A stretch of DNA of 33,607 nt. Source: a virus. Made by a program: the position numbers and the translations under genes. The notes beneath the pieces were generated by a model, which searched no databases, was not told the origin of the DNA, and was given only the letters and a program-made list of their open reading frames with translations. The stretch spans positions 1 through 33,607 of IMG/VR virus record IMGVR_UViG_3300006802_000286; one strand, 5' to 3'. This document shows, in pieces, positions 1 through 33,607 of this stretch (the stretch's first letter is position 1; every line of letters begins with the position of its first letter).

Positions 1-400
1 GCGATGCCCCCCCTTGTGCGTTGCCCTCCCCCCCTTGCATCGGACGCCGCTCGACGCGCGCGTGACACGGACGGCAGAGCGTGATGAGGTTGGTCTCCTC
101 GAAGGCCAGATCAGGACGGGCCCGGAGCCCGATGACGTGATGAACAGTCAGCCGGTCAGTCGCGCCGCAGCGCACGCACGCTCCGTCGCGCAGACGGATG
201 CGTCGTGACATCCGACGCCACGCGGCCGACGTGATGAACGCCTGGTGCTCGGTGCGCGCTGGGGTCGCCTCGCGGCGCGGCCGTTGCCGCTCCTTCTCCC
301 GCTCGCGCTGGCGGACTGGCGCGTAGCAGATGCGGCAGCGCCCGCGCGTGATCTCGTCGACCGTCCGACCACAGTCCATGCAGATGAAGGAATGGCTCAT
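1..400 (-). CDS. HNH endonuclease, partial (runs off left edge)
   Basis: The frame opens at an ATG at 400 and stays open for 133 codons to the edge of the window. An N-terminal zinc knuckle (C7, C10, C22, C25) is followed by a basic helical stretch and then the HNH core: C75-x2-C78, H87-H88, N104, and C109-x2-C112-H113. This is the expected order for a phage HNH nuclease with structural zinc. In many cos phages such a gene sits next to the terminase and is needed for packaging-end cleavage. Here it would lie just upstream of the methyltransferase and terminase genes if the window ends are joined. The tail of the visible protein is Gly/Gln rich and is encoded by two runs of seven G. No good Shine-Dalgarno precedes the ATG, so the start is less sure than the family. 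Confidence 0.8.
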   Translation of the reverse strand, partial: MSHSFICMDCGRTVDEITRGRCRICYAPVRQREREKERQRPRREATPARTEHQAFITSAAWRRMSRRIRLRDGACVRCGATDRLTVHHVIGLRARPDLAFEETNLITLCRPCHARVERRPMQGGEGNAQGGAS

Positions 401-470
401 AGACGACAGCAGCCCGCCGGATCGGCAGGCTGCGGAGACACCTCGAGCGGGGTGGGGGGAGGGGGTGCCG

Positions 471-520
471 GATACCCGGGGGCCTACCCCGGGGGACTAC
501 CCCGGGGGGTATCTCCGGGG
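471..520. repeat. cluster of CCCGGG palindromes in a 169-bp intergenic gap
   Basis: The gap between the HNH gene and the gene ending at 570 holds no supported coding sequence. Inside it, TACCC(C)GGGGG occurs three times, at 473, 485 and 498, spaced 12 to 13 bases, with a further CCGGGG at 516. The cluster is bracketed by GATACC (471-476) and GGTATC (508-513), which are inverted. It could be a protein-binding array, a strong folded RNA or part of a cos/packaging site. The function is unknown. Confidence 0.55.
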
Positions 521-569
521 CAGCTGCGCGGCACCGGGGGCCTATCGACCCCACCTCGCGCCGCGAACA

Positions 570-815
570 CTAGCGGTCGGAGCGGACATCATGCAAGCGC
601 ACGTCGCGCTGATCGGGCCTCGTGCCCGGGATGTGACCGCCCACGCCGCCGATCACGGGGATGCCACGCAGCCTGCGCTCATCGGCCGGCGCACCTCGGG
701 GGTCCATGCGTGGCGCGGTGCCCGAGGTCTCCGACTCACGCAGCGCTGTCTCCACCAGGCGCGCGTGCTCCTTGTCCAGCCTCGCCCGCTGAACTGCTGC
801 CAGCAGCTTCGACAC
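570..815 (-). CDS. hypothetical protein, 81 aa
   Basis: GTG start at 815 with a near-perfect ribosome binding site (AAGGAGG, six bases upstream). The N-terminal half is helical and charged, consistent with a small DNA-associated or regulatory protein. The C-terminal half is Gly/Arg rich and less protein-like. It begins inside the last 80 bases of the upstream HTH gene in another frame, so the two genes overlap. I do not recognise a family. The strong ribosome binding site is the main support. Confidence 0.5.
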   Translation of the reverse strand: MSKLLAAVQRARLDKEHARLVETALRESETSGTAPRMDPRGAPADERRLRGIPVIGGVGGHIPGTRPDQRDVRLHDVRSDR

Positions 816-1014
816 GTTCCGCCTCCTTGGTGATCTTCACGACCGCGCGCCGCCAGTGCTCGCGCACGGTGTCAGGCCCGATCCCCAGCATCAGGGAGAT
901 CGACTTCCACCCCATCCCGGTCTCCCGCAGCCGGACTACCTCGATCTGCTTCTTGGTGCACACGCGCCTGGCGATGTCCATGAGCTCGGCCGGGGAGAGT
1001 CCGAGGTTGTTCAC
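736..1014 (-). CDS. small helix-turn-helix protein, sigma-region-4/LuxR-like
   Basis: 92 residues from a GTG at 1014. Residues about 20 to 58 form a helix-turn-helix of the sigma-70 region 4 or LuxR type: a TKKQIEVVRLRETG helix, then GWKSISLMLGIGPDTV, then a basic helix with HWRRAVVKI. This family binds DNA and, in phages, usually acts as a transcription regulator or late activator. The Ala/Gly-rich C-terminus overlaps the next gene. The start codon itself lies inside one copy of the GTGAACA heptamer that is repeated upstream, so the gene could be autoregulated through that array. That link is inference. Confidence 0.65.
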   Translation of the reverse strand: MNNLGLSPAELMDIARRVCTKKQIEVVRLRETGMGWKSISLMLGIGPDTVREHWRRAVVKITKEAERVEAAGSSSAGEAGQGARAPGGDSAA

Positions 1015-1183
1015 GCCTGCACCGTGCCGATGTTCACTTGTTCACTGTTCACGTCTCTCTCTCTCACACGTTTACTTCTCATTGCTTTATTTATTGCTAT
1101 TTGCGGGGTTCTGAAACGGCGCGCGAGAGAAAGAGAGCGCGCGTCTAGTGAACAGTGAACAGGTGAACAATCCCACTGTTCAC
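1008..1183. repeat. heptamer array GTGAACA with AT-rich core; candidate replication origin or operator
   Basis: TGTTCAC occurs at 1008, 1031, 1039 and 1046. The inverse GTGAACA occurs at 1148, 1155 and 1163, and TGTTCAC again at 1177. The triplets at 1031-1052 and 1148-1169 form a 22-bp inverted repeat with one mismatch, spaced 8/7 and 7/8. Inside them lie a CT-rich tract (1053-1066) and a GA-rich tract (about 1125-1139), and in the centre the most AT-rich stretch of the neighbourhood (about 1067-1116). It fills the 172-bp gap between the primase-helicase and the HTH gene. Iterons around an AT-rich core resemble an origin. An operator for the HTH protein, or a large attenuator hairpin, are alternatives. 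Confidence 0.6.
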
Positions 1184-1186
1184 GCC

Positions 1187-2473
1187 TCACGACGGCTCCT
1201 GGACGAGCCAGTAACGCACGCTGCGGCCCTGCTCGCGGTAGTCGATCAGCCCTGCTGCGGCAGCCGCTCCGATGGCACGCCGAACCCTGTCGGCGGGGAA
1301 CTTCACCCTGCCGTTGCTGCGATGCCTGAGCATGAACTCGCGGACGGTGAGCGCGTCGTCCTCGCTGGTGGCGCTGCGCGACCGGGCGAACCTCAGCAGC
1401 GCCTCGACCTCCGGGTCGTGGGTGCTCCCGGTCTCCTCGAGCAGCGGACGGAAGTAGTCGAGCGAGCGCTCCATGACAAGGATCGCCCACCCGATGTCCT
1501 GCGCCTCGATCACCACGTCGGACAGCCGGATCACATCTCGGAACGAGCGCGCCACCGCTGCCAGCGCGGCGAGCTTGACCACGGTGATGCGGGCCCTGCC
1601 CCACAGCTCGGCGGCGCGGTCGGTGGCCGTGTCGCCGGCGGCGGCGTTGTGGCGGTCGAAGTACCTCATGTACCAGGTGTCATAGACCGCGTTGGCGTCG
1701 TCGTTCATCAGGTCGTAGACGTTGCTCACGACGCTCGATGTGGCGACCACCCTCGCCAGCGTGCTGACCTGCTCGCGGATCTCCGACCAGTTGAGGCCGC
1801 CGTTCATGTTCGGCCGGGGCACCGCTCGCACCAGCGGCGGCGAGGGCATGACGATCCACCGGCCGGCGAACCCTGACGAGAACATCGTCTCGGTCACCGC
1901 GCCGCCCAGGACGTGCGGCGGGATGTTCCCCACCATCGTCACGCAGCAGCGCGACGGGAACCGCTTGGTCGCCCTCGTGTGGCTCCCGATGTACCCGTCA
2001 TACACGCCCAGCAGGATGCGCCTGGAACTCTCCTCCCAGCGCGCCGCGTCCTTGGTGAACAGCGTCGCCACCTCGTTCCACGACAGCAGCCACGACGGCG
2101 GGAAGTGCGTCTCCCAGTCATCGGCGTCCTCCTTGCTCTCGGCTGCGAGCAGCTCGACGATCCCGGCGTCGGTGGTGCGTATCAGCGGCTCGAACCTCAG
2201 CATGTCCTCGTCGGGCATGTAGGTGCGCGCATCCCTGATGGCCGAGCGCGCGTTGCTCATGGTCGAGGTCTTGGCACCGAGCGCCGACTGGCCGACCACC
2301 AGCTGCCACACATTGCAGAACTCCTCGTTGCTGAACCACGTCAGCCGGAGCTTCGGCGCGGCGATGGCCGAGACCACCGCGATGCCGGTGACCAGGTGCG
2401 CCTCGGGCGCGGCCTCGCCGACGTGCCCGAGCGTGTTGCACCACGTCTTGAGGAACCCGCTGTCGGGGATCAC
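1187..2473 (-). CDS. DUF3987-like primase-helicase/ATPase protein
   Basis: 428 residues from a GTG at 2473 that overlaps the stop of the upstream gene (GTGA). The N-terminal part carries GQSALGAKTS, a degenerate Walker A loop. It is followed by a SWNEV segment and an LLGVYDGYIGSHTR...TMVGNIPPHVL region typical of DUF3987-type phage and mobile-element helicase proteins. The C-terminal 80 residues look like a winged helix (VREFMLRH..., VRRAIGAAAAAGLIDYREQGRSV). The role is probably DNA unwinding or primase partner at phage replication. The adjacent PriCT-like gene and the heptamer array downstream fit this. A longer in-frame reading to 2674 exists but is low-complexity Arg/Gly/Ala and shadows the upstream gene. 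Confidence 0.75.
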   Translation of the reverse strand: MIPDSGFLKTWCNTLGHVGEAAPEAHLVTGIAVVSAIAAPKLRLTWFSNEEFCNVWQLVVGQSALGAKTSTMSNARSAIRDARTYMPDEDMLRFEPLIRTTDAGIVELLAAESKEDADDWETHFPPSWLLSWNEVATLFTKDAARWEESSRRILLGVYDGYIGSHTRATKRFPSRCCVTMVGNIPPHVLGGAVTETMFSSGFAGRWIVMPSPPLVRAVPRPNMNGGLNWSEIREQVSTLARVVATSSVVSNVYDLMNDDANAVYDTWYMRYFDRHNAAAGDTATDRAAELWGRARITVVKLAALAAVARSFRDVIRLSDVVIEAQDIGWAILVMERSLDYFRPLLEETGSTHDPEVEALLRFARSRSATSEDDALTVREFMLRHRSNGRVKFPADRVRRAIGAAAAAGLIDYREQGRSVRYWLVQEPS

Positions 2474-2982
2474 CAGCGCACGGTCCAGTCCGGCGCCCAC
2501 TCGCTCTTGCGCTCGAGCACCCGCGGCCTGACCGCGGCCCGCTTGATCTGCCCGCGCACGACATCCGCCGCCTCGCGCCGGGGCAGCCCGGCCTCGACGC
2601 CGGCCGCGATCAGCGTGTCGCGCGCCGTAGGCTCGGGGAGCTCGCCGCCGGCCACCAGCCTCCCCGCCGCCCACGCGGCACCTGAGAGCGCCTGATTGCG
2701 CCCGGCACCACCTGACACCTCCTGCCAGAACCTCGAGCAGATCGCATCGAGGATGCGCTGCCCCGCGGCACCGGAGTCGAACGCCGGCCGCAGCCTGGCG
2801 CGCTCGGCCGCGATCTGACGGGCCCGCGCCTCGGCGGCCGCGTGCTCCTCGCGGATCGCCACGAGCTCAGCCTCGATCCGGTCAGCGCCGCGCGCGGCCT
2901 CGTCGGCCTCGAGCCAGTGGGCAGAGCACACGCCCTGCATGACCATCTGCTCGGTGCAGTGCGGCACGGAGCAGATGGTCAT
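2470..2982 (-). CDS. zinc-finger protein with primase C-terminal (PriCT-like) domain
   Basis: 170 residues from an ATG at 2982. The N-terminus has a compact C4-C9-C18-H21 zinc knuckle, then an Ala/Glu-rich coiled coil (about 25 to 65). From about residue 100 it has NQALSGAAWAAGRLVAGGEL with a run of helices ending in GLPRREAADVVRGQI. That pattern is seen in the C-terminal helical domain of prim-pol/DUF3987 phage primases. I infer an accessory primase subunit acting with the downstream DUF3987 protein, whose GTG overlaps this stop. The start codon sits inside a 16-bp perfect hairpin and is coupled to a 16-residue leader ORF. A GTG at 3018 in frame lacks a suitably spaced ribosome binding site. 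Confidence 0.65.
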   Translation of the reverse strand: MTICSVPHCTEQMVMQGVCSAHWLEADEAARGADRIEAELVAIREEHAAAEARARQIAAERARLRPAFDSGAAGQRILDAICSRFWQEVSGGAGRNQALSGAAWAAGRLVAGGELPEPTARDTLIAAGVEAGLPRREAADVVRGQIKRAAVRPRVLERKSEWAPDWTVRW

Positions 2983-2984
2983 GC
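2937..2984 (-). promoter_or_regulatory. 16-bp perfect hairpin over the start codon of the PriCT-like gene
   Basis: The arms GCATGACCATCTGCTC and GAGCAGATGGTCATGC (2937-2952 and 2969-2984) are perfect inverse complements separated by 16 bases. The loop itself has a further GTGC/GCAC pairing after one mismatch. In the minus-strand mRNA, the ATG at 2982 and the stop of the leader ORF are both in the stem, so an unopened hairpin would hide the start. A ribosome translating the leader ORF would reach and open it. Coupled translation control is inferred; a DNA-binding site is the alternative. Confidence 0.7.
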
Positions 2985-3029
2985 GCTTTCCCACGTCTTG
3001 GTGTGCTCCGAATGGCACCTCTCACTCAC
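2979..3029 (-). CDS. 16-residue coupled leader ORF
   Basis: GTG at 3029 overlaps the TGA of the upstream gene (GTGA). After 16 sense codons (VSERCHSEHTKTWESA) the TGA at 2981-2979 overlaps the ATG of the PriCT-like gene (ATGA). AGGAGG lies about four bases before the GTG. The peptide has no recognisable domain. Its likely role is to carry ribosomes into the hairpin over the next start. It could be a chance frame, but start/stop overlaps at both ends match the genome's habit. Confidence 0.45.
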   Translation of the reverse strand: MSERCHSEHTKTWESA

Positions 3030-3223
3030 CGATCCTCCTCTCGCTCATCTGCATCCATCAGCAGCTGCACCGTCACCTCGGTGTTCCGCTCCTCGTCCTC
3101 GCACATCCCGATCACGTCGTCGCACACGCGCTCGACCAGGTACTTCTCGGCCACGCTCAGCCGCTCGGCCAGCTGCCGGAGCGGCGCGAGCATCTGGGTC
3201 ATGTCGTCGACGAGGCCCGTCAC
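3026..3223 (-). CDS. small acidic helical protein, 65 aa
   Basis: GTG at 3223 overlaps the stop of the glycosyltransferase-like gene (GTGA). The protein is almost entirely helical and strongly acidic at its C-terminus (EDEERN..., MDADEREEDR), with a heptad-like LAPLRQLAERLSVAEKYLVERV stretch that could form a coiled coil. No family is recognised. It lies between a modification-type gene and the replication genes in one coupled operon. Confidence 0.6.
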   Translation of the reverse strand: MTGLVDDMTQMLAPLRQLAERLSVAEKYLVERVCDDVIGMCEDEERNTEVTVQLLMDADEREEDR

Positions 3224-3897
3224 CCCTCGATCTCCACGCCGGCGGGCTCCTCGCCGATGCGCAGCCGCTTCTCCGGCGCGCGGTCCATCCTGTTCCACGC
3301 TTCCTTCACATGCTCGACGTACCCGTCGCGCGCGGCGACCATCGGGACCAGCGCATCGCGCAGGCGCACGCTCAGGTTGAAGTCGCTCGACCATGCCTGC
3401 TGGCTCGAGCCGAAGGCCCGGTACGGGAAACGCCGCCACATCTCGCGGCTCATGCACGTCAGCGCGAAGCCGACGAAGCCCGTCCTGATCAGCTCACTCG
3501 GCCACGCAACGACGTCGGCGTATCGGTAGAAGTCATACGCGCCGGCCGACGGGATGCACCCCATCAGCGGCCGCTTGGTGATGTTCACCTCGGGATGCGT
3601 GAGATCGAGCCGGCAGTACCCGGTCACCACCGGCACGAGCGCCCCGTCGGCGTCGCGGGCGATGCCGAGCACGGCGTCGAGCGCGTCCTGCCCGACGACG
3701 CAGTCGTCCGACACCAGGCACAGGTGCGAGAAGCGGATCGACTCGTCGTGCACGATCGAGGTGATGACCTCGATCAGCTCCCATTCGGTGTAGTTTTGGA
3801 GCCACGCCTTGCGCACGTCGAGGGCGTCGAACGCCGCGATGCACTCGGGGATCTGCCGCGGATTCATAATGGCGAGGATCGGGTTGAAGGTGCTCAC
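3220..3897 (-). CDS. glycosyltransferase-like protein (GT-A fold)
   Basis: 225 residues from a GTG at 3897 that overlaps the stop of the zinc-ribbon gene. The N-terminal half reads as a Rossmann-like GT-A domain: an IMNPRQIP opening, then FSHLCLVSDDC at about 57 to 66, where the acidic pair would be the metal/nucleotide-sugar DxD-like site, then VGQDALDAVL. The middle has CRLDLTHPEVNITKRPLMGC and the later part FVGFALTCMSREMW. Family GT2-like transfer of a sugar from a nucleotide donor is the best guess. The acceptor is unknown: phage DNA, virion protein or host surface. It is a second such gene besides the one at 29266-30039. Confidence 0.55.
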   Translation of the reverse strand: MSTFNPILAIMNPRQIPECIAAFDALDVRKAWLQNYTEWELIEVITSIVHDESIRFSHLCLVSDDCVVGQDALDAVLGIARDADGALVPVVTGYCRLDLTHPEVNITKRPLMGCIPSAGAYDFYRYADVVAWPSELIRTGFVGFALTCMSREMWRRFPYRAFGSSQQAWSSDFNLSVRLRDALVPMVAARDGYVEHVKEAWNRMDRAPEKRLRIGEEPAGVEIEG

Positions 3898-4022
3898 GAC
3901 CCGACTACCTCGCGGTCGTCGTGGTCGTCCTCGCGGTCGTCCCACAGGCAGTCCTCGCAGATGCGCCCGGAATGGCCCACGGGCTCGCCGCATGCCAGGC
4001 AGCGCTGCTTGGCGTCGCTCAT
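3894..4022 (-). CDS. 42-aa zinc-ribbon protein
   Basis: ATG at 4022 overlaps the preceding stop (ATGA) and its own stop overlaps the next GTG. Four cysteines in two CxxC pairs (C8, C11, C22, C25) make a minimal zinc ribbon, followed by a very acidic tail (DDREDDHDDRE). Such proteins can bind nucleic acid or act as adaptors. No precise function can be given. Coupling on both sides supports that it is real despite its length. Confidence 0.65.
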   Translation of the reverse strand: MSDAKQRCLACGEPVGHSGRICEDCLWDDREDDHDDREVVGS

Positions 4023-4096
4023 CGCGGTGGCCTCAGCGTCCAGATCAGGAGTGCTACGAGGAAGAACACCAACGCCCACATCACGCCGTCGTACAT
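4019..4096 (-). CDS. 25-aa single-helix membrane microprotein
   Basis: ATG at 4096 with AAAGG seven bases upstream. It starts 16 bases before the end of the RuvC-like gene and ends in an ATGA overlap with the zinc-ribbon gene. Residues about 6 to 20 (VMWALVFFLVALLIW) form one hydrophobic helix followed by a positive RPPR tail. That gives an N-out/C-in single-pass design by the positive-inside rule. The function is unknown. Confidence 0.55.
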   Translation of the reverse strand: MYDGVMWALVFFLVALLIWTLRPPR

Positions 4097-4572
4097 GGCT
4101 CGACCTTTCGCAGAGCGGCACACGCGATGGCGGCCGCGTCGATCTCGTCCTGCGTGCGGCCGGCGATCTCCGGCCACTGTCCCTCGGCCCACCTGCGCAC
4201 CGGCTCCTTGCCCGCCTCCCGGATGCCGAGCAGCTGCCGCCATTCGCGTGGCTGGATCAACTCGATCAGCGCGTGGCCGAACACCCGCCAGGCGATGGCC
4301 TCGACGTTGCCGACCCAGCGCGCGTGGTCGACGGTGACCTTGCGGTTGAGGCCCGCGAACGGGGCCTCGACGAACACGCCCACGACATCGACGTCGGCGG
4401 CGTCGGCGGTGTGCAGCACGCCCACCAGCTCGTCGCGCACCGCGCTCAGCGCGTGCCGGCGGTCCTGGTCGTTTCGGTCCACGACGATCGTGCCGGTGGT
4501 GACCAGGCGCTCCTCGTCGGTGATCAGCGCCCAGCCGGTCACGCGCTGAGCGGCGTCGATGCCGAGGATCAT
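4081..4572 (-). CDS. RuvC-like Holliday junction resolvase
   Basis: 163 residues from the ATG at 4572, which overlaps the preceding stop (ATGA). The RNase H-fold signature is complete: ILGIDAA with D6 on the first strand, VFVEAP with E69, and QDEIDAAAIA with D142 and D145. Their spacing matches the four metal-binding acids of RuvC (near 7, 66, 138 and 141 in bacterial RuvC). The length is also close to RuvC. The role is cleavage of branched DNA at recombination or before packaging. It sits in the early replication/accessory operon. Confidence 0.8.
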   Translation of the reverse strand: MILGIDAAQRVTGWALITDEERLVTTGTIVVDRNDQDRRHALSAVRDELVGVLHTADAADVDVVGVFVEAPFAGLNRKVTVDHARWVGNVEAIAWRVFGHALIELIQPREWRQLLGIREAGKEPVRRWAEGQWPEIAGRTQDEIDAAAIACAALRKVEPCTTA

Positions 4573-4652
4573 CGGCTCCCCTCGATCCAGACCAGCATGA
4601 GGATGCCGAGCGCCGTGATCCACTGCGCCACGGTGGACAGGATGGCGGTCAC
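4569..4652 (-). CDS. 27-aa single-helix membrane microprotein
   Basis: GTG at 4652 overlaps the stop of the zinc/HTH gene (GTGA), and its TGA overlaps the ATG of the RuvC-like gene (ATGA). The whole peptide is essentially one transmembrane helix (ILSTVAQWITALGILMLVWI) with a short EGSR tail. Double coupling is good support for translation. The function is unknown. It resembles the 25-aa membrane peptide on the other side of the resolvase. Confidence 0.55.
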   Translation of the reverse strand: MTAILSTVAQWITALGILMLVWIEGSR

Positions 4653-5479
4653 GCGGTCTCCTTCCCCAGCATCGCGCGCAAGCGGCTCATCTGGATCACG
4701 TTCTCCTCGGCGTTGCGCGGATCGTGCTGCCGGCAGTAGTCCGACCCCCTGCGCGCGTAGCGCGTGCACGGCTTCCCCACGCCTGGGGCGTTCTTCTTGA
4801 TCCCGGCGCACCTGACCCCCCGGGTCTCGCCATTCGCAAGTCTCAGTCGGCGACGGTGCGCCGGATCGCGTGAGAGTCCGTGCCGGAAGTTTCTCTCGGT
4901 CACCGTGTCGCTCCGCGTGCGGCGATTCCAGCCACGGTTCTCGAACAGCGAATACATCGCCATCGCCATCGCGTGCGGGCTGGTGTAGTCGGTGCCGGGG
5001 TGCACCTGCGCGCATGCCTCGCGCATTGACAGGCCGGACAGGTACAGCCTGCGGACCTCGTGCAGCTGCTCCTCCGAGCACTTCCAGGGATAGCCTGCGT
5101 TGCTCGAGCGCCGTTCCTTGCGCTGGTCGCCGAGCCGGTCGACGATGTTGGGGACCGTGTTGCCCCCCGTCTGCGTATCGCACCACAGGCACGTCCCGTC
5201 GCTGCGGCTCGGCTGGACCTTGCGACACCGCGGGCAGTGGGCATCGAGGCCGGGCTGCATGACGTCCGACGCCGGCTCGTGCAGGTCAAGCATGACCGTC
5301 AGCCGGTCGATCCACTGTTCGCTCATCCGCCCGATGCGCTCGGCCAGCATGATCTTGCTCGCGGCGGTGTCCGGCAGCAGTCCGAAACGCTCGCCGACCG
5401 CCTGGCTGAACGTCGCCAGTGTGATCTCGTTCTGCTCGCAGTGACGACGCACGGCGGCGGTGATCTGCTGCGAGGTCAA
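4649..5479 (-). CDS. zinc-ribbon/HTH DNA-binding protein of unknown function
   Basis: 276 residues from a TTG at 5479 (TTGA overlap with the preceding stop; GAGGGG upstream). Modules in order: an N-terminal helical domain (1 to 70) resembling a regulator HTH (TLATFSQAVGERFGL...); a zinc ribbon C82-x2-C85...C97-x2-C100; a central HTH around SEEQLHEVRRLYLSGLSMREA (135 to 158); and a C-terminal zinc motif C224...C238...C249-x2-H252, the GVGKPCTRYARRGSDYCRQH type found in many phage proteins. Together this looks like a multi-domain DNA-binding protein, perhaps regulatory. No catalytic motif is seen. Confidence 0.6.
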   Translation of the reverse strand: MTSQQITAAVRRHCEQNEITLATFSQAVGERFGLLPDTAASKIMLAERIGRMSEQWIDRLTVMLDLHEPASDVMQPGLDAHCPRCRKVQPSRSDGTCLWCDTQTGGNTVPNIVDRLGDQRKERRSSNAGYPWKCSEEQLHEVRRLYLSGLSMREACAQVHPGTDYTSPHAMAMAMYSLFENRGWNRRTRSDTVTERNFRHGLSRDPAHRRRLRLANGETRGVRCAGIKKNAPGVGKPCTRYARRGSDYCRQHDPRNAEENVIQMSRLRAMLGKETA

Positions 5480-5688
5480 CGGAACCCCTCACGCCTGACA
5501 TGCCGCCAGTACCCGGCGATCACGTCGCCGCGCGCGATGTGCAGCGACCCGGCTGCCCTGGTCAGCGCCGTCGTGCGCGCGATCCCGTCGGCGCAGTAGG
5601 CCTCCACGGCGTGGAAGCACGCCTCGTCGAGCTCGCGGCGCTCGGTGCGCTGGGCCTCGGTCATGTTCACCACGGCGAGGAGCGCCAT
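5476..5688 (-). CDS. small helical protein, 70 aa
   Basis: ATG at 5688 forms a TGATG overlap with the stop of the Rpf-like gene. Another ATG three codons upstream (5697) is possible. The protein is helical and contains an Ala-rich stretch ending in LHIARGDVIAGYWRHVRREGF, which could be a short DNA-binding helix pair. Not recognised. The stop is coupled to the TTG of the zinc/HTH gene. Confidence 0.55.
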   Translation of the reverse strand: MALLAVVNMTEAQRTERRELDEACFHAVEAYCADGIARTTALTRAAGSLHIARGDVIAGYWRHVRREGFR

Positions 5689-6251
5689 CAGAAGCATCCC
5701 CACGCGCTGAACCCGTACTTGCGCGCGAGCGCGAGGGCGTGAAACGCCTCCTCGGCCGGCACGCTGGTCGGCCACGGGTAGCCGGTGATAGCGCGGGTGG
5801 TGGCGAAGTTGCCGTTCCAGATCCCGAACGCGGAGCTGTAGGTGCCGTACAGCACGCCCCACTTCACGCGCCAGGGCGAGCCCTTGACCTTCGGGCCCGT
5901 GCCCATCTCGCACTCGGCGATCCGGTGGAGGGTCGCGTACTCATACGCGCTGGCCCGTGCCTTGAAGTCAGACCAGGTCGGCTTCGCCGGGTAAGCCTGC
6001 TTCGCACGGTGATCGAGGCACGCATTCTTGGCGTCGCCGTGATGCGACGCGCACGGCCTCGCCAGTGCGGGGGAGACGGAGAACCCCAGCACGCTCCCCG
6101 CAGCCGCGGCGACTCCCCACGCGGCGAACCTCAGCAGGCCCTTCGCATGTCGCGTCTCCCCGCTTTCGGGGGACGCACCACCACCTATCCCCGCACTGCC
6201 ACCGGGGAAACGGCTCCGTTGGTCAGTGAACCAGCTCTTCTGATCGCTCAC
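5688..6251 (-). CDS. secreted Rpf/transglycosylase-like muralytic protein
   Basis: 187 residues from a GTG at 6251, chosen because AGGAGG lies six bases upstream. The N-terminus has a 40-residue cytosolic part, a hydrophobic core (about 41 to 58) and an ALA|RP-like cleavage site near 62 to 65. It is therefore a secreted or anchored protein. The C-terminal 80 residues follow the resuscitation-promoting-factor/transglycosylase pattern: LHRIAECE with E115 as the likely catalytic acid, YSSAFGIWNGNF, and a closing ALARKYGFSAWGCF. Such enzymes cut peptidoglycan glycan strands. It lies beside the integrase, far from the endolysin/holin pair, which suggests a lysogeny-expressed or entry-related function. 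That is inference. Confidence 0.7.
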   Translation of the reverse strand: MSDQKSWFTDQRSRFPGGSAGIGGGASPESGETRHAKGLLRFAAWGVAAAAGSVLGFSVSPALARPCASHHGDAKNACLDHRAKQAYPAKPTWSDFKARASAYEYATLHRIAECEMGTGPKVKGSPWRVKWGVLYGTYSSAFGIWNGNFATTRAITGYPWPTSVPAEEAFHALALARKYGFSAWGCF

Positions 6252-6357
6252 GCTAATCCTCCTGCACATAGGGGGTTTTGACTGCGAGTTTCTCCCCATC
6301 GGGCCTGATGTCTCCCCGACGTGCGACCATGTAGTCGGGCTCACGAAGGGAGACGGG
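6252..6357. promoter_or_regulatory. divergent intergenic region between Rpf-like gene and integrase
   Basis: 106 bases separate two divergent genes, so promoters for both should lie here. A TTGACT hexamer at 6278-6283 could be a plus-strand -35, but no convincing -10 follows. CCCGAC (6315-6320) and GTCGGG (6334-6339) form a 6-bp inverted repeat with a 13-base spacer just before the integrase ribosome binding site, a possible operator or arm-type site. No attP core could be identified. Confidence 0.4.
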
Positions 6358-7413
6358 GTGCCCGCACTGGTGAAGAAGTGCCGCCACAGCCGGGGAGAAT
6401 GGGGAGAGTGCGCGTGCCAGTGGTACGCGGACTACCGCCTCGCCGGCGAACGGATCTACCGGCCGCTGGGCCGGGACCGGGCGCAGGCCCGGGCGGCCTA
6501 CCGGGTCGTGCTCGCCGAGCTGGCGTCCGGCATCACCGGTATCAGCGGCGATCCGTCGTTCGACGAGGTCGCCGACCTGTACCTGTCGGCGTGCCGTGTG
6601 CGGGTGCGAGCGCAGTCGGTCGACCGCTACGAGGCGGTCCTCGCGCACGCCCGCCGCTACTTCGCCGGGGGCACCGCCTCGAGCATCGGCACGCCCGAGG
6701 TCGCCATGTTCGCCCAGGCGCTTCTCGCAAGCGGCCACGCGCGAAGCCACACGCGCATGATCGTCGGCCGGACGATCGCCGTCCTGCGCCACGCGGCCGA
6801 ACTCGGGCTCATCAGCGTCGTGCCGGCCTCCCCGTCGGTCCTCGCGGATGCCACTGACGACGAGCCAGAGATCGAAGTGCTCACGCTCGAGGATGCCCGC
6901 AAGGTGATCGGCAGGCTGCCCGAGCCCGAGCGAAGCCTCAGTACCCTCGTGCTCTGGACGGGCCTGCGCGCATCCGAGGCACTGGCACTGCGGCCCGAGA
7001 ACGTCGGCGACGCGGTCCTGCTCGTTCGCTCGACGCAGGTGCAGAGCAGGCGCACCAAGGGCGGCGAGGTCGTGACCAACAGGCCGAAGTCCCGCCGCGG
7101 CAGGCGCGACGTCGACCTGATCCCGCAGGCCGCCGAAGCCCTTGGCGGACTCGTCCTCCCGATTGACACCACCTACCGCCGGTGGCTCCAGCGCTGGCAG
7201 GGTGCCTGCAAGAAGGCGCGCGTGCCCGCGACCGGCCTGCACGCGCTCAGGCACACGAACGTCAGCCTGCGTTTCGCCGCCGGCCAGACGCTCACCTACA
7301 TCGCCGACCAGGTCGGTGACAGCCCGCAGACGATCACGCGGCACTATGCCCACCTCCTCCGGGCGCAGACGCCTCCGCAGACCGATCTTCTCGCCGCCGT
7401 CGCGGCGGCCTGA
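6358..7413 (+). CDS. int: tyrosine-family site-specific integrase
   Basis: 351 residues from a GTG at 6358 (AAGGGAG upstream). An N-terminal Cys-containing segment (CRHSRGEWGECAC) and arm-type domain precede a core-binding SAM-like domain (about 63 to 155). The catalytic domain carries the Arg of LWTGLRASEAL, HALRHTN (H-x-x-R), and TITRHYAHLL, in which the second His precedes the nucleophilic Tyr. All parts of the active site are visible and the length is normal, so it is probably functional. It performs attP x attB recombination. It is one of only two plus-strand genes. Its last 80 bases overlap the excisionase-like gene tail to tail. Confidence 0.92.
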   Translation: MPALVKKCRHSRGEWGECACQWYADYRLAGERIYRPLGRDRAQARAAYRVVLAELASGITGISGDPSFDEVADLYLSACRVRVRAQSVDRYEAVLAHARRYFAGGTASSIGTPEVAMFAQALLASGHARSHTRMIVGRTIAVLRHAAELGLISVVPASPSVLADATDDEPEIEVLTLEDARKVIGRLPEPERSLSTLVLWTGLRASEALALRPENVGDAVLLVRSTQVQSRRTKGGEVVTNRPKSRRGRRDVDLIPQAAEALGGLVLPIDTTYRRWLQRWQGACKKARVPATGLHALRHTNVSLRFAAGQTLTYIADQVGDSPQTITRHYAHLLRAQTPPQTDLLAAVAAA

Positions 7414-7609
7414 CCTCGCGGGCGAACGCACCGCTGCTCGGTGCGACACCGGGCCGCACGAGCTCCTCGAGCGACCAGCCCGGGACGTAGTAGCGCCCGT
7501 TTATGCGCATCGACACCACGCGGCGTCGACGGATCAGCGCGCGGACGAAGTCGGCCGAACGCCCCAGCACCTCAGCGGCCTCGGCCACCGTGAGCAGCTG
7601 CGCGTTCAC
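7334..7609 (-). CDS. excisionase-like MerR/HTH_17 DNA-binding protein
   Basis: 91 residues from a GTG at 7609 (GTGA overlap with the zinc gene's stop). The first 50 residues match the excisionase/MerR-type winged helix: LLTVAEAAEVLGRSADFVRALIRRR, then VVSMRINGRYYVPGWSLEELV. The remaining 40 residues are basic and low complexity (RPPRRRRED...), partly because they are written over the integrase C-terminus. An accessory factor that steers the integrase to excision is the natural reading given its position. Confidence 0.75.
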   Translation of the reverse strand: MNAQLLTVAEAAEVLGRSADFVRALIRRRRVVSMRINGRYYVPGWSLEELVRPGVAPSSGAFAREVRPPRRRREDRSAEASAPGGGGHSAA

Positions 7610-7869
7610 CTCGTGAAGTCCTCCGGCCGGCAGTGCGGACACACGACCGGCAGTGACCACCTCCGCAGCGGCGTGCCGTCGGCCAGATGTGCCGATTGCG
7701 GGGTTGACGCCAGGATCGCGCCCTGCCCGCCGCAGTGCGCGCACTGCTGCCGGCGCTCGCGGATGCGCATGTAGGCCAGAAGGGACTGCCGGGCGTTCTC
7801 GGCGCGCTGCCATGTGGCAGTGCCCTCGGGTCGCCATCCCTTGTTCGGCTGCGGAGTATGCACGCGCAC
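7606..7869 (-). CDS. zinc-binding protein, 87 aa
   Basis: GTG at 7869 behind AAGGAGG (a second GTG lies two codons in). The centre has CAHCGGQG (CxxC followed by a Gly turn) and the C-terminus VCPHC (CxxC), a classic four-cysteine zinc ribbon like those of DnaJ-type or small phage zinc proteins. The N-terminal third is basic and polar. It probably binds nucleic acid or is an adaptor in the early operon. The exact role is unknown. Confidence 0.65.
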   Translation of the reverse strand: MRVHTPQPNKGWRPEGTATWQRAENARQSLLAYMRIRERRQQCAHCGGQGAILASTPQSAHLADGTPLRRWSLPVVCPHCRPEDFTR

Positions 7870-7882
7870 GCCGCCTCCTTCC

Positions 7883-8323
7883 CTAGAACGGGATCTCGTC
7901 CTCGCCCTCGGCCTTCTTGCTCTTGCCCTTGGCGACCTTCGCCACGGCCTGGAGCTCCGGCCCCTTCTTGGCGATGTCGTAGTTGTGGTACTCGCGCCCG
8001 GACTGACCGCGGCGCGGGCCCCGGTAGATGACGTACACCGACCAGCCGGTCGACGGCGGATCGTCCGCGGCGCTGCCGAGCTCGGCCTTGAGCACCGACC
8101 GGCTGAGCCGGAAGGTGAGCGTCCCGTCGCCCTGCGGGACGTCGTTGATCGTCACGTTCTCGACCAGCAGCTCCTCGGTGTCACCGAAGTCGGTCGTGAC
8201 CGTCTGATGTGCCGGGTCGGCCACCGTCCCGGCGAACCAGTCGCCGACCTCGGTGAGCCCGATCCAGTCGCCGCCGCTGCCCTTGGCCTGCGCGCGGAGT
8301 GCGGCGATCGTGTCTGCGTCCAT
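7883..8323 (-). CDS. single-stranded DNA-binding-like protein
   Basis: 146 residues from an ATG at 8323. The body is beta-rich and OB-like (WFAGTVADPAHQ..., ELLVENVTINDV, TLTFRLSRSVLKAEL, WSVYVIYRG). The C-terminus is a charged linker ending in EDEIPF, essentially the acidic tip (DDDIPF in bacterial SSB) that recruits replication and repair partners. That tip is the strongest evidence. The next gene upstream encodes a RecB/Cas4-like nuclease, so the pair resembles a phage recombination/replication module. The body sequence is not a textbook SSB, so the name is by inference. Confidence 0.65.
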   Translation of the reverse strand: MDADTIAALRAQAKGSGGDWIGLTEVGDWFAGTVADPAHQTVTTDFGDTEELLVENVTINDVPQGDGTLTFRLSRSVLKAELGSAADDPPSTGWSVYVIYRGPRRGQSGREYHNYDIAKKGPELQAVAKVAKGKSKKAEGEDEIPF

Positions 8324-8336
8324 GCTTCCCCGTTTC

Positions 8337-9155
8337 CTAGCTTCTGACCTGAGCGGCCGGCAGCGGTGCGTAGACCGCCCGCCACTCCTTGTTGTTCTTC
8401 ACCGCCCACAGCCGCCTGGCGGCCATGAACCACTCAAGGGCGTTCGCGTCGGCGGCCACCGGCACGACATACGCGCTTTCGGGCCTGACGTGGAACACCA
8501 CCGCCCCGTCGACCTCGGGCATGTCGATGACCGTGCCGTCGTCGCCGGTGACGAGCTTGTCGGCGTGCACATAGGCACCGCCGATCTGCGCGGCCATGTC
8601 CTCGTAGACCCCGCGCGATGTCTTGACGTCGGCCACCAGGCGCCTGCGCCCGCGGCCGGGGACGAACATCTCCACGATCAGGTCGAGCGTGCCCGCCCAC
8701 TCGAGGCCCGGGCTCAACCCGTACACCGTGCACTCCGAGTGAATCGGCTCGACCTCGTACTCGGCCATCAGCCCGCGGAGGTTCTGGACGATCAGCTCGG
8801 CGGTCGGCGTGAGATCCGGCTTCTCGGTGCCCTTGATCTGCGCCTCGAGGTACTCGTGGACCATCGTCCCGGCCTGCCCGGCCTCATCGAGCTCCGAGCG
8901 CCATGCGGTCTTGATCGCCGAGAGCGCCATCTTCTCGTCCTGATCGACCAGCGCGGCCAGCGCTCCCGACTTGTGCATCTCAATCGCGCCCTTCGCCGCC
9001 CGGTCGACCTTCCAGTTGGCGATGGCGGGCTTGTCCACCACGCCCAGCACGGTCGTCACCGACGGCACCCACATCTCCGCGTCGGCCGGCGGTGGCGGCC
9101 ACGGGTACAGCCGCGGGCCCCAGCCGTTCTTGGTGGCGTTCCTGGGGGGTGCCAT
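8337..9155 (-). CDS. RecB/Cas4-like PD-(D/E)XK exonuclease
   Basis: 272 residues from the ATG at 9155 (GGGGAG four bases upstream; the GTG at 9158 also overlaps the preceding stop). The nuclease motifs are in order: EWAGTLDLIVEM (metal-binding Asp), LVADVKTSRG (the D-x-K of PD-(D/E)XK), then QIGGAYVHA (the Q-x3-Y motif of the RecB/Cas4 class). An N-terminal WVPSVTTVLGVVDKP segment is common in this phage exonuclease group. It likely resects DNA ends for recombination together with the SSB-like protein encoded next. Confidence 0.8.
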   Translation of the reverse strand: MAPPRNATKNGWGPRLYPWPPPPADAEMWVPSVTTVLGVVDKPAIANWKVDRAAKGAIEMHKSGALAALVDQDEKMALSAIKTAWRSELDEAGQAGTMVHEYLEAQIKGTEKPDLTPTAELIVQNLRGLMAEYEVEPIHSECTVYGLSPGLEWAGTLDLIVEMFVPGRGRRRLVADVKTSRGVYEDMAAQIGGAYVHADKLVTGDDGTVIDMPEVDGAVVFHVRPESAYVVPVAADANALEWFMAARRLWAVKNNKEWRAVYAPLPAAQVRS

Positions 9156-9436
9156 CACGCTCCCCGTTCCGGCGGGAGCAGGGGCGAGCGCTCCCGAACG
9201 CGCTCTAGCCCCTGCTCACCGACCGCGGACGTAGCCATCGCCCGGCCGCAGGGAGTTGCGGCCATGATGCGGGGGACGTCGATGACCTGCGCGCCCCGCG
9301 CGCGCCCGGTTGCCCGGGGGAGGTGCCGCTCCATGAGAACGGCGGCCGTCGGCTCGAACGTCTGACCGGCCCTCGCGCTCAGTGCGATGCGCGGGGTCTT
9401 GTGCCGCCGACCGGCGGCCTCGGTGTGGGTGCTCAT
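9155..9436 (-). CDS. hypothetical protein, 93 aa
   Basis: ATG at 9436 overlaps the stop of the small membrane protein (ATGA). The protein is basic and polar with no recognised domain (TPRIALSARAGQTFEPTAAVLM...). The last 20 codons contain a strong hairpin in the DNA (9176-9217). Coupling on both sides is the main support. Confidence 0.5.
   Translation of the reverse strand: MSTHTEAAGRRHKTPRIALSARAGQTFEPTAAVLMERHLPRATGRARGAQVIDVPRIMAATPCGRAMATSAVGEQGLERVRERSPLLPPERGA
9176..9217 (-). promoter_or_regulatory. 16-bp bulged hairpin before the nuclease gene
   Basis: GAGCAGGGGC (9176-9185) pairs with GCCCCTGCTC (9208-9217), and GAGCGC (9186-9191) with GCGCTC (9200-9205), with a two-base bulge and an 8-base loop. 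It lies in coding sequence 20 bases upstream of the nuclease start, with no U-tract after it. A translational or processing element seems more likely than a terminator. Confidence 0.5.
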
Positions 9437-9594
9437 CCGAACACCCGCTGGATGAGCTCTGCGAGGTACGGCCCGGTGTAGTCGAGTGTGTACCTGGTGG
9501 AGAGGAACACCGCGAGCATCGACGCCACGATGATCCACATGAGAAGGGTCGCCGGCGTCAGCGCGCGCTTGCGGCCGCGGTGGTGGCGCCTCAC
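9433..9594 (-). CDS. 53-aa single-pass membrane protein
   Basis: GTG at 9594 overlaps the prim-pol stop (GTGA), and the stop overlaps the next ATG (ATGA). A strongly basic N-terminus (RRHHRGRKR) precedes one hydrophobic helix (about 13 to 31, ATLLMWIIVASMLAVFL) and an amphipathic C-terminal part ending LAELIQRVFG. The topology should be N-in. No family is recognised. It is one of three tiny membrane proteins in the early region. Confidence 0.6.
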   Translation of the reverse strand: MRRHHRGRKRALTPATLLMWIIVASMLAVFLSTRYTLDYTGPYLAELIQRVFG

Positions 9595-10277
9595 TGCGCA
9601 CCGCCCCAAACGTGCTTCTGGACAAGGTGCTCAGGCACACCGCGATCAAGCAGCATCGTCGCAAGGCGGTCAGCCGACAGCAGTGGCGACTGGGTGTAGT
9701 GTGGCCGCTGGCCGCTAGTGCGTGCTCCATCCCTTGTGCGCAGCAGCGATGCAAGCGCAGCGGGCAGGGGCGGGACGTCGGTTAGCGAAACAAGCTCGCG
9801 CTGCGCGACCCATGACCGTGTCACGCCCGACGGCATGAGGGACGGCGGTGCGACCACGTTCTCACTCTTGATCTCGAGGCCGGGAGCCAACAGACCCGGA
9901 CCATCTTCCGTGCGCACGAAGTAATGCACCCCACGCGCGGTTACTGCGCATGGCATCTGCTCAAGATCCGCGTGGGACACGAGATCCTCAAGGGCGTCAG
10001 CGCCATCGGATGAATCAACGTCTATGACCGCCAGGCCGATCGCCCTGAGACGCAGCCCGATGTTGGCCGGATGCCCTTCACGCTGCAAGTGCGCGAACGT
10101 CGCCTCGGTGGCGTCCGGGTCCGCCGTGATCATCTGCCAGCCACGGTGCCGCGGATGTTTCCCTGCACTCCGGCAGTGTTCGCCCAGCGGGCACGAGCAG
10201 GCGCCGCCTGGCGCTATGCCCCACAGTGGGATGACCGGAATGCCCATCTGCGCGTAGCGGGCTGCGTGGCGCCTCAT
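9591..10277 (-). CDS. standalone prim-pol (bifunctional primase/polymerase N-terminal) domain
   Basis: 228 residues from the ATG at 10277 (ATGA overlap). The protein is the archaeo-eukaryotic-type prim-pol domain. It opens with YAQMGIPVIPLWG, has a Cys-rich insert (CSCPLGEHC), then HPRHRGWQ, the metal-binding AVIDVDSSDG, an HYFVRT strand, and ENVVAPPSLMPSG. It makes primers and may extend them. Many phages fuse this domain to a helicase; here the helicase-like part (1187-2473) is about 7 kb away across the integrase. Confidence 0.85.
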   Translation of the reverse strand: MRRHAARYAQMGIPVIPLWGIAPGGACSCPLGEHCRSAGKHPRHRGWQMITADPDATEATFAHLQREGHPANIGLRLRAIGLAVIDVDSSDGADALEDLVSHADLEQMPCAVTARGVHYFVRTEDGPGLLAPGLEIKSENVVAPPSLMPSGVTRSWVAQRELVSLTDVPPLPAALASLLRTRDGARTSGQRPHYTQSPLLSADRLATMLLDRGVPEHLVQKHVWGGAQ

Positions 10278-10513
10278 CCGAACAGCGTCCCGTGTTGCGC
10301 GAGCGCGGCCGCTTCGGCCATGCCCCGCGCCAGGCTGATGTCAACCTGAGCGACGTGGGCGTTGATGCGAGACTCGGTCGCGGCCTGATCCCACGGCTCG
10401 CCGGTCTCGAACGAGTCGAGCGCGTCGTCGAGGTATCGCGCGGCCTCGCGCAGCCGGCTCGATGCCCGCAGGAGGTGGAGCCGGGTCTCAGTCCTTATCC
10501 GCTCGTGGCTCAT
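10274..10513 (-). CDS. small helical protein, 79 aa, first gene of the early operon
   Basis: ATG at 10513 with AAGGGAG upstream; the stop overlaps the prim-pol start. It is helical throughout, with amphipathic stretches (LHLLRASSRLREAARYLDDALDSF; INAHVAQVDISLARGMAEAAALA). No family is recognised. As the promoter-proximal gene facing the divergent regulatory region it is likely expressed early. Confidence 0.6.
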   Translation of the reverse strand: MSHERIRTETRLHLLRASSRLREAARYLDDALDSFETGEPWDQAATESRINAHVAQVDISLARGMAEAAALAQHGTLFG

Positions 10514-10708
10514 CGTTCTCCCTTCGTGAGCCCCTGTATCCGATGACAAGGTTAGCGGTCAGAACGCTAACTCCTGCATCGGACGACATAGGTTTTCACG
10601 CATCTAGCGGGAGAACCGTTTGAGATGTGAACTTGAGGTAAGCGTCATCAGAACGCGAAGCGCGTTGCTGTACGATGACCACTGAACGAACGGCTAAGGG
10701 AGACGCCG
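10514..10708. promoter_or_regulatory. divergent control region with two perfect inverted repeats
   Basis: This 195-bp gap separates the leftward early operon from the rightward Xre-type gene. It holds GTTAGCG-N7-CGCTAAC (10551-10571) and AACGCG-AAG-CGCGTT (10652-10666). The second lies just upstream of a TACGAT hexamer (10671-10676) that could be a -10 for the regulator. An imperfect 16-base direct repeat (10533-10548 and 10573-10588) flanks the first inverted repeat. This is the expected layout of a lysis-lysogeny switch with operators for the repressor. Confidence 0.65.
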
Positions 10709-10924
10709 TTGTCGTTAGGGGCGATGATCCGGCAGGCGCGTGCTGACGCGCAGATGTCGCAATACGAACTCGCCGACCGTGTTGGCGTGCGAAACTCGGC
10801 CGTCTCGTCGTGGGAGCTCGGGAAGGCCAACCCCAGCCCCGAGAACATGGTCAGGCTGATCGACGTGCTCGGCCTGGACGCGGACGAGGCGGCCGCGGCC
10901 TACCTCGACGCCTTTCGCCGCTAG
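10709..10924 (+). CDS. Xre-family helix-turn-helix regulator
   Basis: 71 residues from a TTG at 10709, supported by AAGGGAG about six bases upstream; an ATG at 10724 has poorer spacing. The protein is a single HTH_3 domain: MIRQARADAQMSQYELADRVGVRNSAVSSWELGKANPS, then a helix with LIDVLGLD. It has no dimerisation or cleavage domain, so it resembles a Cro or small immunity repressor rather than a CI. It sits alone facing the divergent operators. Its stop shares a CTAG with the convergent 56-residue gene. Confidence 0.85.
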   Translation: MSLGAMIRQARADAQMSQYELADRVGVRNSAVSSWELGKANPSPENMVRLIDVLGLDADEAAAAYLDAFRR

Positions 10925-11091
10925 TCCTCCCGCATCAGGCGCCGCATCGTCGCGGCGTCCGCGATCCAGTCACGCCCGATCGGCGTGAGCACCAGCGCCT
11001 CGCCGTTCTGCTCGATGACCTCACACACCCGCGCAATGGCACCGACGGCGTCGTCCATGCGAGCAGCGGGGTCATCTTGCGGGTTGATCAT
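10921..11091 (-). CDS. small hypothetical protein, 56 aa
   Basis: ATG at 11091 runs to a TAG whose CTAG also contains the TAG of the plus-strand regulator, so the two genes converge with a four-base overlap. The residues look coding: an N-terminal INPQDDPAARMDD, a helix GAIARVCEVIEQ, then LVLTPIGRDWIADAATMRRLM. No ribosome binding site is clear, so confidence is moderate. Confidence 0.45.
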   Translation of the reverse strand: MINPQDDPAARMDDAVGAIARVCEVIEQNGEALVLTPIGRDWIADAATMRRLMRED

Positions 11092-11148
11092 CCGCACGTC
11101 CGATCTGACGCGGGAATCCCGGGGAGGTCCGGGGAGACATCATACAGC

Positions 11149-11159
11149 GGGGGGGGGGG
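11149..11159. repeat. 11-base G homopolymer
   Basis: A run of eleven G (C on the minus-strand mRNA) lies just downstream of the stop of the 91-aa gene, in the 71-bp gap before the 56-aa gene. It sits amid other G-rich patches (CCCGGGGAGG, CCGGGGAG). It could slip in replication, or be a partial sequencing artefact. Confidence 0.7.
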
Positions 11160-11162
11160 TAT

Positions 11163-11438
11163 TCAAGGGTAAACCGTAATCTTACGTCGCGCGCGACGGA
11201 ACGCCATGTACGCCCACAGGTCCGCCAGCTCCTCCTTCGCGTTGTCGGTGAACCACGGCTCGTCGCGGCTGGCCCAGTCGCCGGCGAAGGTGTCGCAGCC
11301 CTCCTCGTAGCGCTGCCTGACCATCTCCACCAGCTCGCTCGGTGGCTCCTCGACCAGCGCGAGAACGTCCTGCCAGGCGTCCTCGAGGTTCTCCTGCACC
11401 TTCGGCCACAGCGCGCGCGCCTCAGCTGGTCGCATCAT
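11163..11438 (-). CDS. helical protein, 91 aa, weakly MazG-like
   Basis: ATG at 11438 (a second ATG follows at once), overlapping the upstream gene by 17 bases. It is all-helical. The C-terminal EELADLWAYMAFRRARR stretch recalls the acidic helix of MazG-type nucleotide pyrophosphohydrolases, but the second ExxD helix is not evident. A hypothetical early/late boundary protein is the safer name. The end lies next to the G homopolymer. Confidence 0.5.
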   Translation of the reverse strand: MMRPAEARALWPKVQENLEDAWQDVLALVEEPPSELVEMVRQRYEEGCDTFAGDWASRDEPWFTDNAKEELADLWAYMAFRRARRKITVYP

Positions 11439-11658
11439 CGGACCCGATCATCTCGGCGAGGTTGCGCAGCTTCTCCTCGCGTGTTGCGTGCACCGGATGG
11501 CGCAGCACGTCGGCGTCGATCAGTTGCAGCACGGCGTCAAACCCTTTCGCGTCGAACGGCCGGACCTTGGCGCCGGCCTTGATCACCTCGGCGAGCACCT
11601 GCGCGCGCGGCGACAGGTGCGCACGACCGAGGCGGAACTCGTCGATGTAGAAGCGCAC
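11422..11658 (-). CDS. hypothetical protein, 78 aa
   Basis: GTG at 11658, five bases after the metallophosphoesterase stop. Beta/helix mix: RFYIDEFRLGRAHLSPRAQ, then VLAEVIKAGAKVRPFDAKGFDAVLQLIDADVL. No family recognised. It is followed by an overlapping helical gene. The good amino-acid composition and coupling support it. Confidence 0.55.
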   Translation of the reverse strand: MRFYIDEFRLGRAHLSPRAQVLAEVIKAGAKVRPFDAKGFDAVLQLIDADVLRHPVHATREEKLRNLAEMIGSDDATS

Positions 11659-11663
11659 GGCCG

Positions 11664-12851
11664 CTAGGCGGCGAGTGCGGGCTCCACCACGCGCCCCTGG
11701 TGGTACTTGATCCACTCAGGGACGATCCCGACGACCGAGCCGTCGTCGCCGAGGCGCAGCTTGACGACCCACGCGCCGACCGCGGGTTGCAGGCCCAGCC
11801 TGACGAGCAGGTCGGTCTGCCACTCGAAGCAGCCGGCGAGCAGTGACGGCACGCTCCGGTGCTCGAACCACCCGGCGACGTGGTAGTGCCCGTGGATCAG
11901 CAGCGCGGGCTTGCGGCCGGGTGGCAGGCCCTCGATGTAGCGCTGCGGCTTGTAGCTGATCGCGTACCCGCCGCCGCCGCGGCCGTGCACCATCGTCGCG
12001 TGGGCGCCGTTCGGCAGCTCGACGCTCCCGTGGTACGCGCCGCAGTAGACGAAGTCACGGCGTCGGTGGCACACCGCCTGCACCGGGTCGGCACCGATCC
12101 TCCCGGCCTCCCCCTCGATGTCATGGTTGCCGGCGATGATGTAGGTCGTCATCCCGCTGATGCGCGGGTAGACCTCCACGGCGTAGTCGACCTGCTCCTT
12201 GTAGGTGTGCATCCCGGGGAGCAGTCCGTTGGCGACCTGGCCGCGATAGATGCCGACGCCAGCGACGAGATCGCCGGCGTGCAGGACCGTGTCGATCCCG
12301 CGCGCCTCGAACTCCGCGTAGGTCGTATGCAGCTCGTCGAGCGCCTGCTCGCGGCTGCCGATGTGCGTGTCGGACACGATGCCGAGCGTGATCTCGTCGC
12401 CGGAGATACGCAGGCGCGTCACGTTCACCGATGCCGGTGGGAGCTTGTTGAGACGGACGGTGCCCGGCTGATTCTCGTCCTCGTCAACCCGGAAGCCCTC
12501 TTCCTGCAAGCGACCGATGACCTCGCGTGCGCGTCGTGGCGAGACGTCCATCGCATCCGCAAGCGACTCGATGGTGACCGATTCCTTGCTCCGGTCCAGG
12601 AAGTCGCGCGCCATGTCGAGCATGTGATCGAGGCCGGCGTCGGTGTTCTGCACGATGGCCGGAACCAGCGGCAGGTCGAGCCGCTTCGTCCAGATCCCCA
12701 GCGTGCGCTCGGAGACTCCGGTCGCACGCGACACTGCCGCAAGCGTGCCGTGCTTGGCGAGCATCTCGCTGAGCTTGTCCCGGTCGCGGTAGTACGGCAC
12801 CTCGCGCTCGGACTGTGATGGCGGCGGAAGGTCCGGCGCATCCTCGCGCAA
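11664..12851 (-). CDS. HTH-metallophosphoesterase fusion protein
   Basis: From the TTG at 12851 it encodes 395 residues. Residues about 22 to 62 form an HTH (DRDKLSEMLAKHGTLAAVSRATGVSERTLGIW) and about 90 to 135 a winged helix (VTIESLADAMDVSPRRAREVI). A complete calcineurin-like phosphoesterase follows: IVSDTHIG (D161, H163), HAGDLVAG (G193-D194), IAGNHDIEG (241 to 244), MVHGRGGGG, and LLIHGHYHVAG. Such enzymes hydrolyse phosphodiesters with two metals. The DNA-binding front suggests a nuclease or phosphodiesterase targeted to DNA. The frame stays open upstream and encodes another HTH repeat (see 12852-13028), so the true protein is probably longer. Confidence 0.82.
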   Translation of the reverse strand: MREDAPDLPPPSQSEREVPYYRDRDKLSEMLAKHGTLAAVSRATGVSERTLGIWTKRLDLPLVPAIVQNTDAGLDHMLDMARDFLDRSKESVTIESLADAMDVSPRRAREVIGRLQEEGFRVDEDENQPGTVRLNKLPPASVNVTRLRISGDEITLGIVSDTHIGSREQALDELHTTYAEFEARGIDTVLHAGDLVAGVGIYRGQVANGLLPGMHTYKEQVDYAVEVYPRISGMTTYIIAGNHDIEGEAGRIGADPVQAVCHRRRDFVYCGAYHGSVELPNGAHATMVHGRGGGGYAISYKPQRYIEGLPPGRKPALLIHGHYHVAGWFEHRSVPSLLAGCFEWQTDLLVRLGLQPAVGAWVVKLRLGDDGSVVGIVPEWIKYHQGRVVEPALAA

Positions 12852-13028
12852 CGACGACCCGCCGGCGGTACTGCGCGAGAGCGGGATGCCGTGCTTGCGC
12901 GCCCAGTGGTGAAGCGTGGACGGTGTGACGTCACCGCTCGCGGTGGCGACGGCGACGCATGATCCGTGCTCGCGTATCGCCTCCAGGAGAAGGTCACGAT
13001 CCCACCACCACGGCTGGTTGGCAGCGAT
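12852..13028 (-). other. upstream coding extension with a second HTH and no canonical start
   Basis: The metallophosphoesterase frame is open from 13049 to 12852 and reads as real protein: NQPWWWDRDLLLEAIREHG, then VAVATASGDVTPSTLHHWARKHGIPL. That matches the HTH at the start of the shorter call (DRD, HG, AV, G-V, TL, W, PL in register). No ATG, GTG or TTG occurs in this stretch. An ATC at 13028, nine bases after the holin stop, is the best-placed near-cognate codon. Confidence 0.6.
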
Positions 13029-13036
13029 CGGACGAC

Positions 13037-13291
13037 CTACTGCTGGACGTCAGTGGGCGCGGCCGGAAGCTCGTCCACGAGCTCCGACGAGATCACGGGA
13101 ACCGGCTCCGCGTACATCGTCTGCACCATCGCCTGCATCTGCCGGCCGAGAACGACGACGACGCCGAGCACCGTCGCGCACGTCGCTCCCCATTGCCAGG
13201 GGAGAGTGCTGAACACCGGAGCCAACGCGGCCGCGACTGCGCCGATGAGCCCGATCCATGATGCGGGCCCGAACTTGACGGACTGATTCAC
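13037..13291 (-). CDS. holin, two transmembrane helices
   Basis: 84 residues from a GTG at 13291 with AAAGGA eight bases upstream. Two hydrophobic helices (about 11 to 29, WIGLIGAVAAALAPVFS; about 33 to 49, WGATCATVLGVVVVLG) are separated by a short PWQ turn and followed by a polar acidic tail (SSELVDEL). This is the layout of a small class II holin. It follows the endolysin directly. It would form membrane lesions that release the endolysin. Confidence 0.75.
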   Translation of the reverse strand: MNQSVKFGPASWIGLIGAVAAALAPVFSTLPWQWGATCATVLGVVVVLGRQMQAMVQTMYAEPVPVISSELVDELPAAPTDVQQ

Positions 13292-13307
13292 AGGGTCATT
13301 CCTTTCG

Positions 13308-14081
13308 TCAGGTGGTCTTGCCGAGCGCCTCTGGCGCTCCTTGAGATCCGGCCTCGTGCCGGACGCGGGAGAACGGGCGAAGCTGCCGCCCCAGGCGCCG
13401 CTCGAGCACGGCTTTCGCGTCCTGCCGTCCGATCTCGTCGAGCCACGGGCCATAGACCCTGCGGCCGAGCTCGAACCCGTACCTGCCCTTCACGCGCACC
13501 CGCCGGGCCAGCGCCCGCTTGCCCGGCGCGAGGCCCGCGATGACCTTCTCGCGCTGCTGACGTGTTCGCCAGGGCCCGTAGAGCTTGGGGACGGCCTTGA
13601 CGTCCTCGAGGAAGTAGACGCGCTGCGGCGTGTGCCTGCCGTAGCGCAGCTCCGGGGAGACCACAATGGTCGCGCCGGCGAGGCTGCGCACGCGGCGCGC
13701 GACCGAGTCGGCGGTGTTCCCGCCGATCGTCGCCCAGGTGTTCGCCGCGCCGCGGACGGGCGCGACCAGGATCTCGACGTGCGTGCCGCACCACACGATA
13801 AGGGCACCCGGCACGGGCGTCGTGGTCTCGTAGCCCTTCATCCGCGCGTTGGTGCAGATCGCCGCGGTTGACGGATTGCTCACGTCGGTCACGTCACTCT
13901 CGCGCAGGATTCCCGACGCGAAGCACCCGCACCACGGCACCGGCCCGATGGACGTGCCCCGGCCCATTCCCCAGTAGCGCTGCCACTGGTCGATCGGCCC
14001 GCCGTAGTCGGTGTTCGTGCCCTTCTCGCGCACGCCGATGTAGCGGGCGGCCGTAGCCACGACCCGCTCGTTGGCAGTCAT
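13308..14081 (-). CDS. endolysin with CHAP-like amidase/peptidase domain
   Basis: 257 residues from an ATG at 14081 (GGGAG seven bases upstream). The N-terminal 140 residues read as a CHAP/NlpC-P60-type cysteine peptidase: ARYIGVREKG, PWCGCFASG (C51 likely nucleophile), PGALIVWCGTHVEIL (H101) and TIGGNTAD (N122). The C-terminal third is basic and contains two LYGPW/VYGPW segments, possibly a short wall-binding repeat. The enzyme cleaves peptidoglycan peptides or amide bonds. It has no signal peptide, in line with holin-dependent release. Confidence 0.85.
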   Translation of the reverse strand: MTANERVVATAARYIGVREKGTNTDYGGPIDQWQRYWGMGRGTSIGPVPWCGCFASGILRESDVTDVSNPSTAAICTNARMKGYETTTPVPGALIVWCGTHVEILVAPVRGAANTWATIGGNTADSVARRVRSLAGATIVVSPELRYGRHTPQRVYFLEDVKAVPKLYGPWRTRQQREKVIAGLAPGKRALARRVRVKGRYGFELGRRVYGPWLDEIGRQDAKAVLERRLGRQLRPFSRVRHEAGSQGAPEALGKTT

Positions 14082-14102
14082 GTCGTGCTCCCTTCCCAGC
14101 GA

Positions 14103-14387
14103 CTAGATGACGTCGCTGTCGTCGATGTAGAAGCTGCCCTCGGCTGCCGCCTTGGCCGAGCCCTCTCCCGCCCATCGGTACGAGTGCTTCCCGGCCTGCG
14201 TGCTGGTGAAGTCGGCGGTGTAGATGCCGGTCGCCGTCTTGGTGACCGACGGCGTCGAGGTGGTCTCGTCGGGCAGCTTCACCGTGCAGACCGGCGTCGG
14301 CGATGGATCGGTGGCGACGCCTGAGACGGTGAAGGTGGCCGTCAGCCGGATCACGTTGCCCAGCATGTAGTGGTTGGGGTTTGGCAT
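14103..14387 (-). CDS. small beta-rich structural protein, 94 aa
   Basis: ATG at 14387, two bases after the preceding stop. Alternating beta strands (VIRLTATFTVSG, VCTVKLPDETTSTPSVTKTATGIYTADFT, KHSYRWAGEGSAKAAAEGSFYI) look like an immunoglobulin-like fold similar to accessory domains of tail or capsid proteins. It lies between the Ala-rich repeat protein and the endolysin. Probably a minor virion component. Confidence 0.6.
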   Translation of the reverse strand: MPNPNHYMLGNVIRLTATFTVSGVATDPSPTPVCTVKLPDETTSTPSVTKTATGIYTADFTSTQAGKHSYRWAGEGSAKAAAEGSFYIDDSDVI

Positions 14388-14389
14388 GC

Positions 14390-15970
14390 TCAGCCTCCGA
14401 GGGTGTCGGCGAGAGCGAGGTCGCCGGTAGCGGTGTCATCTGTCGTGGTGCCGGCGCGCTGGACGTCCGCGAGCGACGCGACAGCGGCAGCGACCTCGAG
14501 CAGCTGCACATCCGTCAGTCGCGCGTCGCGCAGTCCGATCAGCGCAAGCGCCACGTCTGCGGACGCGACATCGAAGGAGCGAAGGCCGTCGCCGGTAATC
14601 AGCAGCGCGCGAGGCCGGTCAGTCGCGGCGATCGAGGCGGAGTCGGCATCGACGACCGGCGCAAGCGCGCGTTGTATGTCCTGGTCGTCGGCGCTGGCGA
14701 TGATCTGCTCGAGCAGCGCGGCCTGCGCGATCGCGGCTTCGCCGAGCGAGACCCGCCCGGGGACGTACACCTCGGGGACCGAGCCGATGGCCTGTGCGAC
14801 GGCGGCGATGGCCGCCAGCGTGATCGAGAGCGCCGGAGCGGCCGCGGCAGCGGTCGCCGGTGCCACTGGCGCCGGGACACGGGTCTCCGGCGTGACCTGG
14901 GGAGCGGTCGCTGCGGCGGTCGCCGGCGCGGACACTGACTCGACCGTGAGGTCGATCTGCGCGACCGGAGCAGCCGCGGACGCTGTCGCCGGGCACGCTG
15001 ACGCAGTGAGCGTGATGTCGTTCTCGATCGCCGGGGACGTGACCGCCGCGGACGCGGAGGATGCCGGTGCCGGCATCGACACGACAGGCGCAGGTGCGGA
15101 GATGTCCGCCGAACTCGCGCCCGCGACGCCGGGGAGAACATGCGACGGGACAGGCGCCGCCACGGCGCCGGTCGCAGCGGCCGCGGCGGGAGCGACGACC
15201 AGCGAGGCATCCGGGCCCGTCGCGGCTGCCGTTGCCATGCCAGCAGGTGCGGCGACCGACACGACAAGGCCGGGCACGGTGCTCGCGGCACCTGCGTCGG
15301 CGGCCGGTGCGGTGATCTCCACGTCGCCGCCGGTGCCCACGACCGGCGCCTGGGCGCTTGCCGTTGCCTCCGCCGGCGTGGCCGCAACGGTCAGGTCGAT
15401 GTCCACCGCGGGAGCAGTGGTGGCGGCCTCGGCCGCAGCCGCAGGCGGTGCAGCCGCGATGGCGACGCCTGGTGTGCCCCCAGCGCCAGTCGCACCGGCG
15501 GACGTCGCGCTGACCGTCACCTCGAGCGTCGGCGACGTGGCATCCGCCTGCGCTGATGCGACCGCCGCCGCCAGCGTGACGGAGAGCGCCGGCGCGGTTG
15601 CGTCGGCGTCCGCCTGACCGGACGGTGATGCGACCGAGACCACAAGCACGGGCGTCGCGCAGTCGGCGCTCGCCGTCGCAGCCGGCACGACGAGCGTGGT
15701 GTCCATGCTCAGCGCCGGAGCGGTCGCGGCAGCGGTCGCCGGTGCGGGGGTGCCCGACACCGACACCGACACGCTGAGCGCCGGAGCGGTCGCGGCAGCG
15801 GTCGCGTCGGCTGCGACGCCGGTGACCGACACCGACACGCTGAGCGTCGGTGCCGTCGCGGCAGCGGTCGCGTCGGCTGCGACGCCGGTGATGTTGACGT
15901 CCGCACCCTGGTCGCCGGGGTACAGCGTCGAGCCGGGATAGACCGACCCGGACGGATAGAGCAGCGCCAT
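14390..15970 (-). CDS. Ala-rich tandem-repeat protein, probable tail fibre or tip protein
   Basis: 526 residues from an ATG at 15970. After a short N-terminal YPSGSVYPGSTLYPGDQG, about 18 units of 20 to 24 residues run to about residue 400. Each has a small-residue loop rich in Ala (often ATAAATAP) followed by an alternating beta strand (LSVSVSVTGV). The regularity suggests a beta-solenoid or stacked fibre. The last 120 residues are different, helical and Ala/Leu rich (VSLGEAAIAQAALLEQIIASADDQ; VQLLEVAAAVASLADVQ). It sits among minor tail genes. Receptor contact or a structural spacer are plausible. No enzymatic motif is seen. Confidence 0.65.
   Translation of the reverse strand: MALLYPSGSVYPGSTLYPGDQGADVNITGVAADATAAATAPTLSVSVSVTGVAADATAAATAPALSVSVSVSGTPAPATAAATAPALSMDTTLVVPAATASADCATPVLVVSVASPSGQADADATAPALSVTLAAAVASAQADATSPTLEVTVSATSAGATGAGGTPGVAIAAAPPAAAAEAATTAPAVDIDLTVAATPAEATASAQAPVVGTGGDVEITAPAADAGAASTVPGLVVSVAAPAGMATAAATGPDASLVVAPAAAAATGAVAAPVPSHVLPGVAGASSADISAPAPVVSMPAPASSASAAVTSPAIENDITLTASACPATASAAAPVAQIDLTVESVSAPATAAATAPQVTPETRVPAPVAPATAAAAAPALSITLAAIAAVAQAIGSVPEVYVPGRVSLGEAAIAQAALLEQIIASADDQDIQRALAPVVDADSASIAATDRPRALLITGDGLRSFDVASADVALALIGLRDARLTDVQLLEVAAAVASLADVQRAGTTTDDTATGDLALADTLGG
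15711..15890. repeat. 66-bp near-identical DNA repeats in the Ala-rich gene
   Basis: The first three protein units are nearly identical at DNA level with a 66-bp period (unit starts near 15711, 15777 and 15843). The later units have diverged in DNA while keeping the protein pattern. This suggests recent unit duplication at the N-terminal end of the gene. Confidence 0.7.
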
Positions 15971-15973
15971 CGT

Positions 15974-16543
15974 CTAGTCCGGCTGCTTGATGATGACGGC
16001 CTGCTGGAAGGTGTAGTTGTTGTTCACGTTGCCCGAGACCAGCGTGAGCTCGATCAGGTTGCTCGCCGTGGTGTTGATCGAGGTCTGCGCGGTGTTCGCC
16101 ACCACCGGGCTCGTCGCCGAGTGCAGGTTGAAGATCGAGCCGTACATCGTCCCGCCCGAGCCGGTGGTGCGGATGGTGACCATCGCGTCAATCACGCCGG
16201 CGACGGCCGTGGCGGCGCCGGGGATGCTGGCCGTGGCGGCGATGGTGCCGGTCAGGGTCGTGGTGCCGATCCTGACGCGCGCGGTGGCCGTGGCGCCGTT
16301 GGTGCCGGCGCGCGTGTAGTAGGCGCGAATCCGCCACACGTCGCCGGCCGCGTAGGTGTCGGCCGGGATCGAATACGAGATGACCTGCGTCTCGGTGTTG
16401 GCGATGGCGCTCGTGGCCGTTGTGCGGACGGCGACCTGCTTGGCCGCGAGGCTGATGCCGGTCTCCATCACGTCGAGGTTGGCCGCGTTGATCGGCGTGC
16501 TCGTGCTGGGCGAGTCCGCCCAGTTGACCTTGACGTAGGTCAT
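15974..16543 (-). CDS. minor tail/fibre-type protein, 189 aa
   Basis: ATG at 16543 overlaps the preceding stop (TGATG). The N-terminus (YVKVNWADSPSTSTPINAANLDVMETGI) is the common phage tail opening that anchors fibres. The rest is beta-rich with Thr/Ala-heavy strands (GTTTLTGTIAATASIPGAATAVAG, SIFNLHSATSPVVANTAQTSINTTASNL) like a trimeric fibre head. Probably a receptor-side tail protein. The exact ligand is unknown. Confidence 0.65.
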   Translation of the reverse strand: MTYVKVNWADSPSTSTPINAANLDVMETGISLAAKQVAVRTTATSAIANTETQVISYSIPADTYAAGDVWRIRAYYTRAGTNGATATARVRIGTTTLTGTIAATASIPGAATAVAGVIDAMVTIRTTGSGGTMYGSIFNLHSATSPVVANTAQTSINTTASNLIELTLVSGNVNNNYTFQQAVIIKQPD

Positions 16544-16995
16544 CAGGCGGCGGTGATCTTCATCACTCCGTCCGTCGCGTCCCACGCGATCGAGAACGTG
16601 CCGGAGCTGACGGTCTGATCCGCGCCGAAGTCGACGTACCCGAGCAGCGGGGACGTCGAGCCGACGCCGGTGTCCTTGTAGACCACCGCGTAGCGGGCGG
16701 TGAACGACGCGGACGACCAGGAGGTCGTCGCTGCCCGGAGCGACATGACGTTGCTCGCCGTGTCGTAGTTGACGCTCTTGGTGCCCAGCGTCTCGCCGCC
16801 GGTGGTGTACCCGTTGCCGTTGGCGACTTCGTTGGTGATGTCCGAGTAGAAGTCGTGCGCGTCCTGGTCGGGCGAATACGAGCTGGTGGTCAGCGCCACC
16901 TTGATCGTGTCAGTCGCCCAGTCAACGCGGCGTGCCGAGGTCGTGCCGTACTGGCCCTCGAGCGCCCTGCCGTACCACTTGGCCGAGATAGCCAT
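16543..16995 (-). CDS. minor tail protein, 150 aa
   Basis: ATG at 16995 with AAGGAGG nine bases upstream. WYGRALEGQYG, then VDWATDTIKVALTTSSYSPDQDAHDFYSDI, then YAVVYKDTGVGSTSPLLGYVDFGADQTVSSGTFSIAWDA. This beta-rich pattern recurs in tail-tip proteins of high-GC phages. The position between the tail genes supports a virion role. Confidence 0.65.
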   Translation of the reverse strand: MAISAKWYGRALEGQYGTTSARRVDWATDTIKVALTTSSYSPDQDAHDFYSDITNEVANGNGYTTGGETLGTKSVNYDTASNVMSLRAATTSWSSASFTARYAVVYKDTGVGSTSPLLGYVDFGADQTVSSGTFSIAWDATDGVMKITAA

Positions 16996-17030
16996 GTGTC
17001 AATGCCTCCTTGGCCCGTCGGCCCGGTGGA

Positions 17031-17354
17031 TTAGAGGAAGTACCCGATGACGGCGCCGAGGATCACCAGGAACGAGCCGGTGAGCAGCGCCCACACGCGA
17101 GCGGAGATCGTCGCGCTGCGCTCGGTGTCGTCGTCGTGATGCGAGTCGGCGATGCGCGCGCGGATCTGGAGCTCGCCGACTTGGTTCTCCAGCTTGCCGA
17201 CCCGGCCGTTCTGCGTCTTGACCTTCGCGTCCAGGGCCTCGAGCCGGTCGCCGACGCGGACGAGCGCGCCCTCCATCAGCGCGTTATGGCGCGCGTGCTC
17301 GCGCTCGATGTCGCCGAGGCGGTCGAAGATGGCCTCTAGGCGATCAATGCTCAT
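17031..17354 (-). CDS. coiled-coil protein with C-terminal membrane helix, XhlA-like
   Basis: 107 residues from the ATG at 17354 (ATGA overlap). A long heptad helix (about 1 to 65, RLEAIFDRLGDIE...LVRVGDRLEALDAKVKTQ..VGKLENQVGELQ) is followed by a polar hinge and one C-terminal transmembrane helix (about 87 to 107, VWALLTGSFLVILGAVIGYFL). This layout resembles XhlA-type lysis accessory proteins. A lysis function is possible but the gene lies inside the tail cluster. A tail or membrane-tether role is the alternative. Confidence 0.65.
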   Translation of the reverse strand: MSIDRLEAIFDRLGDIEREHARHNALMEGALVRVGDRLEALDAKVKTQNGRVGKLENQVGELQIRARIADSHHDDDTERSATISARVWALLTGSFLVILGAVIGYFL

Positions 17355-17815
17355 GCCGGCCCGATGTCCTCGACCAGGATGTAGCCCGGCGCGGTCGCCA
17401 CTTGCGTGAGATCCACGGTGCCAGCGCTGGTGGAGATGCGGCCCTTGCGCGTGATCGAACCGGAAAGGCCGGTCTCGATCACCTGGATCATCACGGCGAA
17501 GAAGTCGCTCGTGGCGAAGGTGCCGTTCCACTGCTGCTTGTCGACGTTTGATGCGTCGGTGATGCGCACGACTACCGTTCCGCCGCTGGTTTTCTGCTGG
17601 CAGTACGGCAGGTAGATCGTCGTGCGGTAGGTGCGCGACGATGTTGCCGTCCAGGTCGCCGCGGTCATGCTGGTGATGTCGGCAACCGTGGACACGCCAG
17701 TCTGATTAGCCGTCACCAGGTTGTAGTAGACGACCCCGCGCGGGAGATAGTTGAAGTTGGTAGCAGTGAGGACGTCGCCGGTCGAGACCTGCGGCGTCGT
17801 GGTGGTCGCGCCCAT
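17351..17815 (-). CDS. tail-associated beta-rich protein, 154 aa
   Basis: ATG at 17815 with AGGAG six bases upstream; the stop overlaps the next ATG. It opens with a TTTTPQVSTGDVLTATNFNYLPRG segment often found in minor tail proteins. A jelly-roll-like set of strands follows (TYRTTIYLPYCQQK, TVVVRITDASNV, FFAVMIQVIE, KGRISTSAGTVDL). Likely a carbohydrate-recognition or tip protein. Confidence 0.6.
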   Translation of the reverse strand: MGATTTTPQVSTGDVLTATNFNYLPRGVVYYNLVTANQTGVSTVADITSMTAATWTATSSRTYRTTIYLPYCQQKTSGGTVVVRITDASNVDKQQWNGTFATSDFFAVMIQVIETGLSGSITRKGRISTSAGTVDLTQVATAPGYILVEDIGPA

Positions 17816-17824
17816 CGGCAGCTC

Positions 17825-18796
17825 CTAGTAGGTCAGTCGTGAGTAGGTCTGCTCGACCCAGGCACCGGAGACGCGCTTGTAGTAGCGGCCGGTGTCGGAC
17901 TCGAGGATGAAGTCACCGTTGGTCGGCGACGAGGGCCGCGAGGCGTTGGTGCACACGGTGTAGGTGACCGTTCCGTCCGGCGGTGCGAACGTGCCCTGCG
18001 TGCTGCTGCCGAATACGAAGGGCAGCGCCGTGCCGTACTCGCTCAGGGTGAACGTCGTCACGAAGCGATTGCCGCCGTCGGCGATCTCGACGTCGATGCC
18101 CTCGATGATGTAGTCGCCGCTCGTGCCGGCGTTGGCGTCGGTCACCGTCACGCGATCCTGGAGCTCGAGCGAGAGCATCTGCGTCACCGCGGCGGCCGGC
18201 CCGCCGTCCATGTCAATCGTGACCGGCGCTGCGAACGAGCTGCGGATGTTCACGATGAACTGCCCGAGGTTGAGCGCCTGCGAGTCGCTCGAGACGTATT
18301 CGGTCTCGATCTCCTGCCCGTCGATGACACCGAACGTCCTGACGCTGACGTCGTTCTTGGTGACCTGCGTCGTGCCGTTGGCGAGCGTGTTCGGGCTGGT
18401 GCCAGCGGCGCCCGACTGATACCGCCGGGTGACCGCCTGCCGGTTGACGAGATTGTCCAGCTCGAATCCCGGCTGGCTGGTCAGCGCGTAGGTCGTGAGC
18501 GTCGTGGTCGATGACGTGCGACGCGAGCGGCTGTTGCGCTCCTCGTAGGTCGCCTTGCCGTCCTTCGAGATGAACAGCACCCCGCGCTCGGCCTCGAGGA
18601 GCTCCTGGATGATCGCCAGCGCGCTCTTGCTGCCGTCGGCGTTTCCCACCGTGATCGTGTCGCCGGTGTCGAGCGCGCCGGTGCGCCTGGTCCCGTCGGC
18701 CTTGATCCCTCCCTGCCACAGCGCGCGGTCGTTGAAGTCAATGGCGTCGAGCAGCTGTCCGATCCGCCCGCCGGTGGTGCTCGCGGTCCAGCTCAT
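17825..18796 (-). CDS. tail tip/baseplate hub-like protein, 323 aa
   Basis: ATG at 18796 overlaps the upstream stop (ATGA). The N-terminal region (IGQLLDAIDFND, DTITVGNADGSKSALAIIQELLEAERGVLFISKDGKATYEERN) resembles the later domain of Tal/Dit-type tip proteins, where a hub segment reads out a user-provided field. The C-terminus is strand-rich with a short RPSSPTNGDFILESDTGRYYKR repeat-type end that is typical of tail tips. It may once have been fused with the upstream Dit-like gene, which ends exactly here. Confidence 0.6.
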   Translation of the reverse strand: MSWTASTTGGRIGQLLDAIDFNDRALWQGGIKADGTRRTGALDTGDTITVGNADGSKSALAIIQELLEAERGVLFISKDGKATYEERNSRSRRTSSTTTLTTYALTSQPGFELDNLVNRQAVTRRYQSGAAGTSPNTLANGTTQVTKNDVSVRTFGVIDGQEIETEYVSSDSQALNLGQFIVNIRSSFAAPVTIDMDGGPAAAVTQMLSLELQDRVTVTDANAGTSGDYIIEGIDVEIADGGNRFVTTFTLSEYGTALPFVFGSSTQGTFAPPDGTVTYTVCTNASRPSSPTNGDFILESDTGRYYKRVSGAWVEQTYSRLTY

Positions 18797-19419
18797 GCCA
18801 GCCTCGCCAGGCCGCTGCGCGACACGGAGCCGTCGGTCGCCGATGTCACGTCGGCTTCTGTCCCGTCGTCCGGGGTGTAGGAGTCCGAGCCCGTGCCGCC
18901 CTCCGTGGTCGACAGCGCCGGGTCGAGCGGGTTGGTGCGCGACAGGAACATCATCAGGTCAACGCAGGACAGGTGGCAGACCCCGGTCGCGTAGTCGAAC
19001 CGGGCCGAGCGCAGGAACCCCCAGAACAGGCCGTGGGTGGTTGATGTGTTCGGGTCGGTGGCCCGAATCCTGATCGGTCGCATCGGGACGAACCCCGGGG
19101 CGTTGGCCGAGTTGAGCAGGCTGCTCTTGTTCGCGGGATTCCAGTAGGCACGATCCGACGGGCGCATCACGTCGATCTCGGCGGTGCCGGCGTTCATCTG
19201 CGCGAGCAGGTCATCGCGCCCACGCTTGATCCTCACCGACAGGACATCGGCCGAGACGTCGTCGTATGCGCCGTTGAAGAATGTCGAGTAGGCGTTGCCG
19301 AACACATCCGCGGTCTGCACCACTCCGCTGATGGTCTGGAAACTCGTGTACTCGAACACGATGAGGCCGGCCTGCGCCGAGCTCCACCCGATGCTGACCT
19401 CGAACGTCGGAACAGCCAC
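18793..19419 (-). CDS. distal tail (Dit-like) minor tail protein, 208 aa
   Basis: GTG at 19419, three bases after the tape measure stop. EVSIGWSSAQAGLIVFEYTSFQTISGVVQTADV, then VRIKRGRDDLLAQMNAGTAEIDVMRPSDRAYWNPANKSS, then PMRPIRIRATDP...GLFWGFLRSARFDYATGVCHLSCVDLMMFL. This is the beta-sandwich N-terminal tail-tip pattern found right after the tape measure gene. It joins the tail tube to the tip. The gene is ATGA-coupled with the next. Confidence 0.7.
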   Translation of the reverse strand: MAVPTFEVSIGWSSAQAGLIVFEYTSFQTISGVVQTADVFGNAYSTFFNGAYDDVSADVLSVRIKRGRDDLLAQMNAGTAEIDVMRPSDRAYWNPANKSSLLNSANAPGFVPMRPIRIRATDPNTSTTHGLFWGFLRSARFDYATGVCHLSCVDLMMFLSRTNPLDPALSTTEGGTGSDSYTPDDGTEADVTSATDGSVSRSGLARLA

Positions 19420-19422
19420 GGA

Positions 19423-22131
19423 TCAGACCGCCAGCCTCACGAGGCGGTCGAGCTCGGGACGCAGCACGCGGGCGGCGTCCCGCGCGTCCAGGACGCCGTT
19501 GAACGTCAGGTTGATGACCGGCCCGCCGGATACTCCCGACGCCTGGAGCATCTTTCGCGCCCGGCCGCTGTCGAGCGGGATGACGGCCTCGCGGCCCGCC
19601 TCGCCGATCCTGGCGACCGTGTCGCCGGTGACGATGCCACCCTTGGCGAGCTGGATGTTGTACCTCGGGGCGTTCGCCTTCTTCCATGCGCCGAGCTTCT
19701 CGGAGAGCCACTTCGAGCCGCCGTTCTTCGTCGTCGGCGCGTCGCCCTTGTGCGCGTCCTTCCACTGCTTCGTCAGGGTTGCGCGAACGCGGCCCACCGC
19801 GGCTTCCCAGTCGGACTGGCGTGCGCCCGGCAGCGGGTTGGCCGTCGTGCCGGCGGTCTGTCCGCCGAGCGCGCCTTCGATGATCTGCGTGACCGGCGCC
19901 ATCGCATCGCGGAACGCGGAGATCCAGTCGGTGCCGAACATCGCGCCCATCTCACGACCGGCGTCGCCGCCGAGCAGCGCCTCGATCTGCGTCTTGAAGG
20001 TGTTGGCGTCGATCTCGCCCTGCTGGAAGCGGTTGGCGAGGCTCTTGACGGCCTCCTCGTCGCCCTTGATCGCGGCGTCGATCGCAGCCTGCTGGCGGTC
20101 GATCTCCCGCTGCGCATAGAAGTCGGCGAGCGCGTCACTTGCCGCCTGGCGTTCCGCCTCGGTTGCCTCCTCGTCGTCGTTGAGTCGCTTCACTTCATCC
20201 TTGAGCGCGTTCTCCTGCTTGAGCATCTGGCGATCGGCCAGTGCCTTCTGCTTGGCCCTGAGCGACATGCCCGCCGCGAAGCCCGTCCCGGCGTCGGAGA
20301 ACGTGTCGCCGTTGGCGGTGAAGCCGCTCATCCCGGCGTACTTCTCGCCCTTGTATTGCCCGAACATCGACGAGAGCCCGGAGACGGCCGAGGCGGCCGA
20401 CTGGCGCAGTTGCGTGAACGCCTCCTTGGTGGCCTTGCCGACGACCTTCCTGGCCGTGGCCTTGAGCGCGTCACCCTTCCTCTCCATGCCGACCATGATC
20501 CCCTCGACGATCGGCTCGCCGACACCGCGGGCGAATACGCGCGAGGGTGAGCCGATACCGAGCAGGCCGCCGACGAAGTCCTTGAGGCCGGGGACGTACT
20601 CGCCGAGCAGGCTGAGCAGGCCGCCCCACGATCCGGTCACGCCGGCCTTGATGCCATCGACAATGGCCTTGCCGATCTCCTTGAACCCCTCCTTGACGAG
20701 CCCCCACAGCGCGCCCGGGATCGCCTTGATCTTCCCCCAGATCCACATGCCGATGTCCGCGATGACATTCGCCTTGGCCTTCATGCCCTCCCAGATGGCG
20801 TCGCCGAGCTTCTTGAACCCGTCCTTGACGAGCCCCCACAGCGCGCCCGGGACGGCCTTGATCTTCTCCCACACCCAGCTGGCCAGGTCGGCGATCGAGC
20901 CGACGCCGGCCTTGATGCCGTCCCAGATGGCCTTGCCGACGAGCTTCATCAGGCCCCAGGCCGTCTGCGCGAGGTTCTTGATCGTCGAGGCCAGCCCGGT
21001 CACGAACCCGACGACGATCTGCTTGAGCCCGCCCCAGAGCATCCCCCAGTCGCCCTTGAGGATTCCGGCGAACACCTTGACCACGCCGCCGATCACGTTC
21101 ATGGCGAACTTGACGCCGGCGACCAGCTGCGAGAGCGCCGGTCCGACCACCGCCCAGATCTGCGGCCAGTATTCGCGGAACACGCCGTAGATCGCCACGA
21201 CGGCCTCCCCGATGCCCTGCCCGATCTCGCGGAAGGTCGGCAGCAGGTTGGCGCTGAACCAGTCCCACACCTGCTTGGCGATCTGCTGCATCTTCGGCCA
21301 GTTGTCCTGGAAGAACCTGGTCACGCCGCGGATGGCCGCGGTCAGCGCCGGCAGCAGTGCCGCCGCAAGCGGGACGACGGCGCTGACAAGGCTCTGGGTC
21401 AGATCCTCCCAGGCTCGCTGCGCTCGTGCGACCTGCCCCGGGACGGTTCGGCCATAGGCCGCGGCCGAGCCCTTGGTCTGCTTCTCGAGCTCGCGCAGGA
21501 TGAGCTGCTGCGCTTCGGCCTTGCGCCCGGTCTCGACGAGCGACTTGATGACGCCCTTCTGCTTGGCGCTGAACGTGACGCCGACGCGGGTCAGCGCGGT
21601 GACGCCCTTCTCGGGCTGCTGAAGCGCCTTGCCGACCATGATGGTCGAGCTGTTGAGATCCTTGTGGAACGCGACACTGAGATCCATCGCGGCGCGCGTG
21701 GCCCGGTCGAACATCTTGTCGGGGCCCTTGTTGCTGATCGCCGTGAAGGTGAGCAGGAGGTTCTGGGCGGACTGGATGGCGTCGTCCTGGATGCCGGTCT
21801 GCTCCTGCAACGCCGAGGCCATGCTCTCGATGTGCCCCTGCGTGACGCCGGCCGCGTTGCCGGTCGACTTGAGCGCTGCCGCGGTCTGCGCGGAGACCTT
21901 CTGCTGCTCGCTCATCTCATCAATGCCGGTGCGGAACGCGCTCACCAGTCCTTGCCCGATGGCGAACGTCGCGCCCGCTGCGGCGCCGGTGAGCAGTCCC
22001 ATGCCGACCGCGCCGAGCTTGCTGCGCTTGCCGAAACGCGACGCGGAGTTGTCCGCCTGGCGGAACGCGCGGCTGAGGCCCGAAGCGTCGCCGACAATGG
22101 CAACCTCGACCTTGCGGACAGTGCGCGCCAT
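19423..22131 (-). CDS. tape measure protein, 902 aa
   Basis: ATG at 22131 overlaps the chaperone extension's stop (TAATG). The N-terminus (VEVAIVGDASGLSRAFRQADNSASRFGKRS) and a long hydrophobic segment (GMGLLTGAAAGATFAIGQGLVSAF) are typical. The middle is helical, with several membrane-like stretches and a 44-residue repeat ending GALWGLVK (about residues 380 to 500). The C-terminus is beta (YNIQLAKGGIVTGDTVARIGEAGREAVIPL). No peptidase or transglycosylase motif is visible. It sets tail length, and its two-to-three repeats could change it. Confidence 0.9.
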   Translation of the reverse strand: MARTVRKVEVAIVGDASGLSRAFRQADNSASRFGKRSKLGAVGMGLLTGAAAGATFAIGQGLVSAFRTGIDEMSEQQKVSAQTAAALKSTGNAAGVTQGHIESMASALQEQTGIQDDAIQSAQNLLLTFTAISNKGPDKMFDRATRAAMDLSVAFHKDLNSSTIMVGKALQQPEKGVTALTRVGVTFSAKQKGVIKSLVETGRKAEAQQLILRELEKQTKGSAAAYGRTVPGQVARAQRAWEDLTQSLVSAVVPLAAALLPALTAAIRGVTRFFQDNWPKMQQIAKQVWDWFSANLLPTFREIGQGIGEAVVAIYGVFREYWPQIWAVVGPALSQLVAGVKFAMNVIGGVVKVFAGILKGDWGMLWGGLKQIVVGFVTGLASTIKNLAQTAWGLMKLVGKAIWDGIKAGVGSIADLASWVWEKIKAVPGALWGLVKDGFKKLGDAIWEGMKAKANVIADIGMWIWGKIKAIPGALWGLVKEGFKEIGKAIVDGIKAGVTGSWGGLLSLLGEYVPGLKDFVGGLLGIGSPSRVFARGVGEPIVEGIMVGMERKGDALKATARKVVGKATKEAFTQLRQSAASAVSGLSSMFGQYKGEKYAGMSGFTANGDTFSDAGTGFAAGMSLRAKQKALADRQMLKQENALKDEVKRLNDDEEATEAERQAASDALADFYAQREIDRQQAAIDAAIKGDEEAVKSLANRFQQGEIDANTFKTQIEALLGGDAGREMGAMFGTDWISAFRDAMAPVTQIIEGALGGQTAGTTANPLPGARQSDWEAAVGRVRATLTKQWKDAHKGDAPTTKNGGSKWLSEKLGAWKKANAPRYNIQLAKGGIVTGDTVARIGEAGREAVIPLDSGRARKMLQASGVSGGPVINLTFNGVLDARDAARVLRPELDRLVRLAV
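20690..20852. repeat. 132-bp direct repeat in the tape measure gene
   Basis: A 31-base stretch at 20690-20720 is identical to 20822-20852. The surrounding 132 bases (44 codons) are similar, and a third diverged unit follows upstream in the reading direction. This is a recent in-frame module duplication. Confidence 0.75.
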
Positions 22132-22600
22132 TACCTGTTCTCCCGATTCATCATCTTGAGGTCGTGACCGATCTGCTCGATCTCATGCGCCGTGAACAGC
22201 TCCATCTCCCACGGCCTGATCCCGTACAGGCGCATCAGGCCGGCGTTCCACCAGGTGCGGGGGTCGTCGGGGTCGGGGTCTCCTGGTCGCCGCCTGCGGA
22301 CTCGTCGGCGTCCGTCGGGGCGGCGTTCGTAGGGCCCTCGTCCTCGACCTCCACCCTGATCGCGCCGAAGTCCAGATCCTCCAGCCGGTCGATGTCGACC
22401 TGCTCGCCGGCGCGCTCGGCTGCGATCAGCGCGATGCACACGATGACCTCCGTGTCGACGGCCATCAGGGCGTCCTCGATCTCACCGGCACGCAGTCCGG
22501 TGATGCGCTTGATGGTGCCCATCTCCCGGTAGGTGTAGGAGGTCGGCAACGGGTAGCGTCGCTCGCCCTGCGGCCATGCTATGACGACTTCGCTTGCCAC
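22131..22600 (-). CDS. tail assembly chaperone long form, made by -1 frameshift
   Basis: The downstream frame (ending at 22131) has no ribosome binding site and its 5' part only shadows the short chaperone. Its last 43 codons, however, are clearly protein (RTWWNAGLMRLYGIRPWEMELFTAHEIEQIGHDLKMM). A run of five C in the mRNA (22263-22259), read ACC CCC in the chaperone frame, would let a ribosome slip back one base into this frame. A G/GT pair made this way between tail tube and tape measure is conserved in long-tailed phages. The coordinates cover both frames. Confidence 0.65.
22235..22600 (-). CDS. tail assembly chaperone, short form
   Basis: 121 residues from a GTG at 22600 (AAGGA six bases upstream). 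YPLPTSYTYREMGTIKRITGLRAGEIEDALMAVDTEVIVCIALIAAERAG, then DIDRLEDLDFGAI, is the alpha-helical G-type chaperone that coats the tape measure during tail assembly. The Pro/Thr-rich end (TPTPTTPAPGG) overlaps the slip site for the long form. Confidence 0.75.
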   Translation of the reverse strand: MASEVVIAWPQGERRYPLPTSYTYREMGTIKRITGLRAGEIEDALMAVDTEVIVCIALIAAERAGEQVDIDRLEDLDFGAIRVEVEDEGPTNAAPTDADESAGGDQETPTPTTPAPGGTPA

Positions 22601-22614
22601 GAGCGTCCTTTCGG

Positions 22615-23160
22615 TTAGAGGTCGTTCTTGCTGAGGAAGGTGTCGAGCCAGTGCTCGAGAGCGCGCTCGGTTTCCGGCAGCGCGTTGATCACGCCGGGGT
22701 ACAGGAAGGCGCGAGGTCCGAACTCGCCGAACTCGCCGACCTTTCCGTAGATGGCGCCGTATTGCTTGCGCAGCCTCGCGCCGGTCTTGCTCCGGTTGGT
22801 GATGCGCGTCATCCCGCGGCGGTGCAGCTGCACGTCGCGCCCGCCGTATTCGTAGATCGCCGGGTAGGCGAATCCGCCCCGGGTTGCCTTGGCGCGGATG
22901 AACACGCCCATCTGGGTGACGGCGGGCGTGATCTTCCTGACCAGCTCGCCGGTGTCGACGAGCCCCTTCATCCGGGCCTCCATCTTCGCGGCGTTGGCCG
23001 CTGGCCCGGCGGCGTCCTTGAGGCCCTCGCGGACCTCCTTCTTGGCGGTCTTGCTGACCTTGTTGAGATCCCGCTGCAAGGCGGCCAGACCTTCAACCGA
23101 GAAGGTCCAGCCGCCCGCAGTGGTTGTCAGCGCGTTCCCTGGGGAACGACGACGTGCCAT
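22615..23160 (-). CDS. HK97 gp10-like head-tail/tail completion protein
   Basis: 181 residues from an ATG at 23160, two bases after the tail tube stop. GWTFSVEGLAALQRDLNKVSKTAKKEVREGLKDAAGPAANAAKMEAR, then LVDTGELVRKITPAV, then GGFAYPAIYEYGGRDVQ, matches the HK97 gp10 type of tail completion/minor tail proteins. The usual position is before the tail tube gene, so it is slightly displaced here. Confidence 0.65.
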   Translation of the reverse strand: MARRRSPGNALTTTAGGWTFSVEGLAALQRDLNKVSKTAKKEVREGLKDAAGPAANAAKMEARMKGLVDTGELVRKITPAVTQMGVFIRAKATRGGFAYPAIYEYGGRDVQLHRRGMTRITNRSKTGARLRKQYGAIYGKVGEFGEFGPRAFLYPGVINALPETERALEHWLDTFLSKNDL

Positions 23161-23162
23161 GA

Positions 23163-24161
23163 TTAGGAAGCGGTGTCCGACGTCATGTAGTTGATGACGA
23201 TCGGGTCGGTGCTCCCGTCGTAGAGAACCTTGAACGGGATCTCCTGCGTGAGCACGTCCGGCCCCTTGATCTGCGGGTCGCCGCCGGCGTCGAACCGGGC
23301 CTTGGCGATGTCGATCTCGATGTAGGGGTAGGTCGAGCCCTCGATCGCGGTCGCCGCGGTCCACTTCGCGTTGATCGCGGCCTGCGTGTCGGCCGTGAAA
23401 CGGGTGTACGCGGTCAGGTCGAGGAACTCCATCGTGATCGAGCCGGTGATCTCGGTCATGCCGGCGAGGATCGGCTCGCTCATCGTGGCGCCGCCCAGGA
23501 AGTACCTGTCCGACTTGAGGTTGTTGTTGACCTCGACGGAGATGTCGGTGACCACGGCGACGGTCGACCCGGCGACCTTGACGACGCCCTGCGTCCAGTA
23601 GAACTGCTCATAGGCAGCGGCCGAGCCGGTCGTCGGATAGGTGGCCGTCGCAAGCGACTGCCCCGTCGTCATGTCCTGGCCGACGAATGACACGTCGGCC
23701 TTGAGGATCTCGTCGACCGACGAGCTGAGCGAGATCGTGTCGCAGCGCATGCCGAGAAAGCTGAACGGCTGGACGGTGCCGGAGACGTCCGGCCGGCCGA
23801 CCTGCACGGTGAGCGACGTGCCGTAGATGTCGCCCAGGGTGTGCGCGTGGAGCCGCGCGAGCGTGGCGCCCGACGGCGTCGAGATCGACGAGCTGCCGAG
23901 CGCGTGCTTGAGCACGAGCCCGAAGCCCTTGGTGGCGGGCTCGAGCGTCACGGAACCCTCGACGCGCTTGTGTCCCGGCGCGTAGCGGTCGGTGCGGAGC
24001 ACCCTGTTGTTCGCACGCAGGCCCGGCGACTCCACCCTCTCGATCTGATACTCGAACGACTCCTCGATGAACTCAAGGAAGCGGGTCGGGGTCTGATAGG
24101 TACCGAACGTGCTGCTCTCTGCGAGACCCATCTGGGCCGCGAGCGCTGACCTGATGGCCAT
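23163..24161 (-). CDS. major tail (tube) protein, 332 aa
   Basis: ATG at 24161 with GAGGAG upstream. FLEFIEESFEYQIERVESPGLR, then GSVTLEPATKGFGLVLKHALG, then SFLGMRCDTISLSSSVDEILKADVSFVGQDM, is the tube pattern of high-GC siphoviruses, built on strands with a TLEP loop. The C-terminal VKVAGSTVAVVTDISVEVNNNL and TEITGSITMEFLDLTAYTRF are typical of stacked tube domains. It forms the tail shaft around the tape measure. Confidence 0.85.
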   Translation of the reverse strand: MAIRSALAAQMGLAESSTFGTYQTPTRFLEFIEESFEYQIERVESPGLRANNRVLRTDRYAPGHKRVEGSVTLEPATKGFGLVLKHALGSSSISTPSGATLARLHAHTLGDIYGTSLTVQVGRPDVSGTVQPFSFLGMRCDTISLSSSVDEILKADVSFVGQDMTTGQSLATATYPTTGSAAAYEQFYWTQGVVKVAGSTVAVVTDISVEVNNNLKSDRYFLGGATMSEPILAGMTEITGSITMEFLDLTAYTRFTADTQAAINAKWTAATAIEGSTYPYIEIDIAKARFDAGGDPQIKGPDVLTQEIPFKVLYDGSTDPIVINYMTSDTAS

Positions 24162-24164
24162 GTG

Positions 24165-24371
24165 TTACTCCTCCTCGGCCTTTGGGGCCTTCTTGGTGGT
24201 CTGCTTCGGAGCGGCCGGCTCTTCGTCCGCGCTCCATTCCCCGTTCGCCAGGAGAGACTTGGCGATGTCCTCGGGGAATGTGGTCGGCTCGCCGTGCATC
24301 GCCGACACCACGCGCCCATCGGCGAGCGGGACATCGACGCCGTCGTGCGGGCCGTGGTAGGTGATCTTCAC
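24165..24371 (-). CDS. small acidic protein, 68 aa
   Basis: GTG at 24371 with AGGAGG six bases upstream. KITYHGPHDGVDVPLADGRVVSAMHGEPTTFPEDIAKSLLANGEW is followed by a Lys/Glu/Ala tail. In related phages a protein of this shape sits before the tail tube gene and is a minor head/tail joining component. No enzymatic motif. Identity is by position. Confidence 0.6.
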   Translation of the reverse strand: MKITYHGPHDGVDVPLADGRVVSAMHGEPTTFPEDIAKSLLANGEWSADEEPAAPKQTTKKAPKAEEE

Positions 24372-24381
24372 GGCGTACCTC

Positions 24382-24816
24382 CTAGATGCGCGCCTGGACG
24401 CGCACGCCGATCGTGAGGAGGGCCGAGCGTGTGGTGTCGCTCGCGCCGACCTCGAGGTTGACGGTGTTCACGGCAGCCACGCGGACGGTGTTGTCCATCG
24501 TGGGAGACGTGGTTGTCTCGCGCAGCTCGTCCTCGATCTCGGCGAGCAGCGCATAGGCGCGCTCAACGGCAGGCTGGGTCTGCTGGCCCTCGCGGATCAC
24601 GAACACCATCACTTGAACGGTGTAGACCTCTTCCTTGGCGAGCTGGCCGAGCCCGGCCCACGTCTGCTCGCCTTCGAGGCCGAGCACGTTGATGCTCTCG
24701 CGTCCGGGGTCCGGCAGCGCGGGCCCGTAGTTGACGCGCACGCCCGCCAGATTCGTGCGGGCCGCCAGAGCGGTGACCAGGGCGTCCATGAACGCCGGCG
24801 CGGTGCTGGTCGCCAT
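24382..24816 (-). CDS. tail terminator/completion protein, 144 aa
   Basis: ATG at 24816 overlaps the connector's stop (TGATG). APAFMDALVTALAARTNLAGVRVNYGPALPD, then EEVYTVQVMVFVIREGQQTQPAVERAYALLAEIEDELRET, then VNLEVGASDTTRSALLTIGVRVQARI, matches the alpha/beta tail terminator group (Lambda gpU-like fold). It caps the tail before it joins the head. Confidence 0.65.
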   Translation of the reverse strand: MATSTAPAFMDALVTALAARTNLAGVRVNYGPALPDPGRESINVLGLEGEQTWAGLGQLAKEEVYTVQVMVFVIREGQQTQPAVERAYALLAEIEDELRETTTSPTMDNTVRVAAVNTVNLEVGASDTTRSALLTIGVRVQARI

Positions 24817-25454
24817 CAGTAGATCAGGTGCCGCCGGTAGGTGTTGAGCAGCCTGCGTGCGGCCGGCGGGAGTCCGTAGGACGCCACGCGCTCGGTCGCC
24901 AGCTGCATCGCCTCATCGACGTCCAGCGCGAAGGCGCTGATGTCGCGCCGCATGCTTGACGTCACCGACAGGACCGCGGCCTGCTTCACGGGCTCGGGGA
25001 TCGACGGGAATCCCCACACGCCGGCGACGTCGACGAGGGCGTAGCCGTAGCGCACGGCCGTCGGTGAGGTGAACATGCCGGTGAGCAGGTTCGAGAACTG
25101 GATGCTGGTGAACACGCCCTCGGCCTTGGTCACCGGCTGCCCCTGGTACTGATCGGTCACCGTCAGGGCGAGCGGCGCGGTCGACTCCGGGTGGAGGGTC
25201 ACGGTGGAGATCGTCTGGCAGTCATACGGCTCGAGGTCGAGCCGGTACTGGCCAAGATCCATGCGGAACCGGCGCGTGGTCGGCGTGCCGACCGATCCGG
25301 TGACCGGAGCGAACTCGCGGTTGACCTCGTTGCAGATCGCCTTTGAGTAGATGCTGATCAGCGCGTCGATCAGCGAATCGCGGCTCGTGTCGGTGACGGG
25401 CGTCTCAAGCGCGAGGCGCACGTCCGTCCGCGAGCAGAGGTCACCAGCGGCCAT
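24816..25454 (-). CDS. head-tail connector (gp6-like adaptor) protein
   Basis: 212 residues from an ATG at 25454. The N-terminal DLCSRTDVRLALETPVTDTSRDSLIDALISIYSKAICNEVNREF is the helical part of HK97 gp6/SPP1 gp15-type adaptors. A beta insert (RFRMDLGQYRLDLEPYDCQTISTVTLHPE) and a C-terminal helix bundle (PVKQAAVLSVTSSMRRDI) follow. It docks under the portal and opens the tail attachment surface. Confidence 0.7.
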   Translation of the reverse strand: MAAGDLCSRTDVRLALETPVTDTSRDSLIDALISIYSKAICNEVNREFAPVTGSVGTPTTRRFRMDLGQYRLDLEPYDCQTISTVTLHPESTAPLALTVTDQYQGQPVTKAEGVFTSIQFSNLLTGMFTSPTAVRYGYALVDVAGVWGFPSIPEPVKQAAVLSVTSSMRRDISAFALDVDEAMQLATERVASYGLPPAARRLLNTYRRHLIY

Positions 25455-25457
25455 CGG

Positions 25458-25661
25458 CTATCGCTCCTCGACCTTCTTGGCGCGGGTCGTCTTGGGGGCA
25501 GGGCGCTTGGCGGCGCGTGCGGCCGGGGGAGCGGCCTGCCCGGTGATCTTGGCGATCTCGGCGTCGACGTCCTTGACGCGGTCCTTCATCCCGCGGATCT
25601 CGTACCCACGGCGCTCCTCGATCAGTCCTGCGAGGCGCTCGGCCTTGTCCTTGTCATTCAC
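25458..25661 (-). CDS. small basic coiled protein, 67 aa
   Basis: GTG at 25661, 30 bases past the hairpin after the capsid gene. KDKAERLAGLIEERRGYEIRGMKDRVKDVDAEIAKI is one amphipathic helix. It is followed by a Pro/Ala/Lys-rich basic tail. A similar short gene commonly follows the capsid gene in high-GC phages. A head accessory or scaffold remnant is a guess. Confidence 0.55.
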   Translation of the reverse strand: MNDKDKAERLAGLIEERRGYEIRGMKDRVKDVDAEIAKITGQAAPPAARAAKRPAPKTTRAKKVEER

Positions 25662-25691
25662 GATTCATGTCTCCATGTAGGGGAGAACGAC

Positions 25692-25719
25692 GCGGGGCGG
25701 ACCCGAAGGCCCGCCCCGC
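25692..25719 (-). terminator. 12-bp hairpin with UUCG tetraloop after the capsid gene
   Basis: GCGGGGCGG + three further pairs closes on a C(UUCG)G loop in the minus-strand RNA, one of the most stable tetraloops. It lies 32 bases after the capsid stop. The following bases are not U-rich, so an intrinsic terminator is weak. An attenuator or an RNA-stabilising 3' end for abundant capsid mRNA fits better. Confidence 0.75.
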
Positions 25720-25750
25720 TTGTGCCGTTACTGCTGTGGTGCGCTTAGCC

Positions 25751-27034
25751 TCAGAAGCTGGGCGAAGCCAAGCCCGAGCCCGAGATCTTGGCGATGCCCT
25801 TCGCGTAGCGCTCGGACGCGAACGCCGAGTAGTTGAAGAGCTGGAGACGGACCTCCAGCGTGCCCGAGAGCACCTGGTCCATCACGCGGGTCACCATCGG
25901 GCCCTCCATCAGCGGCATGTCGTCGGCGCGGACGAGGTAGATCTCGTCCTCGTCGGTGCCGGAGCCGTAGGTGGTGCCGATGTTGGCGTCCACCACCACG
26001 GGGTAGCCGGCGATCGACAGCGGCACGCCGCCATCCTGCTCACCGACGCCGCGGTAGAACCCGCCCTGCTGGAACAGCGGGAAGGTCGAGCTCAGGTTGC
26101 TCGCCAGCCATGCGGCGCGACGGGGGTGCATGACCCAGTGCGTCGGCGGCAGGTAGCGGTTGCTGAGGACCTTCTGCACCGCGTCGAAGAGCTTTGGCAT
26201 CAGCTCAGCGGCCGTCGGAGAGCCGTCGGTGTAGGTCACCGTGTTGATCGACGACACGTTGCGGATGCCGACGTGCTCCGAAGAGGCGGCGGCGCCGCGG
26301 ATGCACTCGCGGTCGAGCTCAGTGGCGTGCGCCAGAGCCAGGTCGCGGAAGATGATCTGGTCGAAGGCCGGGTTGCTGCGCTCGAGGAGTTGCAGCGACA
26401 CGTCCTGCTGACCGGCGATCGTGCGGACGTACACCGAGATCTGGTCGGAGGTGACGTCGGTCTCGCTGACCGCGGCGCCCTCGACCTGTGCCGCCTCGGA
26501 CGCACCCGTGAGCATGCGCGGGAGCGTGACGACCATGCCGGCGTCCGGGAGCGGAACGCTCGGCAGCACGCTGGCGAACGGACGGCCCGCACGGGCGACC
26601 TCCACCGCGTACTCGGCGAGGTAGACCGGCGGGATGAAGCCACCGCCCGACGTGGTGATCGTCGTGTCGGTGTTGCGCATCTCCGCGTCGTGACGCATGA
26701 GGCGCTTGGCGGCCTCGGCGTCGGTGCGGTGGTGCACGATGTCGTAGAGGAACGACCGCTGGTCCGGGGAGTCCGGGCGGTAGGTCGGCTCCTCCTTGGT
26801 GACGCGGACGTCCGTGGAGAGGGCGGGAGCGGCCTTGCGGGCCTCAGCCACCTTCTCGTAACGGGTGACGGCGCTCTTGCGCGCCTCCACCTCGGACACC
26901 GCGCCGTCGAACTCGGCCTCGAGGGCAGCCAGGTCAGCGCCCTCCTCGGCGAGCTCGATCGAGTCGGCCGCCGACTGCATGCGCAGCTCGGCGTCCTCGA
27001 GGGCCTTGCGGGCCTCGGTGATCTTGGTCTCCAT
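25751..27034 (-). CDS. HK97-fold major capsid protein
   Basis: 427 residues from an ATG at 27034 (GAGGT upstream). The first 80 residues are a coiled-coil delta/scaffold domain (ETKITEARKALEDAELRMQSAADSIELAEEGADLAALEAEF). It is followed by the HK97 capsid domain: GGFIPPVYLAEYAVEVARAGRPFASVLPSVPLPDAGMVVTLPRM, then ELDRECIRGAA, and DEIYLVRADDMPLMEGP near the end. The protease upstream probably trims the N-terminal part. It forms the icosahedral shell. Confidence 0.92.
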   Translation of the reverse strand: METKITEARKALEDAELRMQSAADSIELAEEGADLAALEAEFDGAVSEVEARKSAVTRYEKVAEARKAAPALSTDVRVTKEEPTYRPDSPDQRSFLYDIVHHRTDAEAAKRLMRHDAEMRNTDTTITTSGGGFIPPVYLAEYAVEVARAGRPFASVLPSVPLPDAGMVVTLPRMLTGASEAAQVEGAAVSETDVTSDQISVYVRTIAGQQDVSLQLLERSNPAFDQIIFRDLALAHATELDRECIRGAAASSEHVGIRNVSSINTVTYTDGSPTAAELMPKLFDAVQKVLSNRYLPPTHWVMHPRRAAWLASNLSSTFPLFQQGGFYRGVGEQDGGVPLSIAGYPVVVDANIGTTYGSGTDEDEIYLVRADDMPLMEGPMVTRVMDQVLSGTLEVRLQLFNYSAFASERYAKGIAKISGSGLASPSF

Positions 27035-27041
27035 GAGTGTG

Positions 27042-27992
27042 TTACCTCGTGAGATCGAACTTGACGATGGTCAGCCGGCTCTTGGTCTTGGCCTTGAGCT
27101 GGCGAAGCGCCTCGCCCTCGGGGGTGAGCGACGAAGTCGTGCCCGCAGGGTCGTCCTGCGCGACGGTGGCCCGTGCCGGCTGGGGCACGCGACCGGAGCG
27201 GAGCGCTCGGTCGAGCAGCTCCACCTTGGTGCCGACGGGGTATGCCGGCCATGTGACGACGCTGACGTCGTACAGACCGTCAACGTCCTGGACGGTGCGG
27301 AACGGCTTGCCGTCCCGCATGTCCCACTCGTCTCCGTCCTCGGCGATCGTGAACGCGAAGCTCATCTGATCAACCAGGCCGGAGCGGATCTTTCCGACGA
27401 CACGCTGGACGTCGAAGTCCTCCATGTCCACCCGCGCCCACATGCGCAGGCCCTTACGGTCCTGCGCGAGCTCGAGCGTGCCGTTGCGCGTGCTCGCCAT
27501 GACCGTGTCGGGGTCGTGGTTCCACAGCAGGCACACGTTGAGGTCGGTCGCCTCAAGCGCCCGGGTGAACGCACCGGGCGCGATCATCTCGCGGAAGCCG
27601 CCGAGGTCGTCCGACGGGGTGTTGAACACCGACGCATACCCGGTGAGGGTCCGGTACTGCGATCCGGCGCCGCTGTCGCGCCACTCGGCCTCGGCGAAGC
27701 GCGTCGTGTGCGTCTCCCGCGAGCGGTACGCGCCCATCTCGTCGTCCTCGGCGTCCATGTCGCCGTAGTGACTCATCGCGCCATCGCCGTCGGCGTTGTG
27801 GTTCTCGCCCTGGTCGATGTCGATGTGCACCGACACGTTGACGCAGTTGCCCTCGTCGCCATCGGGCTCGTCGCCCTCGGGCGCCTCGTCGGGCTCAGGG
27901 GCGTCGATCGGGTCAGTGACGACCGGGTCGACGCGCTCCTCCTCGATGATCTCGCGGCTCTCAACGGCCGCGTCGGCCTTGTCGCGGCCCAT
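27042..27992 (-). CDS. HK97-type prohead protease with acidic N-terminal extension
   Basis: 316 residues from an ATG at 27992 (GAGGAGG eleven bases upstream). A GTG at 28022 overlapping the portal stop would add ten residues. Residues about 112 to 290 are the U35 herpesvirus-assemblin-type protease: YRTLTGYASVFNTPSDDLGGFREMIAPGAF, LLWNHDPDTVM (H159) and LVDQMSFAFTI (S211). The first 85 residues are highly acidic and Pro/Asp-rich (EPDEAPEGDEPDGDEG...), which is not usual. It matures the capsid by cutting scaffold. Confidence 0.88.
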   Translation of the reverse strand: MGRDKADAAVESREIIEEERVDPVVTDPIDAPEPDEAPEGDEPDGDEGNCVNVSVHIDIDQGENHNADGDGAMSHYGDMDAEDDEMGAYRSRETHTTRFAEAEWRDSGAGSQYRTLTGYASVFNTPSDDLGGFREMIAPGAFTRALEATDLNVCLLWNHDPDTVMASTRNGTLELAQDRKGLRMWARVDMEDFDVQRVVGKIRSGLVDQMSFAFTIAEDGDEWDMRDGKPFRTVQDVDGLYDVSVVTWPAYPVGTKVELLDRALRSGRVPQPARATVAQDDPAGTTSSLTPEGEALRQLKAKTKSRLTIVKFDLTR

Positions 27993-28018
27993 AGCAGTGT
28001 TGCCCTCCTCGGCGAAGC

Positions 28019-29266
28019 TCACGCGGAGTCCGCCTTGTCGTTCTGGACGGTCGGTTGCAGGTTGGGAGCGCCACCGACCGGCGTCTGCTGCACCTCGTCG
28101 CCGCCTTCGACGGGCGGGAGGTTCTCGATCGCGCGTGCCTCGTTCATGCTCATCCAGCCGCCCTGGCGCGCCTTGAGCAGAGCGTCGTAGCGCGTCTGCG
28201 TGTCCGCGCGCAGCAGTCCATCCACCAGCCACTCCGGCTCGAGGTCGGTGCCCTGCGGAAACAGCGCGTCGCACGCACGCAGCGCCATCTCAATGCGCCG
28301 GCAGCGCGGCAGCAGGCAGTAGCGCACGAAGCGCAGGGACTCCTCCTCCGCGCTCTGATTCGTGCCGGCGTTCGGGACGCCGAGCATGGCTGGCGGGATA
28401 CGGAAGATCCTCGCCACCTCCTCGACGCCGTACTGCCGGCTGCGGATCAGCTCGGCGTCGGCCAGTGTCATGCCCAGGCGCTCGAGCGTCGCGCCGTTGG
28501 TGAGCACCGCCGGGCGCGCGGCGTTGTGAAGGCCCTGGTGGGTGCTGTTCCACACCTGCAACATCTCGGTGGCCTGCTGGCGTCCGAGGTTGCCCGGGAC
28601 GGTGATCGCAAGGCCCGGGGTCGCGTCGTTCGCGTAACTGCGGCCGGCGAACTCCTCGGCGGCCAGCGCCACGCCCAGGGTGTTCTTGTGCTCGGCGATC
28701 GGCGAGACGCCCATCATCCCGCCGCGGATTGCGAAACCGCGGATGTGGAGCATCTCGGCGCTGGTGAGGCTTTGGTACAGGTGACCGTCAACGGTCACGT
28801 CAAAGCGCTTCTCCTGCGTGTCCTTGTCGCGGTGCACGCGCACCCCGTAGGGATCGACCACATGCATCTCGACCACGCGCGATCCTGCACGGTTGAGCTG
28901 GATGAAAGCGTTGCCGGTGTATTCGATGCAGCTCGCCACATCCGACCAAAACTCCATCGCCGACTGCTCGAGGTTCGGCCGCTCGTGGAGGAGCTGGTAC
29001 TGCCAGTCACGCAGCGCCCTCACGCGCTCGGTGCCCGCGCCGCGGTAGGTGATGAGCGGCAGCGAGCCGATGGTCTCGGCGATCAGCCTGACCGCTGCCC
29101 CCACGGCCGCGAGGCCGGACGCGACCTCGGGCGTGACGTAGCGCCCGGTGAACGCATAGAGCCCGCCGCCGGGGGACATGCCCGGGAGCGGGATCGCGCT
29201 GCTGCCCCATTCCTGGGAGCGCTGCGCATGAGCCGCGGTCGCCTTCTTCTGCCAGGGCCATGCCAT
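28019..29266 (-). CDS. portal protein (HK97 family), 415 aa
   Basis: ATG at 29266 overlaps the glycosyltransferase's stop (TGATG). TPEVASGLAAVGAAVRLIAETIGSLPLITYRG, then LLHERPNLEQSAMEFWSDVASCIEYTGNAFIQL, then VDPYGVRVHRD and SRQYGVEEVARIFRIPPAMLGVPNAG, is a standard HK97-type portal. It forms the dodecameric channel for DNA entry. Longer readings upstream are Arg-rich shadows. Confidence 0.92.
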   Translation of the reverse strand: MAWPWQKKATAAHAQRSQEWGSSAIPLPGMSPGGGLYAFTGRYVTPEVASGLAAVGAAVRLIAETIGSLPLITYRGAGTERVRALRDWQYQLLHERPNLEQSAMEFWSDVASCIEYTGNAFIQLNRAGSRVVEMHVVDPYGVRVHRDKDTQEKRFDVTVDGHLYQSLTSAEMLHIRGFAIRGGMMGVSPIAEHKNTLGVALAAEEFAGRSYANDATPGLAITVPGNLGRQQATEMLQVWNSTHQGLHNAARPAVLTNGATLERLGMTLADAELIRSRQYGVEEVARIFRIPPAMLGVPNAGTNQSAEEESLRFVRYCLLPRCRRIEMALRACDALFPQGTDLEPEWLVDGLLRADTQTRYDALLKARQGGWMSMNEARAIENLPPVEGGDEVQQTPVGGAPNLQPTVQNDKADSA

Positions 29267-30039
29267 CAGGCCACGACCTCCATGCGCCCGTCGGGCGTCT
29301 CCATCATGCGGACGCCGGCGCGCTCGAGCGCCAGGGCGTCGCGTGTTCGGTAGTAATCGTGCGACGCCGCCCGGCGGTGCGCGGTGCGACGATGAGTACG
29401 GTGCTCGACCTGCACGCCGGCGATGCGCGTGCTGCGCTCGAGCGGCAGATTGTCGGTGCCCCACAGGTAGACCGGGTCATCTACGGGGCCGGCGAGGTAG
29501 GTGTAGTGATTGCCCTCGACCCGGAGATCGGGCAGGGCGCGGAAGATCATGCGGAGATCGTGCTGGCTGCGCGGCTGGAGGTTCATGGCGAGGTTGGCCT
29601 CGCCGCTTTCGTCGTATGCGTCATGCTGGGTCAGGGTGACCTCGATCACGTCGGACTCGATGCAGTCCAGGCGCGTGCGCAGGTCAGCGGGCGCGTGAGT
29701 CAGCACCTCGTCGGCGTCGAACACCCAGATCCAGTCGCAGGTGTCGGTGACCAGCTGCGCGAGGCGGAAGGCCAGGGTGCGCTTCTCGACCTCGTTGCCG
29801 AAGAACGGCTCGGTCGGCTGGTACAGCGTGAGCCCGATGCCCATCGCGTCGCAGGTCCGCTGGATGACCTCGGCCTGATCCGGCCCGGAACGCGCGACGC
29901 CGCCGTGCGGGTAGGCCATGTATGGCCCGTCAACGGCGACGAGGTGATCCAGGTGCCGGCCGAAGCTCGACACGGTCGCCGCGAGCCACGCCGGCGCCTC
30001 GTCGTACCAGGAGAGCAGGCCGACCAGCTTGCTCGTCAT
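29266..30039 (-). CDS. glycosyltransferase-like protein between terminase and portal
   Basis: 257 residues from the ATG at 30039 (ATGA overlap). VGLLSWYDEAPAWLAATVSSFGRHLDHLVAVDGPY, then WVFDADEVLTHAP with the D108-A-D110 motif, and EANLAMNLQPRSQHDLRMIFRALPDLR, read as a GT-A fold family 2-like transferase with metal-binding DxD. In related phages a gene of this type sits here and is thought to decorate virion proteins. The acceptor is unknown. It is coupled to both neighbours and so is made with the head genes. Confidence 0.6.
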   Translation of the reverse strand: MTSKLVGLLSWYDEAPAWLAATVSSFGRHLDHLVAVDGPYMAYPHGGVARSGPDQAEVIQRTCDAMGIGLTLYQPTEPFFGNEVEKRTLAFRLAQLVTDTCDWIWVFDADEVLTHAPADLRTRLDCIESDVIEVTLTQHDAYDESGEANLAMNLQPRSQHDLRMIFRALPDLRVEGNHYTYLAGPVDDPVYLWGTDNLPLERSTRIAGVQVEHRTHRRTAHRRAASHDYYRTRDALALERAGVRMMETPDGRMEVVA

Positions 30040-30329
30040 GGTGCCCTCCCGGCGTCCACGATTGCCGCCCACAGATCGGCGCGACGTGCCTCGGACTCGT
30101 CGAACAGGTACTCGCGGGCCAGATCCATGACGTTCTCGAGCCGGCGCATGCGCAGCAGCGAGATCACGCCGTCGGGGGTGGGGACGTCGATCCCGTGCTC
30201 CTCAAGCACGGCGCGCAGTCCCAGGTTCTCACCGTGCGCGACCCGCAGCCTGTCCTCGAGATCCCAGATCACGTTCGCCGAGGCATCTGCGGCATCGCGC
30301 ACGGGGATGCGGTTGGTGTCGGTGGTCAC
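30036..30329 (-). CDS. hypothetical helical protein, 97 aa
   Basis: GTG at 30329 overlaps the terminase stop (GTGA); the stop overlaps the next ATG. DASANVIWDLEDRLRVAHGENLGLRAVLEEHGIDVPTPDGVISLLRMRRLENVMDLAREYLFDESEARRADLWAAI is helical throughout. No family recognised. Packaging or head accessory by position. Confidence 0.6.
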   Translation of the reverse strand: MTTDTNRIPVRDAADASANVIWDLEDRLRVAHGENLGLRAVLEEHGIDVPTPDGVISLLRMRRLENVMDLAREYLFDESEARRADLWAAIVDAGRAP

Positions 30330-31861
30330 GCCGGCACCTCGATGTCGTCCCACGAGAGCAGGTAGTCCGCGGAGTCGCCTTCCATCTGGCAGCGCCATGT
30401 GGCGATGGCCGCGGCGACCAGCGCGTCGATCTTGACGCGCCCCTGCCCGCGGATCTTGCGGACCTTCCATCCGTTCTCGGTATGCTCGGCCTCGGCGTGC
30501 GTGACGTGCTCCGACAGCACCAGGTCGCCGTCGTGCGCGATCCGGCCGGTCTGCACGCCGTCGAACCACGAGGCCCACGCGCGGGTCTGATTCGCGCGCC
30601 TGCCCCATGCGTCGGTGGTCGTGAATCCCTGCTCGGCCAGCATGCGCGCGGCCAGCTCGAAGCGGTTGGGGTCGTAGGAGACCTCACGGATGGCGTGCGT
30701 CTCGGCGAGCTTCTCGATGACCTCGAGCGCGATGCGCGGGTCCATCACGTTCTCGGCGACCAGCTCATGGCAGGCCACGCCTCGCTTCGCGCCGATGACG
30801 TGGCACTTGACGCCGATGCGGTCGGTGTCGGGGATGCGCCACGCCCAGGCGACCGCGGTGCAGTCGTCGGCGAGCGCCGCATCCACACCAACGAACAGAT
30901 CCGCGCCCTCGGGGACGGCCAGATCGGGAACCTCGAGGGCCTGCCAGGCGGCGCGCTTGATCCACGCGCGCTGCGAGCCATCGGTCCAGACGCATGCGTG
31001 CAGCTGGAGGAACTCGTCGGGGGAGAGCTCGGGGTTGGCGGCCTGCTTGGCGAGGTACTCCTCGGTGATCCACGACGCGGGGTTGGCGGCCTTGATGGCC
31101 TTCGTGTCGGCCGGGTCGGTGGTCTTGGCCTCGTACTTCCAGACGAGCGTGCGGCCGGCGAAGTTGCGCGAGACGGTAAGCGCGCCGTCCTTGGTGAGCT
31201 CGCCCTGGCGCTCGTTTCCGTCGATCAGGCGGCCGAGGATGCCGGTCTCGCGCGTGTGCGACTCGCCGGCCGTGGTGATCGTGAACACCTGTGCGCTCTT
31301 GCGGGCACCGCCGGCGGTCGTGAGCGCGGCCCATGCCCGGCGAAGTCGCGGTGCCTGCCAGGCGTGAAGCTCGTCAACCACCACGAGCGACGGGTTGAAG
31401 CCGTGGAGGCGGTCGGGGTCTGAGCTCATACGGAGGATGCGCCCGCCACCGTCGACGCGCGCAATCTCGCCCACGTAGTCGCGGATGTGAAACTGCGAGG
31501 CCAGAAACTCATTGCGGCGGATAAACGCGGTGACCGCGTCGAACAGCCGGCCGGCCTGACGGTCGGATGAGGCCGCGAGCAGGATCTCCGGAGAGCCCTC
31601 GTGCTCGAGGCAATGAAACGTGGCATACGAGGCGAGCATCGTGGTCTTGCCCTGCTTGCGCGGCAGCACCGCGCACACGCTCGACCAGATGGTGTTGCCC
31701 TCCTCGTCAACTGCCAGGGCCTCGTCGAAGAAACTGCGCTGCCAGGGCTCGAGCTCGAGCGGCTGGCCGGCGAACACGTCGATCGACTGGATGCAGTAGG
31801 TCTTGGCCCACCACGCGAAATGCTCGCCCCGGGTCGCGTGCGCGTACTCAGACAGCGTCAC
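30326..31861 (-). CDS. terL: terminase large subunit
   Basis: 511 residues from a GTG at 31861, 14 bases inside the small terminase gene. ATPase: VLPRKQGKTTMLA (Walker A, 67 to 73) and LVVVDELHAWQA (Walker B, D153-E154). Nuclease: ADLFVGVDAALADDCTAVAW and later LVAAAIATWRCQMEGD. The fold is the usual Terminase_1 type. It cuts the concatemer and pumps DNA into the prohead through the portal. Confidence 0.93.
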   Translation of the reverse strand: MTLSEYAHATRGEHFAWWAKTYCIQSIDVFAGQPLELEPWQRSFFDEALAVDEEGNTIWSSVCAVLPRKQGKTTMLASYATFHCLEHEGSPEILLAASSDRQAGRLFDAVTAFIRRNEFLASQFHIRDYVGEIARVDGGGRILRMSSDPDRLHGFNPSLVVVDELHAWQAPRLRRAWAALTTAGGARKSAQVFTITTAGESHTRETGILGRLIDGNERQGELTKDGALTVSRNFAGRTLVWKYEAKTTDPADTKAIKAANPASWITEEYLAKQAANPELSPDEFLQLHACVWTDGSQRAWIKRAAWQALEVPDLAVPEGADLFVGVDAALADDCTAVAWAWRIPDTDRIGVKCHVIGAKRGVACHELVAENVMDPRIALEVIEKLAETHAIREVSYDPNRFELAARMLAEQGFTTTDAWGRRANQTRAWASWFDGVQTGRIAHDGDLVLSEHVTHAEAEHTENGWKVRKIRGQGRVKIDALVAAAIATWRCQMEGDSADYLLSWDDIEVPA

Positions 31862-32312
31862 TGAGCACCTTCAGCTTGGGCGGCGCGGCCGCGCGGTCGG
31901 GAGCCGACACCGCGCCCACGGGGCGGCCGGGCTTGTTCTGGCTCTTGCCCTTGGCGCTGTAGCGCTCGGGGAAAGCGCGCTCGAGGTACCAGGCCGCGGC
32001 CTGCCAGGTGCCATCGGCGGCTGCGCGCTGGATGGTGGCAAGGGCCCGAACCTCAGCCTCGGAGCGCGCCTTGCGCACGTCCTGGGCAAGCGCGAGGTAG
32101 CGGTCGTCGGCCGCGGAAAGCTTCGCGCCGGCCTCGCGGCGGGTCTCGGCGTCCTCGCCCTTCTGAAGCCACGACTGCAGCGTGCGCTTCGACACGCCGG
32201 CGTGCTCGGCCGCGGTCTCGATCGTGCACCCGGTGCGAAGGATCTTCACGATGGCCTCGTGCAGCACATCGTTGAGCTTGCTCGGGCGGCCGGTCGGCCT
32301 GTGCTCGCTCAC
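31848..32312 (-). CDS. terS: terminase small subunit
   Basis: 154 residues from a GTG at 32312 (GTGA overlap with the methyltransferase). The N-terminal GRPSKLNDVLHEAIVKILRTGCTIETAAEHAGVSKRTLQSWLQKGE is a homeodomain-like HTH that recognises the packaging site. The central RYLALAQDVRKARSEAEVRALATIQRAA is an oligomerisation helix. WYLERAFPERY is a motif common to the family. It picks the DNA end for the large subunit. Confidence 0.85.
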   Translation of the reverse strand: MSEHRPTGRPSKLNDVLHEAIVKILRTGCTIETAAEHAGVSKRTLQSWLQKGEDAETRREAGAKLSAADDRYLALAQDVRKARSEAEVRALATIQRAAADGTWQAAAWYLERAFPERYSAKGKSQNKPGRPVGAVSAPDRAAAPPKLKVLSDAV

Positions 32313-33577
32313 CGGCTCTGGCCCTCGTAGCGCTTGCGGATGACATCGCAGTAGCGCGGATCGAGCTCGACCAGGCGGGCCTTGCGGCCGAGCCGGTCGG
32401 CGGCGATGAGCGTCGTGCCCGATCCGCCGAACGGGTCAAGCACCACCTCGGCGTGGTTGGTGGAATTGCGGATGCACCGCTCCACCAGCTCGACCGGCTT
32501 CATCGTCGGGTGCAGCTCGGCCTTGCTCGGGCGGTTGATCTGCCAGAGCGAGGTTTGCTTCCGCCCGCCGTTGAAACGGTGCGTCCCCTCGATCCACCCG
32601 TAGATGAGCGGCTCGGCATCGGCGTCGGTGTCGACCACGGCCTCGCCGGCCTCGCCGTGGATGATGGGCTCGTGCTGGTAGTGGTAGTCCGAGCGGCCGA
32701 GCACCAGGCGGTCCTTGGCCCAGATGATCATGTGCCGGAGCGGGAACCCGGAGTTCTGAAGCGACAGCATCAGGTACATGAGCAGGTCGCCGCCCTGGGG
32801 CCCGGACACGTAGTACGCCGAGCCCGGCCGGAGCACCGTGTGCGCTGCCTTCCACGCGCCGGACCAGAGCCGGGCCATATCCTCGGTCGAGAGCGAATCG
32901 TTTGCGATCGCGCGGTGCTTGGTCTTCTGCCCGCGCTCCTTCATCGACTCCACGTAGCTCACGCCGTAGGGCGGATCGGCGAACAGCATGCTGGCCTCGT
33001 CGCCCTGCATGAGCAGCTGCAGCACAGCCGGGTCGGTGCAATCCCCGCACACAAGCCGGTGCGGTCCGAGCTCATAGACCTCGCCTTCGCGCGACTCGGG
33101 CTCCCCCTCTGGGAGGTCGGGAACGTCGTCGGCGTCGGCTGCGGGGTCGCCGGCCATCTCGTCCAGGGCCCGCGTGATGCTGCCCTCGTCCTCGGGGAGA
33201 AACGCGAGCACGTCCTGCATGCTCATGTCCTCGAGCACGTCCTCGAGCAGCCGGGCATACGCCTCGGGGTCGTCCTGGCCGCGGGTGCGGTTGAGCACCT
33301 GAGCGAGCACGCGGGCATGAGAGTCGTCGACGTCCACAATGTGCACAGGGGCCTTCTCGAGGCCCATCTTGCGGTACAGGCCGAGCCGGTGGTTCCCGGA
33401 GATGACCTCGTAACCGCCGTCCTCGCGCGCGCGCACCACCAGGTTCTCGACGATGCCGAACTCCTCAATCGAGCGCTCGATCTTGGCGAGCACCTCGTCG
33501 GGAACGCGGTTCGCGTTCCACGGGGCGTTGTGCAGCTGCTTTACGGGAACCTGCTTGACGGTGAGTTGCTTCACCAT
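32309..33577 (-). CDS. ParB-like domain fused to DNA methyltransferase
   Basis: 422 residues from an ATG at 33577; a GTG one codon in has better ribosome spacing. Residues 1 to 115 are ParB/Srx-like (VPVKQLHNAPWNANRVPDEVLAKIERSIEEFGIVENLVVR, ISGNHRLGLY). The C-terminal 255 residues are an N4/N6-aminomethyltransferase of the beta group: LVCGDCTD, DPPYGVSYVE (201 to 204) and DPFGGSGTT (381 to 389). It methylates phage DNA at a sequence not readable from here, probably as protection from restriction. It precedes the terminase genes, so methylation may mark the packaging substrate. Both domains appear intact. Confidence 0.85.
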   Translation of the reverse strand: MVKQLTVKQVPVKQLHNAPWNANRVPDEVLAKIERSIEEFGIVENLVVRAREDGGYEVISGNHRLGLYRKMGLEKAPVHIVDVDDSHARVLAQVLNRTRGQDDPEAYARLLEDVLEDMSMQDVLAFLPEDEGSITRALDEMAGDPAADADDVPDLPEGEPESREGEVYELGPHRLVCGDCTDPAVLQLLMQGDEASMLFADPPYGVSYVESMKERGQKTKHRAIANDSLSTEDMARLWSGAWKAAHTVLRPGSAYYVSGPQGGDLLMYLMLSLQNSGFPLRHMIIWAKDRLVLGRSDYHYQHEPIIHGEAGEAVVDTDADAEPLIYGWIEGTHRFNGGRKQTSLWQINRPSKAELHPTMKPVELVERCIRNSTNHAEVVLDPFGGSGTTLIAADRLGRKARLVELDPRYCDVIRKRYEGQSR

Positions 33578-33607
33578 CGCCTTTCAGGTTGGGTTTCCGT
33601 CAGAAAA

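Follow-up and report, generated by a model that had tools for sequence, protein, structure and literature searches.

The array at positions 1008-1183 of the window (the whole stretch of DNA analysed here, 33,607 bp with about 68% GC and a complete IMG/VR virus record) is probably, at roughly 70%, the replication origin of this phage, and the helicase encoded at 1187..2473 would be the protein that recognises it. Such an origin would most likely be helicase-loaded and bidirectional. We favor this reading because the location and layout of the array match those of SaPI/PICI origins, because GTGAACA arrays elsewhere adjoin initiator-type helicases without any homologue of the window's helix-turn-helix (HTH) protein, and because the array is kept, with a concerted change of its repeat unit, in the related phages L148, L126 and L128. 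The interpretation of these repeats as an origin, put forward in an earlier note on this DNA, is supported by the annotation of the P4 ori, by other mirrored arrays adjacent to helicase genes and by the SaPI/PICI layout.

The motif search recovered all eight exact copies of GTGAACA that the earlier note had placed in this interval (Table 1), and the details of its description hold as well. The two triplets are mirrored, being reverse complements of each other with one mismatch in 22 bp; single copies lie over the proposed start codon of the HTH gene and at 1177; the CT- and GA-rich tracts are confirmed and form an inverted repeat (1054-1070/1120-1136, 82%); and the AT-rich core between the triplets has the lowest GC of any 40 bp in the genome (0.30, with the next-lowest 40-bp stretch of the record at 0.425). 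The triplets are separated by a 95-bp spacer, the iterons are spaced at 7-8 bp, and the first of them lies 3 bp past the helicase stop (1183 vs 1187), a placement repeated in L148, L126 and L128. The record holds 18 copies of GTGAACA against 2.0 expected from shuffles; the 10 copies outside the cluster correspond to an expectation of 0.05 per 176 bp (P(≥8) ~1e-15), and the interval is the densest heptamer cluster of the record, other heptamers reaching at most five non-overlapping copies per such span. No Rfam family was found for the array region. As DNA it folds better than shuffled sequences (z −3.6), but the mirrored arms alone explain this strength, and a stem-loop reading of the array was rejected. 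The spacer's CT and GA tracts persist in the relatives; two other high-GC phages, L171 (4890-4920) and L190 (about 7000), have a CTCTCTCTC tract amid their iterons.

Table 1. Features of the predicted origin region and of associated genes in the window
Feature	Position	Strand	Basis
HTH protein, 92 aa (sigma region 4 / GerE-like)	736..1014	-	weak Pfam and PHROG HTH matches
GTGAACA copies	1008, 1031, 1039, 1046, 1177	-	motif search
GTGAACA copies	1148, 1155, 1163	+	motif search
Outer iteron on the HTH side, supplying the proposed GTG start of the HTH gene	1008..1014	-	
Iteron triplet, HTH side; mirror of 1148-1169 (one mismatch)	1031..1052	-	motif search, alignment
CT-rich tract in spacer	1053..1066	.	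sequence; inverted repeat
AT-rich core, putative unwinding element	1062..1101	.	GC 0.30, genome minimum for 40 bp
GA-rich tract in spacer (GA on + strand)	1120..1140	.	sequence; pairs with 1054-1070; kept in relatives
Iteron triplet, helicase side (GTGAACAGTGAACAGGTGAACA)	1148..1169	+	motif search; conserved in relatives
Outer iteron, helicase side	1177..1183	-	GTGAACA
Helicase gene, putative origin-recognising initiator	1187..2473	-	phrog_3022 match; relatives
RuvC-like resolvase (ORF)	4081-4623		
Phage exonuclease	8337-9158		
Prim-Pol primase/polymerase	9591..10277	-	PF09250, E 1.7e-21

The window resembles an actinophage genome in its high GC; it is a full-sized phage that encodes capsid, tail and terminase proteins of its own, and the portal, capsid, tape-measure and terminase genes can be identified on the minus strand. 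Read in gene direction, the early region encodes the Prim-Pol, the exonuclease, the RuvC-like resolvase and the helicase-type protein, followed by the array, the HTH gene, a small conserved ORF and an HNH gene; past the junction of the record ends come a ParB_N/N6-N4 methyltransferase and then the terminase genes. Among the longer early-region ORFs, Pfam and PHROG scans detected neither another helicase nor a helicase loader or an initiator of Rep type, which argues for the helicase at the array as the initiator, and the Prim-Pol is the likely primer maker for the predicted origin. The GC skew, which the earlier note had proposed as a check, lends no support to an origin at this place: its cumulative minimum lies near 13 kb and nothing specific is seen at 1 kb, in a genome with almost all genes on one strand. 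By blastn, the first 8 kb of the window matched no annotated phage.

Several other features of the genome deserve mention. The HNH frame leaves the record at its start (window 1-400) and meets a stop three codons past the join to 33607, so that the genome may be complete in this record. In many related contigs the end coincides with a shared TTTCTGACGGA-like motif or lies up to about 30 bp from it; this holds for the window itself (33590-33607, with the end reading TTTTCTGACGGA in reverse complement) and for the starts of L142, L143, L149, L150, L151 and L152. L127 and L148 continue through the motif, which there lies between the HNH gene and the methyltransferase or terminase genes. This shared end is probably a packaging (cos-like) end. 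A second close inverted repeat (2936-2985, arms of about 24 bp, GACCATCTGCTC...GAGCAGATGGTC) lies within the gene that precedes the helicase gene. The small ORF at 570-815 (ERRLRGIPVIGGVGGHIPGTRPDQR...) overlaps the 3' end of the HTH gene and is strongly conserved in L126 and L128.

The helicase is a 428-aa protein read from a GTG whose position overlaps the preceding stop; it carries a degenerate P-loop (GQSALGAKTS) and matches phrog_3022, 'DNA primase', with E 2.6e-13. The neighbor of the array had been described as a primase-helicase, and of this label the helicase-type assignment stands and the primase part falls, as no primase domain was found and the phage has a separate Prim-Pol. The protein has no Pfam match, and no PDB chain resembles it by sequence at E <0.05. 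Its AlphaFold model is poor overall (mean pLDDT 45), the ATPase core not being placeable. Residues 353-425 are modelled as a winged helix (pLDDT about 80-89) and match winged-helix DNA-binding domains with Z 9-10 and rmsd 1.4-2.2 over 62-64 residues; the P4 origin-binding domain is absent among the best 50 structural matches listed. Judging from the model, this C-terminal winged helix is a plausible DNA-binding domain of a fold that does not indicate its target.

Assignment of the helicase to the P4 alpha or DUF927 families was considered and rejected, since there is no detectable sequence relation. Profile comparison with P4 alpha gave E 0.6 over the full length and 0.056 for the C-terminus, with profiles shallow enough to leave room for deep kinship; the comparison, with the same shallow profiles, gave no detectable homology to Cch helicases, and no DUF927 domain occurs in the window record. 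The sole database homologue is a distant one, Mae-JY09 (24.7% identity), and no GTGAACA array lies 3' of its gene, which speaks against the origin reading. A search of 394 Actinomycetia genomes, run with no positive control, yielded no helicase relatives. The window helicase probably works like the P4 alpha and DUF927 helicases despite belonging to a separate family. Its C-terminal winged helix would bind each GTGAACA, and two helicase rings would form on the opposed triplets, facing each other head to head; this binding would melt the AT-rich core between them, and the rings would then unwind in both directions, moving apart, with primers supplied by the phage Prim-Pol or by the host primase.

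Searches of viral and genome contigs with the HTH protein or the helicase alone returned no matches, and a two-row alignment of the helicase with Mae-JY09 reached L126 and its near-identical counterpart L127 as well as L128, with helicases 56-57% identical to that of the window. L148 (helicase 63%) was added by terminase and helicase searches. Across the relatives, identity is 56-64% for the helicase and 57-68% for the HTH protein, with a value of 73% for the HTH protein of L148. The only genome-contig match, L141, covers 58 residues with no other window phage gene nearby and looks spurious. Conservation of the array, on which the earlier note had staked its proposal, was seen in all three independent relatives found with the same neighbor genes; the layout is thus kept between the same two genes in four distinct phages (the window, L148, L126=L127 and L128), the relatives' arrays being mirrored around an AT-rich core with a minimum GC over 40 bp of 0.275-0.40. 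An HTH-based search gave the same phages, so the helicase and the HTH protein are not separable by presence, and as both genes flank the array in all four, presence or absence cannot separate their roles within this clade.

The window has GTGAACA at all eight sites; the units of L148 are mixed (TGTTCCC, TGTTCAC, TGTTCAC on one arm and GGGAACA, GTGAACA, GGGAACA on the other); L126 has GGGAACA in both triplets; and L128 has it in both triplets and at the flanking site, with GGGAACG outermost. Since repeats free of constraint would be unlikely to drift in step on the two arms, this concerted change, read from the sequences, indicates a DNA-binding protein that would recognise every copy. The C-terminus of the helicase splits cleanly into window/L148 and L126/L128, in parallel to the units. 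On the other hand, the recognition helix of the HTH protein is nearly the same in L128 and the window (PDTVREHHRRA vs PDTVREHWRRA), although the L128 units are GGGAACA. That the helicase C-terminus and not the HTH helix appears to track the units in these four phages is a hint in favor of the helicase as the binder.

A scan of viral contigs for three close copies of GTGAACA returned at least 119 stretches, and a P4-alpha homologue is encoded in 73 among the 119 listed; homologues of the window HTH protein in these loci were absent among the matches listed. Arrays inside long open frames (L005, L010, L043, L051, L071 and L079) were not counted as origins. The mirrored arrangement was sought separately, as TGTTCAC pairs followed after a gap of 75-105 bp by GTGAACA, and 28 stretches including the contig of L148 were found, with only a few expected by chance on a rough estimate that assumes equal base use. 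In half of them (14/28) the array lies no more than 300 bp from the end of a gene for an initiator-type helicase or primase. Seven of these 14 genes belong to the DUF927 (Cch/SaPIbov1-Rep-like) type at 3-23 bp (L029, L072, L078, L179, L184, L186 and L187; L179 was placed here by its length and by an array spacing matching L072 exactly), four are D5/DUF5906 (L091, L174, L177 and L178), and one each is VapE-like (L175), of phrog_35358 (L190) and of the window's own helicase family (L170=L148). The remaining mirrored stretches include some P4-type elements (L046, L088) and some with no identified neighbor. GTGAACA triplets also lie directly 3' of proteins of about 910 aa in L084 (3169-3193) and L116 (7381-7405), whose sole match is a C-terminal one to the uncharacterised family phrog_6437; these are possibly further helicase-origin pairs.

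A dual role of the array, which we regard as quite possible but less likely than not, would add to the helicase-read origin a function of the iterons in the HTH promoter, binding by the helicase or the HTH protein thereby coupling replication to a late-gene switch. The gene order fits this idea, since in the joined map the HTH gene comes ahead of the genes for HNH, methyltransferase and terminase, as do the sigma region 4-like character of the HTH domain and its weak matches, which are Streptococcus phage HTH proteins encoded near the end of those records; however, the genome contains no second GTGAACA array. It is considerably less likely that the array is an operator only, bound by the HTH protein to autoregulate its own gene and those downstream. 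The heptamers would cover the start codon and promoter region of the HTH gene, the outermost copy providing the proposed start codon itself, and this gene directly follows the array in 4/4 phages. Nevertheless, the arrays found elsewhere flank helicase genes with no homologue of the window HTH protein, and the contrast between a nearly constant HTH helix and a helicase C-terminus that differs between the unit groups speaks against the HTH protein as the sole reader. A scan of 500-3000 found no sigma-70-like promoter (and no terminator), and symmetric triplets around the most AT-rich stretch exceed the needs of an operator. A role of the array in partition, as a centromere-like site bound by a protein resembling ParB or TubR, is very improbable: iteron arrays are typical of such sites and the methyltransferase carries a ParB_N domain, but that domain is fused to a methylase, no partition ATPase occurs among the ORFs scanned, and the array lies between the helicase and HTH genes and not beside a partition pair.

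Returning to the origin read by the helicase, we tentatively suggest, at somewhat less than even odds, that GTGAACA is a shared origin word of several helicase families (P4-alpha D5/SF3, DUF927/Cch, VapE-like, phrog_35358 and the window's phrog_3022), unrelated or related beyond recognition, in satellites as well as complete phages, and that the present clade has been caught changing it in concert to GGGAACA via a mixed intermediate. Whether a single heptamer came to stand next to several helicase families by common descent or by convergence is the question posed by these arrays, and since the shallow profiles gave no detectable homology of the window helicase to P4 alpha or Cch helicases, the common heptamer could be due to convergence. 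The series from GTGAACA to GGGAACA (window, L148, L126/L128) constitutes a natural experiment on the co-change of origin and binder specificity. Predicted origins are also gained for phages with no annotated ones.

Among known systems, SaPI origins consist of iterons directly downstream of the rep helicase gene that are recognised by the C-terminal domain of the helicase, apparently as two hexamers (PMC7581432). In PICI origins, which follow the initiator gene immediately on its 3' side, an AT-rich region is 'always' flanked by two iteron sets; the authors of that study knew this layout in no other bacterial replicon (PMC6092414). The window shares the array directly 3' of a putative initiator helicase gene, the two iteron sets around an AT-rich region and, by model, a C-terminal winged helix predicted to bind DNA; it differs in being a full-sized tailed phage and not a small satellite virus, and in having a helicase of another family plus a separate Prim-Pol. 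P4 alpha binds origin repeats through a winged-helix domain before unwinding and priming (PMC4234260), and in the P4 record X51522 GGTGAACA carries the annotation 'ori type 1 repeat', with six in ori and ten in crr, the latter ending 45 bp from the alpha stop. The likeness lies in the same heptamer, in several copies in both orientations, and in the position of crr just 3' of alpha; GTGAACA is identical, whereas the first G of the P4 octamer is not conserved in the window. P4 also differs in the 10-11 bp distance between ori units, in the splitting of its repeats over two sites and in alpha being a single-chain primase-helicase (Toprim, D5_N, DUF5906, Pox_D5). A further close parallel is offered by the mirrored GTGAACA arrays that follow DUF927 helicase genes (e.g. 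L029, L184, L186 and L187), none of which we found described in the literature. These read TGTTCAC x3, an AT-rich core of 80-89 bp and GTGAACA x3, beginning at most 23 bp from the helicase stop; in L029 the helicase stop is followed by a triplet, an 89-bp AT-rich core, the mirrored triplet and an extra single copy, the same triplet-core-triplet order as in the window with its slightly longer spacer, and close to a duplicate of its plan. Their units are 8-9 bp apart and their helicase combines DUF927 with HTH_56; the window iterons are thus more tightly spaced than those of P4 and Cch-type arrays (8-11 bp), a difference that counts against the origin reading. Overall, the window has a probable helicase-adjacent origin that would work in the manner of SaPI, PICI and P4, in a full-sized phage with a different helicase and a unit changing in concert, and the presence of this layout in such phages would widen the PICI-type origin class.
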